From assembly GCA_017481875.1 (NCBI GenBank), contig JAFUOP010000014.1:1-64000 (forward strand): a stretch of 64,000 bases of DNA. Direction: 5' to 3'. Below the pieces are notes generated by a model. That model saw nothing but the letters and a program-made list of their open reading frames with translations, made no database searches and was not told the DNA's origin. Below are positions 1-64,000 of this stretch, piece after piece (the first letter of the stretch is position 1; each line of letters begins with the position of its first letter). The stretch comes from Bacteroidaceae bacterium. Its GTDB lineage: Bacteria > Bacteroidota > Bacteroidia > Bacteroidales > Bacteroidaceae. Made by a program: the position numbers and the translations under genes.

Positions 1-94
1 AGCTCTAAAAGCAGGGGTGGGAATTTAGTTTATTACCCTTGCGGTTGCTGTTTTGCAACACCCCCGTGTGTGCCGGGCGGGTTGTTGCATGCAA

Positions 95-102
95 CAAAGG
101 TA
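95..102 (-). promoter_or_regulatory. Possible leftward promoter (-7 box) at window edge
   Basis: On the minus strand this reads TAccTTTG, the Bacteroidota -7 consensus. Transcription would run left through about 88 nt and out of the window. That stretch holds a self-complementary GTTGTTGCATGCAACAA segment and a small GTTGC/GCAAC hairpin (45-60). No convincing -33 TTTG is seen at the right distance. The gene it would serve is not in the window. Nothing else is recognisable in 1-174. Confidence 0.3.
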
Positions 103-174
103 ATGAATATTATTTAATTAGTTGCTCCAGGGGAGGTAAAAACTATATTTAATAATTAAATTAGTAAAATAGCA

Positions 175-206
175 TTTGATGTTTGCAAATAAAATCCTTA
201 TCTTCG
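175..206 (+). promoter_or_regulatory. Promoter of tRNA-Arg(CCT)
   Basis: TTTG at 175-178 is followed after exactly 20 nt by TAtcTTCG at 199-206, matching the Bacteroidota two-box promoter (TTTG, 19-21 nt, TAnnTTTG). The predicted start of transcription lies just before the tRNA at 222. Confidence 0.75.
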
Positions 207-221
207 CGCCGTGAAATTATT

Positions 222-293
222 GCCCTTGTAGTTCAATGGATAGAATGGAGGTTTCCTAAACCTTAGATTTGGGTTCGATTCCCAGCGAGGGTA
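222..293 (+). tRNA. tRNA-Arg, anticodon CCT
   Basis: A full cloverleaf can be drawn. The acceptor stem pairs GCCCTTG with CGAGGGT (G1-U72 and one internal G-U). The D arm is GTTC/GAAT, and the anticodon stem GAGGT/ACCTT encloses the loop TTCCTAA. The T arm has the loop TTCGATT, and the discriminator is A293. The anticodon CCT reads the rare Arg codon AGG. The 3' CCA is not encoded (the sequence continues CATCAA), so the CCA-adding enzyme encoded 1.5 kb away would be needed for maturation. Confidence 0.95.
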
Positions 294-333
294 CATCAAC
301 GCCACAGACAGCCCTGTCTGTGGCGTTGATGTT
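294..333. terminator. Hairpin terminator of tRNA-Arg(CCT)
   Basis: A perfect inverted repeat of 18-19 bp (arms 293-311 and 314-332) starts at the tRNA discriminator base and is followed by a short T run. It ends tRNA transcription and may also stop the opposing tolC-like gene. The remaining bases up to 403 show nothing recognisable. Confidence 0.8.
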
Positions 334-403
334 TCCTATATTCTCATTAATGAATGCGTAGGGTGCACTTCCCACAATCTTGTAAATCTCTTGCAAGCCC
401 CAA

Positions 404-1675
404 TTACTCAGCTATAGCCTGAGTGGAAAACGACATACCACACCCGGTAGCTCTCTGCAGCTCCACCCATTTTAGAGCCTTGGTAAAGAGAGCCTCCACA
501 TACTCGTCGTTCATCTCGTTTTTGCGTTGCTCGGTAGATATATAATCGAGGAAAGAAATATCACCGGCTTCGTATGCTCTGCGCTTGCTATTTACGGTGT
601 TGTTTATATCTTCTACCATTTGTGGCGTGAAAGCTTCGGCCTGCATTATGGCATAGAGGTACTCGTTGTATGCCTGCATAACCTCGCTGTGCACCAGCAA
701 GCGTGCATTCTCTGCCTCTTGCTGTGCTTGCTGCACTAAAAGTTTGTCGGCGGTGCGTGCTCCTTTATTTAGGTTCGATAGCTTGAGCGGTATTGCCACA
801 CCTGCCTTAACCACTGTAACCGATGGCTCGCGCTCACCATCGATGCGTGCTCCTCTGTTGTATTCCGCAGCTATTTTTACATTGAGGTCGGTACGACGTT
901 GCGCAGCGTTGAACTTGCGAGTGGCTTCGGCCACATCTACACGGCAGAGGGCTGCTTGTAGGTCGGCACGGTTGTCTATTGCTCGCTCAATGTAGCTGTC
1001 TATGGGTGCAGGGGGCTCGTTTATATCCAGTGTGCCATAGCCTTTTATGTTTTCGGCATTTTGCAGGTTGCCCATATAATACCCAAGCTCTATGGCACTG
1101 CTCTTTACCTCGGCCTCGGCTGCAAGGCGGTTGTTGTGTGCCAGCACAGCGGCCAGGCGGCTCTCCAGCCAATCGCTTTTTGCAATGTCGCCACGGGTGT
1201 AGCGTATGCTGTCATTAAGAGCTACTTGCTGAAGGTTTTTTTCGTTCTCTGTTTTTATGGCAAGCCTCATATTGGCTTTAAGGTGCTCGAGGTAGGCTAT
1301 TGTGGCATCGGCGCGGAAGTTACGCAGGTACTCCTCCAGGAGGGCTGCAGTCTCCGTCTGCTCGCTTTGGGCCACTCTTATACCGCCTTTGCGCACTCCG
1401 AATGTGAATGTGCGGCTCAGCTCGCCTTCAATAGCGTAGCCCAGCTCTTTGTCCCAGTCCTCGCTGTTGCTGTATGTGATGGCAAATGATGGGTCGTTGT
1501 GCACCTTTGAGGCTTTGGTTCTTGCTGCAGCAATGTCTATGTTGAGCCTTTGTGCCGTGAGGGCAATGTTGTTTGTGAGTACCAGCTCCATATACTGCCC
1601 GTATGATATATTCTGCGCGGCAAGGTGTGCGAGTGTTGCTATAATTGCAACTGCGGTTGTTATTGTCTTTTTCAT
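404..1675 (-). CDS. TolC-family outer membrane efflux protein
   Basis: The predicted product is 423 aa and belongs to the outer membrane efflux protein (TolC/CusC) family. These trimeric channels let inner-membrane pumps discharge across the outer membrane. The chosen ATG gives a clean signal peptide (MKKTITTAVAII..., cleavage near residue 20); a longer frame upstream lacks one. The rest is mostly long amphipathic helices arranged as two repeats. A beta segment (AGVAIPLKLSNLNKG) and a terminal YEAGDISFLDYI motif, both typical of the family, lie in the second half. No membrane-fusion or RND pump gene is adjacent, so the substrate is unknown; CusC-like metal efflux is only one possibility. A -7 box TAttTTCG lies about 60 nt upstream. 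Confidence 0.88.
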   Translation of the reverse strand: MKKTITTAVAIIATLAHLAAQNISYGQYMELVLTNNIALTAQRLNIDIAAARTKASKVHNDPSFAITYSNSEDWDKELGYAIEGELSRTFTFGVRKGGIRVAQSEQTETAALLEEYLRNFRADATIAYLEHLKANMRLAIKTENEKNLQQVALNDSIRYTRGDIAKSDWLESRLAAVLAHNNRLAAEAEVKSSAIELGYYMGNLQNAENIKGYGTLDINEPPAPIDSYIERAIDNRADLQAALCRVDVAEATRKFNAAQRRTDLNVKIAAEYNRGARIDGEREPSVTVVKAGVAIPLKLSNLNKGARTADKLLVQQAQQEAENARLLVHSEVMQAYNEYLYAIMQAEAFTPQMVEDINNTVNSKRRAYEAGDISFLDYISTEQRKNEMNDEYVEALFTKALKWVELQRATGCGMSFSTQAIAE

Positions 1676-1735
1676 AAAATAGGCTTGGGTTATAATGAAT
1701 ATACAATGAAAGGGCTCTCTCATTGCAAGCAGTTG

Positions 1736-1743
1736 CGAAAATA
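1736..1743 (-). promoter_or_regulatory. -7 promoter box of the tolC-like gene
   Basis: The minus strand reads TAttTTCG, a TTCG variant of the Bacteroidota -7 box, about 60 nt upstream of the chosen start. No clear -33 box is visible. Confidence 0.4.
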
Positions 1744-1777
1744 GTACATTTTTTTTGCAAGTAGGTTGCAGAAATGG

Positions 1778-3214
1778 TTATTCCTCTTTGGCGGTTATCC
1801 CCAATTTTGCAGCCTGCTCTATTACATAGGCGCGTGCAGCATCGTGCTCATTGGGAATTATGCCGTCGAGTATGGCATCTTTTACACAACTCTTAAGGCG
1901 GCCTACAATGTCGCACGGTGGCAGGCCGAACAATTGCATAATCTCCCCGCCATCGACCGGTGGCTGAAAGTTGCGTATGCGGTCCTTCTCCTCAATGTCT
2001 TTGAGCTTTTGCCGTACAATCTTAAAGTTGTTGAGGAACTGTTTTTTGCGTTGTTCGTTCTTCGATGTTATGTCGGCCTCGCACAGCATCATAAGGTCGT
2101 CGATGTCGTCGCCGGCGTCAAAGAGCAGGCGGCGCACAGCCGAGTCTGTTACCACGTCGTCGGCAATGGCTATAGGGCGCATATGAAGGCCCACCAGCTT
2201 TGCCACATAGCGCATTTTCTCGTTCTGTGGCATTTTGAACTCTCTAAAGATGTGTGCTGTCATTTTCTCGCCCACAAAGTTGTGGTTGTGGAATGTCCAT
2301 TTAAGAATGGGGTCCCAACGTTTTGTCTTGGGCTTGCCTATGTCGTGCAGCAGGGCAGCCCAGCGCAGCCACAGGTTGTCGCTTACTTTTGCCACGTTGT
2401 CGAGCACCTCAAGTGTGTGGTAGAACATCTCCTTGTGGCTGTACCCGTTCTTTGTCTCCACGCCTTGCAGGGCTGTGAGTTGTGGGAAAATGAGCTCCAG
2501 CAGCCCGCAACGGTCGAGCTCAATGAAGCCTTTAGAGGGAATGGGTGAGAGGAGTATTTTGTTGAGCTCCTCGTTTATTCTCTCGCGCGAGATTATTGAT
2601 ATGCGCTCACGGTTGTCGCATAGGGCGTCGAAGGTCTCTTCTTCTATGTAAAAATTGAGTTGTGTGGCAAAGCGTATGCAACGCAGCATGCGCAGGGGGT
2701 CGTCGCTGAATGTGATGCCCGGTTCAAGGGGAGTGCGTATTATGCGGTCCTCGAGGTCGAGCATACCGTCGAAGGGGTCGATGAGCTCGCCGAACCTCTC
2801 TCCGTTGAGGCAGATAGCCATTGCATTTATTGTAAAGTCCCTGCGGTTTTGGTCGTCTTCGAGTGTGCCGTCCTCCACAATGGGGTTGCGCGAGTCGTGG
2901 CTGTACGATTCGCGACGCGCACCCACAAACTCAATCTCATGTTCCCTGTATTTAACCTGTGCTGTGCCGAAGTTTGCAAAAACCGACAGGTGTGCCCCCT
3001 TGCCCAGCCTTTTGCTGAACGCACGCGCCATTTCAATACCCTTGCCCACAACCACCACGTCGATGTCGGTAGATGGGCGTTCCAAGAATATGTCGCGCAC
3101 ATAGCCGCCAACCACGTAGCACTCCATGCCGAGTGCATCGGCTGTCTCCGATATTTTTCTGAAGATGGGTGTGTTGAGCAGCTTGCACAGCTCCTCTTTG
3201 GTTGGCTTGTACAT
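1778..3214 (-). CDS. cca: CCA tRNA nucleotidyltransferase with HD domain
   Basis: The 478-aa protein adds or repairs the 3' CCA of tRNAs. The N-terminal nucleotidyltransferase head shows GGYVRD (36-41), the metal-binding pair D50/D52, and RRDFTINAMA (124-133). The following RNA/ATP-binding segment contains DDPLRMLRCIRF (about 171-182). A C-terminal HD phosphohydrolase domain carries HD at 290-291 (LLHDIGK). This is the usual Bacteroidales HD-containing length. Neither tRNA gene in the window encodes CCA, which fits an essential CCA-adding role. The gene has its own -7 box (TATCTTCGC on the minus strand) about 26 nt upstream of its start. Confidence 0.96.
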   Translation of the reverse strand: MYKPTKEELCKLLNTPIFRKISETADALGMECYVVGGYVRDIFLERPSTDIDVVVVGKGIEMARAFSKRLGKGAHLSVFANFGTAQVKYREHEIEFVGARRESYSHDSRNPIVEDGTLEDDQNRRDFTINAMAICLNGERFGELIDPFDGMLDLEDRIIRTPLEPGITFSDDPLRMLRCIRFATQLNFYIEEETFDALCDNRERISIISRERINEELNKILLSPIPSKGFIELDRCGLLELIFPQLTALQGVETKNGYSHKEMFYHTLEVLDNVAKVSDNLWLRWAALLHDIGKPKTKRWDPILKWTFHNHNFVGEKMTAHIFREFKMPQNEKMRYVAKLVGLHMRPIAIADDVVTDSAVRRLLFDAGDDIDDLMMLCEADITSKNEQRKKQFLNNFKIVRQKLKDIEEKDRIRNFQPPVDGGEIMQLFGLPPCDIVGRLKSCVKDAILDGIIPNEHDAARAYVIEQAAKLGITAKEE

Positions 3215-3239
3215 AGGTGTTCTTTTTGGTTTCAGTGTG

Positions 3240-3247
3240 CGAAGATA
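3240..3247 (-). promoter_or_regulatory. -7 promoter box of cca
   Basis: The minus strand reads TAtcTTCG followed by C, the same 9-mer found before six other genes in the window. It implies a very short 5' leader for cca. Confidence 0.55.
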
Positions 3248-3316
3248 GCTTTTTTTGCCGTATTTATGAAACTGCGTGTGGTAAAAAAAGCGAATAAGAG
3301 TTTTCTTGGCTCAACT

Positions 3317-3348
3317 ATTGTGATGTGATTGATAAAATAGTACATTTG
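3317..3348 (+). promoter_or_regulatory. Promoter of the 3413 lipoprotein gene
   Basis: ATTG at 3317-3320, 20 nt of spacer, then TAcaTTTG at 3341-3348. The predicted leader is about 55 nt. Confidence 0.65.
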
Positions 3349-3412
3349 CAATGGAGTGCCCGCAGGGCACTTGCTATTTGTATAATATATATAATAAAGG
3401 TATAATACGAAA

Positions 3413-4252
3413 ATGAAACGAATATTTCTTTTGGGTGCAGTGGCTGCCGTGCTGTTTGCATCGTGTGGTGAGTCGGTAGATAGCAAGGCTGCAAAGTTAT
3501 TGGAGCAAGCAAACGTTGCCTATGAGGCCGGTGAGTACCAGAATGCAAAAATGCTCATAGACAGCATACGCAATAGTTACCCTACGGCTTTCGCTGCAAG
3601 GCGTGGTGCGCTCGAGCTTATGCGCACAGTGGAGCTTGCCGAGCAGCAGCGCAACCTTGACCATTGCCAAGCTATGCTCGGCACCTTAACTGCCCGTCGC
3701 GACAGTATGCTGGTTGATTTTGAGTATGAGAAGGATAACCGCTACCAAGACGAGGGCTCGTATATTGTCTCTTCGCAGGCCGGCAGGCTGAATGTCTTTA
3801 ATTCTCTTTTGCGTGCGCGTGTAACAGAGAGTGGCGTTGCATACATTACTTCGGTATATCGTGGCAAGAGAATTGCGCATAGCGCGGTAAAGGTTTCGGC
3901 CGACGGTAGTTACGCCTCTTGTGAAAGAGCTTTTAGTTCTCACACATACCGCAACCTTGGAATAAACAACGAGCGGCTCGATTTTATTTATGGCGAGGAC
4001 GGTGGAATAATGGATTTTATATCTGTTGTGTCGGGCCCGGTAACGGTGGAGCTTACAGGCAAAGACGGGAAGCATTCCTATACTTTGCGTGGCGAGGACG
4101 CAAAAGCAATTTCCAAAGTCGTTGAGTTGTCTAAAATCTTAAAATCTATTGCCGAGTACAAAGAGATGGCTGCTGAGGCGCAACGTCATATAGATTTTGT
4201 AAAGAAAACGCGTGAGCGTTTTGAAACCGATTCTCTGTCGGTGGTTAAATGA
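3413..4252 (+). CDS. Hypothetical lipoprotein
   Basis: The 279-aa protein has a lipoprotein signal peptide (MKRIFLLGAVAAVLFASC) with the lipidated Cys at residue 18. A short helical segment after it (ANVAYEAGEYQNAKMLIDSI) resembles a TPR or BamD-like repeat. Two further helical stretches, around 65-100 and at the C-terminus, could form coiled coils and flank a probable beta domain (about 105-230). I do not recognise a named family. It is monocistronic, with its own promoter upstream and a strong hairpin downstream, and converges on sprA. The likely location is the periplasmic face of a membrane or the cell surface; its function is unknown. Confidence 0.8.
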   Translation: MKRIFLLGAVAAVLFASCGESVDSKAAKLLEQANVAYEAGEYQNAKMLIDSIRNSYPTAFAARRGALELMRTVELAEQQRNLDHCQAMLGTLTARRDSMLVDFEYEKDNRYQDEGSYIVSSQAGRLNVFNSLLRARVTESGVAYITSVYRGKRIAHSAVKVSADGSYASCERAFSSHTYRNLGINNERLDFIYGEDGGIMDFISVVSGPVTVELTGKDGKHSYTLRGEDAKAISKVVELSKILKSIAEYKEMAAEAQRHIDFVKKTRERFETDSLSVVK

Positions 4253-4269
4253 TGCTGTGATTTTGCTAT

Positions 4270-4309
4270 AAAAAGGTACCCACAGGCTGCAACCTGTGGG
4301 TACCTTTTT
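4270..4309. terminator. Bidirectional terminator between the lipoprotein gene and sprA
   Basis: Perfect 17-bp stem (4270-4286 with 4293-4309) and a 6-nt loop. The A run on one side and T run on the other make it usable in both directions between two convergent genes. Confidence 0.85.
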
Positions 4310-4322
4310 ATATGAAAAAACC

Positions 4323-7300
4323 TTATTTCGCCAAAGAGAACTTCATACTAATACCAAAATCGGTTGTAGTGGTGGGGTATGAGCTTGCCGAGATAAGCGG
4401 AATAGTCTTCTGCCTGTCGAAATACAGGCTTAGTGTCAGGTTCTTGCTATATGCGTAGTCGGCTGTAAATGAGTAGCTGAAAAGTTTGTTACCACTTGTA
4501 GCCTGTGTTGTCCCGAGGTCTATGCTACGGCATAGCGAGGTGTTGTTCTTAAATGAGAAATCGGCACGCAGGTTTATGTCGTTGCCTTTCTGCTCCTTGC
4601 TCTTGCTTGCTTTCTTGCCGCCATTGAATGGTTTGAAGTTTACAATCTTATAGCCCACATTCAGTGCCAGCTCTTCGGTGTGTGTCTCGACGAGTTGAAT
4701 TGCCGTGAGGCTTAAATTCAAAACACGCGACTTTATATATTTTGCACCTATGGTGAGGTTTTTGTCTGTTGTTACATTTAAGCCGATAAGCGGGCTGAAC
4801 GATTCGTTAATTGACACTGCGCCAATGTTGAAACGGCTGCTGGGAACGGGCAGGTTTGTTGTGGAGTTGCTTACAAAGCCTATTCCGTTGGTATATTCCA
4901 TATAAGTTGCGTATGTGCTATAAGAACCCACTGCATACACACTCTTATAGCCGTGCTCTATATTCACGCTCTTGAAGTACTTTGCAAAGAACGGCAGCTT
5001 GCCAAGGCCCGAATATTTTATCTTCCAGTTTGGTAGCATACGCATAAATTTGGGGAAGATATCGAGTGAACTGCTACCGGCATCGCCCCCGGTGTATGCA
5101 CTGAGGAATGCGGGTATAAGCACGTCCGAAGAGTACTTGTCCACTGCACCGTTTGCGGGATTATAGGGCTGCCCGGCAAGCGTGCTGCCTGTTGGGTATT
5201 TACTGTTGGCGTACTTGCTCTCAACGCGCCCGTGTATGGTTTCTATGTTTTCAATAAACTTGTTGTATGCCGATGATTTGTAGTTGTTGTCGGCATTTCC
5301 AAGGTCGAAAGCTGTGCCAATAGATATTGTTGTCATAGAGAAGCTGCCCGACTCGCTGAACGGCATTCCATCGTACATAAATTGTATGGTGCGGTTCTTG
5401 TTGCGTGTCCAGCTTGCATTGAGGTCTATTTTAAGGTCTGCAAGTGGCTCGAGAGTGGCTCTTACTTGCAGGTCTTCTCCCAGCGTGGTGGTGGCTTGTG
5501 CCGCTACGCTGTCGTTCTTGAGCAACCAATTCCTTTCGTGTGCCTTGCGCAGCCAACTGTCGCTTGTGAGGCCGAATGCAAAGTCGAGGCCCGGTGCCAT
5601 AAAGCCATTTGTGCTGTTTTGACCGAATATGTCGCCGGCGTCGGGCATAAACCCGGGAAGAGTCATTGCATAGGCATTGGTATAATTTATTGAGAACGTG
5701 CGCAACATCATAAGTGCACGTGTGGGGTATTGCATTGCTTTTGCCAGTTTGCTTCTGTCGCCTTCTTCTTTTGTTTTGGGAATGATGGTGAGCTTTACGG
5801 GTATAGTGTCTTTTGTTTTAATGAAGATACTGTTCTCGTCTATAACCTTGTATTTTACTTTATATGCCTTGCCTCCCTTTGTGCGTGCGTTAAGCTCAAA
5901 TTTCTTGCTGTTGAGGTTGTGGGCCACCACGGTACCGGTGTCGGGCGATAGGGTAATCTCTTTTGTAAAGGGCTTCACCTTTTTTGCCTTCACTGTTTTG
6001 GTTTTTTGTTTGCTGTTCTTGGCTTTTTTGGTGCTCTTGCTGCTTGCAAAGCGTTTGTTTGTCTCTTCAAGGTATGGGAAAATGTTGTACAGTTTCTCCA
6101 TGTTGAAGTTGCCTTTTAACGTAACATTTCTTTTGTTTGAAATATTGTTGCCAAGGTTAATGTTGTTTACTTTGTTACCGCGTGCCCAGTTGTACGATGC
6201 CGTGTAGTTTATGTCGGCACTGCTTATCCATTCAAATATAGGCAACTTGTTTATGGGCAGGTTGTACGATGCCGTAAAACTTTGTTGATAGCTTAACGGG
6301 CGGCCAAAATCTTTTATGCTGCGTTTAACAGAGTCTTTCCATATTGCATATTCATTGGGGAAACGTTCTTTGTTTACGGGCAGGAACGGCTCCTCTATTT
6401 CGGCATTTGTGCCGGTACTTATATTCATTTTAAGGTTTGTGGTGGGGTCCCACTTCATAGTGAAGTTGCGGTTCCAGTAGAACTGTTGCGAGAATGTGAG
6501 GGGTATATTCTCTCCGCCATCAATAGCATTTAAATCGCGACGTTGCATCTCGTGATAGTTGCGTATCATGTCGGTATTTGCTCCAATGCTTTGTGGCAAT
6601 GGGTTAATACCCCAGTCCTTGAGAATGCGTGTCCACTTGGATTTGCTCTTTATGCTTGCAAAAGGTTTTATTGTTTTTATGGGGCTGCTATAGTTGTAGT
6701 TTATCGATGCCTTCCAGTTGAGCTTGTTCTCCCAGTTTATGGTACTTCCGCTGTTCTCTGTGGTTGAGTATGAGAGGCTGAAAGAGAGGTTTGCCGGGTC
6801 GTAAGGCATAGGTGTGGGGCTCGATATATTTATCTTGGCATTACTTATGCTGAAGTTCTTTACTACCGAGTGTACTTCGGCTATGTTTTTAAGCGAGTCG
6901 CGGCTTGCTCCGTTGTATGAGTTGAGCACGTCGTCGAGCAATAGGTCGGTGTCGAACGGGCTGTACAATGGAGAAGAAACCTCCTCGGTAAAAGAGTAGT
7001 AGGTGGGCAATGATACTTTTGTAGCCTTGGGCAGGAAACGTCCGAGGTCGAATGTTCCGGTAATTGTGTATCGGTAATAGTCGTCGGTGCGTCGCGAAGC
7101 AAGCTTGTCTTCCAAGCCACCGAAGCCGGCTGTTTCCATACGGCCTTGGGCTGTGATGGTGCCCAGGTCGGATAGTTTAACATTGAGGTTTCCTTGTGCC
7201 GCCCAGCCGCTTTTGTTGTTGAAGCCTAAAAGGCGCATCTCGTTCACCCACACGGTTCCCGATTTTGCGGTTGATGTGTTGTTGCGCACTCCTATCATCA

Positions 7301-10300
7301 TTACCTTCACCTGCCCTAGTGTGGGGCTGCCGACTATGCTTATTCTGTTTTTGGGGTTCTCCTCGTCGTACTCGCTGTATATTGTAGTGTTGTTTATACC
7401 ACCAGTTTGGCTGTTGCGCAGAGTGTTTCGTTTTACCTTTATATTGGTGAGCTTGGCAAGCGGTATGTCAATCATATTTTCTGCGGGCCACACAATTGCT
7501 GCGGCAGCAGAGCTGTTGCTGTCGTATGAGCCGTGAGGTGTTATGTAAAGCGGTACCTCATATTCGTAGTAATTGCTCTTGTAGTCGGAGCCCAGTCTGA
7601 CAAAGAGCGAGAGGTCGTTATTGTCGAGCTGTGTAACATCAATCTCCGGTGCTTCGGCGTGTACGTAGAGCTGTATGCGCTCGTATTGGCGCACGTCGAG
7701 GTTGCTCTTTTTGTAAACGGCACGCGATTCCTTGCTGCCAAGGTTGTTTACCTGTAGCGCAAGGGCCTGTTCATTGTCTTGTCTCAGCTGGGGTTGGCTG
7801 GGGTCTATAATACGGCTTATACCGGGAGGCAGAACGTAGTTTACGGGTTGTCTGTCGCCGTGCTCCTCTATGTTTATTGCAGACATTGTGAACTCTCCCG
7901 AAATTGTTGGGGCAGTGTTGTTCTTCGATGCAATGGGTTGCTGGTATGGTCGCCAGTCGCCACGAATAAGCTCCATTGTGGCAAAGCGCAATGTGATTGG
8001 TTTGCGGAAGGAGGTCATGTACATACGCAAGAAGCGTATTGATGTGAAGTCTCGTATGTTGCCTACTGCTTTTTCGTATTCCTCAACGGGTATGCGGAAT
8101 TTATACCAATCGACACTCTCGGTATTTCCGTTGCGCAGTTTAGATGTTACAGTGCGCTTGTCGGTAATGTAGTTGCTGCCCACTTGCATGTTCTCGGGGC
8201 GCAATGATATGTGGTATTGGAAGAAGTTTTCATACTCGTCCATTGTGAAGTCCTGGTTGCTGTCTTCAACGTCGGGGGTGCTTTTTGCCGCACTGCTGTA
8301 GCTCTCTCCACCACCGGAAGTGGGCGAGTTGCCTTCGGTGTTGTTATAGTATTTATAACGCTCCATAATGCTCTTTTTAGCAGCGTCGTAGTCGCTTCCT
8401 CTAAAGTAGTGGTAATTATCACCTGCCGGGTCGGCTGCTATGCTGTCGTATATTTCGGCACGCACTCTTCCTTTTATGGCATTCAAATAATTCTGGTATG
8501 TGGGGTACATAGACTCGTCGGTGTTGCTGAGTCCGTCGAGGCCTACATCTTGCTGCGAACGGCTGTCGGCATTATTGTCAAATGCATATACAAGGCTGTT
8601 AATGGTGGGCACACGTCCCCAAACAGTCTCCTCGTAGTCGTAGCTGTTGCTGCTTGCCGGGAGGCCGTTTTCAAAGAATTTCTTGCCGTCTTTCAATATA
8701 TCCTCCGACACCTCGCCAAGGTTAAAGTAGAGGTCTCCGCCCATTTCCGCTTGTTCATAGATGAAGGGGTCGAGCAACCAAAACTCAATGTACTGAATAT
8801 TGGCACCCTCGAAGTCGGTGGTTGTGAGCTGGCGTGTTATACCGCCCCAACGTTTTTCGGGGTTGTTTAGCTTTCCGTTTACATCGAGGTCGGGGTCGAG
8901 GTTGTAGGGGCCTCTTTCATTGGGGTAGAATGTAACATTGAAGAGGGACAATGTGGAACTCTCGCCATAGGTCGATTCCTTATTGGGGTATAGCTCACGC
9001 TCATACACTTCTCTTACATAGTGGTTTGACAGCTGTTCAAGGTCGCTCTTTATGTGTGCCGGTGTAAGCGACGAGCTGCGACGTGTGAAGAGGGGGTCTA
9101 TTGTGTACCAGCTTATCAATGCTCTGTCGTACCCGGTGAGGATATTATTAGTGAGTTCGCTATAAGATAACCCTGTGGGGAGTGAGGAGAGCATCCAAGA
9201 TGATGCTTGTTTTATATCTATGCCGTTTTCGGTGCTCTCGAAGTCGTCTATGTACGATGCTTCGCTTTGTACATCACTCGATGTGCCGGCATCGAGCTTT
9301 GCAAATTCCGCAGTGAGGTTTATGCTCGACGGTGCTGTACAGCTTATAAGCGGTAGGCGGTCGAGAAGGTTTGTCAGCCATTGGCTTTGTTTTTTCCACG
9401 ATAGGTTGAAACCCCATATTCTGTTGTTCAGCGGCTCCGAGCCCATATCGACCTTTGAGGTGAGTGGTTTCTCGGTGAGCGACATAAATGTACCACCAAA
9501 GTTCAGCTCATTGGAAAAGTCGTATTTCCAGTTGAGGCCAAGCACTGTTTTTCTTTGCATATTGAAGAGTGTGTTGCTCTCCAATGATACCTGCACGTTG
9601 GTGCCGGCATCAATAATGCTCTGGTTCAGAATTGTAACAATACCCGACGCATAATCTACCTGGTAGTCGCTGTTCTCGGTGAGTGTTACACCGCCTGCGG
9701 TTACAACTACCGAGCCTCGTGGAATATTTGTGGAGCCGGTATTTATAACATTGGCGGCAGAGCCTGTGTATTCTCCAATAATGTAGAATTTGTCTTTCTC
9801 GGCAATCTGCTTGGCAACGGTTCTGGTAGAGTCGTACAGCTCTTGGAAAATATATTTATCGGCGAGCGCATTGTTGCCAATCTTCTCCTTTAAATAGTTT
9901 CCGAATGGTTCTATCGACGGGAAGAAAATGCGTCCCGATGCTGCATCTACGGTGTATCCCTCTATAAAATCGAATATTCCGTTGGGTGCTTCTTTGGTGT
10001 TGTTGCTGTCGAGCCTGTCAAGGTTGAGCAGCTGCAACAGTGTCTTGCTTTTCAGTGCTTCCTCGGGTAGGTATGTGATGTTGGTACCCAAACTGTCGCT
10101 TGCGTAGTAGATGTCCAGCTTAAAATCGTTGCTTTTAATGTTGCGGGTACCTAGTGAATATACGTTCTTCATCATAAGGTCCCAGCACGCATTTACAGGC
10201 GAGTTTGAATTGGGCTTTATAAGTTTGAGGAACAGGGTGCTCTTGGAGTCTTTTACATCGGTGGAAAACTCTCCTACCTGGTATGTCTGGCCACCGTAGG

Positions 10301-11741
10301 TGTATTCGTATGCTACGGCAAGCACCTCGTCGGCACGGAGAGCTGTTTTCAGCGAGATGAATCCCAATGCTCTGTTTATAGTATATTCCGACGATGAGAG
10401 CAATCGTGCGCTTGAGAGTTTCTCGTAGTCGCGGCCACCGTATAAATTGTCGTTCCCGTTGAGCAGGTTGTTTACCTGGTCTATGTTACGAATTCCGGCG
10501 TATGTGCTGTTAATCTCGCTGTAAAGATTATTGGCATTATTTACGGGTATTGCAGCAGTGCCGGTGCTTGTCCAGCGGTTATTGCTTATGTGGCTTTGCT
10601 CTGCGAGGTCGGCAAAGGCTACTATATTACGCGGGTTGTTGTAGTCGCCATTCTTGTTTGTTACCCATACTTCTATTCGGTTTATGTTTATTCCCGATAT
10701 TACTGTGGGCAGTTGCGCCATTGCACGGTCGTAGCTGTCGCGGAAATAATGTGCAAGGAAGAAGTGCTTGTTCTCGTCGTAATCGGTAATCTCAATCTCG
10801 TATGTGGTAAGTTGTGTGCCACCCTTTGAATTGACTACAGTGCTGTTCGATGTTTTTTGTGATAAAACAGTTTGCAGAGTGAGTTTGCCGAATTGCAGGT
10901 CGGCTCTGATACCAAAAAGTGATGATGCTCCTTTTATGAGGCTGGAGTTTGTGGGGAAGGTTACATTTCCGGCCTCGAGCAGCTTTATAACCTCGTCTTC
11001 TTTTCCGTCGTATTTAAGATTTATCTTTTTTGCATCGTAGCTGAACGTAGCTTCGGTGTTGTAGTTGAAGTCCATATTCATTTTGTCTCCAACGCTTCCT
11101 TTCACGTTCAGGTTTATCTTTTCATCAAAATCGAATGTGTTTGTTTTGCGGTTGCGCTCGCTGAGTGAAGGGTTGTCCACCTCCTGAATAGAATATCCGA
11201 ATTTTATCTCTGCATTTCCCTGTGTTTTAATCTTTACACCTCCCGGGCCGAATATTTTTTCGGCCGGCCCAAGGTCGAAATGCATGTCGGTAAAGTCGAA
11301 TTTATCGCCCTCTTTTGCTTTTATCCACTCTTCGTCATTCTTTTTGCGGAAATAGTCCTGCATAGAATTGCTCATACGCCAATTTACATACTCGTCCTGT
11401 GTGAGCAGAATGGGAGTAGATAGGTACCTGCCGCTTTCGCCCAGGCGCGAGCCTAAAGAGTATGTCCCTTCTTTGTCGTGGTAAGTGGTGTCGGGTTTTA
11501 TGTTGGCCGGTGTACGCAGGTCCATAGGGAGCTGCTTTATGTCTTCTATCTTTAATGGTGTTGTTTGGGAAATAGGGTATATTGGCTTCAGGCTGTCTTT
11601 TCTTGCTTGCTCGGCCTTGCGCTTCTCGGTTCTTTGTTGTATTCTTTGGTTGCGTGTTGCTTGGGCATTGCTGTTCTGCGCAACTATAAATTCTATAGCT
11701 GTGCAAAAAAGCAAAAGTATTAATAACACGCGTTGTTTCAT
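4323..11741 (-). CDS. sprA: Type IX secretion outer membrane translocon SprA/Sov
   Basis: This 2472-aa protein is the giant outer membrane barrel that forms the type IX secretion (and, in gliders, motility) conduit. I chose the ATG at 11739-11741 because it starts a signal peptide (MKQRVLLILLLFCTAIEFIVAQ). The frame stays open 108 codons further upstream, but only as a shadow of ruvA. Family features are visible: the N-terminal segment GGVKIKTQGNAEIKFGY and the following beta-rich SprA-type repeats, a proline/basic linker (residues near 1890-1960), and a terminal beta strand ending in F-S-L-A-K. The size is close to that of known SprA proteins. It lies 20 nt downstream of ruvA, a linkage known in other Bacteroidota. 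Partners such as PorV or GldKLMN are not in this window. Confidence 0.95.
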   Translation of the reverse strand: MKQRVLLILLLFCTAIEFIVAQNSNAQATRNQRIQQRTEKRKAEQARKDSLKPIYPISQTTPLKIEDIKQLPMDLRTPANIKPDTTYHDKEGTYSLGSRLGESGRYLSTPILLTQDEYVNWRMSNSMQDYFRKKNDEEWIKAKEGDKFDFTDMHFDLGPAEKIFGPGGVKIKTQGNAEIKFGYSIQEVDNPSLSERNRKTNTFDFDEKINLNVKGSVGDKMNMDFNYNTEATFSYDAKKINLKYDGKEDEVIKLLEAGNVTFPTNSSLIKGASSLFGIRADLQFGKLTLQTVLSQKTSNSTVVNSKGGTQLTTYEIEITDYDENKHFFLAHYFRDSYDRAMAQLPTVISGININRIEVWVTNKNGDYNNPRNIVAFADLAEQSHISNNRWTSTGTAAIPVNNANNLYSEINSTYAGIRNIDQVNNLLNGNDNLYGGRDYEKLSSARLLSSSEYTINRALGFISLKTALRADEVLAVAYEYTYGGQTYQVGEFSTDVKDSKSTLFLKLIKPNSNSPVNACWDLMMKNVYSLGTRNIKSNDFKLDIYYASDSLGTNITYLPEEALKSKTLLQLLNLDRLDSNNTKEAPNGIFDFIEGYTVDAASGRIFFPSIEPFGNYLKEKIGNNALADKYIFQELYDSTRTVAKQIAEKDKFYIIGEYTGSAANVINTGSTNIPRGSVVVTAGGVTLTENSDYQVDYASGIVTILNQSIIDAGTNVQVSLESNTLFNMQRKTVLGLNWKYDFSNELNFGGTFMSLTEKPLTSKVDMGSEPLNNRIWGFNLSWKKQSQWLTNLLDRLPLISCTAPSSINLTAEFAKLDAGTSSDVQSEASYIDDFESTENGIDIKQASSWMLSSLPTGLSYSELTNNILTGYDRALISWYTIDPLFTRRSSSLTPAHIKSDLEQLSNHYVREVYERELYPNKESTYGESSTLSLFNVTFYPNERGPYNLDPDLDVNGKLNNPEKRWGGITRQLTTTDFEGANIQYIEFWLLDPFIYEQAEMGGDLYFNLGEVSEDILKDGKKFFENGLPASSNSYDYEETVWGRVPTINSLVYAFDNNADSRSQQDVGLDGLSNTDESMYPTYQNYLNAIKGRVRAEIYDSIAADPAGDNYHYFRGSDYDAAKKSIMERYKYYNNTEGNSPTSGGGESYSSAAKSTPDVEDSNQDFTMDEYENFFQYHISLRPENMQVGSNYITDKRTVTSKLRNGNTESVDWYKFRIPVEEYEKAVGNIRDFTSIRFLRMYMTSFRKPITLRFATMELIRGDWRPYQQPIASKNNTAPTISGEFTMSAINIEEHGDRQPVNYVLPPGISRIIDPSQPQLRQDNEQALALQVNNLGSKESRAVYKKSNLDVRQYERIQLYVHAEAPEIDVTQLDNNDLSLFVRLGSDYKSNYYEYEVPLYITPHGSYDSNSSAAAAIVWPAENMIDIPLAKLTNIKVKRNTLRNSQTGGINNTTIYSEYDEENPKNRISIVGSPTLGQVKVMMIGVRNNTSTAKSGTVWVNEMRLLGFNNKSGWAAQGNLNVKLSDLGTITAQGRMETAGFGGLEDKLASRRTDDYYRYTITGTFDLGRFLPKATKVSLPTYYSFTEEVSSPLYSPFDTDLLLDDVLNSYNGASRDSLKNIAEVHSVVKNFSISNAKINISSPTPMPYDPANLSFSLSYSTTENSGSTINWENKLNWKASINYNYSSPIKTIKPFASIKSKSKWTRILKDWGINPLPQSIGANTDMIRNYHEMQRRDLNAIDGGENIPLTFSQQFYWNRNFTMKWDPTTNLKMNISTGTNAEIEEPFLPVNKERFPNEYAIWKDSVKRSIKDFGRPLSYQQSFTASYNLPINKLPIFEWISSADINYTASYNWARGNKVNNINLGNNISNKRNVTLKGNFNMEKLYNIFPYLEETNKRFASSKSTKKAKNSKQKTKTVKAKKVKPFTKEITLSPDTGTVVAHNLNSKKFELNARTKGGKAYKVKYKVIDENSIFIKTKDTIPVKLTIIPKTKEEGDRSKLAKAMQYPTRALMMLRTFSINYTNAYAMTLPGFMPDAGDIFGQNSTNGFMAPGLDFAFGLTSDSWLRKAHERNWLLKNDSVAAQATTTLGEDLQVRATLEPLADLKIDLNASWTRNKNRTIQFMYDGMPFSESGSFSMTTISIGTAFDLGNADNNYKSSAYNKFIENIETIHGRVESKYANSKYPTGSTLAGQPYNPANGAVDKYSSDVLIPAFLSAYTGGDAGSSSLDIFPKFMRMLPNWKIKYSGLGKLPFFAKYFKSVNIEHGYKSVYAVGSYSTYATYMEYTNGIGFVSNSTTNLPVPSSRFNIGAVSINESFSPLIGLNVTTDKNLTIGAKYIKSRVLNLSLTAIQLVETHTEELALNVGYKIVNFKPFNGGKKASKSKEQKGNDINLRADFSFKNNTSLCRSIDLGTTQATSGNKLFSYSFTADYAYSKNLTLSLYFDRQKTIPLISASSYPTTTTDFGISMKFSLAK

Positions 11742-11761
11742 ATTCCCCCTTTGTGTCTCGT

Positions 11762-12355
11762 TTATAACTCTTTGAGTGCGAGTTTTATAACTTGTTCTAT
11801 GGTGGCTGTGGGGTTGTTCTTTGTAACACTTTGCACCACTTTGCTTGCTGCGGCTCCCGGGAAACCAAGCATAACAAGAGCTGCAACAGCCCCATCTACC
11901 ACGTCGTTGTCTATTGTTGTGCTTGTTTGTGCTGTGCCGACAACCTCGCCGCCAATCTCTTTTATCTTGTCTTTTAAATCTACTATTATGCGTTGTGCTG
12001 TCTTCAGGCCTATTCCCTTTACGCTCTTTATGGCTTTGTCGTTGCCACAGGCTATAGCTTCGCATAGCTCTGTGATGGTGAATGCCGAAAGAATTGTACG
12101 TGCAGTGTTGCCACCGATTCCCGAAACGGATATAAGCAGAAGAAATAGTTCTCTCTCCTGTTTGTTACTGAAGCCGTAAAGCTGGTGTGAGTCCTCGCGT
12201 ATAACCTCGTAAATGAATAACTTAGCCTCTTTTTTGCCTTGCAGGGCACTATATGTGTTAAGAGTGATGTTTGCAGCATAACCAACCCCGCCACACTCTA
12301 TTATGGCTGTGGCAGGTGTGAGCTCTGCAATTTCCCCTTTTAGATATTCTATCAT
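11762..12355 (-). CDS. ruvA: Holliday junction branch migration protein RuvA
   Basis: The 197-aa protein binds four-way DNA junctions and loads the RuvB motor in recombinational repair. Domain I is the OB-like N-terminus ([12 protein letters not shown]). Domain II contains two helix-hairpin-helix motifs, SGIGGNTA (about 78-85) and [12 protein letters not shown] (112-123). A flexible linker and the short C-terminal RuvB-contacting domain follow. Length is normal. It sits between an ABC exporter (60 nt upstream) and sprA (20 nt downstream) on the same strand, so the three are probably co-transcribed. ruvB and ruvC are not adjacent. Confidence 0.96.
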
Positions 12356-12415
12356 ATTGTGTTATATTATATCTTCTTTTTAACGTCTTTTTCCCCTCTT
12401 TATTGTATGTGTTTC

Positions 12416-14080
12416 TTATGTTTCTTGCGGTTTTTCTATTCTTAACACATTGTCGCAGTATTGTATTATAGCCGGGCGGTGTGTTACGAAAATTAGTGTT
12501 TTGCCTGCCTGGCTGCTTGTGAGGCGGTGCAGCATCTCTTTTTCGGTTTCTTCGTCAAGTGCCGATGTAACCTCGTCGAGAATAAGTATGCTGCCGGGGC
12601 GCAGAATTGAGCGTGCAACAGCTATGCGCTGCGCTTGTCCCTCGCTTAAACCGCCACCTTGCTCCGATAGCTCGGTGTCAATCCCTTGTGGCAGTTCTGT
12701 AACATAGTCGGCACAGGCAATGTGCAGTGCTTGCATCATCTCTTTTTCTGTGGCTGCGGGGTTGCCCATAAGCAGGTTGTCTCTTATGGTGCCGCTTATA
12801 AGGCTGTTGCCTTGTGGAATATATACAAAATTACAGCGGGTGAGGGTAGATGATTTATAGCTCTTTTGTTTGTCGTATATCTCCACCTCTCCTTCTTGTG
12901 GGTTTATAAGAGCGACAAGCAGGCGTATTAATGTGGTCTTTCCGGTACCTGTCTCGCCAACAATTGCTGTGCAGCTATTGGGCGCAAAATCGTAACTGAA
13001 ATTATTGAAAATGTGGCGGCTTTCACCGTCGTATTTAAAATTCACTCCTTTAAAACGGACGCCGGCTATTCCTTGCAGCATAATAGATTCGCCTTGCTCC
13101 TCTTCGGGAATATCTTCAAGCTCATACAAACGCTCTGCTGCCGTGAAAGAGGAAACAATGCTTGGAATAAATCTGCTGATGTCCATTGTGGGGCGTTGTA
13201 TGAGCCCTACAAGTTGCAAATATGCCGAAAGAGAACCGAAACTTACAATACCTGTAGCAAGCCCTTGGACTCCCCACATAAAAGCTATGAGATAGCCTGT
13301 CGCAAACCCAAGCTGTGTGAAACTGTATGCTCCCAAAGAGAATTTTGTGCGGTTGCGAATTTGTCCTTGCAGTTTTTTTTGAAGGTTTGTGAGCTGTTCC
13401 TCGGTACTGTCGTTCTGCTCTAACGCTTTTATTAGGGCCTTGTGCTGCAAGCTCTCCTGCAAAACTTCCTGTATGCGGCTGTCGCTGTCGCGTACTTCGC
13501 GGTTCAGCTTGCGCATCTTTCTTACATAGAAATTACTTGCAAGCATAGCTGCAGGCAGTGCTACAAGCACCGACACTGCAAGTATCGGGCTCATTGAAAA
13601 CAGTATTGTGAACGATGCCAATAACTGCACCAGCACAACAAGGGTGGCCGGTATGATTTCTGTTATCAGTGATGTTATGTTGTTAACATCGCCCTCCAGC
13701 CTGTTTACAAGGTCCCCGGTATGATGCTTTTGCAGGTGAAGCCATTCGCCACGCAAGAGCCGTGAAAAGATCTTTAAGCGCATTTTGTTGCGTACCTCAA
13801 CGCCTATAACTGCGTGTATCCAGCGATTAATGGAGCGTGAAGCTATTTCTGTGAGCATAAGAGCACCGATAATGACACCGGTAACTGCTATTGAACCTTC
13901 GCTCTCGCCGGTTGCTATGTCGATAGCGCGTTTGCAGGCAAGAACCCACAATAGCTGACAAGTGATGTCCAGCAGCCCTATAAAAGTGTTTATAATAGCT
14001 TGCCCGCGTGCTCCTTTGGAATTTTTCCAAAGCCATTTAAGCAGCCTTTTTAAAGGTATGTTGTTTGTTATGTGTCTCAT
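12416..14080 (-). CDS. ABC transporter, fused permease and ATPase
   Basis: The 554-aa half-transporter has an N-terminal type I exporter membrane domain (about 25-310, five to six hydrophobic segments) and a C-terminal nucleotide-binding domain. Visible motifs are Walker A GETGTGKTT (375-383), Q-loop PQG (422-424), signature LSEGQ (478-482), Walker B ILILDE (498-503) and the H-loop His534. It would work as a homodimer or with an unlinked partner. The substrate cannot be read from sequence; lipid or drug export (MsbA/LmrA-like) is typical of this architecture. It appears to head the ABC-ruvA-sprA transcription unit, with a -7 box TAtaTTTG just upstream. Confidence 0.92.
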   Translation of the reverse strand: MRHITNNIPLKRLLKWLWKNSKGARGQAIINTFIGLLDITCQLLWVLACKRAIDIATGESEGSIAVTGVIIGALMLTEIASRSINRWIHAVIGVEVRNKMRLKIFSRLLRGEWLHLQKHHTGDLVNRLEGDVNNITSLITEIIPATLVVLVQLLASFTILFSMSPILAVSVLVALPAAMLASNFYVRKMRKLNREVRDSDSRIQEVLQESLQHKALIKALEQNDSTEEQLTNLQKKLQGQIRNRTKFSLGAYSFTQLGFATGYLIAFMWGVQGLATGIVSFGSLSAYLQLVGLIQRPTMDISRFIPSIVSSFTAAERLYELEDIPEEEQGESIMLQGIAGVRFKGVNFKYDGESRHIFNNFSYDFAPNSCTAIVGETGTGKTTLIRLLVALINPQEGEVEIYDKQKSYKSSTLTRCNFVYIPQGNSLISGTIRDNLLMGNPAATEKEMMQALHIACADYVTELPQGIDTELSEQGGGLSEGQAQRIAVARSILRPGSILILDEVTSALDEETEKEMLHRLTSSQAGKTLIFVTHRPAIIQYCDNVLRIEKPQET

Positions 14081-14099
14081 TTTGCTCTATTCTAATCTG

Positions 14100-14107
14100 C
14101 AAATATA
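14100..14107 (-). promoter_or_regulatory. -7 promoter box of the ABC-ruvA-sprA unit
   Basis: The minus strand reads TAtaTTTG about 20 nt upstream of the ABC transporter start. No TTTG is seen at the expected distance. Confidence 0.45.
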
Positions 14108-14212
14108 ATAATTTCAATTAATAATATCGTGCGCGCGACGCAAATAATGAGCAGAAACCTTTTTTGGTTTATAAAAATACTCTTTACGCCTCCTTTTCTC
14201 GGTATTATTACA

Positions 14213-14220
14213 TATATTCG
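14213..14220 (+). promoter_or_regulatory. -7 promoter box of the transglutaminase-like lipoprotein gene
   Basis: TAtaTTCG, the TTCG variant of the -7 box, lies 26 nt before the chosen ATG. The leader would be short. Confidence 0.45.
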
Positions 14221-14246
14221 CGGTAAATGTGAAATCAAGTGATGCT

Positions 14247-16874
14247 ATGAAAAATTATATTGTCTTTTGCTCTGTTGCATTAATTGCTTTGTTTACATCT
14301 TGTACACAATGCAGTAAAGAGAATTTCGATGAAAAGGGCAGAATAGCCCAAGATTTTGAGCAACGTCGTGCCTTGGTCGGCAATGAAGCGTTTTTTACTG
14401 TTTTTGACGAGGAGTTGCACGGTACACGTTTGCAGGCAATGCAGTTCCTTTATGCCTATATGCCCTTGCCCGACATTGCCGACTACCCTGCACAGTTCCA
14501 CCTGCAAAATGTAGATTATGCACTAAAAGCACGTGAAGAGATGCCTTGGGGCAGGCAAGTGCCACAGAGGGAGTTCCTGCATTTTGTGCTTCCTGTGAGG
14601 GTGAACAATGAAGATATGGACACCAGCCGAGTGGTTTTTTATGAAGAACTTAAAGAGCGCGTGAGTGCTCTCTCTATGCACGACGCTGTGCTTGAGGTGA
14701 ATCATTGGTGCCACGAAAAGGTTACCTATACCCCCAGCGACGCCCGCACAAGTTCTCCGCTTGCATCGGTACGCACAGCGTATGGCCGTTGTGGCGAAGA
14801 ATCTACCTTCACTGTTGCAGCTTTGCGTGCAGTGGGTATTCCTGCAAGGCAGGTTTATACCCCTCGCTGGGCACATACCGACGATAACCACGCCTGGGTT
14901 GAGGCCTGGGTCGATGGAAAGTGGCACTTCCTGGGGGCGTGTGAGCCCGAGCCTGTTCTCGACCTCGCTTGGTTCAATGCTCCTGCCTCACGCGGTATGC
15001 TCATGCACACAAAGGCTTTCGGTAATTACGATGGCCCCGAGGAGGTCGTTGGTCGCACACCTTGCTACACCGAAATAAATGTTACGGCCAATTATGCACC
15101 TGTGGCACCTGTAACAGTGCGCGTAGTAGATGAGGCCGGTGCCCCGGTTTCTACCCCTGTTGAGTATAAAATATATAATTATGCTGAATTCTTTACTGCG
15201 GCAACACGTATGAGCGACGCCGAAGGCTATGCAACCCTTTCCACAGGCAAAGGCTCTCTGCTTGCGTGGGCTGCAGCCAATGGTAAGTTCGGTTATGCCC
15301 ATTGCACTGCCGGCAGTGGCGACACTGCCGTGATAGTGCTCGACAAGAGCAGTGGTTACACAGCCTCTTTTGAAATGAATATCACACCACCGAAAGAACG
15401 CAACACTCTGCCCTTGGTAACACCGGAGCAGGCAAGTGAAAATGCCCGTCGTTTTGCTTGTGAAGATTCCATACGCAATGCCTACGTTGCAACATTTATG
15501 TCTCCCGCCGATGCCGCAGCTCTAGCCCGCACGATAGGTGCCGATGAGGCTGTGGTTGCAGAATTTGTAAAGAAATCGCGTGGTAACTATGCTGTAATTA
15601 AAAATTTCTTGTTGGGTGCGGGGAAAGAAAAACTCCCCCTGGCATTGAAACTTCTCTCGGTTATCGCGGACAAAGATTTACGTGATGTGGAAGCTGCGGT
15701 GTTGCACGACCACCTTGCCAATACTCCTCAATTGCAGAACGGCGCACTCTTCTATGAATATGTATTGAACCCTCGCGTGAGCAATGAAAAACTCACCCCC
15801 TACAAGGCTTTCTTTAGCGAGTGCTTTACACCGGCCGAAAGAGCAGCCTTTGCAGTTTCGCCACAAGAGTGGGTGGAGTGGTGCCGCAGCCACATAACCA
15901 TAGACAAAGAGTGGAATCCGCAGCTGTTGTGTATGTCGCCACAGGGCGTGTGGGAAATGCGTGCGTGCGACACTCACTCACGTAATATATTCTTTGTGTC
16001 GGGTGCCCGCAGTATGGGTGTTGCTGCCCGCATAGATGCTGTTACGGGTAAAACCCAGTGGTTTTCGCAACAAAGTGGTTGGGTTGATGTCGATTTTGAA
16101 GCGGAGGCCTCTATCGCACCGCAGCAAGGAACTCTTGCAGCCTCTTTTGTGCCTACAAGGTATATTGACAACCCTAAATACTATTCTCATTTTTCAATAT
16201 CTAAAATAGTTGATGGTCGCTTGCAGTTGCTTAATTACCCCGAGACTGCAACTTATGGCTCAATGCTAAAGAATGGGACAAAAACCGATGCAGGTGATTA
16301 TCTTCTGGTGAGCGGCACGCGAATGGCCGACGGAGGTGTTCTTGCTCACTTGACTTTCTTTGCAATAGGCAATGGAGAGTGTAAAAATATTGTCTATCAT
16401 CAGCGCGAAAGCGATGAACGTCTGCAAGTTATCGGTAGCTTTAACAGCGAGAACCTCTTTTGCGATGCCGAGGGAAAGAGACGTTCGCTGCTCTCTGCTA
16501 CAGGCCGTGGATATTATGTGATAGCCCTCATTGCTCCAAGCAACGAGCCCACCAACCATTTTCTGCGCGATGTAATGCCCTATGCTGCCGATTTTGAGAA
16601 TTGGGGGCAGAAACTGGTGTTTCTCTTCCGCAACGGCAATGAGGCGTCGCGCTTTGTGAATGATTTTCCGGCATTGCCTTCAACCGTTGTGTGGGGTACC
16701 GATATTGACGATGCTATTTACAACGAGGTTGTTGCAAATATGAAATTGGAAAATCCTGCCCGCCCCATAATTCTTGTGGCCGATACATTTAACCGTGTGG
16801 TGTTTATGTCGCAGGGTTATTCAATAGGGCTTGGCGAGCAACTTGTAAAGGTTATAAAGCAATTGAGTGAGTAG
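14247..16874 (+). CDS. Transglutaminase-like domain lipoprotein
   Basis: The 875-aa protein has a lipoprotein signal (MKNYIVFCSVALIALFTSC, lipidated Cys19). The internal ATG was preferred over a GTG six codons upstream because it places the signal peptide at the N-terminus. A transglutaminase/protease-like core contains YGRCGEES with Cys182 and DNHAWVEAWV with His215. An acidic residue in the ACEPEPVLD segment (233-239) probably completes the triad. A beta-sandwich-like domain follows (about 285-360). The last 100 residues resemble a thioredoxin-like fold but show no CxxC. Such proteins act as surface or periplasmic peptidases or peptide cross-link processors; the substrate is unknown. It is monocistronic and ends 1 nt from the convergent cutC. 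Confidence 0.87.
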   Translation: MKNYIVFCSVALIALFTSCTQCSKENFDEKGRIAQDFEQRRALVGNEAFFTVFDEELHGTRLQAMQFLYAYMPLPDIADYPAQFHLQNVDYALKAREEMPWGRQVPQREFLHFVLPVRVNNEDMDTSRVVFYEELKERVSALSMHDAVLEVNHWCHEKVTYTPSDARTSSPLASVRTAYGRCGEESTFTVAALRAVGIPARQVYTPRWAHTDDNHAWVEAWVDGKWHFLGACEPEPVLDLAWFNAPASRGMLMHTKAFGNYDGPEEVVGRTPCYTEINVTANYAPVAPVTVRVVDEAGAPVSTPVEYKIYNYAEFFTAATRMSDAEGYATLSTGKGSLLAWAAANGKFGYAHCTAGSGDTAVIVLDKSSGYTASFEMNITPPKERNTLPLVTPEQASENARRFACEDSIRNAYVATFMSPADAAALARTIGADEAVVAEFVKKSRGNYAVIKNFLLGAGKEKLPLALKLLSVIADKDLRDVEAAVLHDHLANTPQLQNGALFYEYVLNPRVSNEKLTPYKAFFSECFTPAERAAFAVSPQEWVEWCRSHITIDKEWNPQLLCMSPQGVWEMRACDTHSRNIFFVSGARSMGVAARIDAVTGKTQWFSQQSGWVDVDFEAEASIAPQQGTLAASFVPTRYIDNPKYYSHFSISKIVDGRLQLLNYPETATYGSMLKNGTKTDAGDYLLVSGTRMADGGVLAHLTFFAIGNGECKNIVYHQRESDERLQVIGSFNSENLFCDAEGKRRSLLSATGRGYYVIALIAPSNEPTNHFLRDVMPYAADFENWGQKLVFLFRNGNEASRFVNDFPALPSTVVWGTDIDDAIYNEVVANMKLENPARPIILVADTFNRVVFMSQGYSIGLGEQLVKVIKQLSE

Positions 16875-16875
16875 A

Positions 16876-17622
16876 TTATAGTGAGTGTGGCTTTATAGCT
16901 TCCACAATTCTTTTTACCTCCTCACAGCTTGTCTCCTTGCGGGCATATTCGTCGTGTTCGCTGTTTCCCATACTCACCCCGCTATGGCGGAAGCGCATAC
17001 CGCTCTCCACGCTTGTGCGTGCCGATGCGTGAATCTCTACAGCTGCAGTCTCTTGCAGAATATGTGCTGCATTGCGGCTGTTTACTCCGCAGCCGGGCAT
17101 TATTATTATGCGCCCGCAGGCCTGTTGAACAAGTTCTCTAATGAGGGGAATACCTTCGTATGCAGTGGCTGCCTGCCCCGATGTAAGCACTCTGTGGCAG
17201 CCCAAGGCAATAATATCCTCGAGTGCTTTTCGCGGCTCTCGGCACATATCAAATGCGCGGTGAAAGGTGATGCTCATTCCGCTTGCTGCGGCTATGAGCC
17301 TGCTGCATAGTGCGGTGTCTATGTCGCCATCGGCTGTGAGTGCGCCTATAACAACTCCATCGGCTCCAAGTTCCTTGCAAGTGCGTATGTCTTGTTCCAT
17401 GCAGGCGACCTCTTCTTCGTTGTATAGGAAATCTCCACTGCGTGGGCGTATAATTACATTAAGTTCAATCCCTTCTACTTTGCGTGCTTGTGCAATGAGC
17501 CCCCTTGAGGGGGTGATGCCACCTACTTCGAGTGCTGCGCATAGCTCTACACGTGCAGCACCACCGTCGCGTGCGGCAATTACACTCTCCACGCTGCCTG
17601 CGCATATCTCTAATTTTGCCAT
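16876..17622 (-). CDS. cutC: CutC family protein
   Basis: The 248-aa protein is a TIM-barrel member of the CutC family. Markers are the N-terminal LEICAGSVESVIAARDGGA, the central NVIIRPRSGDFLY, ITFHRAFD, LTSGQ, and IIIMPGCGVNSRN. CutC was first linked to copper homeostasis, but its enzymatic role is not firmly established. The start lies 4 nt after the stop of the upstream fucosidase gene, so the pair is almost certainly one transcript. The gene ends 1 nt from the convergent lipoprotein gene, without room for a separate terminator. Confidence 0.95.
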   Translation of the reverse strand: MAKLEICAGSVESVIAARDGGAARVELCAALEVGGITPSRGLIAQARKVEGIELNVIIRPRSGDFLYNEEEVACMEQDIRTCKELGADGVVIGALTADGDIDTALCSRLIAAASGMSITFHRAFDMCREPRKALEDIIALGCHRVLTSGQAATAYEGIPLIRELVQQACGRIIIMPGCGVNSRNAAHILQETAAVEIHASARTSVESGMRFRHSGVSMGNSEHDEYARKETSCEEVKRIVEAIKPHSL

Positions 17623-17626
17623 TATG

Positions 17627-18946
17627 TTATTTTGTTATGAGCTCTACAATGTAATCTGTGCCTGTAGGTATTTCGTTGAAAAACAGTTTCACTCCGTTCT
17701 TTGTCTTTTTCACCTTTAGAGGCTTTTTGCCAGTGTATGTAAATGCTTTTTTTACTTTGCAGGTGAGTGGCAGTTCCAGCTCTGTTGCATTTAGGTTCAT
17801 AATATGCAAGAAGAGACGCTCTCCTTTGCGTGTGGTTGCACCCCAATCCTGCACGGGAATGTCGCCTGCAGTGGTGCCGTATATTGTCTCTCCATAGGTT
17901 CTTGTCCACTCGCCCATCTCTTTCAAGCGTTGGAGTGCTGCAGCGGGTATCTCTCCGTTGGGTTGCGGCCCTACATTCAAAAGCAGGTTTGCGCCTTTGC
18001 CTGCAGCCCCTACAAGGTATTGTATGAGTGTTTCTGTGCTTTTGTATTCCTGGTCTATGAGTTTGTAGCCCCACATACCGTTCATTGTCTGGCAGGTTTC
18101 AAGCGGCAAGCGACTGATGCTCTGCCCCGAAAGCCCAGCCTTGTTTTCCCCGGGAAGGTCGCGCTCGAATATTTGAATATCCTCTCCGCTGAATGGCACT
18201 TGGTGGTGGTTGTTGCCCACAAGGCATTGTGGCTGCAAGCGGTGAATCATTGCGTATTGCTCTTGCAGTTGCCAATCGAAAGGTATGCTGTCCTCGTCGT
18301 GGTCCCACCAGCCGTCGAACCATATTGCACCAATTTCGCCATAGTTTGTGAGCAACTCTGTGAGCTGTCGGTTCATAAATCCATAATACTCGGGCCAATT
18401 GACTTTTGTTTTGTCGCGTCCTATGATTTTCTTGCCGGTGCGCCCCATGGGGTATTCGTCGCGTGCCCAGTCGAGGTGCGAATAGTAAAGGTGTAGCTTT
18501 ATTCCCTGTTTGTGGCACTCGTCGGCAAGTTCTTTAATTACATCGCGCCCAAAAGGGGTGGCATCTACCACATTGTAGTCGCTTTCATTGGTGTCCCACA
18601 TTGAAAAACTGTCGTGGTGGCGGCTTGTGAAGCAGATATATTTTGCACCGGCCTCCTTAATGGCTGCAACCCACGCTTTGGCGTCGAAACGGTGGGGGTA
18701 GAAGGCGTCGGCCGCTTTTGCATACTCGTATTTGTCAATCTCGGCATTCTGTAAATACCATTCTCCCTGCGCAAACATACTGTATATGCCCCAGTGTATG
18801 AATATTCCGAACTTGCTGTCGGCAAATTCTTGACGTGCTTGCAAGTTTTCGGGTGTAGGGGTGTATTCTTGTGCGGCTGTGGGTGTGCCCATTGCACCTA
18901 TTGCTGCGATAAACGCTGCTTGAAGTAATCTTTTAATGCTCTTCAT
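17627..18946 (-). CDS. Alpha-L-fucosidase, glycoside hydrolase family 29
   Basis: The 439-aa exported enzyme removes terminal alpha-linked fucose from glycans. A signal peptide (MKSIKRLLQAAFIAAIGAMG..., cleavage near residue 26) sends it to the periplasm; there is no lipobox Cys. GH29 hallmarks are FGIFIHWGIYS (46-56), FTSRHHDSFSMW (106-117) and AIWFDGWW, where Asp211 is the expected nucleophile. The C-terminal beta domain (about 360-439) is short, as in many Bacteroidales enzymes. No SusC/SusD pair is next to it, so it is not in an obvious polysaccharide utilisation locus. It is co-transcribed with cutC downstream. Confidence 0.94.
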   Translation of the reverse strand: MKSIKRLLQAAFIAAIGAMGTPTAAQEYTPTPENLQARQEFADSKFGIFIHWGIYSMFAQGEWYLQNAEIDKYEYAKAADAFYPHRFDAKAWVAAIKEAGAKYICFTSRHHDSFSMWDTNESDYNVVDATPFGRDVIKELADECHKQGIKLHLYYSHLDWARDEYPMGRTGKKIIGRDKTKVNWPEYYGFMNRQLTELLTNYGEIGAIWFDGWWDHDEDSIPFDWQLQEQYAMIHRLQPQCLVGNNHHQVPFSGEDIQIFERDLPGENKAGLSGQSISRLPLETCQTMNGMWGYKLIDQEYKSTETLIQYLVGAAGKGANLLLNVGPQPNGEIPAAALQRLKEMGEWTRTYGETIYGTTAGDIPVQDWGATTRKGERLFLHIMNLNATELELPLTCKVKKAFTYTGKKPLKVKKTKNGVKLFFNEIPTGTDYIVELITK

Positions 18947-18970
18947 TGTTATATGTTTTGCTGTTTATTG

Positions 18971-18978
18971 CAAAAATA
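18971..18978 (-). promoter_or_regulatory. -7 promoter box of the fucosidase-cutC unit
   Basis: The minus strand reads TAttTTTG 25 nt upstream of the fucosidase start. A possible TTTG lies on the minus strand at 19002-19005, 23 nt away, slightly longer than the usual spacing. Confidence 0.5.
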
Positions 18979-19043
18979 AACCAATGTTGTGAAAAGTCAT
19001 ACAAAAAAGCCAATTTACTGTAAAAAATATTGAGCAATTTCCA

Positions 19044-19051
19044 TATTTTTG
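19044..19051 (+). promoter_or_regulatory. -7 promoter box of the DUF4491 gene
   Basis: TAttTTTG lies about 50 nt before the start codon. No -33 box is seen at the usual spacing. Confidence 0.45.
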
Positions 19052-19103
19052 CAACCGCTATTGCAAAACAGCTTTCGTGCACATTTATTTTAATTGAAAA
19101 ACT

Positions 19104-19397
19104 ATGGAACTGAATTTTATGGGAATCATTATAGGCGTTGCCACGTTTTTTGTGATAGGTCTTTTCCACCCTCTTGTGATAAAGGCCGAGTATTATATTG
19201 GTGTGCGTAGCTGGTGGCTGTTCTTGCTGGCAGGGCTTGTTGCTGCAGTAGCTTCGTTGCTTGTGAATAATTTATTTGTTTCTATTCTTTTGGGTGTGGT
19301 GGCTTTCTCATCTTTTTGGAGCATAGGCGAGGTGTTTGCGCAGAAAAAACGAGTGGAAAAGGGGTGGTTCCCTGCCAATCCCAAAAGAAAGAGGTAG
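19104..19397 (+). CDS. DUF4491 family small membrane protein
   Basis: The 97-aa protein matches the DUF4491 family as I recall it from Bacteroidales. It has three hydrophobic stretches (about 5-27, 37-55 and 57-73), the conserved core YYIGVRSWWLFLLAGL, and a basic C-terminal tail ending in PKRKR. It is predicted to be an inner-membrane protein of unknown function. The gene stands alone between the divergent fucosidase operon and the convergent DUF349 gene. Confidence 0.85.
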   Translation: MELNFMGIIIGVATFFVIGLFHPLVIKAEYYIGVRSWWLFLLAGLVAAVASLLVNNLFVSILLGVVAFSSFWSIGEVFAQKKRVEKGWFPANPKRKR

Positions 19398-19480
19398 GCT
19401 CACTTACAAAGTTTGGTGGTCTTAATATGCATCTGTGAATACGCGGTGAGCCGTTCTCACCTGCAGAAGTAATGATAACG

Positions 19481-19512
19481 CAATAAGAGCCGGCAGCTAC
19501 CGGCTCTTATTG
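19481..19512. terminator. Bidirectional terminator between DUF4491 and DUF349 genes
   Basis: Perfect 13-bp stem (19481-19493 with 19500-19512), loop CAGCTA. It lies between two convergent genes. The 83 nt before it show nothing recognisable. Confidence 0.75.
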
Positions 19513-19529
19513 ATTGTGTTTGCGTGTTA

Positions 19530-21404
19530 TTAAGCTTTTTCTATCTCTTCTTCAATAAGGTGAATCTTTTGCAGAATAACCTGTGCATCGCCTTTCAGTT
19601 TCTCCATCTTCTGGCGCATTACATCTACAAGGCTTTCTCCTTTCTTGTTCGATGTGCTCAAGAAACCGAGGTTGTTTTCGTATGTGGCAATCTCTGCTTT
19701 CATATTTTCGTATTGACGAATGAGACGCTCGCGCTCGCGTTGCAGGCTGTTGCCGCTTTTGGCAATATTGTTGCGGAAGTCGCTTAACTTGCGCTCTGTG
19801 GCGTTTATGTGCAATCTTTCGTAAATGGCATTTGTTGCCTGCTTATACTCTTTGTATATTTTATCTTTCTCCTTGAAAGGCACGTGCCCGACATTGTTCC
19901 ACTGCTGTACCAATGCGTTGAGTTGCTTGGTCTGCTCACCCTCACTTGCGCTGGGTTTAATAGCCTTTATGCTCTCAATTATAGCACGCTTTTGTTTGAG
20001 GTTCTCTTGCTCGATCTTTCGCTGTGATGATGTTGCGGCATTGCGCTTTTCAAAGAATTCATCGCAGGCTGCCACAAAACGTTTCCAGAGTGCTTCGGAG
20101 TATTTTTGTGCCACAGGCCCTATCTCTTTCCACTCTTTTTGCAGCTTAGCGAGTTTGTCTGCTGTCTCTTTCCAGTCTTCGCTGTCCTTTAATGCTTCGG
20201 CAGCATCGCAGAGCTGTTTTTTTCTTTCGAGGTTGGCTGCAAGGTTGCTCTTCACCTCTTTGTAATAATCGCTCTTGCGCTTGAAGAAGTTGTCGCACGC
20301 AGCGCGGAAACGCTCAAAAATCTTCATATTCATCTTCTGCGGTGCAAAACCAATCTCTTTCCAGGCAGCTTGCAGGTCGATAATGGTCTGTGTCATGTCG
20401 TTCCATGCCTGGTAGCCTGTGAGTGCAGAGTAGTCTATGTTCTCTATCTGCTCGCAGAGAGCGGTCTTCTTTTCAAGGTTCACGCGCTCTTGCTCTTTCT
20501 TGCCTTCGAAGTGCTCCTGGTGGCGGCGGTTAATTATTGTAGATGCCGCTTTGAAGCGTGTCCATATCTCTTCGCGCAACTCTTGTGCCACGGGGCCTGT
20601 CTCGCGGAATTCATTATGCAACTGTTGTAATTGACGGAATGCGCTTATTACATCGTCCGACTTGGTGAGAGCCTCGGCTGTCTCACATATTTTAGCTTTT
20701 ATCTCAAGATTCTTCTTGAAATCGTATTCGCGGAACTCGTGGTTGATTTTCAATACATCGTAGAACTGCTCGCCAAGTAATTGATACTGTTTCCACAAGT
20801 CGGAAACTTTGTCTTGCGGAATGTTTTTAATCTCCTTCCAGCGTGCCTGCAAAGCTTTGAAAGCGGCAGCGTCGGGGGCTCCCTGTTCTGCTTTATCGAC
20901 CAATTCTTGTAATTGTGCAATAAGTGAGAGCTTGGCTTTGTAGTTTGCTTGCTGCTCTTCTTCTTGCTCTTTAAGCCAAGCATTACGCTTTGCTTTTATT
21001 TTGTTCATAGCCTCTTTAAACGGCTCTTCCAGCGCGTCCGGCTCGGGTATAAAAATGTTTTCTTCTCCACCGTTTGCCACAAATTCTTTGCGTGCAGCAT
21101 CAATCTCGGCTGTACGCAGGCGATAGAACTGTACTTTGAGGCTTTCAACTTCGGCTTTGCTGTTGAGTGCGTCGCCATTTTCGGCTATTGCCTTAATGCG
21201 TTCCAATATCTCCTGACGTGTTGCCGGCTTGACGCTCTCAATTGTTGCGTGGTCGTTCTCTGTTACGGGTTCTTCCACAGCTGCTTTCTCTGTGCTGGTT
21301 TGTTCTGTAACTTGCTCGGGCATAGCGGCATTTACTGCCTGTTCAGGGGAAGTCGTAATGCTTTGCTCGTCGAGCTGTACATTCGATTTTATTGTCTCGC
21401 TCAT
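19530..21404 (-). CDS. DUF349 repeat protein
   Basis: The 624-aa protein is made of about five tandem DUF349 repeats, each a helical bundle with the pattern W-K-E/Q-I-G-x-x-P/V-x-x...LWxxF. Examples are KEWKEIGPVAQKYSEALWKRF and ARWKEIKNIPQDKVSDLW. The first 80 residues are acidic and probably disordered. The C-terminus has a coiled-coil stretch ending near SLVDVMRQKMEKLKGDAQ. It has no signal peptide, so it is cytosolic. The family is widespread in Bacteroidota and of unknown function. The gene has its own -7 box and is separated by 95 nt from the downstream end of mgtE. Confidence 0.9.
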   Translation of the reverse strand: MSETIKSNVQLDEQSITTSPEQAVNAAMPEQVTEQTSTEKAAVEEPVTENDHATIESVKPATRQEILERIKAIAENGDALNSKAEVESLKVQFYRLRTAEIDAARKEFVANGGEENIFIPEPDALEEPFKEAMNKIKAKRNAWLKEQEEEQQANYKAKLSLIAQLQELVDKAEQGAPDAAAFKALQARWKEIKNIPQDKVSDLWKQYQLLGEQFYDVLKINHEFREYDFKKNLEIKAKICETAEALTKSDDVISAFRQLQQLHNEFRETGPVAQELREEIWTRFKAASTIINRRHQEHFEGKKEQERVNLEKKTALCEQIENIDYSALTGYQAWNDMTQTIIDLQAAWKEIGFAPQKMNMKIFERFRAACDNFFKRKSDYYKEVKSNLAANLERKKQLCDAAEALKDSEDWKETADKLAKLQKEWKEIGPVAQKYSEALWKRFVAACDEFFEKRNAATSSQRKIEQENLKQKRAIIESIKAIKPSASEGEQTKQLNALVQQWNNVGHVPFKEKDKIYKEYKQATNAIYERLHINATERKLSDFRNNIAKSGNSLQRERERLIRQYENMKAEIATYENNLGFLSTSNKKGESLVDVMRQKMEKLKGDAQVILQKIHLIEEEIEKA

Positions 21405-21441
21405 TTGCTTAAAATTAAGTGATTATTATAATTGCAACGTG

Positions 21442-21449
21442 CAAAAATA
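21442..21449 (-). promoter_or_regulatory. -7 promoter box of the DUF349 gene
   Basis: The minus strand reads TAttTTTG about 38 nt upstream of the start, within the 95-nt gap after mgtE. Confidence 0.45.
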
Positions 21450-21499
21450 TGTAAATTAAATAAATTTCCTAATGTTTATTGCTCTTTTTTTCAGCAACA

Positions 21500-22852
21500 C
21501 TATCCCATAAGGCTGCTTAATATCATAGAGATAATCATATAAAATGTCATACCGCTAAGGTCGTTTATAATTTGTATGAACGGGCCGGTAGCTACTGCCG
21601 GGTTTATATCTATGCGTTCAAGCAGTAGTGGAATGAATGTTCCGAACCCCGATGCAAACAGTATAACAACAAAAAGGCTTAACGGTACCGAAAGTGTTAC
21701 AATATCTACTGCACCATATAAAAAGAAATTATAAACATACACCATAAGCGATAGAATTGTTGCATTAATAAGGGCAACAACCATCTCTTTTGCTATATGA
21801 TGAAAAATGTGATGCGAATCCAAAGAATTATTGGCAAGCCCTTGTACCACAATGGCCGAGGACTGCGTGCCTACGTTTCCTCCCATTCCTGCAAGGAGTG
21901 GAATGAAAAGTGCCATCTCGGGGTGGGCACCCAGCGTGCTGTCGAAGCAGTTGAGCAGCATTGAAGAGCCTATACCTCCCAGCATGCCGACAAGCAGCCA
22001 CGGCAAGCGTGCGCTTGTTTGCTTGAACACGGTGTCGTCGCTCTCAATGTCTTGTGTAAGACCGGCGGTAAGTTGTTGGTCGTGCTCGGTTTGCTCGCGC
22101 ACCTCGTCCATTACGTCATCGACAGTAATTTGTCCCACAAGGCGGTTTATCTTGTCAACAACGGGTATTGCCACAAGGTTGTATTTCTCAATGAGCATAG
22201 TAACCTCGTCTATGGGTGTATCTACATCTACGCTCACAACCTTTGTGCTCATTACGTGCTTTACCTTAGAAACCGACGGGCTGGTAACCATCTTTTTCAG
22301 AGGAAAGAGGCCGCACAAGCGTTCATCGTCATCAACTACATATATATAGTATATTTCGTCCATGTCCTCGGCTTGGCTGCGCATCTCTTTCAAGCACTCG
22401 GGCATACTCCAATTCTCGTTTACCACCACCATCTCGGTACTCATAAGACCACCGGCGGTGTCCTCGTCGTATTGGAGCAAATCTACAATGTCGCCGGCTT
22501 GCTCAATATCTTTGATGTGCGACAGCACCTCCTCCTGTTTCTCCTCGTCCATGTCGCGAATGATATCCACGGCATCGTCGGTGTCCATGTAGTTTACAAA
22601 ACGCTTGGCAATGGCTTCGGAGGGTAGTTCTTCGAGTAACTCATTACGCAGGTCCTCGTCCATCTCGGTGAGGGCGTCGGCTGCTCTTTCGTTGTCGAGC
22701 TGGCGGTAGAGGAAACGCGCCTCCTCGATGCTGAGTTCAATGCACAACTCTGCAATGTCGGCGGGGTGTAGCTTGGAGATGCTTTCTTGCAAAAGAACGG
22801 AGTCTTTTTGCTCAATAAGCTCTTTTATGTAGTTGATAAATTCTTTTGTCAT
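21500..22852 (-). CDS. mgtE: Magnesium transporter MgtE
   Basis: The 450-aa homodimeric Mg2+ channel shows the full family architecture. The acidic helical N domain (about 1-130) is followed by two CBS domains (about 135-255) that sense cytosolic magnesium, then five membrane helices (about 285-450). The pore region includes GMGGNVGTQSSAIVVQGLA, equivalent to the GGNAGTQ signature, and the C-terminal segment NPAVATGPF that lines the ion path. It lies 16 nt downstream of rsmA on the same strand, so the two are co-transcribed. Confidence 0.96.
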   Translation of the reverse strand: MTKEFINYIKELIEQKDSVLLQESISKLHPADIAELCIELSIEEARFLYRQLDNERAADALTEMDEDLRNELLEELPSEAIAKRFVNYMDTDDAVDIIRDMDEEKQEEVLSHIKDIEQAGDIVDLLQYDEDTAGGLMSTEMVVVNENWSMPECLKEMRSQAEDMDEIYYIYVVDDDERLCGLFPLKKMVTSPSVSKVKHVMSTKVVSVDVDTPIDEVTMLIEKYNLVAIPVVDKINRLVGQITVDDVMDEVREQTEHDQQLTAGLTQDIESDDTVFKQTSARLPWLLVGMLGGIGSSMLLNCFDSTLGAHPEMALFIPLLAGMGGNVGTQSSAIVVQGLANNSLDSHHIFHHIAKEMVVALINATILSLMVYVYNFFLYGAVDIVTLSVPLSLFVVILFASGFGTFIPLLLERIDINPAVATGPFIQIINDLSGMTFYMIISMILSSLMG

Positions 22853-22868
22853 TTTTTCTCCTCATTGG

Positions 22869-23654
22869 TTATGCTAATTCGCGTTCTACCTGCTGTGTAA
22901 GCTCTATGAACTCTTCAATTGATAGCTGCTCGGGGCGTTTGTCGAGTATGGGGTTGGCAAGCAACGGCGACTCTTTGCCCACAATCTGTTGTATGGAATT
23001 ACGTAGTTTCTTTCTGCGTTGGTTAAATGTGCCCTTTACAATGTTCTTGAACAGGGTTTCGTCGCAGGGAAGGGTAGTGCGGCTGTTGCGCTTCATAAGC
23101 ACCACCGCGCTCTTCACCTTTGGCGGTGGTGAAAACACATTCTCGTTTACCGTAAACAGGTATTCTACGTCGTACCATAACTGAACTAATATGCTCAATA
23201 TTCCATAGGCTTTTGTGCCCGGGTGTGCAGCAAGTCTCTCGCCTACCTCTTTTTGTATCATTCCGCTGCAGTAGGGTATGTACTCTTTGTTGTCGAGCAT
23301 TTTAAAAAATATCTGGCTTGAAATATTATAGGGATAATTCCCGATGAGCATAAATTGTTTGCCATCGAAAATGCGGTCGAGGTGCATTTTTAAGAAATCG
23401 TCCGGTATAATATTCTCTTCGCCGAGTTGTGGCATGTTCTTGCAAAGATAGTTTACCGATTCTTCGTCTATCTCCACAACTTTTACAGGGTGTTCTTTTT
23501 GGAGCAGGAACTGCGTGAGTACTCCCATTCCGGGGCCTACTTCCAAAACCGGTGTCCCCGGGCAAACATCGACTGTGTCGGCAATGTCTCGCGCTATTTG
23601 CAGGTCTGTAAGAAAGTGTTGCCCTAGGCGTTTTTTTGCTGTTACTGCTTTCAT
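22869..23654 (-). CDS. rsmA: 16S rRNA dimethyladenosine transferase RsmA (KsgA)
   Basis: The 261-aa protein dimethylates the two adjacent adenines of helix 45 in 16S rRNA late in 30S assembly. Motifs are KKRLGQHFLTD near the N-terminus, the SAM-binding VLEVGPGMGVLTQ, and the catalytic IGNYPYNISSQIF, where NYPY replaces the more common NLPY. The C-terminal helical domain includes FNQRRKKLRNS. Length is normal. It is upstream of and probably co-transcribed with mgtE, and divergent from a YbhN-like membrane protein gene. The leader is about 150 nt. Confidence 0.96.
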   Translation of the reverse strand: MKAVTAKKRLGQHFLTDLQIARDIADTVDVCPGTPVLEVGPGMGVLTQFLLQKEHPVKVVEIDEESVNYLCKNMPQLGEENIIPDDFLKMHLDRIFDGKQFMLIGNYPYNISSQIFFKMLDNKEYIPYCSGMIQKEVGERLAAHPGTKAYGILSILVQLWYDVEYLFTVNENVFSPPPKVKSAVVLMKRNSRTTLPCDETLFKNIVKGTFNQRRKKLRNSIQQIVGKESPLLANPILDKRPEQLSIEEFIELTQQVERELA

Positions 23655-23724
23655 ATTGTAGCTTGCTGCTTTGTTATTTTTAATTAAAAATTTACAAAAA
23701 GGAGGTGTTTCTTTAAGATATTGC

Positions 23725-23732
23725 TATATTTG
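23725..23732 (+). promoter_or_regulatory. -7 promoter box of the YbhN-like gene
   Basis: TAtaTTTG on the plus strand, about 115 nt before the GTG start. No clear -33 box. Confidence 0.35.
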
Positions 23733-23810
23733 CAAATAAATGCCTGCACTTTTTGTAATTCGCTCTCACAGGTTAAAACAATTGTTGTTTGTGAGTTGCT
23801 CCATTAGATG

Positions 23811-23818
23811 CAAAGGTA
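23811..23818 (-). promoter_or_regulatory. -7 promoter box of rsmA-mgtE
   Basis: The minus strand reads TAccTTTG. A TTTG on the same strand lies at 23841-23844, 22 nt away. The predicted leader of about 150 nt includes a bulged hairpin at 23765-23795. Confidence 0.55.
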
Positions 23819-23847
23819 AATAAAACTATTAATTTTGTTTCAAACTT

Positions 23848-24837
23848 GTGAAAAAGATTTTAAATAATATAGTAAAAAGTTTGTTGCCGCTGCTTCTGGG
23901 AGTGGTAATCCTTTATTGGATATATGCTGAATTTGATTTTTCACAGGTGGGTGTGGCATTGAAGGAAATGAATCTTTTCTGGTTCACGGTGTCGCTTGTT
24001 TTTGGTGTTTTCAGCCATGTGTTGCGTGGGTGGCGTTGGCTTTTGACGCTTGCTCCCATGGGGTATTATCCCCGTCGCTGCAATTGCGTGTATTCTATAT
24101 TCATTGCCTATGCTGCCAATTTGTTGCTCCCTCGTGTGGGTGAGGTTTCCCGTTGCTTGGTAATAGAACGCTACGACGCGGTACCCTTTGCACAGTCTCT
24201 CGGTACTGTTGTAACAGAGCGTCTTATAGATACCCTTATGGTGCTGGTTATAACAACCATTGCGGTTGCGTGCCAGTGGAATGTGTTTTTTACATTTCTG
24301 ACAAATGCTGGTGGTGCTGTTTTTAGCTTCGATTCTGTAGCTGCTATGGGCGGCCCGGCGGTTTTGGTACTTTCTGCTTTTGCTGTAGGGCTGTTGCTGT
24401 TTTTGCTTTTGCGCAAAATGTCTTTGTGGGCTAAATTAAAGTCTTTCTTTTATAATTTCATAGAGGGTGTCTGCTCTCTGATGAAAATGAAAAACCGCTG
24501 GCTTTTTATTATAGAAACCATAGGTATTTGGTTCTGCTATTTTATGCAGTTCTATCTATGCTTTTTCTGCTTCGAGTTTTGCGCGGGGCTTTCCATAGCT
24601 GCGGGCTTGTTGCTTTTTGTTGCCGGCAGTATAGCAGTGATAGTGCCCACCCCTAATGGTGCAGGTCCGTGGCATTTTGCAGTTATAAGTATTATGCTTA
24701 TTTACGGCCTTTCTACAACCGATGCATCGCTTTTTGCGTTAATAGTTCACTCCTCACAAACATTGTTAGTGGCTGTTTTGGGAGTTTATGCATTGGTGAT
24801 GCTGCCTTTTAAAAATCGTATAACAACTAATAAATAA
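23848..24837 (+). CDS. Lysylphosphatidylglycerol synthase TM-like (YbhN/UPF0104) membrane protein
   Basis: The 329-aa integral membrane protein has seven to eight hydrophobic segments. It resembles the flippase-like membrane half of MprF (UPF0104/YbhN): conserved features include HVLRGWRW, LLPRVGEVSRC and the late VPTPNGAGPWHF motif. No aminoacyl-transferase domain is attached, so it would move or handle lipids rather than modify them; the substrate is unknown. It starts with GTG. It ends 4 nt before pepD, suggesting one transcript. Confidence 0.85.
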   Translation: MKKILNNIVKSLLPLLLGVVILYWIYAEFDFSQVGVALKEMNLFWFTVSLVFGVFSHVLRGWRWLLTLAPMGYYPRRCNCVYSIFIAYAANLLLPRVGEVSRCLVIERYDAVPFAQSLGTVVTERLIDTLMVLVITTIAVACQWNVFFTFLTNAGGAVFSFDSVAAMGGPAVLVLSAFAVGLLLFLLLRKMSLWAKLKSFFYNFIEGVCSLMKMKNRWLFIIETIGIWFCYFMQFYLCFFCFEFCAGLSIAAGLLLFVAGSIAVIVPTPNGAGPWHFAVISIMLIYGLSTTDASLFALIVHSSQTLLVAVLGVYALVMLPFKNRITTNK

Positions 24838-24841
24838 ATTT

Positions 24842-26299
24842 ATGGCAATTACAATTAAAGATTTATCGCCTCGCGAGGTGTGGAAACACTTTGAGGCTCT
24901 TACACAGATTCCTCGTCCTTCGGGGCACATGGAAAAAGTTCAGAAATTCTTGCTCGATTTTGGCAAAAGTATCAATGTGAATACTTGGCAAGACGAGGTG
25001 GGCAATATCATAATGCGCAAACCTGCAACACCGGGGTTAGAGAACCGTAAAGGGATAATTCTGCAGGCTCATATGGACATGGTGCCACAAAAGACACCCG
25101 ACAGCAAGCACGATTTCCTGAACGACCCTATAAAAACTGTTGTGAAGGGCGAGTGGCTCTATGCCGACGATACAACTCTAGGTGCCGACAACGGCCTTGG
25201 CGTGGCTGCTATTATGGCTATTATGGAGGACAATACTCTGCAGCACGGTCCTTTGGAGGCTCTAATTACAGTAGATGAGGAGACCGGTATGTTTGGAGCC
25301 TTCGGTTTGAAGGGTGGTGAGCTTGAAGGTACAGTGCTATTGAACCTCGACTCGGAAGAGGAGGGCGTTATGTACATCGGTTGCGCCGGTGGTCTTGATA
25401 TTACAGCCTCTATGGAGTTTATGGCAGAAGAGCCCATAGAAGATGATATTGCAGTTAAGGTGCAGCTTAAGGGGTTGCGTGGCGGCCATTCCGGCTTGGA
25501 GATAAATGCGGGCCGTGGCAATGCCAACAAACTTATGGCGCGTTTTGTGCGTGAGGCAATGGACGAGTGCGGTGTCTCTCTTGCAGCTTGGAACGGAGGA
25601 AATATGCGCAATGCAATTCCTGCAAGTTGCGAGGTAGTGCTTACATTGCCCGACGAGGCTGTGGGCGAGCTCACAGATATCGCTGCAAAGTACGAGGCTC
25701 TTTTCAATAGCGAGTATGCAACAATAGAGGAGGGAATAACCCTGCGTGTTGAGGCTGCCGAGGTGCCCGAAAATGTGGTGCCCGAAGAGATTCAAGAGAA
25801 TCTGCTCGATGCAATTCTTGCTTGTCACGATGGTGTGCTCCGTTTTATCCCCACAATACCCGACACTGTAGAGACTTCCAGCAACCTCTCTATTGTTACT
25901 ATAGCCGATGGCAAAGCAGAGATAAATATTCTGGCACGCAGCTCTTGTGATTCTATGAAGGAGTATCTTGCTCTGCAGCAGTCCAGTTGTTTTGCTATGG
26001 CCGGTATGAAGGTAGAGCTTAGCGGTGGCTATAGTGGCTGGCAACCCAATGTGAAATCTCCTTTGCTAGCTGCATTGAAAGAGGCTTATAAGGAGATGTT
26101 TGGCAAAGAGCCCGACGTGCGTGTTATACATGCAGGTTTGGAGTGTGGAATTATTTCAACCAACTACCCTGGTATGGATATGATTTCATTTGGCCCCACT
26201 CTTATGTCTCCTCACTCTCCCACGGAGCGTGTCGAAATAGCTACAGTTGAAAAATTCTATGCATTGGTTAAGGCATTAGTGGTAAACGGCGTGAAGTAA
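24842..26299 (+). CDS. pepD: Aminoacyl-histidine dipeptidase (PepD, M20 family)
   Basis: The 485-aa cytosolic zinc peptidase cleaves Xaa-His and other dipeptides. Metal ligands and catalytic residues are visible: QAHMDMVP (His77, with Asp79 as its partner), GADNGLG (bridging Asp116) and VDEETGMFGA (general base and ligand near Glu146/147). The lid domain (about 205-385) holds GGHSGLEINAGRGNAN. The late SPHSPTERV supplies a final His ligand. Length matches the family. The gene follows the YbhN-like gene by 4 nt and ends in a strong hairpin. Confidence 0.95.
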   Translation: MAITIKDLSPREVWKHFEALTQIPRPSGHMEKVQKFLLDFGKSINVNTWQDEVGNIIMRKPATPGLENRKGIILQAHMDMVPQKTPDSKHDFLNDPIKTVVKGEWLYADDTTLGADNGLGVAAIMAIMEDNTLQHGPLEALITVDEETGMFGAFGLKGGELEGTVLLNLDSEEEGVMYIGCAGGLDITASMEFMAEEPIEDDIAVKVQLKGLRGGHSGLEINAGRGNANKLMARFVREAMDECGVSLAAWNGGNMRNAIPASCEVVLTLPDEAVGELTDIAAKYEALFNSEYATIEEGITLRVEAAEVPENVVPEEIQENLLDAILACHDGVLRFIPTIPDTVETSSNLSIVTIADGKAEINILARSSCDSMKEYLALQQSSCFAMAGMKVELSGGYSGWQPNVKSPLLAALKEAYKEMFGKEPDVRVIHAGLECGIISTNYPGMDMISFGPTLMSPHSPTERVEIATVEKFYALVKALVVNGVK

Positions 26300-26318
26300 T
26301 CACGATATTATAACTTTA

Positions 26319-26352
26319 GCAAAATGGCAGTAGCACGCTACTGCCATTTTGC
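26319..26352 (+). terminator. Terminator of pepD
   Basis: Perfect 15-bp stem (26319-26333 with 26338-26352) and a CACG loop, including an A run and matching T run. Confidence 0.85.
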
Positions 26353-26414
26353 TTGTTTTTGGTGCCACAGGGTAATAAAAAGTGCAAAAAGTGTTGTTGC
26401 AAATATAAATTTAG

Positions 26415-26422
26415 TATATTTG
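26415..26422 (+). promoter_or_regulatory. -7 promoter box of the DUF3332 gene
   Basis: TAtaTTTG with a TTG at 26394-26396, 18 nt upstream. The leader is about 40 nt. Confidence 0.55.
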
Positions 26423-26469
26423 CACTAAACGTTTTTTGTATTTTACAATAATATAATAAATTTAAGAAA

Positions 26470-27012
26470 ATGAAAAAGTATTTTAAATTTTCGGCCTTGT
26501 TGCTTTCTGCAACTATTCTGTTGTCTTCTTGTATCGGCTCTTTTGCTTTGACAAATAAAATTAAAGCTTGGAATGATGGTGTTGGTGACAAATTTGCGAA
26601 TGAGTTGGTGTTTGTTTGTATGCACATAATTCCCATATATCCTATTACTATTTTTGCCGATGCTGTTGTGCTTAACTCTATTGAGTTCTGGACAGGCGAC
26701 AACCCTATTGCTTCGAATGTTGGTGAAACAAAGATTGTGGCAAACGCAGCAGGTGAAGATGTTCAAATTACAACTATAGAGAACGGTTACAACCTCTCTA
26801 ATGGTGAGCTTGAAATGCAGCTTGTATTTGATGAGGCTGAAAAAACCTGGAGCGCAGTTTACGATAACGAAGCTGTTAAGTTGATGCAGTTCGTTGATGG
26901 CAATACCGCCCAGATGTTTACCATTAATGGCAGTTCTATGAATGTTACTCTTGACGAGGCCGGTGTAAATGCAACTCGATTGTTTATGCTTGGCAGCTTT
27001 GCTATGAAATAA
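26470..27012 (+). CDS. DUF3332 family lipoprotein
   Basis: The 180-aa protein starts with a lipoprotein signal (MKKYFKFSALLLSATILLSSC, lipidated Cys21). The segment after it (IGSFALTNKIKAWNDGVGDKF, then NELVFVCMHIIPIYPITIFADAVVLNSIEFW) matches DUF3332 as I know it, including a hydrophobic helix that may sit in the membrane. The C-terminal 80 residues form a probable beta domain. Function is unknown. It has its own promoter. A flippase-like gene follows after 15 nt on the same strand, so the two may be co-expressed. Confidence 0.85.
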   Translation: MKKYFKFSALLLSATILLSSCIGSFALTNKIKAWNDGVGDKFANELVFVCMHIIPIYPITIFADAVVLNSIEFWTGDNPIASNVGETKIVANAAGEDVQITTIENGYNLSNGELEMQLVFDEAEKTWSAVYDNEAVKLMQFVDGNTAQMFTINGSSMNVTLDEAGVNATRLFMLGSFAMK

Positions 27013-27027
27013 GAATAACAATTGGAA

Positions 27028-28554
27028 ATGAACAGTGAAAAAACGGGAATCAACGAACTCAATGGCGAGGATACCTCTTATGACCACGTTCTAAAATATA
27101 CAGGGGTCTTTGGCGGAGTGCAGGTGCTTGCCATGCTGGTATCTATGCTTCGCAACAAATTGGCTGCAATGTGGCTCAGCAAGGCGGGTATGGGTTTCTA
27201 TATGATATATTCCAACATAGCTTCGCTTGTGTCGAGTACCTCTAATGCCGGAATTCCGTTTAGTGCTGTTAAAAATATTTCGGAATTATACGAGAGCAAT
27301 GATTCGCAAAAAATTAATGAGTATATCATTGCTGTGCGTTCTTGGAGCTTGTGGACGGCGTTTTTTGGTGCGCTATTATGCGTGCTAGTGGCCCCGTTCA
27401 TAAGTTTCTTTTCTTTTGATGGCGATTGGGGCTACACTCTCGAAGTAGCTCTTCTTGCCCCAATGATATTTGCCACTGCTATAACCAATGGTGAAATATC
27501 TATTCTCAAAGGTACTCGTAAACTAAAATGTGTTGCGGTAGTGACGACGGTGAGTGCTCTGTTCACCCTTGTAAGTGTATTGCCATTTTTCTATTTTTTT
27601 GATTTCAGGGGCGTGATACCTGCACTTGTGGCGAATGCTGTTGTTATAATGTTTGTACACTTGCATTACTCTTTGCGCATATATCCCTGGCGTGTAAAAC
27701 TCCTTTCTGCCGAAGTGCTACGCAAGGGTGTGGGTATGATAAAACTAGGTATTCCCTACGTTGTTGCTTCAATCATAAACGCTCTTACCGCTCTTGCTAT
27801 TCCCGCAATTTTGTTCAGCCTCGGTGGTGTTGAAGATGTTGGCTCGTACAAAGTGGGTTATGGGCTCATGGTTGTGTATGCAGGAATTGTGTTTGTAGCT
27901 GTGGAGAGCGACTATTTTCCACGTCTTTCGGCGGTGAAAGATAATCTTGCCAGAATGAATTACGCAATAAACCAGCAAATTGATATTTGTGTGTTGTTTA
28001 TAGCCCCTTTGCTGATTTTTATGATGCTGGCAATGCCTTTTATAATTAGAATTTTATTTACTCAAGAGTATCTTGTTGTTGTCGGTATGGCTATTATGTC
28101 GGCATTTTATATGTTCTTCAGGGCAATAATGCTCCCCATTGCTTATACTTCCCTGGCCAAAGGCGACACGGTGGTTTATCTTATTATGGAGATAGCCTAC
28201 GATGCCTTCTCTTTGGCACTTATTGCTTTAGGGTATTATTGGGGAGGAATAACCGGAACGGGTGTGGCTTTGTCTGTTGCCAGCCTTTTAGATGTTATAA
28301 TGATTTCGGTATGTTATTCCCGCAGGTATGGTTTCCGTTATTTTCCTTCAACTGTAAGATTGTCGCTTGTGCAAGGTTTTTTACTGCTTGCAGCACTCGC
28401 CTTGTGCTTGCAGGGCTGCGCGTGGGTAAAATATATCTGTGGCTTGCTTGTGCTTTTAGTCTCAATATCTTATTCTTTCAATACTTTGCGAAAGAAAACA
28501 AATATTATAGATGATTTTAAAAAGAGACTTTTAAAGAAATTTGTTCGTAAATAA
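27028..28554 (+). CDS. Oligosaccharide flippase (Wzx/MATE-like) family protein
   Basis: The 508-aa polytopic membrane protein has about 12-14 hydrophobic segments and fits the MVF/polysaccharide-transporter superfamily. The amphipathic N-terminus leads into LKYTGVFGGVQVLAMLVSMLRNKLAAMWL and then the AGMGFYMIYSNIASL motif common in O-antigen translocases. The ATG is preferred over an in-frame TTG two codons upstream. It would flip undecaprenyl-linked glycans across the inner membrane. No glycosyltransferases are adjacent, so the substrate is open; it is an isolated flippase gene between a lipoprotein gene and meaB. Confidence 0.85.
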   Translation: MNSEKTGINELNGEDTSYDHVLKYTGVFGGVQVLAMLVSMLRNKLAAMWLSKAGMGFYMIYSNIASLVSSTSNAGIPFSAVKNISELYESNDSQKINEYIIAVRSWSLWTAFFGALLCVLVAPFISFFSFDGDWGYTLEVALLAPMIFATAITNGEISILKGTRKLKCVAVVTTVSALFTLVSVLPFFYFFDFRGVIPALVANAVVIMFVHLHYSLRIYPWRVKLLSAEVLRKGVGMIKLGIPYVVASIINALTALAIPAILFSLGGVEDVGSYKVGYGLMVVYAGIVFVAVESDYFPRLSAVKDNLARMNYAINQQIDICVLFIAPLLIFMMLAMPFIIRILFTQEYLVVVGMAIMSAFYMFFRAIMLPIAYTSLAKGDTVVYLIMEIAYDAFSLALIALGYYWGGITGTGVALSVASLLDVIMISVCYSRRYGFRYFPSTVRLSLVQGFLLLAALALCLQGCAWVKYICGLLVLLVSISYSFNTLRKKTNIIDDFKKRLLKKFVRK

Positions 28555-28583
28555 AGGGTGGCGTTGTGTTAATTAAATAAATT

Positions 28584-29687
28584 ATGGAACATCCCGAAAA
28601 TGATAAGGCATACAAAGGGTTGAAGGTAAACGATGGTGTTGAGCGTTTGAGTTCTGTAAACCCTTATCTGTCGCAGCGTCGTGCGAAGCGTGCTGCGCAG
28701 CTTTCTGTAGAAGATTATATACAGGGAATTTTGCGTGGCGATGTTACAGTGCTCAGCCGTGCAGTTACACTTGTGGAAAGTCTGTTGCCAGAGCATCAGG
28801 CGGTGGCACAGGAGGTAATAGAACGCTTGCTGCCTTATTCGGGAAAATCGTTGCGTGTGGGTATTACAGGAGTTCCAGGTGCAGGTAAAAGCACCTCTAT
28901 TGATGCTTTTGGAATGCACATATTGCAAGAGCGTGGTGGCAAGCTTGCCGTGCTTGCAGTTGACCCTAGCAGTGAACGTAGCAAGGGTAGTATCTTGGGC
29001 GACAAAACACGTATGGAACGGCTCTCTGTGCGTGCTGATGCTTTCATACGTCCAAGTGCATCGGCCGGCTCACTTGGCGGTGTCGCACGCAAGACGCGTG
29101 AAACAATAATTCTTTGCGAGGCCGCAGGCTACGATACGGTTTTTGTGGAAACGGTAGGTGTAGGGCAGAGCGAAACCGCAGTATGTTCTATGGTGGATTT
29201 TTTTCTGCTTTTGCAAATAGCTGGTGCCGGTGATGAATTGCAGGGTATTAAGCGCGGTATAATGGAAATGGCCGACGGCATTGTTATAAACAAAGCCGAT
29301 GGTGCCAATAAAGATGAAGCGCAACGTGCTGCCGCGCACTACAGGAACGCCTTGCAACTGTTCCCTATGCCACAAAGCGGAGTGCGCCCACAGGTGCTCA
29401 CATACTCCGGTTTTTACGATATTGGTATAAAAGAGGTGTGGGATATGATATACGATTATATCGGAAAGGTCAAGGCCAACGGCTCTTTTGAAAAAAGGCG
29501 TAACAGCCAGGCTAAATATTGGATGTACGAGACTATAAATGAGCAGCTACGTAACCGTTTTTATAATGCGACAGGTGTGGAGGCGCAACTCGCACACTAT
29601 GAAAAGGAGTTGCTTGATGGCCGTATTACATCTTTTGCGGCTGCAACAAAGATGCTCGAATTCTACGATTCTGTAATTGAAAAATAG
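28584..29687 (+). CDS. meaB: Methylmalonyl-CoA mutase-associated GTPase MeaB
   Basis: The 367-aa G3E-family GTPase protects methylmalonyl-CoA mutase and gates cobalamin loading in the succinate-propionate pathway used by Bacteroidales. Motifs are Walker A GVPGAGKS (96-103), VDPSSERSKGSILGDKTRM, the switch region ETVGVGQSE (189-197) and base-recognition NKAD (236-239). The N-terminal helical extension and C-terminal dimerisation arm are present. The mutase subunits are not in the window. The next gene begins 2 nt after its stop. Confidence 0.96.
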   Translation: MEHPENDKAYKGLKVNDGVERLSSVNPYLSQRRAKRAAQLSVEDYIQGILRGDVTVLSRAVTLVESLLPEHQAVAQEVIERLLPYSGKSLRVGITGVPGAGKSTSIDAFGMHILQERGGKLAVLAVDPSSERSKGSILGDKTRMERLSVRADAFIRPSASAGSLGGVARKTRETIILCEAAGYDTVFVETVGVGQSETAVCSMVDFFLLLQIAGAGDELQGIKRGIMEMADGIVINKADGANKDEAQRAAAHYRNALQLFPMPQSGVRPQVLTYSGFYDIGIKEVWDMIYDYIGKVKANGSFEKRRNSQAKYWMYETINEQLRNRFYNATGVEAQLAHYEKELLDGRITSFAAATKMLEFYDSVIEK

Positions 29688-29689
29688 TT

Positions 29690-30220
29690 ATGGATAAGAG
29701 GCTTGTTCGCAAGCAGGTGCGCGAGGTACTTGCCACTATGTCTTCTGAGGAAAAAATGCAAAAATCGACAATGCTGGTTCTTGCTCTATTGCTGCACCCT
29801 GTAGTGAGGAGTGCCAAGTCTCTGGCTCTTTTTTCTCCACTGCCCGACGAACCGCAGATAGGCGAAATAATTGAATTGCTGGCACAAGAACGCAAGGTAT
29901 TGCTGCCACGTGTCGAAGGAAGCGTAATGCGTTTCTATGAATTTGTGCCAAAAATGCTTGCAAAGGGCTCCTATGGTATAATGGAACCTATGAGTGGCGA
30001 GCCGTTCCCTTGTGCGGAGATAGATGCAATTGTTGTTCCGGGGGTGGCTTTTACTGCAGATGGTCGGCGTTTGGGCCGTGGTAAAGGCTTCTACGATAAA
30101 TATATGTCGCAAGAGGGCTTTTCTGCATATAAAATAGGAGTATGTTATGCCGAACAACTACGGCAAGAGCTACCGTGCGAGCAGCACGATGTTATTATGA
30201 ATGAAGTTGTGTATAAATAA
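29690..30220 (+). CDS. 5-formyltetrahydrofolate cyclo-ligase
   Basis: The 176-aa enzyme converts 5-formyl-THF to 5,10-methenyl-THF with ATP, recycling a folate storage or dead-end form. The N-terminal basic helix (MDKRLVRKQVREVL), LALFSPLPDEPQIGEII and the C-terminal ATP/folate site GRRLGRGKGFYDKY are typical. It follows meaB by 2 nt and is likely co-transcribed. Its stop codon lies inside the downstream hairpin. Folate metabolism is also represented by fhs at the right end of the window. Confidence 0.94.
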   Translation: MDKRLVRKQVREVLATMSSEEKMQKSTMLVLALLLHPVVRSAKSLALFSPLPDEPQIGEIIELLAQERKVLLPRVEGSVMRFYEFVPKMLAKGSYGIMEPMSGEPFPCAEIDAIVVPGVAFTADGRRLGRGKGFYDKYMSQEGFSAYKIGVCYAEQLRQELPCEQHDVIMNEVVYK

Positions 30221-30248
30221 GAAAGAGCCGCGTGGCTCTTTCTTATTT
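30215..30248. terminator. Bidirectional terminator between cyclo-ligase gene and trxA unit
   Basis: Perfect 15-bp stem (30215-30229 with 30234-30248), loop GCGT. The left arm contains the stop codon of the cyclo-ligase gene (30218-30220), and the right arm ends just before the stop of the opposing gene. Confidence 0.85.
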
Positions 30249-30249
30249 A

Positions 30250-30573
30250 TTATTCTTCATCGTCTATTACTCCGTTGTATGCAAGCTCACCTTCTACTAT
30301 GAAAAACAGTTCCTCGGGGTCATACTCGCCAATGCCGTTTTTCTTGGCCTCCTTGGCAATGAAACGTGCAATATCATCAATGTCGATGTCTATGTATTCG
30401 TTACCGTTGTCGAGGATTCCGCTTTTGTCGTAGTAGTCGTAAATGGTGTCGAGAAAATAGTAGAACTCGTCGTCGCTGAATTTCTCTTTTAACTCTTGGG
30501 GCAGACGCTCGCGTATGTATGCGATGGTCTTCTCGTCATCGAGGTCTTCGATGCTGAATTCATCGTTTTGCAT
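30250..30573 (-). CDS. Hypothetical acidic protein downstream of trxA
   Basis: The 107-aa protein is strikingly acidic and rich in Asp, Glu and Tyr (for example SIEDLDDEKTIAYIRERL and DDEFYYFLDTIYDYYDKSG). It has no signal peptide or membrane segment and no motif I can assign. It starts 5 nt after trxA, so it belongs to the dnaE-trxA transcript. I believe orthologues occur in this position in other Bacteroidales, but I cannot verify that here. The function is unknown; a small cytosolic partner protein is plausible. Confidence 0.8.
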   Translation of the reverse strand: MQNDEFSIEDLDDEKTIAYIRERLPQELKEKFSDDEFYYFLDTIYDYYDKSGILDNGNEYIDIDIDDIARFIAKEAKKNGIGEYDPEELFFIVEGELAYNGVIDDEE

Positions 30574-30578
30574 AGCTG

Positions 30579-30896
30579 TTATCCTAAAAGAGCTTCAAAC
30601 TTAGCTTGAACATCGGCCTTTGATTTTGAGCCTACAAATTTGTCCACAACTTTACCATCTTTTATGAAAATAACGGTGGGAACGTTGCGTATTCCATACT
30701 CGGCTGTAAGGTCGCAAGCCTCTTCTATGTCGCATTTTGCTACAGCAATGCGGCCCTCGTACTCATTGGAGAGTTCGTCGATAATGGGAGCAAGCTGCTT
30801 GCAAGGGCCACACCATGTTGCGCTGAAATCGAGCACAATAGGGAGGTTGGTAGCCATGAATTCCTGTGAGTTTTCGTCTGTTACAATAAATGCCAT
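30579..30896 (-). CDS. trxA: Thioredoxin
   Basis: The 105-aa protein is a classical thioredoxin. It has the redox site WCGPC (Cys29 and Cys32) after VLDFSATW, the buried Asp in the first strand, the cis-proline loop NVPTV, and the GxxVDKFVG segment. It has no signal peptide, so it works in the cytosol as a general disulfide reductase, for example for ribonucleotide reductase. It lies 21 nt downstream of dnaE and 5 nt upstream of the acidic protein gene, forming a likely operon. Confidence 0.96.
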   Translation of the reverse strand: MAFIVTDENSQEFMATNLPIVLDFSATWCGPCKQLAPIIDELSNEYEGRIAVAKCDIEEACDLTAEYGIRNVPTVIFIKDGKVVDKFVGSKSKADVQAKFEALLG

Positions 30897-30917
30897 AGTT
30901 GTAAGTTTTTTAAGTTA

Positions 30918-33900
30918 CTAATTTAATTTATAATCTATATTCGGTAATTCCTTTAGGTACTCTATAAACTCATATTCCACGGTTATATTGTGGCTTTTGG
31001 ACACAAGTTCAAGAGTAAATTCGTGTTCATAGTCTTTTACGTTCATTTGCAGTTTGCTTGGCCCGGGGTGTTTTTCGGCATAATCGATAATGGTTTCGTA
31101 AATATCGTCGGTCAGAGCCATAATGTCGAAGGTGATGGTTAAGCTTTTTACCATTTTGTCCTTAATCTCGGGCATAAGCTCTATGCTGTTTACTACAAAA
31201 TCCAGTTTTGTGGGGTCCCAACGACGCCCCTGGCAACTACCTTTTATATATAAGAAATTGCCGGGTATAAAATAGTTCTGCCTTTTTATCCACTCATCGC
31301 CAAAAAAGAAGAGCTCGGCTGTGCCTGAAAAATCTTCAACTTTGGCTACACCGAATGGGCTGCCTTTTTTTGTGAAGCCTGTACGTGGCGCATCGGCAAC
31401 TACACCTCCGAAGGTTATCTTGCGGTTGGATATAGTGTCGAGGTCGGCCATTTCTGCCGCTTTTGTATTGCAAAATTCACTTAATATTAGGCGGTAATCG
31501 TCAAGCGGGTGTGCCGAAAGGTATATTCCCACAAGCTCGCGTTCCTTGTTAAGCCTTTCGAGTGTGCTCCAGTTCCCGCCCTCGGGTACCTCGGGCTTGG
31601 GTATCTCGGGCATCTCTTCGGCACCAAACAGAGTGTTCTGGGCCGACGCTTTGTCTGCTTGGAATACATTGCCGTAGCGTATGAGGCTCTCGAGGAATTG
31701 CTCTCCTTTGCTGTTGGTGCTCATATATTGCTCACGGCTTATGCCTCCCGGTAGCTCGTCAAAGGCTCCCGACAAGGCAAGGCATTCGAGGTTCTTGCGG
31801 TTGCAGGCAGTGAGGTTTACACGTTGTACAAAGTCGAATATATCGGCAAAGGGGCCGTTTGCTTCGCGCTCATCAATTATACTTTGCACGGCAATATCAC
31901 CCACGCCTTTTACCGCGCTTAGTCCGAAGCGTATGTCGCCTTTCTTGTTCACACCGAATTTACGGTGCGACTCGTTTACATCGGGGCCAAGCACATTTAT
32001 GCCCATACTTTTGCACTCTTGCATCAACTTTGTAATTTCATTAATCTTGTCAAGGTTGCGGCTCAATGCTCCGGCCATATATTGTGGCGGGTAGTGCGCT
32101 TTGAGATATGCTGTTTGGTAGGCTACCCAGGAGTAACACGTTGCGTGCGATTTATTGAAGGCGTACGATGCAAATTTTTCCCAGTCGGCCCATATCTTCT
32201 CCAGAGTGTTGGCCGGGTGCCCGTTGGCCGTTCCTCCATTTATGAATTTGGGCTTCAGCTCATCGAGCTTGTCCTTCATCTTCTTTCCCATGGCCTTGCG
32301 CAGAGTGTCGCTCTCGCCACGGGTGAAATTGGCCAAAAGACGCGATAGAAGCATCACCTGCTCTTGATATACCGTGATTCCGTATGTGTCCTTCAGGTAT
32401 TTTTCCATGCAGGGGATATCGTACTTTACAAGTGCGGGGTTGTGCTTGCGCTCAATGAAGTCGGGGATATAGTCCATAGGGCCCGGGCGGTAGAGGGCGT
32501 TCATAGCAATGAGGTCCTCGAATGTGCTTGGCTGTAGCTCTCTAAGGTATTTTTGCATTCCCGGCGACTCAAACTGGAATGTACCTATTGTGCTTCCTTT
32601 GCAGTAAAGTTCGTAGGTCAGAGGGTCGTCTATTGGTATGTTGTCAATATCAACATCAATTTTCAAGCTGCGACGTATGTTTTCTATTGCCTCATTTATT
32701 ACAGACAGAGTCTTAAGCCCCAGGAAGTCCATTTTTATAAGGCCGGTCTCCTCTATGACGCTTCCCTCATATTGCGTAACGAGCATCTTCTCTCCGGTCT
32801 CTTTGTCTTCGGCAATACTTATGGGTACGTGGTCGGTTATGTCGTCGCGGCAGATAATTGTTCCACAGGCGTGCACGCCGGTATTGCGCACGTTCCCCTC
32901 GAGCATTTTTGCATACTTTATGGTGTCGCGCAATATTGGGTCGGGCGATGCTTCGGCTTCGCGTAGCTCCGGCACCGATGCAATAGCATTTGTGAGGTTC
33001 ATTTTCAGGCCGTCCGGGAGGCGGTCGGGAATGGCTTTGCAGAGCTTGTTCGATTGGTCGAGTGGCAGTTTCTGCACACGTGCCACGTCTTTAATGGCCA
33101 GCTTGGTTGCCATAGTGCCATATGTGATAATGTGGGCAACTTTCTCCTGTCCATATTTTTCTGTTACCCAGTTCAGAACGCGCCCGCGGCCATCGTCGTC
33201 AAAATCCACGTCAATATCGGGTAGTGATATGCGGTCGGGGTTTAGGAAACGTTCAAAAAGCAGGTCGTATTTTATGGGGTCCACTTGCGTGATTCCCAGC
33301 GCGTATGCCACAACGCTGCCGGCAGCCGAGCCACGGCCAGGCCCCACAGCTACGCCAAGCTCTTCGCGTGCTGCGCGAATAAAGTCTTGTACTATAAGGA
33401 AGTAGCCCGGGAAACCCATGGTCTTCATAATGTGTAGCTCAAAATCTATGCGGTCTGTGAGCTCCTGGTCAAAAGGTTCGGGGTAGCATTTTTTTGCTCC
33501 GTCGTATGTGAGCTTGCGCAAGTAGTCGCCTTCGAGTTTTATGCGGTATAGCTTTTCGTAGCCACCAAGCTTCTTTATCTTCTTTTCCGCCTCTTCCTGT
33601 GAGAGCACTACATTGCCTTTTTCATCGCGTGTAAACTCGTTGAAAAGGTCCTCGTGAGTGTATTTCTGCCTGTATAGCTCCTCTGTGCCAAAATCTTCGG
33701 GAATAGCAAAAGTGGGCATAATGGGTGCACTGTCGATAGAGTAGAACTCAACCTTGTCGCAAATCTCCACGGTGTTTGTCAGAGCTTCGGGCACGTATGA
33801 GAACATCTCGTTCATCTCGGCCTTGGTCTTCATCCACTCCTGCTTCGAGTATAGCATACGTTTTGGGTCATCGAGGTCTTTTCCTGTGTTAAGGCATATT

Positions 33901-34613
33901 AGACGGTCGTGTGCTTCAGCGTTCTCTTCATCAACAAAATGCACATCGTTGGAGCATATTAGTTTTACTCCACACTTGCGGCTTAATTCCTCAATGTGTT
34001 TGTTTACTTCCACTTGCATTGGGTACACCTCGTGGTTGGCACGCTCCACAGTGGCTTTGTGTATTTGCAGCTCCAGGTAGTAATCGTCGCCGAAAAGGTT
34101 CTTGTACCACATTACTGCCTCTTCGGCTTTTTGCAGGTCTCCACTTAGAATTAATTGCGGGATTTCACCTCCCAGGCAGGCGGAGCAACATATTATGCCT
34201 TCGTGGTATTTTTCAATCTCCACCTTGTCGGTACGCGGTGTGTAGTAGTAGCCTTCGGACCACGCTTTCGATACAATCTTTACAAGGTTGTGGTAGCCGG
34301 TTTCGTTTTTGGCAAGCAGTATCAAGTGGTGCCCGCGCATGTCCTCTTTTTGGTCGCGGTTAAACAGGCGGCGTTCTGCGACATAAACTTCACAACCTAT
34401 GATGGGCTTGAATTTGTCTTCGTTGTTCTTGCCTTTGTTCACTTTGTTCACGTAATTAAAGAACTCTTTTATGGCCATCATATTGCCATGGTCGGTTACG
34501 GCAATGCCGCGCATTCCGTCGGCAATAGCCTTGTCAACCAATCTCTTTACAGATGCTTGCCCGTCGAGAATAGAGTATTGTGTATGTACGTGTAGGTGAA
34601 CAAAATCGTGCAT
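30918..34613 (-). CDS. dnaE: DNA polymerase III subunit alpha
   Basis: The 1231-aa replicative polymerase has an N-terminal PHP domain (FVHLHVHTQYSILDGQ, with TDHGNM). The C-family polymerase core includes GPGRGSAAGSVVAY and the catalytic PDIDVDFDDDGRG. Helix-hairpin-helix and OB-fold (ITFGGVVADAPRTGFTKKGSPFG) domains lie near the C-terminus. It is the DnaE1 type, without a 3'-5' exonuclease insert. trxA and the acidic protein gene follow closely on the same strand. Confidence 0.97.
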   Translation of the reverse strand: MHDFVHLHVHTQYSILDGQASVKRLVDKAIADGMRGIAVTDHGNMMAIKEFFNYVNKVNKGKNNEDKFKPIIGCEVYVAERRLFNRDQKEDMRGHHLILLAKNETGYHNLVKIVSKAWSEGYYYTPRTDKVEIEKYHEGIICCSACLGGEIPQLILSGDLQKAEEAVMWYKNLFGDDYYLELQIHKATVERANHEVYPMQVEVNKHIEELSRKCGVKLICSNDVHFVDEENAEAHDRLICLNTGKDLDDPKRMLYSKQEWMKTKAEMNEMFSYVPEALTNTVEICDKVEFYSIDSAPIMPTFAIPEDFGTEELYRQKYTHEDLFNEFTRDEKGNVVLSQEEAEKKIKKLGGYEKLYRIKLEGDYLRKLTYDGAKKCYPEPFDQELTDRIDFELHIMKTMGFPGYFLIVQDFIRAAREELGVAVGPGRGSAAGSVVAYALGITQVDPIKYDLLFERFLNPDRISLPDIDVDFDDDGRGRVLNWVTEKYGQEKVAHIITYGTMATKLAIKDVARVQKLPLDQSNKLCKAIPDRLPDGLKMNLTNAIASVPELREAEASPDPILRDTIKYAKMLEGNVRNTGVHACGTIICRDDITDHVPISIAEDKETGEKMLVTQYEGSVIEETGLIKMDFLGLKTLSVINEAIENIRRSLKIDVDIDNIPIDDPLTYELYCKGSTIGTFQFESPGMQKYLRELQPSTFEDLIAMNALYRPGPMDYIPDFIERKHNPALVKYDIPCMEKYLKDTYGITVYQEQVMLLSRLLANFTRGESDTLRKAMGKKMKDKLDELKPKFINGGTANGHPANTLEKIWADWEKFASYAFNKSHATCYSWVAYQTAYLKAHYPPQYMAGALSRNLDKINEITKLMQECKSMGINVLGPDVNESHRKFGVNKKGDIRFGLSAVKGVGDIAVQSIIDEREANGPFADIFDFVQRVNLTACNRKNLECLALSGAFDELPGGISREQYMSTNSKGEQFLESLIRYGNVFQADKASAQNTLFGAEEMPEIPKPEVPEGGNWSTLERLNKERELVGIYLSAHPLDDYRLILSEFCNTKAAEMADLDTISNRKITFGGVVADAPRTGFTKKGSPFGVAKVEDFSGTAELFFFGDEWIKRQNYFIPGNFLYIKGSCQGRRWDPTKLDFVVNSIELMPEIKDKMVKSLTITFDIMALTDDIYETIIDYAEKHPGPSKLQMNVKDYEHEFTLELVSKSHNITVEYEFIEYLKELPNIDYKLN

Positions 34614-34809
34614 AGTGTCCGTAATTTATTTAGCGTTGATAAAGTTAATAGCTTTTGTTCGTTTTGCATAGCTCTTTGGCTAAAAAGTTATCAACAATCT
34701 GCAGAGAACGGGCAGCGTGTCTCTGTCTGTTGGGTTTGATTGTTTATTCCCAAATAGTAGAGCAGTGTACTTAATTTACGGTTATATATTGTGTTTTTGC
34801 CTGTTTTTG
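34614..34809. other. Intergenic region between dnaE and the psd promoter
   Basis: The full gap between divergent dnaE and psd is 325 nt (34614-34938). The left part is AT-rich and contains a weak leftward -7-like box (TAacTTTA on the minus strand, 34640-34647) for dnaE. The right part holds the psd promoter, listed separately. I see no ORF, RNA structure or repeat of note. Confidence 0.5.
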
Positions 34810-34840
34810 TTTGCGATTTAACAAATTGTTACTATTTTTG
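34810..34840 (+). promoter_or_regulatory. Promoter of psd-pssA
   Basis: TTTG at 34810-34813, 19 nt of spacer, TAttTTTG at 34833-34840. The leader to the psd start is about 90 nt. Confidence 0.7.
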
Positions 34841-34938
34841 CGGTAAACCACAAAGAAATACTGCACTTGCAATGGGGTGTGAAGGTAGTTTCGTGTTTCA
34901 TTTGCCTGTGAGTGTCTTTGTATAATAAATTTTCTACG

Positions 34939-35646
34939 ATGAAAAAACTCGATAGGATAAAAAAAATAAAGAACATTAGAATACACCGCGAAGGTACCGA
35001 GATACTCCTTGTCTCTCTGCTTTTGCTAGTTCTGATAAATGTACCTCTTTGGTATTTTCTACCTTCATTTGTGCTTTTGAATTCTATAGTAAGCATTTGT
35101 ACAATTACCGTATATTTGCTTATGGTCAATTTTTTCCGTAGCCCCATAAGACGTTTCCGTGGTGATACCGATAATATAGTTGTAGCTCCCGCAGACGGCA
35201 AGGTTGTGGTTATAGAGAATGTTTATGAGCCCGACCATTTTAAGGCTGAACGTAAAATGGTTTCAATATTTATGAGCCCTATGAATGTTCATGCCAATTG
35301 GTATCCTGTCGATGGCGTGGTTACTAGAGTAGAGCATCAGAAAGGTAAGTTCCACAAGGCTTGGTTGCCAAAGGCAAGTACCGAAAATGAGCGTTCTTTG
35401 GTTGTGATAGAGCTTCCCGATGGCCAGGAGATACTTATGCGCCAGGTGGCCGGTGCTATGGCGCGTCGCATTGTTACATATTCAACCGTTGGCGAAGAGT
35501 GCTTTATTGATCAACATATGGGCTTTATAAAGTTTGGTTCTCGTGTTGATGTTTACTTGCCACTCGACGCTGAAGTGTGCGTGAAACTAGAGCAAAAGAC
35601 CATCGGTAACGAAACTGTCATTGCCAAACTTAAAGAAAAAGAGTAG
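34939..35646 (+). CDS. psd: Phosphatidylserine decarboxylase
   Basis: The 235-aa proenzyme makes phosphatidylethanolamine from phosphatidylserine at the inner membrane. The chosen ATG gives a basic N-terminus before two hydrophobic helices (about 22-42 and 48-65); an ATG nine codons upstream is less likely. Conserved residues are APADG (Asp86) and [12 protein letters not shown] (His118). The self-cleavage site is G200-S201 in KFGSRVDV, where Ser becomes the pyruvoyl group. This is the short Psd type. pssA starts directly after its stop codon, so substrate synthesis and use are encoded together. Confidence 0.93.
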
Positions 35647-36354
35647 ATGAGTATAAAAAAAAATATTCCCAATACTATAACCTGCTGCAACCTATTCTCG
35701 GGGTGTGTGGCGTGTATAATGGCTGTAGAAGGAAATTTCTATGCGGCATTGGCATTTATAGTCTTGGGTGCTGTTTTTGATTTCTTCGATGGCATGGTAG
35801 CGCGTTTGCTCAAGGTGTCATCTCCCCTTGGTTTGCAATTGGATTCTCTTGCCGATGATATAACATTTGGCCTGGCACCGTCTGTGGTTGTTTTTTCTTT
35901 CTTAAGAAACTTGCCATTGCCCGGGTATTTATTGCCGGTAGCCGAATTATTTCCTTATTATGCATTCTTAATAGCTGTATTCTCGGCTTTGCGTCTTGCA
36001 AAGTTTAATATTGATACTCGTCAAAAAAGTACTTTTATAGGGTTGCCGACGCCTGCGAATGCCCTGTTTTGGGTGTCGCTTGTGGCTGGTTTTGGAGATA
36101 GTATAACAGATTTGAATGCTGGTTGGTTGTTAATGCTGGGCTTAATAACTCTTTTCTCATATCTCCTGGTATCTGAGATTCCAATGTTCTCTTTAAAGTT
36201 TAAGAGTCTTCGTTGGCGCAGTAACAAAATACGTTACATATTTCTTATATGCTCAATACCAATGTTTGTGCTTGGCATAACTGCAGCTGTGGCTATCATA
36301 GCTTGGTATCTTGTTCTTTCTGTAGCTCTTTATGTTCGCAAAAGCAGGGCGTAA
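35647..36354 (+). CDS. pssA: CDP-diacylglycerol--serine O-phosphatidyltransferase
   Basis: The 235-aa integral membrane enzyme makes phosphatidylserine from CDP-diacylglycerol and serine. The CDP-alcohol phosphotransferase signature is complete: Asp45, Asp48-Gly49, Ala52-Arg53, Gly62, Asp66 and Asp70. It has about six to eight hydrophobic helices. The start codon abuts the psd stop codon with no gap, implying translational coupling in a two-step phosphatidylethanolamine pathway. Confidence 0.95.
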   Translation: MSIKKNIPNTITCCNLFSGCVACIMAVEGNFYAALAFIVLGAVFDFFDGMVARLLKVSSPLGLQLDSLADDITFGLAPSVVVFSFLRNLPLPGYLLPVAELFPYYAFLIAVFSALRLAKFNIDTRQKSTFIGLPTPANALFWVSLVAGFGDSITDLNAGWLLMLGLITLFSYLLVSEIPMFSLKFKSLRWRSNKIRYIFLICSIPMFVLGITAAVAIIAWYLVLSVALYVRKSRA

Positions 36355-36429
36355 TGTATTAAAATTGCTCTAGCGGTAATCCGTTTTATAGTAGTGGTTG
36401 TTTTTTTAGTAAATTGAATTATTTCGGAT

Positions 36430-36714
36430 ATGAGCTTTATATTTTTCTTGATAATACTTGGAATTTTTATTCTAATATTGATTCCTACTTTCATTTTTTC
36501 TGCTATTCGTACAATTCTGTCGATGCTTGGCTTTATGTTCATTGGCAGAAAACGTCGCCACTCTTCATCGCATAATGAAGAGAAGAATTTTCATTATAAA
36601 CAAACAGCCAATAGTGGCAGAGATAGTGGTAGTTCATCTGCTGTACGTAAGAAGATGTTTGAAAAGAATGAGGGTGAGTATGTCGATTTTGAAGAGATAA
36701 AAGAGGACAAGTAG
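36430..36714 (+). CDS. DUF4834 family small membrane protein
   Basis: The 94-aa protein has one long N-terminal hydrophobic stretch (about 3-40, possibly two helices) followed by RKRRHSSSHNEEK and a charged tail ending in GEYVDFEEIKEDK. This matches DUF4834 from Bacteroidota; the GEYVDFEEIK end is its recognisable part. The function is unknown. It follows pssA by 75 nt and ends 3 nt from the convergent tadA gene. Confidence 0.82.
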   Translation: MSFIFFLIILGIFILILIPTFIFSAIRTILSMLGFMFIGRKRRHSSSHNEEKNFHYKQTANSGRDSGSSSAVRKKMFEKNEGEYVDFEEIKEDK

Positions 36715-36717
36715 CTG

Positions 36718-37161
36718 TTATCTTCTTTTTCTGAAAAATTCTTGCATCAGAGCTGTAGCCTCGTCGCTGCAAACCCCGTTTTTTACCTCAGTCTTAGGGT
36801 GTAACGCATTTGGAGCATATTTGTGGTAGCCACGTTTTTCGTCGTCGGCACCATATACCAAGCGACCAAGTTGTGCCCAGCCGATAGCTCCTGCACACAT
36901 AGGGCATGGCTCTACCGTTACATATAGAGTGCAATCATTGAGATATTTGCCACCTATGTGGGCTGCGGCAGATGTTATAGCCTGCATTTCTGCGTGGGCT
37001 GTAACATCGTTGAGTGTTTCTGTGAGGTTGTGTGCACGTGCTATTATACGCCCTTTGCACACAATAACTGCGCCAATGGGTACCTCGTCCTCTGCATACG
37101 CTTTGCGAGCCTCTGCAAGAGCCTGCTTCATAAATTCTGTGTCGCTTGCAGTGCTGTTCAT
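36718..37161 (-). CDS. tadA: Nucleoside deaminase, TadA family
   Basis: The 147-aa zinc enzyme is most likely the tRNA adenosine deaminase that makes inosine at position 34 of tRNA-Arg(ACG). The zinc site is HAE (56-58) and PCPMC (85-89). Other markers are EVPIGAVIV and AHNLTE. The start is set by an ATGA overlap with the upstream small gene; an upstream in-frame extension of 54 codons runs through that gene in another frame and was rejected. A guanine deaminase of the same fold is the alternative, but length and motifs favour TadA. Confidence 0.9.
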   Translation of the reverse strand: MNSTASDTEFMKQALAEARKAYAEDEVPIGAVIVCKGRIIARAHNLTETLNDVTAHAEMQAITSAAAHIGGKYLNDCTLYVTVEPCPMCAGAIGWAQLGRLVYGADDEKRGYHKYAPNALHPKTEVKNGVCSDEATALMQEFFRKRR

Positions 37162-37397
37162 CGGTTCATTTCGTGTTCGCTGAATAGTGTGGGGTAGTCG
37201 GCATCGATGCTTTTGTATATTGCGGTGAGCAATGTCTTGCGCATCCAATTGCTCTTGTTCGCAATTTTGTATTTTTTGAGATAGTCGTTTATAATCTTCA
37301 TCTCCTCGTCGCTGACAAGGCATACAACACGTGAGTGGCGCACGGGTTGCACGCGCGTCGCAGTCGCTTTAAGTGTTTTTGTCTTTTTTGTGCCCAT
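37158..37397 (-). CDS. Small basic protein, possible ribbon-helix-helix regulator
   Basis: The 79-aa protein has a basic N-terminus (MGTKKTKTLKATATR), then HSRVVCLVSDEEMKIINDYL followed by NKSNWMRKTLLTAI. This spacing resembles ribbon-helix-helix proteins (strand, helix A, helix B with S/N-x-x-R). It overlaps tadA by 4 nt (ATGA), so the two are translationally coupled. The function is unknown. A DNA-binding role is inference from the pattern only. Confidence 0.75.
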   Translation of the reverse strand: MGTKKTKTLKATATRVQPVRHSRVVCLVSDEEMKIINDYLKKYKIANKSNWMRKTLLTAIYKSIDADYPTLFSEHEMNR

Positions 37398-37474
37398 AGG
37401 AGTGATTGTTGTAATACTTTCGCACTATTAACAGTGCAAAAGTAGTGCAAATGGGTCCGAAATGCAAATTTTAG

Positions 37475-37506
37475 TTTGTTTTTCGCCATAAGTAGTAGTA
37501 TCTTCG
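37475..37506 (+). promoter_or_regulatory. Promoter of yraN-yjbR-birA
   Basis: TTTG at 37475-37478, 20 nt of spacer, TAtcTTCG at 37499-37506. The leader is only about 15 nt. Confidence 0.7.
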
Positions 37507-37527
37507 CCACTATAATGATAAAATGCA

Positions 37528-37890
37528 ATGGCACAACATAATCTTTTAGGGAAAAAAGGTGAGATGTTGGCAGCTCGTTATCTTCTCGATAAAGGGTATG
37601 CTATACTCGAATATAATTGGCGCAGTGGGCATAAAGAAATTGACCTCATTGCCCAAGAGCGCGATATTCTTGTATTTGTGGAGGTGAAGAGCCGTGCGAC
37701 AGAGGCTTTTGGAGATGCCACTGACGCTGTAACCGAAGCAAAAATATCCCGTCTTATATCTGCTGCCGAGGTTTATGTGCAAAGGAAAAAAGTTGATTTG
37801 CGTTTTCGTTTTGATATAATAACCGTAGTGGGCGATGGCGAGTGCCACAAGATTGAGCATATCGAAGATGCCTTCTACCCAACCTGGTAG
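37528..37890 (+). CDS. YraN family (UPF0102) endonuclease-like protein
   Basis: The 120-aa protein has the restriction-endonuclease-like core of UPF0102. The sequence GKKGEMLAARYLLDKGY is followed by W-R-S-G-H-K-E-I-D-L-I and then VFVEVKSR, giving the D...ExK catalytic pattern. The biological role is not established; a DNA-processing nuclease is likely. It starts a run of three tightly spaced genes (yraN, yjbR, birA). Confidence 0.92.
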   Translation: MAQHNLLGKKGEMLAARYLLDKGYAILEYNWRSGHKEIDLIAQERDILVFVEVKSRATEAFGDATDAVTEAKISRLISAAEVYVQRKKVDLRFRFDIITVVGDGECHKIEHIEDAFYPTW

Positions 37891-37893
37891 CCT

Positions 37894-38241
37894 ATGAATA
37901 TTGAAGATGCACGTATATATTGCTTGAGTAAGCTGGGTGCTACGGAAGATTTCCCGTTTGACGAAACCACACTTGTTTTTAGGGTAGAAAATAAAATATT
38001 TGCTATTGTCGATTTGGAAAATACCAAGTGGTTTTGTGTAAAATGTGATGCCGACAGGGCACTGGAGTTGCGCGACAGTTATCCGCAGATTACTCCCGCA
38101 TGGCATATGAATAAAAAATATTGGAATCAGTTGGATATTGAGCATTTAAGCGATGCCTTGTTCTGTGAATTGGTCGATCACTCATATTGCGAGGTACTCA
38201 AGAAAATGCCGAAGAAAATTCGTGAGAAATATGGGCTGTGA
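37894..38241 (+). CDS. MmcQ/YjbR family protein
   Basis: The 115-aa protein matches the MmcQ/YjbR family: MNIEDARIYCLSKLGATEDFPF, KIFAIVDLE, CDADRALELRDSYPQITPAWHMNKKYW and a C-terminal DHSYCEVLKKMPKK. The fold is CyaY-like and a DNA-binding role has been suggested for the family. It starts 3 nt after yraN. Its last 11 nt overlap the start of birA. Confidence 0.92.
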   Translation: MNIEDARIYCLSKLGATEDFPFDETTLVFRVENKIFAIVDLENTKWFCVKCDADRALELRDSYPQITPAWHMNKKYWNQLDIEHLSDALFCELVDHSYCEVLKKMPKKIREKYGL

Positions 38242-38992
38242 TATTCCTGAATTTTATGTTGAACACCTTGCAACAATAGACTCAACCAACAGATATTCGC
38301 GTTGCAATGCTTCAAAGCTGTGGGAGCTTGCAGGTAATGCCGTGGCTGTAGTTGTTTTTGCCGATAGCCAGACAGCAGGGCGTGGCCAGCGTGGCAATGT
38401 GTGGCACTCGCAGGCCGGTGAAAACCTGTTGGCGAGTATTGTTGTGCGCCCTGTGGGCTTGCCGGTGCATTCGCAATTTGTGCTCTCACAAGTTATAGCT
38501 CTCGCAGTGCGTGCGGCTATGGGCTATTTGGGAATAGATGCTGTGCTTAAATGGCCCAATGACATTTATGTGGGTGAGCGTAAATTGGCAGGTATTTTGG
38601 TGGAGCTTGATTGCTGTGGCTCGGTGGTGGAGCAGGCTGTAATAGGGGTGGGGTTGAACATAAACCAAGAGCAATTCCCTGTAATGGATAAGGTACCTGT
38701 TTCAATGAAAATGCTTACAGGTGAAACCTATAATGTTGAGGAGGTCTTGGGCGTGTTACTCGATAGCTTCTCCTACTATTATTCCTTGTTATGCCGTGGC
38801 AACCACTCCTTTATTGCCGACGATTATAAATCCCATTTGTTGGGTTATGGAAAGGTTATGCATTATTGCGATGCCACGTCGGAGTTTGACGCAAAAATCG
38901 TAGATGTGGAGAGCAATGGCCGCCTTTGCCTGCAATGTGTCAATGGCTCTACACGCTCCTATGCCTTTAAAGAGGTGGAACTCCTTATTTAG
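38231..38992 (+). CDS. birA: Biotin--[acetyl-CoA-carboxylase] ligase
   Basis: The 253-aa enzyme activates biotin with ATP and attaches it to carboxylase carrier proteins. Motifs are STNRY near the N-terminus, the biotinyl-AMP loop TAGRGQRGNVWHS, and KWPNDIYVGERKLAGIL with the catalytic Lys. The N-terminal DNA-binding domain of the E. coli BirA repressor is absent, so this is the monofunctional type. The ATG at 38231 was chosen because the ligase fold begins there; it overlaps the yjbR gene by 11 nt. The end overlaps the convergent small membrane protein gene by 8 nt. Confidence 0.94.
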   Translation: MGCDIPEFYVEHLATIDSTNRYSRCNASKLWELAGNAVAVVVFADSQTAGRGQRGNVWHSQAGENLLASIVVRPVGLPVHSQFVLSQVIALAVRAAMGYLGIDAVLKWPNDIYVGERKLAGILVELDCCGSVVEQAVIGVGLNINQEQFPVMDKVPVSMKMLTGETYNVEEVLGVLLDSFSYYYSLLCRGNHSFIADDYKSHLLGYGKVMHYCDATSEFDAKIVDVESNGRLCLQCVNGSTRSYAFKEVELLI

Positions 38993-39197
38993 AATCTTTC
39001 TCTCTTTCGCGGCGCAGTTTTTCACGCTTGCGCATAAGCACCCATAGAAGAGCAAGAATAACTATTGATACCCCTACTGTTACCCATTTTTCGGTATTGC
39101 TCATTTCGTTGTTTCGAGGGAATAGAAATGCATACATAATAGCTGTGTAAACGGCAAGAATAGCAACTGTTGTATTAGGGTTTCTAAAGAATCTCAT
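38985..39197 (-). CDS. Small membrane protein
   Basis: The 70-aa protein has two predicted membrane helices (about 10-27 and 38-55) separated by a short hydrophilic loop, and a strongly charged C-terminal tail (MRKREKLRREREKDSK). A -7 box (TAccTTTG on the minus strand) precedes it. I do not know a named family. Its stop codon lies within the last codons of birA on the other strand. Confidence 0.75.
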   Translation of the reverse strand: MRFFRNPNTTVAILAVYTAIMYAFLFPRNNEMSNTEKWVTVGVSIVILALLWVLMRKREKLRREREKDSK

Positions 39198-39217
39198 AAT
39201 GTTGGAAATATTTTCTG

Positions 39218-39225
39218 CAAAGGTA
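39218..39225 (-). promoter_or_regulatory. -7 promoter box of the 70-aa membrane protein gene
   Basis: The minus strand reads TAccTTTG 20 nt upstream of the start codon, supporting the small gene as real. Confidence 0.5.
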
Positions 39226-39365
39226 CGTATTTTTTGTTATACAATCTTAGAAAACCGTTATTTTGAAATAAGTAACACTATTCTTTAACCTTTTTTGCAC
39301 GATTGCAAAAAAAAATATAATTTTACGGAGATAACAAATAATATTCATCATAAATAAATTATCAT

Positions 39366-40076
39366 ATGGCAAAATTTAAAAGAATCCTTTTAAAGCTTAG
39401 TGGCGAAAGCCTAATGGGTGAGCAGGGTTACGGCATCGATGTTAAACGCCTTAACGAGTATGCAGAACAGATAAAAGAGGTTGCTGAAATGGGCGTTCAG
39501 GTGGGTATTGTAATTGGTGGCGGTAATATTTTCCGTGGTCTTACAGGTGCCGGTAAAGGTTTCGACCGTGTTAAAGGAGACCAGATGGGTATGATGGCTA
39601 CCGTTATAAACAGCCTTGCTTTGAGTTCGGCACTTGGTGCAGCCGGTGTCCCCAATAAAGTGCTTACAGCAATACGTATGGAGCCTGTTGGCGAGTTCTA
39701 TACAAAGTGGAAAGCCATTGAGGCTATGGAGGCCGGTATGGTGGTTATTATGGCTGCAGGTACCGGTAGCCCCTATTTTACAACAGACACCGGCTCTTCG
39801 TTGCGCGGTATTGAGATAGAGGCCGATGTAATGCTCAAAGGTACCCGTGTCGATGGCATCTACACAGCCGACCCTGAAAAGGACCCCACGGCTACTAAGT
39901 TCGACGATATAAGCTACGACGAGGTCCTGAGCCGCGGTCTCAAGGTTATGGATATGACAGCCACAGCAATGTGCAAGCAGAACAATTTGCCTATCTACGT
40001 ATTTAATATGGACATTGTGGGTAACCTTAAAAAGGTTATGAACGGTGAGGAGATAGGTACCTTCGTTCACCCTTAG
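39366..40076 (+). CDS. pyrH: Uridylate kinase
   Basis: The 236-aa bacterial UMP kinase phosphorylates UMP to UDP in pyrimidine synthesis and is a hexamer of the amino-acid-kinase fold. Motifs are RILLKLSGESLMG at the N-terminus, VIGGGNIFRG, DQMGMMATVINSL, GTGSPYFTTD and a late KVMDMTATAMC. Length is normal. It is monocistronic here, ended by an unusually long hairpin, with no neighbouring frr or tsf. Confidence 0.97.
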   Translation: MAKFKRILLKLSGESLMGEQGYGIDVKRLNEYAEQIKEVAEMGVQVGIVIGGGNIFRGLTGAGKGFDRVKGDQMGMMATVINSLALSSALGAAGVPNKVLTAIRMEPVGEFYTKWKAIEAMEAGMVVIMAAGTGSPYFTTDTGSSLRGIEIEADVMLKGTRVDGIYTADPEKDPTATKFDDISYDEVLSRGLKVMDMTATAMCKQNNLPIYVFNMDIVGNLKKVMNGEEIGTFVHP

Positions 40077-40086
40077 GCAATAGATA

Positions 40087-40139
40087 AATCTCATAAAAAG
40101 TGGTTCACTTCTAAGAAGTGAACCACTTTTTATGAGATT
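40087..40139. terminator. Long bidirectional terminator after pyrH and the Cthe_2159-type gene
   Basis: A perfect 25-bp stem (40087-40111 with 40115-40139) closes on a 3-nt loop. It ends pyrH and, in the other direction, the five-gene 40150-44659 operon. It is far longer than a terminator needs. Confidence 0.85.
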
Positions 40140-40149
40140 ATCCTATAGG

Positions 40150-41805
40150 TTATTGTGCATCTTGCGTGAGCAACCAACCGCCTGTTTGGGTAGTAGCTGT
40201 GTTTACAGCTGTGGCATTTGTGCTTATTGCGTGTACCGCGCCATTGTTTACAGTAATGCCGGTACCGTTAATTGCGTAGTCGTATGATTTTGCAAAAACA
40301 GAGCCACCGTTTATAATAATATTGTTGCCGGTGATGGCTCTTGTCTTGCGGTCGTACTCGGCTGCTACAAAATTATTTGCAGTGGCAAGAATTGTTATGT
40401 CGCCGCCGTTTATGGTCATAGTACCGTTACAATTGAATCCTTTTGAGCCCTCTCCCTTGCAATTTAGGGCTACGGTGCCATTGTCTATCAGTAGGTCGCC
40501 ATCGCATTTGAACCCTCCGGCAGTGGTGGTGTCGCTGCTCAATGAGCCATCGACAATACCTGTTATTTTGCCACCTCTTATGGTGATGTTGCCATTGCTG
40601 TTAATTATTTTTGAGCCGTTGCCTTTAACATCACCGTGTATGTTGCCGCCGTTGAGTGTGAAATCTCCACTTGTTTTGAAAATAGAGCTTTTTTCGTCGT
40701 TGGTGCGTGCTGTGATGTAGCCACCACTTATAATGGTATTGGCGGTGATGTTGGTATCAGTACCCTCGTATTCAGACTTCAAGGCTTCGCCATCGGCGTT
40801 TATTCCAAGCTTGCCCGCTTCTATTATAATGTTTCCTTTACCACAATCAACTCCATTGCCATCGGCTTTTATTTTCACAACGGGTGAAGCGTTTGCTGTT
40901 CGGCCCATTTGAAATTTATCGTTTGTGTTAAACCCGTCTTTCAGCGAAGTTATGGTGATGCTCCCGCTACGTATGCGTATGTAGTCGTCGCTGCATATTC
41001 CGTGCCCACCGAGGCTTGTTACATTGAGTGAGCCCGTTCCGTTGAAAATGAGTTGTCCTTCACTGAAAAGCGTGCCTTTTTGGTCCTCCTCGGAACCATC
41101 GGCAGCAATAGTTGGTGCAGCGTATGTCTCGCCATCGCACAATGTGTTTGTTGTGTTTGTTCCAAGGGTGAAATAAACTGTTTTGCCACTTTGTATGTTT
41201 ATGGCAGGTCCTGTGGGGTTGGTAAGCGATAGGTTGTTTACCATTATCTGGAACTTCTTGGTGCTGTATATCTTCAAAGAACCATTGCTGCAGGTTCCAC
41301 GTACAATGTAGCCTACCTTGCTGCGTGTAGAGTTTATAACAATGTGGCTGTTATTGGTTACGGTGTATGTAACGTCGCTCACGTTGCTGTTGCAGGTTAC
41401 GCCTGTTTCGCTAAAGTTTATGGTTATGATTTTTGTGGTACTGAAGTTCTCAATAAAATCGCCCCATTCGTCAATGAGTTCATCGGTTTCGATGGTCTCA
41501 ACAATTTCTGTAAAGTTTGTAGCATCTGCTGCGTCAAAAACCACTGTCCTGTTGTTGCTGTATGTGAGCTCTCTGCCACCATTGTTGCATGGAGATATGC
41601 TATCTACACAGGCTGTAGCATATTGGCTTGTTGTGCCATCGGTGCCCTGTACCGCCACCAACTGTTGCGCAGGGTCAAAGGTTATCTGCTTTACATTGGT
41701 GGTGTTTACGGCCTCAAATGTGTTGTCGCTGTTGTTCACATACAAGACCTGTGCCTGTGCGCCTATCGACGCAAGCACTATAAGTGCCGAAAGTATCCTT
41801 TTCAT
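40150..41805 (-). CDS. Cthe_2159-type carbohydrate-binding beta-helix protein
   Basis: The 551-aa exported protein has a signal peptide (MKRILSALIVLASIGAQAQ) and no lipobox. Residues about 25-75 form a small module (NTTNVKQITFDPAQQLV) that resembles the N-terminus of the neighbouring type IX substrate. The rest is a right-handed beta-helix of short repeating strands rich in Asn, Gly and Ile (for example NGNITIRGGKITGIVDG and GTMTINGGDITIL). This is the pattern of the Cthe_2159 carbohydrate-binding family, whose founder was reported to bind cellulose and acidic sugars. Its start overlaps the upstream stop codon (ATGA), and it is the last gene of the five-gene operon. The ligand here is unknown. 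Confidence 0.88.
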   Translation of the reverse strand: MKRILSALIVLASIGAQAQVLYVNNSDNTFEAVNTTNVKQITFDPAQQLVAVQGTDGTTSQYATACVDSISPCNNGGRELTYSNNRTVVFDAADATNFTEIVETIETDELIDEWGDFIENFSTTKIITINFSETGVTCNSNVSDVTYTVTNNSHIVINSTRSKVGYIVRGTCSNGSLKIYSTKKFQIMVNNLSLTNPTGPAINIQSGKTVYFTLGTNTTNTLCDGETYAAPTIAADGSEEDQKGTLFSEGQLIFNGTGSLNVTSLGGHGICSDDYIRIRSGSITITSLKDGFNTNDKFQMGRTANASPVVKIKADGNGVDCGKGNIIIEAGKLGINADGEALKSEYEGTDTNITANTIISGGYITARTNDEKSSIFKTSGDFTLNGGNIHGDVKGNGSKIINSNGNITIRGGKITGIVDGSLSSDTTTAGGFKCDGDLLIDNGTVALNCKGEGSKGFNCNGTMTINGGDITILATANNFVAAEYDRKTRAITGNNIIINGGSVFAKSYDYAINGTGITVNNGAVHAISTNATAVNTATTQTGGWLLTQDAQ

Positions 41806-42257
41806 CGCTTAATGAATTTTGCGGTCCTTCCCGATGCTTGCAACAGGTATATGCCCTTGGGTAGCTGTGCTATGGATATACTGCCGTTATTCTCTTGCTG
41901 TCGCACCTGAAATATGTGTGAACCATTAATATTATATACGTTGATAGTTTCACCTGCATTGCAGTTTATGGCTATTTCGTCGGCCGATAGATAGGTTATG
42001 AAGTTGCCCTCCTCGGGTGCAATGTCATCAATTCCGCTGAAATCGCCAAAGTATATGCGGCTTATCTCGCTCATTGGTGCCGTGTATGTGGTACCGTTGT
42101 TTTGCAGAATATTTACATCGCTACCATTGAATGTTATTCTGCGTAGCGCATCAAGCTCTATAACGCTGTTCTCGCTGCTTGTCTCTATCATCATTTGCTG
42201 TGCGAGAGCCGGTGCTGCCAGCAGCGCAGCTGCTATAAGTGGTAAAAGTTTTTTCAT
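41802..42257 (-). CDS. Small exported protein with type IX sorting domain
   Basis: At 151 aa this is an unusually small predicted type IX secretion substrate. A signal peptide (MKKLLPLIAAALLAAPALAQ) is followed by a module with SVIELDALRRITFNGSDV and EISRIYFGDFSGI. The C-terminal 65 residues look like a type A sorting domain (TINVYNINGSHIFQV, LPKGIYLLQASG, FIKR). There is almost no cargo between signal and tail. The ATG was chosen for the signal peptide; an upstream ATG adds 11 residues. It overlaps the next gene by 4 nt. SprA, the translocon such a tail would need, is encoded at 4-11.7 kb. Confidence 0.82.
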   Translation of the reverse strand: MKKLLPLIAAALLAAPALAQQMMIETSSENSVIELDALRRITFNGSDVNILQNNGTTYTAPMSEISRIYFGDFSGIDDIAPEEGNFITYLSADEIAINCNAGETINVYNINGSHIFQVRQQENNGSISIAQLPKGIYLLQASGRTAKFIKR

Positions 42258-42267
42258 ATTATTTAAA

Positions 42268-43140
42268 TTATAAGTCAATTGAATATCCAAGGCCTATTGC
42301 GTGTGTGTTGGCTTCGCCCTTCTCGCCGGCTTTCTCAAACAGGTAATAGAACTCAATTGAGTTGTCTTTGTTTATCTTGTAGCTTGCGCCTATGCGTGAG
42401 CGCAGTTTCTCAAAACCTCTCCATTTGTCCAGGCGGCTGTAGAGCTCGGTAGATACAAAGGGGTTAACCTTGCATTTGGGAATATCCCATTTTGCAGTGA
42501 TGCGCGAACGCAGAACGGTGTTGTTCTTGTGCTCTTTGAGTTCGGGCTCTGTTCTTACAGGCAACCATTCTTTGTATTCTAATGCATTGCCCTCCTCGTC
42601 GAACATTATATTGCCATTCTCGTCTATTTGTGGCAGTATCTCAAAGCGGTGTTTCTCTTCATCGGTCATTGCCGAATTGGTACGTGTGTATTGCACGCGT
42701 TCGCGTAACGATATCTCTACACGCCCAATTTTGTACTCGCCGGTAAAAGAGAAATGGAAACGGTTTCTCTCGGTGTGGTATGCCTGGTCGTAGTTGTAGC
42801 CATCATACTCATTGTTATCATCGTCAAAGTGGTCTTTTGCTTCTCCGGGGTAGTAACCCATTATAAATATATAACCGGCATTAGCCTTAAGCCAACTGTT
42901 TATTTTGTACTGTCCGCTTATTCCGGCTGCAAAACGCTCTATATCTTTCAAGTAGTCGTTGCTGCGGAACTCAAGCTCTGCACCCACCTTGAATTTCTTG
43001 TTTATCTTCTTTGAAGCCTCGAATGTGGTCCAGAGGCCATAGTTGTCGTCATCGGCCTTTGCTGTGCTGAATGCCGAGAATATGAATGCAAATGCTGCTA
43101 TGAGCGCAAATGCTTTTTTAGTTCTTGATTTTGAATTCAT
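42268..43140 (-). CDS. DUF2490 outer membrane beta-barrel protein
   Basis: The 290-aa protein has a signal peptide (about 1-29, ending FSTAKAD) and alternating hydrophobic/aromatic strands typical of a 10-12-strand outer membrane barrel. Examples are YGLWTTFEASKKINKKF, RFHFSFTGEYKIGRVEISL and IEFYYLFEKAGEKG. It ends in GLGYSIDL with a terminal hydrophobic residue. It matches DUF2490 as I recognise it. The start lies inside the last 23 nt of the DUF4956 gene, so translation is coupled. In this operon it is a candidate outer membrane conduit or anchor. Confidence 0.85.
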   Translation of the reverse strand: MNSKSRTKKAFALIAAFAFIFSAFSTAKADDDNYGLWTTFEASKKINKKFKVGAELEFRSNDYLKDIERFAAGISGQYKINSWLKANAGYIFIMGYYPGEAKDHFDDDNNEYDGYNYDQAYHTERNRFHFSFTGEYKIGRVEISLRERVQYTRTNSAMTDEEKHRFEILPQIDENGNIMFDEEGNALEYKEWLPVRTEPELKEHKNNTVLRSRITAKWDIPKCKVNPFVSTELYSRLDKWRGFEKLRSRIGASYKINKDNSIEFYYLFEKAGEKGEANTHAIGLGYSIDL

Positions 43141-43885
43141 CGCTTGGTGCTTTTATGGTTGTATCTACTGAATTAGTTGCATTGCCGTTAATGGGGCGGT
43201 AGTACATCTTTATTATAGCCGCATCTTTTAGAAAATCTATACCACCTACCTCTACTTTCACAATATCCAGCCCTGTACGTTTTTTCAGGTCTGCAATAAG
43301 TTCTTCCTCTTTGTCGGGGGTGATAAGGTCCATGTTGTCATACTTTATAACTTTGTACGAAAGGTGGCGTATAACCAAGTTGCTCTCGCACACCCAAACC
43401 GATGCAATAAACAACAGATTGGCAAGAACCATCTCCGAGTATGACAATTCCTCTATCACAAGGCCGTTTATGGCACTCATTGCAATTATTATAAACAGGT
43501 ATGTCATTTCACGTATCGACACCTGCTCGGTGCGGTAACGTATGATGCTGAATATGGCAAAAAGGCCAAGTGCAAAGCCTGTCTTAAGTTTTACACCACC
43601 CAATAGGTATATGAGCAAGAAAATGCTTATGGCTATGAGAATGAATGTGAAAAAGTATTCACCCTTTTTACATTTGGGGTAGTAGAAACCGCGTACAACT
43701 ATGCCTACAAAAAACAGGTTTATTAAAAAACCGATAAGTAGGTTACTCATACCCGCGAGGTTCCATAAAGTGTTTTCGGCTACGCCTGCAGTGGCTGCTC
43801 CTCCTGTTATAAAATCCTCTCCTAATGTTGCGAGGGCGTTCACGGTCTGCGCTCCGCCTGCAAGAAATGTCATAAGTAAATCCAT
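43118..43885 (-). CDS. DUF4956 membrane protein
   Basis: The 255-aa protein has four to five membrane helices (about 46-66, 77-95, 101-114, 126-144 and 150-166) and a soluble C-terminal alpha/beta domain (about 170-255). The signature of DUF4956 is clear: LKTGFALGLFAIFSIIRYRTE followed by VSIREMTYLFIIIAMSAIN. The family is repeatedly found beside VTC-domain polymerase genes and CotH or Cthe_2159 proteins; its function is unknown. Here it begins 3 nt after the VTC-domain gene and overlaps the DUF2490 gene by 23 nt. I infer that it supplies the membrane part for the soluble VTC protein. Confidence 0.9.
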   Translation of the reverse strand: MDLLMTFLAGGAQTVNALATLGEDFITGGAATAGVAENTLWNLAGMSNLLIGFLINLFFVGIVVRGFYYPKCKKGEYFFTFILIAISIFLLIYLLGGVKLKTGFALGLFAIFSIIRYRTEQVSIREMTYLFIIIAMSAINGLVIEELSYSEMVLANLLFIASVWVCESNLVIRHLSYKVIKYDNMDLITPDKEEELIADLKKRTGLDIVKVEVGGIDFLKDAAIIKMYYRPINGNATNSVDTTIKAPSDEFKIKN

Positions 43886-43888
43886 ATT

Positions 43889-44659
43889 CTATTTGTGTTG
43901 GTTTTCAAGTTTTTCAATCATTCTCAGTCTCTCTTTGAAATTGTTCCTTTTCAATTCCTTGTTTGTGAGAGCACTGCCTATGCAGTATTTGCTGAACCCC
44001 GATTTCCTTATCCTCAACTTGCGTATAATCTCCAATGCCGGCGATGGAACGTTGCCGTCGCGCTTGAGCTCTATGATGGCTACGTGCGAAAGGCTGTCGC
44101 GCCCATCGCTCTTCAGGTGGTGGAAACGCAAGTTGAAATCAATGGTCAATCGCTCGGTTTTCCCCATGTTCACCAATGTTATGCGGTTGAACCAGTTTTC
44201 TATAACGGGTGAAATTTCCTCCAATTTGTACCAAGCATATTCTGCAAGGAATGGAACAACCCTTTCGCTTTCGGCCTGCAACGATTCGAGGCTGTTTACA
44301 AGTATGCGCTTTTTCTTTGTGCGCCCGTGGTTGTTTTTGTTCTTTACCTCTAAAAAAGTGTCGTCTGTGTCCAGGTAGGTGCGCACACGTATTTTCTCTC
44401 TCACCTGCTTGCCACAATGGTGCATTCTGTACATCTTGTAGTCGGCAGTGTCTAAATAGGTGGTGTGGTAGCCTGCGAGCCTCTCGTCGTCCTTTACCTG
44501 TATATAGTATTTACCCTGCACGGCAAGCAAAAAATCGTTTAATTGCGCAATTGTAGCAACGAACTTCGTGTCGGTGCGGTTCATTAGTTTTATGCACTTC
44601 ATCTCATCGAGGGTGATGGGGGGCAGTTGCTTGGCTTTTTCTGTAATTGCGCTAATCAT
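43889..44659 (-). CDS. VTC-type polyphosphate polymerase domain protein
   Basis: The 256-aa cytosolic protein matches the VTC domain, a tunnel fold that in yeast Vtc4 polymerises polyphosphate from ATP. Alternating charged strands that would line the tunnel are visible: NRTDTKF (Arg28, Lys32), KIRVRTYLD (Lys89, Arg91, Arg93), FLEVKNK (Glu104, Lys106, Lys108), RLTIDFNLRF (Arg170), IIELKR (Glu197, Lys199) and SGFSKY (Lys224). There is no membrane segment and no SPX domain. It is the first gene of the five-gene operon. It could act on another polyanion; polyphosphate synthesis is inferred from the family only. Confidence 0.9.
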   Translation of the reverse strand: MISAITEKAKQLPPITLDEMKCIKLMNRTDTKFVATIAQLNDFLLAVQGKYYIQVKDDERLAGYHTTYLDTADYKMYRMHHCGKQVREKIRVRTYLDTDDTFLEVKNKNNHGRTKKKRILVNSLESLQAESERVVPFLAEYAWYKLEEISPVIENWFNRITLVNMGKTERLTIDFNLRFHHLKSDGRDSLSHVAIIELKRDGNVPSPALEIIRKLRIRKSGFSKYCIGSALTNKELKRNNFKERLRMIEKLENQHK

Positions 44660-44692
44660 GCTTGTCGGTGCTTTGCGTGCTACATTATTTTG

Positions 44693-44700
44693 CGAATATA
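44693..44700 (-). promoter_or_regulatory. -7 promoter box of the VTC-DUF4956 operon
   Basis: The minus strand reads TAtaTTCG 34 nt upstream of the first gene. No other promoter is evident inside the tightly packed operon. Confidence 0.5.
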
Positions 44701-44784
44701 TCTATTTTTTTTTAATTTCGGTAAATATTTACATAATATTAACAAGCATAGCGTGTTCTGTGCCCGGTTTTTTAGCGTGCGGTA

Positions 44785-44816
44785 GTTGTTTCATTGCATT
44801 CTATTGTATATTTTTG
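44785..44816 (+). promoter_or_regulatory. Promoter of the HD-domain gene
   Basis: GTTG at 44785-44788, 20 nt of spacer, TAttTTTG at 44809-44816. The predicted leader is short (about 17 nt), which supports the ATG at 44840. Confidence 0.65.
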
Positions 44817-44839
44817 CTGTGTTGAGAAATTCCAATGCT

Positions 44840-45379
44840 ATGAATGTTAATGAAATTATAGACAAGTATTATCCAAGCAACGATGAACTTAAACGCATAT
44901 ATCTTGTTCACGCCCGTAAGGTGGCCTCTCTTTCGTTGGAAATGGCTGCACGCCACCCCGAGTTGAAAATGGATAAAAAATTTATAGAAGAGGCTGCAAT
45001 GTTGCACGACATTGGTATATTCCTCACCAATGCACCGGGTATATATTGTATGGGCGACAAACCATATATTTGCCACGGTTATTTGGGAGCCGAGCTTTTG
45101 CGCTCTTTAGGCTATCCCCGCCACGCTGCAGTCTGTGAGCGACATACAGGTACAGGGCTCACAAAAGAACAAATAGAACGCCAAGGGTGGCCTTTACCTT
45201 TGCGCGATTTCCTCCCTGTAACGCTCGAGGAGCAACTTATCTGTTTTGCCGATAAGTTCTATTCCAAAACCAAGCATCTGGAGCAGGCCCGTACCTTTGA
45301 ACAGGTTGTCGAAAGTATGCGTAAAATATCCGATGAATCGGTGAAAAAAGTGAAATGTTGGGCCGAGATGTTTATGTAA
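44840..45379 (+). CDS. HD-domain phosphohydrolase
   Basis: The 179-aa cytosolic protein has an HD domain: His24 in YLVHARKVA, the His56-Asp57 pair in AAMLHDIGIF, a further His in YICHGYLGAELL and another in CERHTGTGL. These are the metal ligands of nucleotide or phosphoester hydrolases. The ATG at 44840 was chosen because the promoter -7 box at 44809-44816 lies downstream of the longer start. It is divergent from the VTC-DUF4956 operon across 180 nt. The substrate is unknown; (p)ppGpp or nucleotides are possibilities, and the pairing with a polyphosphate-type gene may be chance. Confidence 0.85.
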   Translation: MNVNEIIDKYYPSNDELKRIYLVHARKVASLSLEMAARHPELKMDKKFIEEAAMLHDIGIFLTNAPGIYCMGDKPYICHGYLGAELLRSLGYPRHAAVCERHTGTGLTKEQIERQGWPLPLRDFLPVTLEEQLICFADKFYSKTKHLEQARTFEQVVESMRKISDESVKKVKCWAEMFM

Positions 45380-45457
45380 AGAGTTAAAAAATGGTGATAA
45401 TCGTGGTTGTGTAATATATTTTTAATATAAATTTTATATTTACTCCCGTTTATTTTG

Positions 45458-45465
45458 TACCTTTG
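45458..45465 (+). promoter_or_regulatory. -7 promoter box of lptD
   Basis: TAccTTTG, a perfect -7 consensus, about 50 nt before the chosen start. The upstream -33 region is only T-rich. Confidence 0.6.
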
Positions 45466-45515
45466 CACTAAAGTGGTCGAGTTCGGTTCGGCTCATGCAT
45501 TTTGCAGTGATATCG

Positions 45516-48257
45516 ATGAATTTGAAAGAGATTAAAAATACAATATATTTGCTTCTGTTGCTGGCGGTGGCTTTTGTGGCTGTTCCCGTGCAAAGTGGCA
45601 CGTTGCGTGGTTTTGTGCCCTCTTTGCGGTTGTTGCACGATTCTGTGGCAGCTCCTGCTCTCTCTCCCGATACAAATACGGTTGTTGCCGATACACTTCC
45701 CCCTAAAAAGAAAACTGCCGCCGACACTGTTGAAGACCCGGTTTATTACGAATCGTCCGATTCTATGGTGTGGTCTCGCACCGGTAATGCCTATCTCTAC
45801 GGCGATTGTAGTGTGAAATACCAAAAAATAGAACTCGATGCCGCTGTCATTTCAATGAATATGGACAGCAGTGTGGTGCGTGCTCATGGAATAACCGATT
45901 CCACAGGAGTGGCTACAGGAATTCCTGTGTTTAAAGATGGTGATACACCATACGAGTCCGATAAAATAAGCTACAACTTCAAGAGCAAGCGCGGGTATAT
46001 AAATAACGTGTTCACCGCGCAAGGCGATGGCTTTATGATGGGTGAGGCCGCCAAGAAGGATTCTACCGGTGCTTTTTATGCGCATAACGGAAAATACACC
46101 ACTTGTGATGCCGAGAATCCCCATTTCTATTTTGCCCTTACAAGAGCAAAAGTGCGTCCCAAAAAAGATGTGGTTTTTGGTCCGGCATATCTTGTTATAG
46201 AAGATGTGCCACTGCCTTTGGCTTTGCCCTTTGGCTTCTTCCCGTTTACAAGCAGTTATTCTTCCGGTTTCATAATGCCTACCTATGGCGACGATACAGA
46301 GCGAGGTTTCTATTTGAGCAATGGTGGTTACTATTTTGCAATAAGCGACAAAATGGATTTGAAACTCACCGGTGAGATATACACGAAAGGTTCGTGGGGT
46401 CTTGGGGCTGCATCTACCTATGCAAAACGCTATCGTTACTCCGGTAATGTTACATTTAACTACCTTGTTACAAAAGAGGGCGAAAAGGGCCTCCCCGATT
46501 ATGGTGTGGGAAAAAACTTTCGTTTGCAGTGGAACCATCGTCAAGACCCTAAAGCCCACCCCAATACAAACTTCTCTGCAAGCGTGAACTATGCAACCTC
46601 CAATTACGAAAGGTCTAACCTAAGCAGTATATACAACCCTGTTTACAACTCGCAAACGGTGCGCACCTCGAGTGTGAGCTACTCTAAAACATTCCCCGAC
46701 ATAGGTCTTACCATTTCTACAACAATGAATGTGTCGCAAAATGTGCAAGATTCTATAGTGTCGCTTACTCTCCCCAGCCTCAGCATCTCTCTTTCAAAGA
46801 AATATCCTTTTAAAAAGAAAAAGAGGGCAGGGGAAGAAAAGTGGTATGAGAAAATCGCTCTGTCATACTCCGGTCAATTCAGCAATAGCGTTACTTCCAA
46901 AGAAGATGAGCTGTTTGAAAAGAATCTTGCTACCGAGTGGCGCAATGGAATGAAACACAATATTCCAATTACTGCCACATTCCAATTGTTCGACTATATA
47001 AATGTTACACCAAGCATAAACTATACCGAACGTTGGTACTTGAATAAAATCAATCAGTCGTGGAATAGTGCAACAAACAGCGTTGAACGCGACACGGTTT
47101 CGGGTTTCAACCGAGTGTACGACTATAATATGGCTCTTTCAATGAATACCACCTTATATGGTTTTTATCAGCCTGCAGGTTTCCTTAAAAAGAGCCGTGT
47201 TCATATGGTGCGCCACGTCTTCAAGCCTACAGTATCGTTCACTTATGCTCCGGACTTTGGTACCGATCACTATGGGTATTACGATTCCTATACTTACACC
47301 GATAAAAACGGTGAGGTGCAGACGGTAGAGTATTCTCCCTACACGGGAAGCCTTTACGGTGTTCCATCTAAAGGCAGAACGGGTAATGTGTCGTTTAGTG
47401 TAAGTAACAACGTGGAGATGAAATGGCGAACAAAAGAAGATTCTCTTAAAAAGGTGAGTCTTATCGATGAACTTGGTGCCACACTTTCATATAATCTTGC
47501 GGCAAAGACCAAGCCCTGGAGCAATCTTTCTACTCGTTTGCGTTTGAAACTATCAAAGAGCTATACTTTCAGTTTAAATGCTGTGTTTGCTACCTATGCT
47601 TATGAATTCAACGATAAGGGACAGGTAGTGGTTGGCGATAGAACTGAGTGGTCGTATGGCCGTTTTGGCCGTTTCCAGGGTATGAGCCAAAATATATCAT
47701 ATACCTTTAATAACTCTACTTGGTCAAAGATTAAAAAGTTGTTTGGCTACGGTGATGAAGAAGAAACTGATGTTGAAACTACCGATGAAGAATTGGATAC
47801 ACCGGAGGAAAAACCGGCAAAATCGTTGGCGGCGTCTTCAAAAAGCGAGTCGAAGAATGCCGATGTAGATTCAGAAGGCTATATGCCATTTAAAATTCCT
47901 TGGAGTTTCTCTGTGTCATACGGTATTGTGATGGCCGAAGACAGAACGGCAGAGATAAATGTGAAGAATATGCGTTATCCATATAAATATACGCAAAACG
48001 TGAACTTTTCCGGCAATATAAGCTTGTCCGATAATTGGAGAATTAATTTCTCTTCGGGATACAGCTTTGAGGATAAAAAACTCACTACCACGACTATGAA
48101 TCTCTCGCGCGACCTTCACTGTTTTGAGATGTCTTGTGGTATTGTGCTTAGCCCTTATACCTCATTTAACTTCAGCTTCCGCGCCACATCTCAAATGTTG
48201 GCCGATGCTCTTAAGTGGGATAAGAGGGATAATGGCAGTAACATCGACTGGTACTAA
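45516..48257 (+). CDS. lptD: LPS-assembly outer membrane protein LptD
   Basis: The 913-aa protein is the Bacteroidota form of LptD, the barrel that inserts LPS into the outer leaflet. The chosen ATG gives a signal anchor (MNLKEIKNTIYLLLLLAVAFVAV). A periplasmic OstA/LptA-like jellyroll follows (about 75-200; for example YGDCSVKYQKIELDAAVISM and DKISYNFKSKRGYI). The large barrel begins near ALPFGFFPFTSSYSSGFIMP. An acidic linker (EEETDVETTDEELDTPEEK) precedes the last strands. Its final codons form one arm of a 54-bp palindrome shared with ung. An in-frame ATG seven codons upstream is an alternative start. Confidence 0.93.
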   Translation: MNLKEIKNTIYLLLLLAVAFVAVPVQSGTLRGFVPSLRLLHDSVAAPALSPDTNTVVADTLPPKKKTAADTVEDPVYYESSDSMVWSRTGNAYLYGDCSVKYQKIELDAAVISMNMDSSVVRAHGITDSTGVATGIPVFKDGDTPYESDKISYNFKSKRGYINNVFTAQGDGFMMGEAAKKDSTGAFYAHNGKYTTCDAENPHFYFALTRAKVRPKKDVVFGPAYLVIEDVPLPLALPFGFFPFTSSYSSGFIMPTYGDDTERGFYLSNGGYYFAISDKMDLKLTGEIYTKGSWGLGAASTYAKRYRYSGNVTFNYLVTKEGEKGLPDYGVGKNFRLQWNHRQDPKAHPNTNFSASVNYATSNYERSNLSSIYNPVYNSQTVRTSSVSYSKTFPDIGLTISTTMNVSQNVQDSIVSLTLPSLSISLSKKYPFKKKKRAGEEKWYEKIALSYSGQFSNSVTSKEDELFEKNLATEWRNGMKHNIPITATFQLFDYINVTPSINYTERWYLNKINQSWNSATNSVERDTVSGFNRVYDYNMALSMNTTLYGFYQPAGFLKKSRVHMVRHVFKPTVSFTYAPDFGTDHYGYYDSYTYTDKNGEVQTVEYSPYTGSLYGVPSKGRTGNVSFSVSNNVEMKWRTKEDSLKKVSLIDELGATLSYNLAAKTKPWSNLSTRLRLKLSKSYTFSLNAVFATYAYEFNDKGQVVVGDRTEWSYGRFGRFQGMSQNISYTFNNSTWSKIKKLFGYGDEEETDVETTDEELDTPEEKPAKSLAASSKSESKNADVDSEGYMPFKIPWSFSVSYGIVMAEDRTAEINVKNMRYPYKYTQNVNFSGNISLSDNWRINFSSGYSFEDKKLTTTTMNLSRDLHCFEMSCGIVLSPYTSFNFSFRATSQMLADALKWDKRDNGSNIDWY

Positions 48258-48296
48258 AAAAAGCGGCAATTGCCGCTTTTTTTAGTACCAGTCGAT
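48243..48296. terminator. 54-bp loopless palindrome between lptD and ung
   Basis: Positions 48243-48269 are perfectly complementary to 48270-48296 (27 bp each, no spacer). The arms include the last codons and stop of lptD and the final base of the ung stop codon. It can act as a bidirectional terminator through its central AAGCGGCAA/TTGCCGCTT part with flanking A and T runs. Confidence 0.85.
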
Positions 48297-48961
48297 TACC
48301 ATACAATCTTGCTTTTGTCGTGCGCTTCAAGGTATTCGTTTGCACGGGTAAAATGGTGGTTGCCAAAGAAACCTTGGTAGGCCGAAAGAGGTGAGGGGTG
48401 GGGCGATGTAAGCACCAAGTGTCGTGTGCGGTCGATAAATGCCCCTTTTTTTTGCGCATAACTCCCCCATAGAATAAAGACAATGTTATCGCGGCGGGTG
48501 GCAAGTTCTCGTATTGCTGCGTCTGTAAATTCTTCCCACCCTCGTTTTTGGTGCGAGCCGGCTGCTGCTGCACGCACGGTGAGTGTCGCATTCAGTAATA
48601 GCACGCCTTGGTCGCTCCATCTTGTGAGGTCTCCGTCTTGTGGAATGGGTGTCCCGCAGTCGGCTTCAATTTCTTTGAAAATATTTAAAAGCGACGGTGG
48701 AAACGCCACACCTTTGTTTACAGAAAAACAGAGCCCGTTTGCTTGTCCTGCGCCATGGTAAGGGTCTTGTCCAAGTATTACTACTTTTACGTCGTTGAAC
48801 GGGCAGTGCTCGAAGGCGTTGAAAATTAGTTTGGCCGGTGGATATATGGGGGCGGTGCCGCAGTATTCCTCGCGTACAAAAGTTGTGAGTTTTATAAAAT
48901 ATTCTTTTTCAAACTCGGCTTTTAATACCTCCTTCCAGCTGCTCTCTATTTTAACGTCCAT
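48296..48961 (-). CDS. ung: Uracil-DNA glycosylase
   Basis: The 221-aa family 1 enzyme removes uracil from DNA in base excision repair. Motifs are GQDPYHG (64-70, catalytic Asp66), FPPSLLNIFKEI, LLLNATLTVR and HPSPLSAYQGFFG (catalytic His188). Length is normal. It starts 4 nt after the asnA stop, so asnA-ung is probably one transcript. The stop codon touches the palindrome that also covers the end of lptD. Confidence 0.97.
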   Translation of the reverse strand: MDVKIESSWKEVLKAEFEKEYFIKLTTFVREEYCGTAPIYPPAKLIFNAFEHCPFNDVKVVILGQDPYHGAGQANGLCFSVNKGVAFPPSLLNIFKEIEADCGTPIPQDGDLTRWSDQGVLLLNATLTVRAAAAGSHQKRGWEEFTDAAIRELATRRDNIVFILWGSYAQKKGAFIDRTRHLVLTSPHPSPLSAYQGFFGNHHFTRANEYLEAHDKSKIVW

Positions 48962-48965
48962 TATA

Positions 48966-50003
48966 TTATATAATAGGTATGTTCATTGCTGCACATTGTT
49001 CACGCATCTCTTGAGGCCATATACTTGCCTGTATCTCTCCAATATGTGCTTTTTGCAACAGGAGCATACACAGGCGCGATTGCCCTATACCACCTCCAAT
49101 GCTTAGTGGCAGTGTACCTTCGAGCATACGACGGTGAAAATAGAGCTCCTTTCGTTCCTCCTTGCCGGAAATCTTTAGCTGGTGGAGTAGTGCTTTTTCA
49201 TCGACGCGTATTCCCATAGAAGAGAGCTCTACCGATTTATTTAAAATATCAGACCAAATGAGCAGGTCGCCGTTCAAACCGTAGAAACCATCTTCGTTGG
49301 GCGTGCTGTAGTCGTCGTAGTCGGGTGCGCGGTTGTCGTGTGGCTCGCCGTCGCCAAGTTTCCCGCCTATGCCTATAATAAATACTGCACCGTGCAGGCG
49401 TGTAATCTCTTCTTCCCTTTCCTTGGCTGTGAGTGTCGGGTATAGACGGCGCAACTCCTCGGAGTGTATGAAGAAAATGTTTTGTGGCAACGAAGGGGTT
49501 ATTTGTGGGTAATATTCGCAAATGGTGAATTCTGTGTGCAGAATTGCGCTGTAAATGTCCTCGACAATGTGCTTGAGGAATGCAACCGTGCGTTCCTCGG
49601 GGCTTATTACGCGCTCCCAGTCCCATTGATCTACGTAGAGTGAGTGCAGGTTGTCAAGCTCTTCGTGTGCACGAATAGCGTTCATATCGGTGTATATTCC
49701 GTGCCCTTGTGCAATGTTATAATCGGCGAGTGTTACCCTCTTCCATTTTGCTAATGAGTGTACAACTTCGGCAACAGCCCCGTTCATGTCTTGTATGGGG
49801 AAGCTTACAGCGTGCTCATAACCGTTAAGGTCGTCATTGAGACCGGTACCCTGTAATACAAACAAAGGTGCAGTTACACGACGTAGGCGCAGTGCTGCAG
49901 AGAGGTTCATCTGGAATATCTCTTTAATTTGCTTAATAGCAAGTTCTGTTTGTTTGAGTGTAAGCAGTGGCTGATATGCCGATGCTAGTTTGTATAGCTT
50001 CAT
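48966..50003 (-). CDS. asnA: Aspartate--ammonia ligase (asparagine synthetase A)
   Basis: The 345-aa enzyme makes asparagine from aspartate, ammonia and ATP. Its class II aminoacyl-tRNA-synthetase-like fold is marked by LRRVTAPLFV near the N-terminus, GIYTDMNAIR, LHSLYVDQWDWE and the C-terminal IGGGIGQSRLCMLLL. Length matches the family. A -7 box lies about 80 nt upstream. It is followed after 4 nt by ung. Confidence 0.96.
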   Translation of the reverse strand: MKLYKLASAYQPLLTLKQTELAIKQIKEIFQMNLSAALRLRRVTAPLFVLQGTGLNDDLNGYEHAVSFPIQDMNGAVAEVVHSLAKWKRVTLADYNIAQGHGIYTDMNAIRAHEELDNLHSLYVDQWDWERVISPEERTVAFLKHIVEDIYSAILHTEFTICEYYPQITPSLPQNIFFIHSEELRRLYPTLTAKEREEEITRLHGAVFIIGIGGKLGDGEPHDNRAPDYDDYSTPNEDGFYGLNGDLLIWSDILNKSVELSSMGIRVDEKALLHQLKISGKEERKELYFHRRMLEGTLPLSIGGGIGQSRLCMLLLQKAHIGEIQASIWPQEMREQCAAMNIPII

Positions 50004-50084
50004 TGTTCTGACAATTTGTTGTGGTTTTTGTAGTTATGGGTGTTATTTTTTTAGTGATGAGCCTTTTTCTGTTGCTCACTGTTG

Positions 50085-50092
50085 CAAAGATA
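50085..50092 (-). promoter_or_regulatory. -7 promoter box of asnA-ung
   Basis: The minus strand reads TAtcTTTG, about 82 nt upstream of the asnA start. No matching -33 box is seen. Confidence 0.45.
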
Positions 50093-50176
50093 GTAATTAT
50101 ATCTGTAATATAGTAAATAATTTGTGATAATAGTTTAAAAAATGGATAAATATCGGATAATGCTATTTTTTTGTTG

Positions 50177-50184
50177 TATCTTCG
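50177..50184 (+). promoter_or_regulatory. -7 promoter box of tRNA-Arg(CCG)
   Basis: TAtcTTCG followed by C, 14 nt before the tRNA. It is the same box and nearly the same spacing as for the tRNA-Arg(CCT) gene. No -33 TTTG is found here. Confidence 0.55.
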
Positions 50185-50197
50185 CGCTGTAGATGAT

Positions 50198-50271
50198 GGT
50201 CCCGTAGCTTAGCTGAATAGAGCGTCAGATTCCGGTTCTGAAGGTCCTGGGTTTGAATCCCAGCGGGATCA
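50198..50271 (+). tRNA. tRNA-Arg, anticodon CCG
   Basis: A full cloverleaf is visible. The acceptor stem pairs GGTCCCG with CGGGATC. The D arm is GCTT...GAGC, and the anticodon stem TCAGA/TCTGA encloses the loop TTCCGGT. The T stem is CTGGG/CCCAG with the loop TTTGAAT, and the discriminator is A. The anticodon CCG reads the Arg codon CGG. CCA is not encoded. No separate terminator follows, and the LpxL-type gene begins 28 nt downstream, so read-through into it is possible. Confidence 0.95.
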
Positions 50272-50298
50272 CTTTAATAACGCAAAAACACAAAATAA

Positions 50299-51243
50299 AT
50301 GACCGGCATATTTAATAGTATTGCAGTCGCAATGCTCTATTTGCTTAATAAGCTTCCTTTGAAAGTGCTTTATTGCTTTGCGGATATGATATATCCGTTG
50401 TTGTACTATGTTATAGGTTATAGGCGCAAGGTCGTGCGCAAAAATCTTCGCAATTCATTCCCCGAAAAGAGCGAAAAAGAGCTTAAAGCCATTGAAAAAG
50501 AGTTTTATGCCAATATGTGCGACTATTTTGTGGAGACAATAAAATACTATGGAATGAGCCCCGAAGAGGTTAGGAAGCATATTGATTTTAAGGGGCTCGA
50601 TTTGTTGTACCATGCAATAGAGAATGGGCACTCGTGTGTGTGTTATATGCTGCATACCTTTAATTGGGAATTTGTAACCAGTCTCCCGCTGTTCTTGAAA
50701 GGAGAAAATATTGTTGCAGGAGCAGTTTATCACAAGTTGCGCAATGCTCGTTTTGACAAAATATTCAGAGATATGCGTGCGCAGTACGGTGCCGACAATG
50801 TTGATATGAAAGACACTTTGCGTCGTATAATGACAATAGTAAAGGACAAAAAGTATTTTGTTTATGGTTTTATGGCCGACCAGTTGCCAAAGGTGGAGGC
50901 AATGAATCACTGGGTTAATTTTTTAAACCAGGATACAGCCGTCTTTACAGGTGCCGAAAAGATTGCACAGCGTGTACACGCCTCAGTTTTTAATTTAACT
51001 CTTGTAAAGGTGGGGCGTGGAAAGTATGAGGGTATTTTTGAACTTATGTACGAAGATGCGTCAAAGTGCGAAGAGAATGAGATTACAAATGAGTATTTCC
51101 GCATTAGCGAGGAGCTTGTTCGAAAATATCCGGCTACTTGGCTGTGGACACACAATAGGTGGAAAAGGGGTAGGGCTAGTCGCGAGGCTTTTGAGCAGCG
51201 AATAGCAGAGAGGCGAAAGAGAATGACTGCCGGGGAAAAATAG
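50299..51243 (+). CDS. Lysophospholipid/lipid A acyltransferase (LpxL/HtrB family)
   Basis: The 314-aa protein is an inner-membrane acyltransferase of the LpxL/LpxM family, which adds secondary acyl chains to lipid A. The N-terminal hydrophobic region (about 5-40) anchors it. The catalytic motif is HTFNWE (His, four residues, Glu) after CVCYML. Later conserved parts are YGFMADQLPK and the C-terminal WLWTHNRWK, typical of the family. It may be transcribed from the upstream tRNA promoter, since only 28 nt separate them. Lipid A is the expected acceptor; ornithine or other lipids cannot be excluded. Confidence 0.9.
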   Translation: MTGIFNSIAVAMLYLLNKLPLKVLYCFADMIYPLLYYVIGYRRKVVRKNLRNSFPEKSEKELKAIEKEFYANMCDYFVETIKYYGMSPEEVRKHIDFKGLDLLYHAIENGHSCVCYMLHTFNWEFVTSLPLFLKGENIVAGAVYHKLRNARFDKIFRDMRAQYGADNVDMKDTLRRIMTIVKDKKYFVYGFMADQLPKVEAMNHWVNFLNQDTAVFTGAEKIAQRVHASVFNLTLVKVGRGKYEGIFELMYEDASKCEENEITNEYFRISEELVRKYPATWLWTHNRWKRGRASREAFEQRIAERRKRMTAGEK

Positions 51244-51264
51244 ATATTCAATACCCCCCCCTTA

Positions 51265-51301
51265 AAAAACAAGAGCAAGCTCCAAGCTTGCTCTTGTTTT
51301 T
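51265..51301. terminator. Bidirectional terminator between LpxL-type gene and proS
   Basis: Perfect 17-bp stem (51265-51281 with 51285-51301), loop CCA, with A and T runs at the base. A run of eight C residues (51254-51261) lies just before it. Confidence 0.85.
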
Positions 51302-51325
51302 GGGTGTGTATAATTTTTGCAGGAA

Positions 51326-52804
51326 TTAATATGCTCTTGCAAAAAGCACTCTTCTTGCCGAAGGCTTGCCTGTAACCATACAAGTACCGGGAGTGCTGTC
51401 AAATTCAAAAGGAATGCAACGAATGGTAGCTTTTGTTTCGGCTTTTATCAGTTCCTCTGTTTCGGGTGTGCCGTCCCAGTGAGCAAGAATAAAGCCACCC
51501 TTCTCTATCTCAGTCTTGAACTCTTCGTATGTATCTACGCTGCGGGTGCAGGCTTCGCGCATAGCAAGGGCCTTGCTGTGCAGGTTCTTCTGAATATCGT
51601 CGAGCAGGTTCTTTACAAATTCTGCAATTCCGTCTATTGTGCGTGTCTCTTTTTCCAAAGTGTCGCGGCGCATTACCTCTACAGTTCCATTCTCAATGTC
51701 GCGTGCGCCAAGTACCAGACGCACGGGTACGCCCTTGAGTTCATACTCTGCAAATTTAAAGCCGGGGCGGCGGTTGTCTGCATCATCAAACTTCACGCTT
51801 ATGTCCATGCCCTTTAACTCCTGTATAATGGGAGCAATGGTGTCTGCAACCTTTTGCAGTTGCTCGGCATTTTTATATATAGGCACAATAACCACCTGTA
51901 TTGGGGCAAGTGCAGGGGGCAGCACTAGGCCGTTGTCGTCGGAGTGTGTCATTATGAGAGCTCCCATAAGGCGGGTAGAAACTCCCCAAGACGAAGCCCA
52001 CACGTAGTCGAGGTTGTTGTTTTTATCAACAAACTGCACATTGAATGCTTTTGCAAAGTTTTGTCCCAAGAAGTGCGATGTGCCACATTGCAATGCCTTG
52101 CCGTCTTGCATCATACCTTCAATAGTGTAAGTGTCAAGTGCGCCGGCGAATCTTTCGTTTGGCGATTTTACACCCATAACCACCGGCAGAGCCATATAGT
52201 TATTGGCAAAATTGTTGTAAACGTGCAGCATTGTCTTTGCCTCCTCCTCGGCCTCCTCGCGTGTGGCGTGTGCGGTGTGCCCCTCTTGCCATAGGAACTC
52301 TGCTGTGCGCAGGAAAAGACGTGTGCGCATCTCCCAACGCATAACGTTTGCCCACTGGTTCACCTTGATGGGCAGGTCGCGGTACGATTGTATCCAATTC
52401 TTGTATGTGCTCCAGATAATGGTTTCCGATGTGGGGCGTATAATCATCTCCTCTTCGAGCTTGGCTGCGGGGTCCACAACAACGCCACTGCCATCGGGAG
52501 CATTTTTTAGGCGATAGTGGGTAACCACGGCACACTCTTTTGCAAATCCTTCTACGTGATCGGCCTCGCGGCTGAGAAAAGATTTAGGAATAAGTAACGG
52601 GAAATATGCGTTCTGGTGCCCGGTCTCCTTAAACATATCGTCAAGAATTCTCTGCATTTTTTCCCATATAGCGTAACCGTAAGGCTTTATAACCATGCAA
52701 CCTCTTACGGGTGATTGCTCAGCGAGGTCTGCTTTCAGTACTAAGTCGTTGTACCATTGAGAGTAGCTTTCGCTACGCTTGGTAAGTTCTTTTAATTCTG
52801 CCAT
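51326..52804 (-). CDS. proS: Prolyl-tRNA synthetase, archaeal/eukaryotic type
   Basis: The 492-aa class II synthetase charges tRNA-Pro. It is the short type related to archaeal and eukaryotic enzymes, with no bacterial editing (INS) insertion. Motif 1 lies around [12 protein letters not shown], motif 2 around [15 protein letters not shown], and motif 3 around the [20 protein letters not shown] region. The anticodon-binding domain and a C-terminal zinc-like extension ending in VLFARAY follow. The ATG at 52804 was chosen because the protein begins [20 protein letters not shown]; an upstream extension of 44 codons has no family match. Confidence 0.96.
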
Positions 52805-52846
52805 ATATAATAAGTCTTTTGTTATTCTTTGTTCTTTATTAAGATG

Positions 52847-52854
52847 CAAAAATA
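52847..52854 (-). promoter_or_regulatory. -7 promoter box of proS
   Basis: The minus strand reads TAttTTTG about 43 nt upstream of the chosen start, which argues against the longer in-frame start. Confidence 0.5.
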
Positions 52855-52970
52855 CAAAAATATATTTATATATTATTCTAACTTCCGTCGTTTCGCCAAT
52901 ATTTTCTCCTTTTTTTATGTTATCTGCGAAAAACATCGGTGTTGATAGTGTGTACTCCTTAAGAAATTCC

Positions 52971-52978
52971 TATATTTG
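52971..52978 (+). promoter_or_regulatory. -7 promoter box of the OmpA-like gene
   Basis: TAtaTTTG about 75 nt before the start codon. A TTG at 52942-52944 is further away than usual. Confidence 0.5.
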
Positions 52979-53053
52979 TGCCAATAAATGAAAGGTGCAT
53001 AGTCTTGTGCATTGTATATTAGTTTTGTATATTAAATATTAAATCAATAAGTT

Positions 53054-53743
53054 ATGAAATTTAGTTTTTTGAAATCATTTGCAGTTGTGCTGTGTGTGGC
53101 ATTGGTTATGAGTGGCTGTTCTAGTGTTAATAATACTGCAAAAGGTGGTGTGATAGGTGCTGCCGGTGGTGCTGCTTTGGGTCTTTTGATAGGGCATTTT
53201 GCCGGTAATAAGGCTGTTGGTGCAGCTGTCGGAACTGCTGTTGGTGCAGGTGCAGGTGCTGTTATTGGCCACAGAATGGACAAGGCCGCTGCCGCTGCTG
53301 CGGAGATTGATAATGCAACAGTTGAAACAATTACCGATGCAAATAATCTTACAGCTGTTAAGGTTACATTCGATTCAGGTGTGTTGTTTGCAACAAACAA
53401 GGCTAATCTTAATGCCGCTGTAAAAGATGATTTGGCAAAGTTTGCAAAAGTGCTGAATGCATATAGCGATGCCGATGTCGCAATCTTCGGACATACCGAC
53501 AGTACAGGTAACGATGCTATAAACAATCCTCTTTCTGTGAACAGAGCTACATCTGTTGCAAGTTATTTGATAGAGCAGGGTGTTGCTTCTTCACAGATAA
53601 AAAGTGTCGAGGGTTTTGGTTCTAAACAGCCTGTTGCCGATAACTCAACCGCTGAAGGCAGAAAGCAGAATCGTCGTGTAGAGATATATCTCTATGCAAG
53701 CCAAGCTATGATTGAAGCTGCAAATAATGGTACATTGAAATAA
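53054..53743 (+). CDS. OmpA-family lipoprotein with glycine zipper
   Basis: The 229-aa protein has a lipoprotein signal (MKFSFLKSFAVVLCVALVMSGC, lipidated Cys22). A Gly/Ala-rich glycine-zipper segment (about 31-75) then likely forms paired helices in a membrane. The C-terminal OmpA domain (about 100-215) has FDSGVLFATNKANLN, IFGHTDSTGND, LSVNRATSVASYL and GRKQNRRVEIYL, the peptidoglycan-binding residues being Asp in GHTD and Arg in NRRVE. It tethers the outer membrane to the cell wall, like Pal or YiaD. It is monocistronic. Confidence 0.93.
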   Translation: MKFSFLKSFAVVLCVALVMSGCSSVNNTAKGGVIGAAGGAALGLLIGHFAGNKAVGAAVGTAVGAGAGAVIGHRMDKAAAAAAEIDNATVETITDANNLTAVKVTFDSGVLFATNKANLNAAVKDDLAKFAKVLNAYSDADVAIFGHTDSTGNDAINNPLSVNRATSVASYLIEQGVASSQIKSVEGFGSKQPVADNSTAEGRKQNRRVEIYLYASQAMIEAANNGTLK

Positions 53744-53756
53744 AAAAGTTTAAGTA

Positions 53757-53810
53757 AAAATAAAACAGACAGCGGTACACTTGCAAGTGTACCGCTGTCT
53801 GTTTTATTTT
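53757..53810. terminator. 54-bp loopless palindrome between OmpA-like and DUF1460 genes
   Basis: Positions 53757-53783 pair perfectly with 53784-53810 (27 bp, no spacer). The right arm contains the stop codon of the DUF1460 gene (53804-53806). A-rich and T-rich ends allow termination in both directions. Confidence 0.85.
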
Positions 53811-54646
53811 ACCCTAAATACCCTTATGCCTGTTTGTGTTTTCTTGTTCTTTTGATATTCGTACAGGGTATTGTCGTCCTTGATGACTTTTTTGCTGGTG
53901 CTCGATGCGTGTAGCATATGCAGTTTGCCGTTTTCCCAGAATGCAAATCCAATATGTGTTACATCAAGTCCTTTTATATTGGTAGTGAGTGCTATGATAT
54001 CACCATTTTTTACAGGTAGTTCATTTGCGGGTTTGTTAAGCTCATTTTTAGGAATAAAGTGTGTTACGGTTCCTTGCATAAGCTGCTCCCATTTTCTTAT
54101 TTCTTTTACCAAGAGAATCTCTTTTTTCAAAAGTTCGTAATTGCCAGGGTGGCTGCTCATAAAATTTAAATCAATTATCTCCTCACGCCCATTGCTTTTG
54201 TAATCAATCTCTTCAACAATATGCTGTTTTGCGCTGTCGGTAATCCATTGGCTTATGTAGTGCAGGCGGCTGGCATATCCATTGCGCACTCCGCCTCTGT
54301 AACGTATGCGCTGCAGGTTGGTACACATTGCTTTGAAATCTGTTTTCTCTTCGCTGATTGTTGCATATATTGCCAGTACCTGTTCTACAAAAGTCGTGCA
54401 GTCTATTTCACGGGTATTTATAACAAGTGGTTCGTTATGCCCTCTTTCAAGCGTTCCTGCGACATATTTATTACCAATAAACTCATTGGCAATGGCAAGA
54501 ACAAGGCCCCCGTTGCACATGCTGTGTTTCTGGTATTTTTGTAGTAGTGTTGTAACAAAAATACTGTCGTGTGGGCTATACATTATGTCTTGTGCTTGCA
54601 ATATGTTTATGGTTGCAAGCAGTAGTGCCAAGAAAACTCCTCTCAT
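53804..54646 (-). CDS. DUF1460 amidase-fold protein
   Basis: The 280-aa exported protein (signal peptide MRGVFLALLLATINILQAQ) belongs to DUF1460, an NlpC/P60-like cysteine-amidase family common in Bacteroidales and linked to cleavage of cell-wall peptides. Likely catalytic residues are Cys83 in REIDCTTFVEQV, His230 in DVTHIGFAFW and a polar residue further on (LHASS). It would act in the periplasm. The gene is divergent from the DUF5103 gene across 100 nt. Its end lies in the palindrome shared with the OmpA-like gene. Confidence 0.88.
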   Translation of the reverse strand: MRGVFLALLLATINILQAQDIMYSPHDSIFVTTLLQKYQKHSMCNGGLVLAIANEFIGNKYVAGTLERGHNEPLVINTREIDCTTFVEQVLAIYATISEEKTDFKAMCTNLQRIRYRGGVRNGYASRLHYISQWITDSAKQHIVEEIDYKSNGREEIIDLNFMSSHPGNYELLKKEILLVKEIRKWEQLMQGTVTHFIPKNELNKPANELPVKNGDIIALTTNIKGLDVTHIGFAFWENGKLHMLHASSTSKKVIKDDNTLYEYQKNKKTQTGIRVFRVK

Positions 54647-54718
54647 TGTGCTGCTTGTTTTAGATTATTTATCTTTAAATAATAGTGTAAATGTAGCTAT
54701 TTTTTCTGTTTTAATAGC

Positions 54719-54726
54719 TATCTTCG
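54719..54726 (+). promoter_or_regulatory. -7 promoter box of the DUF5103 gene
   Basis: TAtcTTCG followed by C, 20 nt before the ATG. It confirms that translation starts at 54747 rather than in the long open frame upstream. Confidence 0.55.
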
Positions 54727-54746
54727 CTACTATAAATAGTGTGTTT

Positions 54747-55991
54747 ATGAAAAGGCTGTTGCTTTATTCGCTTTTTTTTCTTTTCGCCTCATTTGTGCAG
54801 GCGCAATTTATGAATTCTCTTTCATCACGCATACGTTCATTGGGTATGGTGCTTAATGACAATGCAATGGACCCGCCTGTTATGCACTTGGGTAGTGATG
54901 ATGTCTTGTCATTCTCGTTCGACGAAATGTCGCACGAATATCGTCGCTTTACATATAAAATTACTCATTGCAACTATCGTTGGGAGCAATCGGACCTTTT
55001 TGAGATAGATTATCTCGATGGGTTCAATGAAATGCCCATAGAGGATTGGGAAAATTCCGAAAATACTACAGTGCTTTACACTAATTACTCCTTTACAATT
55101 CCCAATGAGAATGTTGCACTTAAGCTGTCGGGTAATTACAAAGTAGAAATTCTCGATGACGATGACTTGCCTGTTGCCGAGTTCCGTTTTTTGGTAGTGG
55201 AGCCACGTGTGGCTGTGAGTGCGTCGGTAAGCGGCAACACCGACATAGATTTAAACAGAAACCATCAACAGGTTAGTTTTACTGTTCATCACCCCAAATA
55301 CAATATACCAAACCCTGCAAATGAAATATATGCAGTGGTCTATCAGAACAGGCGTTTCGACAATGCAGTTGCCGGCATAAAGCCTACGCACATAACAGGG
55401 AACAGCCTGCAATATGTATATAACGAAAAACTTATATTCGATGGTGGTAACGAGTTTCGTCGTTTTGAAATAACCGACCCCGATATTCCCGGTATGAATA
55501 TATCTTCGGTGGGCTATTCCGAACCTTATTATCACGCCGATTTATATACCGACACTCCACAGAATTTTCATTCTACCCGGCGCGATGAAAATGGCAGGTA
55601 TTTTGTAAATACTCTCGAGGGTTATGGTACAGATATTGAGGCCGATTATTTATTCGTGCATTTCTCGCTCAAAGCACCTTATCGTAGTGGTGGCAATTAT
55701 TATTTGTTAGGGGACTTCTGCGGCAATATCTTTGGAAGTGATAATAAGTTGCTGTATGATGCCGAAAACAGTGTTTATAGGTCTGCCATGTTGTTAAAGC
55801 TCGGGCTGTATAACTATTCTTATGTGTGGCTGCCCGACAACGGCAAACAGGCGTTGTTCGATGGTGTAGAGGGCAATTTCTACGATACAGATAATGAATA
55901 TCTCATTCTCATATACCATAGAGAATTTGCATCGCGCTACGACAAATTGATAGGTGCAGGGCGTTTAAACTATAAACTGAGCAACAACTAA
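54747..55991 (+). CDS. DUF5103 family exported protein
   Basis: The 414-aa protein has a signal peptide (MKRLLLYSLFFLFASFVQA) and an all-beta architecture. It matches DUF5103: ITHCNYRWEQSDLFEIDYLDGFNE, a conserved block near the N-terminus, then FRFLVVEPRVAVSASVSGNTD and a C-terminal LGLYNYSYVW. The family is common in Bacteroidota and has no assigned function. It is likely periplasmic or surface exposed. The frame is open about 440 nt further upstream, but that part overlaps the DUF1460 gene and the promoter and is not real. Its last codons form one arm of a 50-bp palindrome. Confidence 0.88.
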   Translation: MKRLLLYSLFFLFASFVQAQFMNSLSSRIRSLGMVLNDNAMDPPVMHLGSDDVLSFSFDEMSHEYRRFTYKITHCNYRWEQSDLFEIDYLDGFNEMPIEDWENSENTTVLYTNYSFTIPNENVALKLSGNYKVEILDDDDLPVAEFRFLVVEPRVAVSASVSGNTDIDLNRNHQQVSFTVHHPKYNIPNPANEIYAVVYQNRRFDNAVAGIKPTHITGNSLQYVYNEKLIFDGGNEFRRFEITDPDIPGMNISSVGYSEPYYHADLYTDTPQNFHSTRRDENGRYFVNTLEGYGTDIEADYLFVHFSLKAPYRSGGNYYLLGDFCGNIFGSDNKLLYDAENSVYRSAMLLKLGLYNYSYVWLPDNGKQALFDGVEGNFYDTDNEYLILIYHREFASRYDKLIGAGRLNYKLSNN

Positions 55992-56029
55992 AAAGAGCAG
56001 CGTGCACGCTGCTCTTTTTAGTTGTTGCT
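55980..56029. terminator. 50-bp loopless palindrome at the end of the DUF5103 gene
   Basis: Positions 55980-56004 pair perfectly with 56005-56029 (25 bp, no spacer). The left arm contains the last four codons and the stop of the DUF5103 gene. It also faces the end of the wecA-like gene and can terminate both. Confidence 0.85.
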
Positions 56030-56036
56030 TTTTAAA

Positions 56037-57212
56037 TTATAATTTGTCTATCAATCGTTGTGCCCAAGCCCAAATGCCTTTCTTCTCTATATGCAGTAAT
56101 GAGCCAATGCCTTGCAGGAATTTCAGAGCTTTTGTGTTGTGCTTAATCTGTACTTTGGCAAATTTATAAAATACAAAAGTTATAAGTATGCTTAGTGCAA
56201 GAACAATGTATAGCTGAACATCAATAGAGGCTCCTAATTTATACGATACAAACCATATTACAATAATCAGGAAATTGAGTGTGAGAATAGACACTGTAGT
56301 TCCTATATGCGAAAAACCTAATTCCAAAAACAGGTGATGGAGGTGAGTCTTGTCGGGGTGAAAAGGAGATGTTTTTCTTAAAATACGCATAGACATTACT
56401 CGCAATGTATCAAATACCGGAACTGCGAGCACAGCGAGTGTAAATGGAATTAAACCTACGCCTTCGTTTGCCAATGGGGCACTCAAAGAGCTGCCTTTCA
56501 GAATACTTACAACAAACATCGACATCATGGTGCCTATTACAAGTGTTCCCCCGTCGCCGATGAACATTTTTGTAGTATTTCCAAACACATTATGCAAGAA
56601 GAAAGGAATTATCGCTCCTGCCGCCGAAACTGCAAGTATGGTCATCACGGTATTGCCCGATACGTATAACATTATTGCAAACATTATAGATGCCATAAAA
56701 CAGAAGCCCGATGAAAGCCCGTTTACACCATCGATGAGGTTAATGGCATTTATTATTCCCACAGCTGCAAATATTGTAAGAGCACCTGCAAACCACGCCG
56801 GAATAAATTCAATACCCCACAACCCCCAGAAATGGTTTATTCCACTGTTGTTTACAAGAATAATAAAGGCCACAACTGCAATCTCTATAATAAAGCGAAT
56901 GCGCGGGGTAAGGTCGAGAATGTCGTCTATGGTACCGGTATATAGCATAACTATCATTGCAGCCATTAAAACAAATATACCCGGGCTGAAGAATGTTATC
57001 TGTGCAGAACATATACCAACGGTTATGCCAAAGAAAACCGCCAAGCCGCCCATCACAGGAACGGGGCGACGTTGCAACTTGCGCTCGTCGGGGTTATCGA
57101 CAAGGTTCTTTAGTATTGCTATTTTTAATATTTTAGGGTGAACCCACAGTGTAGCGGCAAATGCTACTATAAATGGTACCAATAAGTGATAAATTGTACT
57201 CATATCTTCCAT
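56037..57212 (-). CDS. Undecaprenyl-phosphate sugar-1-phosphate transferase (WecA/MraY family)
   Basis: The 391-aa polytopic enzyme (about 10-11 membrane helices) starts glycan assembly by moving a GlcNAc-type sugar-1-phosphate onto undecaprenyl phosphate. Motifs are DERKLQRRPVPVMGG, TGTIDDILDL (Asp96-Asp97), NLIDGVNGLSSG, FIGDGGTLVIG and the HLHHLF segment typical of WecA-type enzymes. It sits 33 nt downstream of a UpxY-type antiterminator on the same strand and ends at a strong palindrome. There are no other polysaccharide genes in the unit. MraY is unlikely because no murein genes are nearby and the HLHH motif favours WecA. Confidence 0.93.
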   Translation of the reverse strand: MEDMSTIYHLLVPFIVAFAATLWVHPKILKIAILKNLVDNPDERKLQRRPVPVMGGLAVFFGITVGICSAQITFFSPGIFVLMAAMIVMLYTGTIDDILDLTPRIRFIIEIAVVAFIILVNNSGINHFWGLWGIEFIPAWFAGALTIFAAVGIINAINLIDGVNGLSSGFCFMASIMFAIMLYVSGNTVMTILAVSAAGAIIPFFLHNVFGNTTKMFIGDGGTLVIGTMMSMFVVSILKGSSLSAPLANEGVGLIPFTLAVLAVPVFDTLRVMSMRILRKTSPFHPDKTHLHHLFLELGFSHIGTTVSILTLNFLIIVIWFVSYKLGASIDVQLYIVLALSILITFVFYKFAKVQIKHNTKALKFLQGIGSLLHIEKKGIWAWAQRLIDKL

Positions 57213-57245
57213 TGTTATACTCTTTATAACGTATTATTAATTTTG

Positions 57246-57806
57246 CTATTGTGTAATATTGTTAATTTTTTCAACAAGTGTTTGTGGTATCGAGGCTGTT
57301 GCAACGGCTGCAACTCCGTCAATCTTTACAACAACACATTTATCACGCTTATTTTTTATTTTTATTAAAACTCCTTCTGCTCCTTTAAAGGGGCCTTCTA
57401 TAACTCTTACCCTGTCTCCGTTTGTCAGGTTCAGCTCGTCGGGGTTTAAGTATAGTATTCTCTCTTCTTTGTTTCCTGCAATGGCAATGAAACTCTCCAT
57501 CTGTCTTGCAGGGACAGTCATAATTTGTGAGCCATTCTCCCTGTTGGGTGATATTAAATAGCGCAACCACGGGATATATTCTCTTTTTATGCTATCTATC
57601 TTTTCTCTTGTGCTGTGTACGAAAATATAATTATGCAAAGCTGCAACATCTTTCCATATCAGCCGCCCTTTTTTGTCTATGCTTCTTGTTCTCTGTGTTG
57701 GTACAAAACAATCTATACCTATTGCTTTTAGTTTGTCATGCGCAATAAGTTCACGTTGGTAGGTTACTCTTAAAACATACCATAGATTGTTGTTAAAATT
57801 GTCCAC
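57246..57806 (-). CDS. UpxY-type NusG-family transcription antiterminator
   Basis: The predicted protein is about 186 aa, a NusG paralogue with an N-terminal NGN domain (LWYVLRVTYQRELIAHDKL) and a C-terminal KOW domain (LTNGDRVRVIEGPFKGAEGVL). UpxY proteins help RNA polymerase through long capsule or O-antigen operons by acting at their leaders. I place the start at the GTG at 57806, because a longer frame would begin within the -7 box. A further in-frame start cannot be excluded. The only gene that follows is the wecA-like one. Confidence 0.88.
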   Translation of the reverse strand: MDNFNNNLWYVLRVTYQRELIAHDKLKAIGIDCFVPTQRTRSIDKKGRLIWKDVAALHNYIFVHSTREKIDSIKREYIPWLRYLISPNRENGSQIMTVPARQMESFIAIAGNKEERILYLNPDELNLTNGDRVRVIEGPFKGAEGVLIKIKNKRDKCVVVKIDGVAAVATASIPQTLVEKINNITQ

Positions 57807-57828
57807 TACAAAACGATTTGCACTACCG

Positions 57829-57836
57829 CAAAGATA
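57829..57836 (-). promoter_or_regulatory. -7 promoter box of the upxY-wecA unit
   Basis: The minus strand reads TAtcTTTG, a perfect consensus, 22 nt before the chosen GTG start. The leader would be only about 15 nt, too short to hold a typical UpxY target leader. Confidence 0.6.
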
Positions 57837-57970
57837 CACTTTTTATAATACAATAAGTTTATTTTTGAAGAAAAACTTGTGTTTCAATAGTATAAATATA
57901 TAAAAAGTGCACATTGAATAATGTTTTTTAAAATTTTATAATCTTTCTTCGTCTTTTTTCTCTTTTTATT

Positions 57971-57978
57971 TATCTTCG
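57971..57978 (+). promoter_or_regulatory. -7 promoter box of manC
   Basis: TAtcTTCG followed by C, about 70 nt before the start codon. No -33 TTTG is seen. The rest of the 241-nt gap to upxY is AT-rich with no other feature. Confidence 0.55.
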
Positions 57979-58047
57979 CATTTGTTATAGTAATATTAAC
58001 CGGTTGCACCGGCCTGTTTTATGTGCGTGCAACTTATTTTTTAGAGT

Positions 58048-59112
58048 ATGAGTAATTCTAACCACGTAGTTATTATGGCAGGCGGCATTGGTAGCCGTTT
58101 TTGGCCTATGAGTACAATTGACCGTCCTAAACAGTTTATAGATGTGCTTGGTTGCGGTAAGTCGCTTTTGCAGCTCACAGTTGAGCGTTTTGGCGATATT
58201 TGCCCTATTGAAAATATTTGGGTTCTTACGTCGGAAAAGTATGCTCCACTTGTGCAGGAGCAACTACCCCAGATACCTGTTGAGAATATTCTGAAGGAGC
58301 CTTGCCGCAGAAACACAGCCCCTTGTATAGCATATGCAGCTTGGAAAATTAAAAAGAGAGACCCGCATGCCAATATGGTGGTTACTCCAAGCGACCATTT
58401 TGTTACCGATGTGGCCGAGTTTCGTCGCATAATATCATCGTCTCTTAATTTTGTTGCCGACTCCGATGCGATTCTCACACTTGGCATAAAACCAACCCGC
58501 CCCGACACCGGTTACGGTTATATAGAGGCTGCTTTGGGCACTGCATCGCTTGCCAACAAAGAGGTGTACCGTGTAGATTCTTTTAAAGAAAAGCCCGACT
58601 TTGATACTGCTAAGGCGTATATTGCCAAGAATAATTTTTATTGGAATGCCGGTATATTTATTTGGAACGTCTCTACTATAGTTAATGCGTTCCGTGTTTA
58701 TCAAGGCCCTATAGCAGAAATCTTTGAATCGCTCACTCCTCTTTATTTTACACCCGAAGAACAGCAGGCTGTGAATGAACGTTTCCCCGAATGTCGCAAT
58801 ATATCGGTCGATTATGCTATTATGGAGCGTGCCGAAGAGATTTTTGTTTTCCCTTCAAACTTTGGCTGGAGCGACCTTGGAACCTGGGTGTCGTTGCATA
58901 ACCAGGTACCGAAAGACCTAAATGGCAATGTGTCGCTTGGTTCATCGGAAACAGCTTTTTGCGACACGCACAATTGTATTGTAAATGCACGAGGTATGAA
59001 GAGTGTGGTTGTAATAGGAATGGAAGATTGTATAGTTTCCGAGAATGATGGTAACCTGCTTGTTTGTAAAATGAGTGAGGAGAACCGTATTAAAGAATAC
59101 TCTGATAAATAA
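58048..59112 (+). CDS. manC: Mannose-1-phosphate guanylyltransferase
   Basis: The 354-aa nucleotidyltransferase makes GDP-mannose, the precursor of mannose and GDP-fucose. Motifs are MAGGIGSRFWPMS, RPKQF, the segment EPCRRNTAPCIAYAA, TPSDHFV, the GYGYIE pair and FVFPSNFGWSDLGTW. The length covers only the pyrophosphorylase domain; the isomerase domain of bifunctional ManC/AlgA proteins is absent. It is divergent from upxY-wecA, consistent with a shared role in surface glycan synthesis. Confidence 0.95.
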   Translation: MSNSNHVVIMAGGIGSRFWPMSTIDRPKQFIDVLGCGKSLLQLTVERFGDICPIENIWVLTSEKYAPLVQEQLPQIPVENILKEPCRRNTAPCIAYAAWKIKKRDPHANMVVTPSDHFVTDVAEFRRIISSSLNFVADSDAILTLGIKPTRPDTGYGYIEAALGTASLANKEVYRVDSFKEKPDFDTAKAYIAKNNFYWNAGIFIWNVSTIVNAFRVYQGPIAEIFESLTPLYFTPEEQQAVNERFPECRNISVDYAIMERAEEIFVFPSNFGWSDLGTWVSLHNQVPKDLNGNVSLGSSETAFCDTHNCIVNARGMKSVVVIGMEDCIVSENDGNLLVCKMSEENRIKEYSDK

Positions 59113-59172
59113 CTATTGGGGAACTTTTTGTGGTTGTAGATTCATCTTTCTGAAAAATCTTAAAACCTTATG

Positions 59173-59208
59173 ATATAAAAAATAGAGCCGAGGCTCTATT
59201 TTTTATAT
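59173..59208. terminator. Bidirectional terminator between manC and the TPR gene
   Basis: Perfect 17-bp stem (59173-59189 with 59192-59208) closed on GA, with A- and T-rich bases. It lies 60 nt after manC and directly before the end of the convergent TPR gene. Confidence 0.85.
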
Positions 59209-59210
59209 AT

Positions 59211-60620
59211 TTAAGATGGTTTCTCTATGCTTGAAATAAACTCGTCTGTTGAAATATCCACGTCGTATATTTGCTCAAAAAGTTCAAATAGTATATCCGA
59301 TTTTCCATTAAGAGCATTCTCAATATATGGGCGCATTTTATCTTGTTGCCCAATGTTGTACATAACATATGCTATGCAGGCATCAAAGTCGGTGGCATCT
59401 CCATTTTCGGGGCGTGCATAGAGCAGCACGCTTTTGGCTATCTCCCAGTGCTTGTATTTTATAAGGTGGCGTGCAAGAGCAAACAACTCTTCCTCCTGGC
59501 TCCACTCCTTTATATCCATTGTATTCATCTCGTTGAAAGTAAGATTCTCTTTGTCGCGCAGTTCATACAGCTCTCCTTTGCCTATAAGTAGCTGTTTTAT
59601 CTGCTCGGGGTGCATTACCAACGCAAGTGAGATAGCTCCTGTTGCACCGTTTATGTTGCCCATTTTACTCATTATTATTGCGCGGTTTATGCGTGCCAGC
59701 ATAGCCTCTATGCTGCCGTTGTCGGTTATATGAGCTACCTCTTCAAATCCCTTTAACGCTTTGTCGAGGTTCCCGTTGGCGTGATGGCATAGTGCGATGT
59801 AGAACTTGGGCATTGCCGAGTTGGGGTATTTCTGCGCAAGTACTTCGAAAATAGCCTGTGCTTTGTTGTAGTTGTGCAGGAAGTAGTAGCAGTAGCCTTG
59901 CATCATGCAGGCATATTCTATTTCTTCTCCAATGGCAAGCTCATACTCAAAACACTCTATTGCTTTGGCATATTTGTTTATCATATAATATATATGCGCA
60001 AGCTGTTCCCAGTAAAATGTCGAGTACGGGTCGCTGTCGAGCAACTTGTTGTATATATCTATTGCTGCGTTTGTGTTTTGTAGCTCAATGTAGCATTCTG
60101 CTTTTATCTCCCAAAAACATTTCTCGCTTTCATTTTCTTGCAAGGCATAATTTGTTATTTGCAGTGCCTCCTGTGCAAAACCGCAATCGAGCATTAGCTC
60201 TAGGGCTTCACAAGCATTTTCTTTTGTTATTTTAGGCTGATTAAGAAAATCTATGATAATGTCGTGTGCCTCTTTGTAATCTTTTAATGCGGTGTATGTT
60301 TCGGCGTATAGTAGTTTTATCTCGTCGTCTATGGGCGTGGTAATGCTTTCAAGTGTTATTAAGGCTACTTCCGGCTCGTCCTTGCAAAGTGATAGCTTTA
60401 TCTCCATTTTTACAATGTCGGGCGAGTTTGGGTGTAGCTTTTTTGCGAGCTCAACAATGTCTTCGGCCATAAGAGGGCTGTCCTGGAGAATGTAGTATGC
60501 CTCCAGGTCGCGCAGTTCCTCAATACCGAAATATGAGCAGGCGTTCGATTCTGCAGCCTGCTCATATTTTTGTAAAAGTTCGCGGAACTCCGGTGAATCA
60601 AAGTATCCTTTGTTGTCCAT
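59211..60620 (-). CDS. Tetratricopeptide repeat protein
   Basis: The 469-aa cytosolic protein has no signal peptide. It consists of helical pairs of TPR type, clearest in the middle (for example AIDIYNKLLDSDPYSTFYWEQ, AIECFEYELAIGEEIEYACM, AQAIFEVLAQKYPNSAMPKF and ALKGFEEVAHITDNGSIEAM). It would act as a protein-interaction scaffold; the partner is unknown. It starts 9 nt after glnS on the same strand, so the two are very likely co-transcribed. Confidence 0.88.
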   Translation of the reverse strand: MDNKGYFDSPEFRELLQKYEQAAESNACSYFGIEELRDLEAYYILQDSPLMAEDIVELAKKLHPNSPDIVKMEIKLSLCKDEPEVALITLESITTPIDDEIKLLYAETYTALKDYKEAHDIIIDFLNQPKITKENACEALELMLDCGFAQEALQITNYALQENESEKCFWEIKAECYIELQNTNAAIDIYNKLLDSDPYSTFYWEQLAHIYYMINKYAKAIECFEYELAIGEEIEYACMMQGYCYYFLHNYNKAQAIFEVLAQKYPNSAMPKFYIALCHHANGNLDKALKGFEEVAHITDNGSIEAMLARINRAIIMSKMGNINGATGAISLALVMHPEQIKQLLIGKGELYELRDKENLTFNEMNTMDIKEWSQEEELFALARHLIKYKHWEIAKSVLLYARPENGDATDFDACIAYVMYNIGQQDKMRPYIENALNGKSDILFELFEQIYDVDISTDEFISSIEKPS

Positions 60621-60629
60621 TGTTCGTTG

Positions 60630-62372
60630 TTACTTGCCTTTAATCTTGTTCCAGGTGTCTTTGAGCGACACGGTGCGGTTGAAAATTGGGTGCTCGGGAG
60701 TGGAATCGGGGTCTATGTTGAAGTAGCCGATTCTCTGGAACTGCAGGTAGGAGAGTGGTGCTTGTGTGGCAAGGAATTTTTCCACGTAGCAGCCTTTGCG
60801 TACCTCAAGCGATGCGGGGTTTATCATCTCCTTCATGGCTGTGAGTGCATCGCAGCCCTTTTCCTCGCGTATTGCGGACATCTCGTCGCGGGGGTTCTCG
60901 GCTTTCCATAAACGGTCGTACAAGCGCACCTCGGCTTCAATGCAGTGCCCGCGGCTCACCCAGTGGATAGTGCTCTTCACCTTGCGGTTTGAATCCTTCT
61001 CGCCGGTCTTTGTCTCTGGTATATACTCGCAGAGTACCTCTGTTACATTGCCCTCCTCGTCTTTCACACAGCCAGTGCATAGAACTATGTAGGCATTTTT
61101 CAGACGCACCTCGCGGCCTTGTGTCAGGCGAAAATAGTTCTTGGGAGCATCTTCCATAAAGTCGTCGCGCTCAATCCATAGCTCGCGGCTGAATTCAATG
61201 GTGTGTGTGCCTGCATTGGGGTCCTCGGGGTTGTTTATGGCTGTGAGCTCCTCAACCTTGCCTTCGGGGTAGTTGGTTATGGTGAGCTTCACGGGGTTGA
61301 TAACGGCCGACACGCGTGTGGCGCGGGCGTTGAGGTCCTCGCGCACCGCACTCTCGAGCAGTGCAAAGTCGTTGAGTGCATCGTATGTTGTGTAGCCTAT
61401 CTTATCTACAAAGTTGCGAATAGACTCGGGTGAGTAGCCACGACGGCGGAAACCGCATATTGTGGGCATACGGGGGTCGTCCCAGCCGTTTACAAGCCCC
61501 TCTTTCACCAAAATGAGCAGGTTGCGTTTGCTCATAAGTGTGTAGTTGAGGTTCAGTTTGTTGAACTCGTACTGGCGTGGGCGGTTGTCGTCGAGGTCTT
61601 TCTCCTCTTTAATCCAATCTACAAAAAGGTCATAAAGTGGGCGATGTGGCACAAACTCGAGTGTACAGAGTGAGTGGGTAACACCCTCAAGGTAGTCGCT
61701 CTGGCCGTGTGCAAAGTCGTACATTGGGTATGCTTTCCATTTAGTGCCTGTACGGTGGTGCGCACTCTTTACCACGCGGTATATAATGGGGTCGCGGAAG
61801 TGCATGTTGCTGCTTGCCATATCTATCTTGGCGCGGAGCACCATTTTGCCCTCCTCAATCTCGCCGGTGTTCATCTTTTCAAAGAGCGCGAGGCTCTCCT
61901 CTGCGGGGCGGTCGCGGTAGGGGCTGTTTATACCGGGCTGTGTAGGTGTGCCTTTTTGCTCGGCAATCTGCTCGGCTGTCTGCTCATCGATGTATGCCTT
62001 GCCCTCTTTTATGAGGCGCACGGCAAAGTCCCACAATTGCTGGAAGTAGTCCGATGCGTAATAGACATTGGCCCACTCAAAGCCAAGCCATTTTATATCC
62101 TCCATAATGGCATCGACATACTCTACGTCCTCTTTGGTGGGGTTTGTGTCGTCGAAGCGCAGGTTGCATATTCCGTTATATTTCTGTGCCATGCCAAAGT
62201 CCATGCAAATAGCCTTTGCGTGGCCTATGTGCAGGTAGCCGTTGGGCTCGGGTGGGAAGCGTGTCTGCACTTTTCCTCCATTCTTTCCCTCGGCAAGGTC
62301 GTTTATTATCGCTTGCTCAATAAAACTGACACTCTTTTTCTCGGTCTTTTCAGTTTCGTTAATTACGCTCAT
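60630..62372 (-). CDS. glnS: Glutaminyl-tRNA synthetase
   Basis: The 580-aa class I synthetase charges tRNA-Gln. The HIGH signature is in FPPEPNGYLHIGHAKAI, and the KMSKS equivalent is LMSKRNL. DDTNPTKEDVEYV and the C-terminal anticodon-binding beta-barrels (INPVKLTITNYPEG onwards) are present. A direct GlnRS means the organism need not rely on Gln-tRNA amidation for this codon. A TPR gene follows after 9 nt. A -7 box lies about 60 nt upstream. Confidence 0.97.
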   Translation of the reverse strand: MSVINETEKTEKKSVSFIEQAIINDLAEGKNGGKVQTRFPPEPNGYLHIGHAKAICMDFGMAQKYNGICNLRFDDTNPTKEDVEYVDAIMEDIKWLGFEWANVYYASDYFQQLWDFAVRLIKEGKAYIDEQTAEQIAEQKGTPTQPGINSPYRDRPAEESLALFEKMNTGEIEEGKMVLRAKIDMASSNMHFRDPIIYRVVKSAHHRTGTKWKAYPMYDFAHGQSDYLEGVTHSLCTLEFVPHRPLYDLFVDWIKEEKDLDDNRPRQYEFNKLNLNYTLMSKRNLLILVKEGLVNGWDDPRMPTICGFRRRGYSPESIRNFVDKIGYTTYDALNDFALLESAVREDLNARATRVSAVINPVKLTITNYPEGKVEELTAINNPEDPNAGTHTIEFSRELWIERDDFMEDAPKNYFRLTQGREVRLKNAYIVLCTGCVKDEEGNVTEVLCEYIPETKTGEKDSNRKVKSTIHWVSRGHCIEAEVRLYDRLWKAENPRDEMSAIREEKGCDALTAMKEMINPASLEVRKGCYVEKFLATQAPLSYLQFQRIGYFNIDPDSTPEHPIFNRTVSLKDTWNKIKGK

Positions 62373-62428
62373 TTTATATAGTTTTAATTTGTTTTTCTCA
62401 TTAACATCGGTTGTGGCCTAACAATTTA

Positions 62429-62436
62429 CAAAATTA
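62429..62436 (-). promoter_or_regulatory. -7 promoter box of glnS-TPR unit
   Basis: The minus strand reads TAatTTTG about 57 nt upstream of glnS. No clear -33 box. Confidence 0.4.
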
Positions 62437-62508
62437 GCATAAAAAATGGAAATAGCGGGTATTTTTTATAACATTTCGAAATCTCTTTATTTTTCGGACT
62501 TAAAGTGT

Positions 62509-62516
62509 TATCTTCG
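62509..62516 (+). promoter_or_regulatory. -7 promoter box of fhs
   Basis: TAtcTTCG followed by C, about 45 nt before the fhs start codon. A TTTA about 20 nt upstream (62486-62489) may serve as the -33 element. Confidence 0.55.
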
Positions 62517-62559
62517 CACTTGTAAAAAGAAAATTATAATTACACAAAATAAATGATAT

Positions 62560-64000
62560 ATGAAGAGTGATATTCAAATAGCTCACGAAACTGAGCTTCA
62601 ACGTATTGAAAATGTGGCTGCCACAATGGGCATTGCTGCCGACGAGCTAGAACACTATGGTAAGTACATCGCAAAATTGCCTTTGAGCCTCATAGGTGAG
62701 CAAAAGGGCAAGCTTATTCTTGTTACTGCTATCACTGCTACCCGTGCCGGTATTGGAAAGACTACAGTTTCTATTGGCCTTGCACTTGGCCTTAACAAAA
62801 TAGGCAAGAAGGCTGTTGTTGCTCTTCGCGAGCCTTCGCTCGGCCCTTGCTTCGGAATGAAGGGTGGTGCTGCAGGCGGTGGCTATGCACAGGTGCTTCC
62901 TATGGAGAAAATCAATCTTCATTTCACAGGCGACTTCCACGCAATAACATCGGCTCACAATATGATTGCCGCGTTGCTCGATAACTACCTATACCAGCAC
63001 GCAAAAGAGGGCTTCGGCCTCAAAGAGATACTGTGGCGTCGCGTGCTCGATGTTAATGATCGTTCTTTGCGCTCTATAATAACAGGTGTGGGCCCGGCTA
63101 CCAATGGCCTTGTGGAACAGGCCGGTTTTGATATCACTCCGGCTTCGGAGCTTATGGCTATTTTGTGCCTCGCGTCCGACGAGAACGACTTGCGTCGCCG
63201 CATAGAAAATATACTTTTGGGCTATACCTACGACGGTGCTCCTTTCACCGTGAAGGAGCTTGGCGTTGCAGGTTCCATTATGGTGCTGTTGAAAGACGCC
63301 ATTCAGCCCAACTTGGTGCAGACTACCGAGAATACTCCTGCCGTTGTTCACGGTGGCCCGTTTGCCAATATTGCCCACGGCTGTAACTCGCAGCTCGCCA
63401 CCAAAATGGCCCTTGCCCACAGTGAATATACAATTACCGAGGCGGGCTTCGGTGCCGACTTGGGTGCGGAAAAATTCTATAATATACTCTGCCGCAAGAG
63501 TGGCTTGCAGCCCGATGCAACAGTGATAGTTGCCACAGCACAGGGCTTGAAGATGCACGGTGGTGTGGAGCTCGACAAAATTAAGGAGCCCGACATGGAC
63601 GGCTTGCGCAACGGTCTTGCCAACCTCGACCGCCACGTTGCCAACCTGCAGTCTTTCGGACAGTCGGTAATTGTGGTGTTCAACCGTTTTGCTACCGATA
63701 CCGACGAGGAGATGGCCTTGCTGCGTGCACACGTTGAGCAGGAGCTTGGCTTGCCCTTTGTTATAAACAATGCCTTTGCACAGGGTGGCGAGGGTGCTGT
63801 TGAAATGGCACAGATTGTGGTAGATACAATAGCCAACAACCCTTCGAAGAAACTGCAATTCACATATAGCGACGAGGACAGCATAGCCACAAAAATAGAG
63901 AAGGTTGCCAAGAATATTTACGGCGCGGCATCGGTTACATTCGCCAAACCTGCAATGGACCGCATAAAGCTTGCCGAAAAGCTCGGTATGTCGGCCTTCC
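62560..64000 (+). CDS. fhs: Formate--tetrahydrofolate ligase, 5' part
   Basis: About 480 codons are in the window with no stop; the gene continues past the right edge (full family length is about 555 aa). The enzyme makes 10-formyl-THF from formate, THF and ATP. The P-loop is [11 protein letters not shown] (about 60-70), which departs from the common PAGEGKTT; as far as I recall this is normal in Bacteroidales. Further motifs are [37 protein letters not shown], the [11 protein letters not shown] segment and the [11 protein letters not shown] segment. It starts with ATG at 62560 after its own promoter. Confidence 0.95.

Follow-up and report, generated by a model that had tools for sequence, protein, structure and literature searches.

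What do five tightly packed genes in a gut bacterium do together? The window, that is, the whole analyzed stretch of 64,000 nucleotides from contig JAFUOP010000014.1 of a Bacteroidaceae bacterium, carries an operon whose predicted products range from a cytosolic enzyme to surface proteins. The original prediction was a system for an anionic polymer, possibly polyphosphate. We tentatively favor, at somewhat below an even chance, the interpretation that this operon is an envelope-spanning module for the synthesis and export of polyphosphate. The five-gene set hints at an unrecognized extracellular use of phosphate polymers by bacteria.

Layout of the operon

The operon is genuine: all five ORFs were found on the minus strand, and all five Pfam matches exceed the family cut-off. 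The first gene (43889-44659) encodes a VTC-domain (triphosphate tunnel) protein of 256 aa, a candidate polyphosphate polymerase (PF09359, 4e-28). It is followed by the genes for a DUF4956 inner-membrane protein and candidate channel or partner (43118-43885; 255 aa; PF16316, 2e-52), a DUF2490 putative outer-membrane porin with a hydrophobic N-terminus (42268-43140; 290 aa; PF10677, 9e-31), a small type IX secretion system (T9SS) substrate (41802-42257; 151 aa; PF18962, 7e-8; TIGR04183, 7e-9), and a Cthe_2159-family beta-helix protein (40150-41805; 551 aa; PF14262, 1e-46). The start of the T9SS-substrate gene was set at the ATG at 42257; the mechanical ORF opens earlier, at 42290. The ORF calls and Pfam matches bear out the predicted family names and the gaps of +3, -23, +10 and -4 nt. 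The 25-bp hairpin expected behind the operon (40087-40139; strand not assigned) was likewise recovered, by folding and a terminator scan, as a probable shared terminator, with -40 kcal/mol for the minus-strand fold; because it is placed between convergent genes, it may serve both. The single promoter postulated in front of the operon was not confirmed. A minus-strand search of the 201 nt ahead of the VTC ATG did not find the Bacteroidota promoter motif, TAnnTTTG, and the sole sigma-70-like minus-strand site there (44825-44798, 9/12) is of a kind that is no commoner in the region than expected by chance (13 sites vs 10.5 in shuffles, sd 3.7).

The same five genes occur in the same order in 21 of the 22 other loci from the genus, the remaining locus stopping at a contig edge, and the overlaps recur as well, that of -23 in 16/22 and that of -4 in 20/21 loci. 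Part of this synteny is inheritance because the flanking genes are largely conserved in the genus, too.

The VTC protein and its putative membrane partner

The VTC protein has neither a signal peptide nor a membrane helix by hydropathy, and its VTC/TTM domain scores 99 bits against the PF09359 cut-off of 23. Profile A3 matches yeast Vtc4 at 1.4e-19; used as a lone query, the window protein matched no solved structure, and a 14-sequence profile matched only Vtc2, at 0.05. In the alignment, Vtc4 residues K200, R264, R266, K281, R361, R373, E426, K428 and K458 correspond to K32, R91, R93, K106, R159, R170, E197, K199 and K224, respectively. Among 20 bacterial VTC proteins, eight of these nine tunnel columns are invariant, including R91, R93, E197 and K224 (Vtc4 R264, R266, E426 and K458; 20/20), and the ninth, R170, is Lys in one protein. 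Along the chain exit, where hydrolases would be acidic, R28 is basic in 19/20 and K199 in 20/20. The tunnel residues of Vtc4 are thus retained, and the protein looks like a candidate polyphosphate polymerase, a relative of the yeast enzyme.

Unlike in Vtc4, the position of Thr198 (D30 here, beside the Lys200 counterpart in the motif) is acidic, with Asp or Glu in 20/20 VTC proteins; by the description in PMC4641920, tripolyphosphatase-type enzymes have an acidic patch at this place. This substitution suits an alternative that we consider unlikely although a serious contender, namely, that VTC acts as a hydrolase of triphosphate or polyphosphate, or as a sensor, and regulates DUF4956, which in turn would act on surface polysaccharide or protein assembly, with no export of polyphosphate. 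Also consistent with such a role are the presence of DUF4956 without VTC in 16 of the 45 DUF4956 genomes of the phylum sample and the passages on aggregation in PMC12345266, where, in Streptococcus intermedius, deletion of the polymerase homologue had no aggregation phenotype whereas deletions of the membrane and CotH genes had one. However, the positions of Vtc4 R196, K428 and K458 are kept basic, whereas PMC4641920 describes hydrolases with glutamates around this region and a dispensable counterpart of Lys-458.

The polyphosphate module would include VTC and DUF4956 as a unit at the inner membrane, a part of the original prediction that gains partial support from the near-inseparability of the two genes and from the occurrence of DUF4956 elsewhere beside envelope-export genes. 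In the phylum sample (148 genomes, inspected by eye), 32/33 VTC matches have a DUF4956 gene no farther than about 3 kb away. The 80 named loci are those closest to the window among 569 confirmed stretches; VTC lies immediately upstream of DUF4956 in 77 of them, and in the other three, the two share one ORF across a run of N (L054) or VTC is lost at a contig end (two loci). A VTC-DUF4956 gene fusion in L054 was rejected, the ORF merely reading through the stretch of N. One genome that is 94% complete (G007) yielded no DUF4956 match. An HlyD-type adaptor gene follows DUF4956 in three loci (L148, L152 and L164), and in L148, genes for a TolC-type OEP and VTC follow as well; the adaptor and OEP genes of a tripartite HlyD/TolC-type exporter are absent from the window operon. 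By hydropathy, DUF4956 itself has four to five peaks, and its C-terminal part is soluble; R118 is present in 150/150 and R116 in 141/150 aligned proteins. The protein compares weakly with seven MgtC proteins of relatives (hhalign probability 31.6). At the order level, weak DUF4956 matches were seen in G038:C344, G033 and G037.

The yeast VTC complex (Vtc1/Vtc3/Vtc4), in which synthesis is coupled to passage via a membrane channel according to the account in PMC9911596, shares with this pair the tunnel-enzyme family, the tunnel residues and a membrane partner, here joined genetically. Unlike the yeast complex, the enzyme and the membrane part are two separate proteins, the Pfam scan gives no SPX match, and Pfam assigns DUF4956 to a family other than the Vtc membrane domain. 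A VTC-type polymerase is likewise found beside DUF4956 in Gram-positive Pel clusters, where PMC7112168 lists CotH, polyphosphate polymerase and DUF4956 as accessory genes, and in S. intermedius SIR_1592-1594 (PMC12345266), where gene order and topology suggest that SIR_1592 is the DUF4956 counterpart. In contrast to the Pel accessory module, the operon has no contiguous CotH gene and includes the DUF2490 barrel, the T9SS protein and the beta-helix, and the window genome has no Pel biosynthesis match: PelG was not matched in this genome (76% complete) and was over the cut-off in 0/29 VTC genomes. The operon is the known VTC-DUF4956 module in another form, without Pel and with other outer parts. 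The statement that no function had been assigned to the set stands, with the qualification that its core was described earlier, together with CotH, among Pel accessory genes (PMC7112168, PMC12345266). DUF4956 followed by DUF2490 is also found in Bacteroides thetaiotaomicron (BT3498-BT3499, in a table row of PMC10434189), evidently the same operon type; the iron-response values in that row are -7.6 and 0.175, so that there is no firm response.

Proposed polyphosphate export and CotH kinases

In the polyphosphate module, the VTC protein would polymerize phosphate from ATP in the cytosol, as the conserved residues suggest, and may pass the chain to DUF4956, its genetically linked partner and putative channel in the inner membrane. 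In this lineage, the DUF2490 barrel would be the route of the polymer across the outer membrane. Surface proteins vary between loci, being a beta-helix, a T9SS-tailed protein or a CotH kinase, and such an exchangeable set, here the beta-helix protein and its T9SS-tailed partner, elsewhere CotH, may hold, organize or use the polymer. We favor this reading because the tunnel residues are kept, VTC and DUF4956 are linked, DUF4956 has HlyD/TolC-type neighbors in some other loci, SprA is present, yeast offers a precedent for coupling, and neither PPK1 nor PPK2 was found in the 25 genomes of the genus (0/25), VTC therefore being the only polymerase candidate seen there. The same reading is weakened by the acidic Thr198 position, the absence, in most phylum-sample genomes, of the outer genes next to the pair, the Streptococcus polymerase-homologue deletion that left aggregation unchanged, the weak lone-protein and 14-sequence searches, the lack of DUF4956 in G007, and the presence of PPK1 in 5/6 order-level VTC genomes, on which ground simple replacement of PPK by VTC was rejected. 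If the module is real, polyphosphate would be made even by bacteria that lack polyphosphate kinases, via an enzyme resembling a eukaryotic one, and would be delivered to the cell exterior; the eukaryotic VTC complex would be tied to a bacterial export module, DUF4956 and DUF2490 would gain a function, and the question of which donor supplies secreted CotH kinases with phosphate would become directly testable in laboratory strains.

The link to CotH extends across genomes. In the phylum sample, CotH was detected in 29/29 VTC genomes vs 31/119 others and in 42/45 DUF4956 genomes vs 18/103 others; in the relatives sample, it was present in 27/29 genomes with VTC beside DUF4956 vs 5/12 others (VTC not searched). 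All of these comparisons ignore kinship. Among the controls, Corynebacterium glutamicum gave matches for VTC, DUF4956 and CotH alike. By Pfam coordinates, CotH lies within the same locus in L047, L100, L137, L148, L152, L153 and L163, among the matches listed, and carries a T9SS tail over the cut-off in L047, L137 and L152. These associations, along with the question of where spore-coat CotH obtains its ATP, which PMC7821199 calls unanswered, argue for an alternative that we nonetheless deem rather improbable: VTC-DUF4956 would make and export polyphosphate, or some other activated phosphate, to supply secreted kinases of the CotH type at sites poor in ATP, and the beta-helix loci would be a variant with another surface client. 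Against it, CotH uses ATP in vitro (as reported in PMC7821199), each family also occurs without the other (CotH in the Bacillus subtilis control and 31/119 genomes, VTC in the Bacteroides ihuae control, G030 and G038), and the genes for the two CotH proteins of the window genome sit on contigs other than that of the operon. NCBIfam and Pfam made no sorting-tail call on these two proteins, the ends of which appear tail-like by eye. A quite improbable extension of the polyphosphate module is that the exported polymer, made by VTC and released via DUF4956, is an extracellular phosphate currency for surface phosphorylation, used by CotH-type kinases or a T9SS-anchored beta-helix scaffold where ATP is absent; if true, this would answer the question of the phosphate source of secreted CotH kinases.

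The outer-envelope genes

As a general arrangement, the five-part envelope set originally proposed does not hold in its outer parts, and the lack of an envelope part from most orthologous operons had been named at the outset as grounds for refutation. In the even phylum sample (29 VTC genomes, coordinates compared by eye), DUF2490 lies beside the pair in only 9/29 and Cthe_2159 in no genome other than that of the window. Most of these genomes thus have the pair without the outer genes next to it: the VTC-DUF4956 core is general in the phylum, and the outer parts are lineage-specific. That VTC-DUF4956 alone is the functional unit, with DUF2490, the T9SS protein and the beta-helix as co-transcribed neighbors in an unrelated surface role, fits this distribution and the partly inherited genus synteny but is improbable given that DUF2490 lies near the pair in 77/80 close relatives whose other flanks differ, that gene overlaps are retained among genus loci, and that the T9SS companion tracks the beta-helix anchor type.

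Within the lineage, the outer part of the polyphosphate module would begin with DUF2490, which PMC4827864 lists among putative porin families (TC 1.B.81). Of the 80 close relatives, 31 have the T9SS protein near the pair and 46 the beta-helix. The T9SS protein consists of a signal peptide, an N-terminal module and a C-terminal type A sorting tail, and the T9SS gene SprA is present in the window genome (6924-8492). The N-terminal module is shared with the N-terminus of the beta-helix protein (hhalign probability 91; BLASTP between the two proteins was not significant). The beta-helix protein has, by eye, an ordinary signal peptide without a lipobox, and the search for a TIGR04183 sorting tail gave no match.

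Across loci, the presence of the T9SS companion was compared with the anchor type of the beta-helix. A loose lipobox pattern, which also caught Tyr-Val-Cys in mature parts, gave p = 0.23; a rule revised post hoc, after this result had been seen, gave 25/29 vs 2/17 (p = 8e-7), with at least three lipoproteins (L070, L101 and L128) still misfiled by eye. This comparison suggests that the small T9SS protein is probably a surface anchor or escort of beta-helix proteins that lack a lipid anchor. The beta-helix protein belongs to the same family as Cthe_2159 of Clostridium thermocellum (solved as 4peu and 4phb), resembling chain 4peu_A at 2.6e-6, and Cthe_2159 is reported in PMC6712302 to bind cellulose and polygalacturonic acid.

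Operon conservation and its core

The five minus-strand genes at 40150–44659 (ORFs and Pfam) encode, in transcription order, the candidate polyphosphate polymerase VTC, the inner-membrane protein DUF4956, the putative outer-membrane barrel DUF2490, a small protein with a type IX secretion (T9SS) sorting tail and a Cthe_2159 beta-helix protein, each family name in the original prediction being backed by a Pfam match above the cut-off. The intergenic spacings given there are exact by ORF coordinates and the 25-bp hairpin behind the operon is present; a convincing promoter, also proposed, was not found in searches before the operon. On the beta-helix side, a plus-strand gene that by eye reads as pyrH ends at 40076, and a divergent gene starts near 44800, beyond the VTC end. 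The large T9SS channel protein SprA is encoded in the same window (minus strand, 6924–8492).

The operon is real and conserved. Counting the window genome, 23 of the 25 genomes of the genus contain DUF4956, no match being found in G006 (63% complete) and G007 (94% complete). CotH, a secreted-type kinase, and SprA are nevertheless present in G007, where natural loss of the operon is possible. All five genes retain the identical order in 21 of the 22 other genus loci, with a contig edge falling inside DUF2490 in the remaining one (L029), and the −23 and −4 overlaps are kept in 16/22 and 20/21 of these loci, respectively. The flanking genes are mostly conserved across the genus too, so that part of this synteny reflects vertical inheritance.

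Seven order-level loci were fetched, with three weaker DUF4956 matches left out; VTC adjoins DUF4956 in six of the seven, and DUF2490 is also present in three. The 80 named Bacteroidota loci are the best of 569 confirmed stretches and therefore close relatives; within these best 80, VTC (78), DUF2490 (77), Cthe_2159 (46) and the T9SS-tail protein (31) occur near DUF4956, all together in 26 loci. In two close-relative loci lacking VTC (L086 and L126), the sequence begins inside DUF4956. Across the phylum, an even selection of 148 genomes yielded DUF4956 in 45, VTC in 29, DUF2490 in 55 and Cthe_2159 in 6 (4 above the cut-off). DUF4956 is present in all 29 VTC genomes, and for 32 of the 33 VTC matches a DUF4956 is no more than about 3 kb away (coordinates by eye), the exception being a 54-position fragment in G062. 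Thus, the pairing within the proposed five-part system holds phylum-wide, whereas the rest of that proposal does not: by eye, DUF2490 adjoins the pair in only 9 of the 29 VTC genomes (6/30 fetched loci in a scripted check with narrower profiles), and Cthe_2159 does so only in the window's own genome. These neighbourhood counts identify VTC-DUF4956, very probably a functional pair, as the core, DUF2490 as an addition strong in close relatives and the outside proteins as a variable slot; the outer parts of the operon are lineage-specific.

The VTC enzyme and its membrane partner

The window VTC protein as a single query retrieved no solved structure, and a profile from 14 close relatives matched only Vtc2, at 0.05, but one from 20 more varied bacterial VTC proteins matched Vtc4 of yeast along the entire domain (1.4e-19). 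Vtc4 K200, R264, R266, K281, R361, R373, E426, K428 and K458 correspond to K32, R91, R93, K106, R159, R170, E197, K199 and K224 of the window protein, respectively, and are identical in all 20 proteins except for Lys in place of R170 in one. The basic tunnel residues, whose loss was to count against the VTC reading of the original prediction, are therefore kept. Changes at R264, R266 and E426 impair Vtc4 (PMC9911596) and Lys-458 is named catalytic (PMC4641920). The one departure from Vtc4 is Asp or Glu at the Thr198 position in 20/20 proteins, which, judged by motif position, resembles Glu-4 of an acidic patch described in PMC4641920 as present in a plant tripolyphosphatase and absent from Vtc4. 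By sequence, the enzyme appears polymerase-like, with one hydrolase-like feature. In L163 (5600–7936), the VTC domain occupies residues 518–743 of a 778-aa ORF. No Pfam family matched the 517 residues before it, and the start of this ORF may be misplaced.

DUF4956 shows four to five hydrophobic peaks and a soluble C-terminal part, with R118 kept in 150/150 and R116 in 141/150 aligned proteins. Its kinship with MgtC is weak in profile comparison; PMC12345266 calls the Streptococcus partner protein MgtC-like. The L148 gene row (6358–13249; CotH, DUF4956, HlyD-type adaptor, TolC-type OEP, VTC and a lamin-tail protein) amounts to the system in compact, tripartite form, and an HlyD-type gene follows DUF4956 in L152 and L164. 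DUF4956 occurs without VTC in 16 of the 45 DUF4956 genomes of the phylum sample, 12 of which belong to family f38 and share one layout (L168–L179), which may represent a distinct exporter based on DUF4956. In L171 (7307–11554), the one such locus scanned, DUF4956 neighbours DUF6580, a short-chain dehydrogenase and HlyD-like and OEP-like genes, the latter two matching below the Pfam cut-off. The HlyD/OEP-type neighbours are the best sign of a DUF4956 role in envelope transport.

Polyphosphate, CotH and Pel

We consider coupled polyphosphate synthesis and export, as proposed, the best single reading, though somewhat less likely than not. The polyphosphate kinases PPK1 and PPK2 were each found in 0/25 genus genomes searched, several of them incomplete, vs 11/16 and 6/16 other order genomes; even with incomplete genomes, 25 joint misses by chance are unlikely. 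No polymerase candidate other than VTC was seen in the genus. That VTC merely substitutes for PPK is ruled out, as 5 of the 6 VTC genomes at order level also carry PPK1, and so does the control Bacteroides ihuae.

CotH is present in 29/29 VTC genomes vs 31/119 others and in 42/45 DUF4956 genomes vs 18/103 others (phylum sample, Fisher tests uncorrected for kinship), and, among relatives, in 27/29 genomes with VTC beside DUF4956 vs 5/12 others (VTC not searched there). Among the controls, VTC, DUF4956 and CotH occur together in both Corynebacterium glutamicum and Methanosarcina acetivorans, the exceptions being Bacteroides ihuae (VTC without CotH) and Bacillus subtilis (CotH without VTC). The window genome encodes two large CotH proteins on other contigs (L194, 1274–4171, 965 aa; L195, 1106–4738, 1210 aa), with ends resembling T9SS tails by eye and no Pfam or NCBIfam call. 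The boldest reading, that exported polyphosphate feeds surface phosphorylation, strikes us as improbable.

PMC7112168 describes Gram-positive Pel clusters whose accessory genes are CotH, a polyphosphate polymerase and DUF4956. In PMC12345266, Streptococcus intermedius made more Pel and aggregated less upon deletion of the membrane protein, made less Pel and aggregated less without CotH, and showed no reported change without the polymerase; the three-gene synteny is said there not to be found outside Pel. Here, in contrast, it occurs outside Pel: PelG exceeded the cut-off in 2/148 phylum-sample genomes and 0/29 VTC genomes, two of the latter having a sub-cut-off match. Among the matches listed in a mostly non-subscription literature search, no title concerned the five-gene set or a tested bacterial VTC enzyme.

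The surface slot

This slot is occupied either by Cthe_2159, alone or accompanied by the T9SS protein, or by CotH (L047, L100, L137, L148, L152, L153 and L163, among the matches listed). The slot CotH bears a T9SS tail above the cut-off in L047, L137 and L152 and below it in L163; none was seen in L100 and L148 (the scan left out L153). In L055 (Bacteroides timonensis), a histidine kinase gene and one for a LytTR regulator come after the beta-helix gene.

An N-terminal module is common to the small T9SS protein and its beta-helix neighbour (hhalign probability 91, E 1.1e-6, one comparison), a likeness that BLASTP did not detect. A T9SS companion is present in 25/29 loci where the beta-helix has an ordinary signal peptide vs 2/17 where it has a lipobox, a pattern that is consistent with the T9SS protein anchoring a beta-helix without an anchor of its own but is suggestive only, because the rule was fixed after a looser one had given p = 0.23. 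Large Cthe_2159 proteins are encoded upstream of the VTC gene, not downstream, in L095 (3318–5948, 876 aa) and L099 (2245–4848, 867 aa), the latter bearing CarboxypepD_reg repeats, and a second Cthe_2159 protein of the window genome (691 aa) lies on another contig (L196, 2151–4226).
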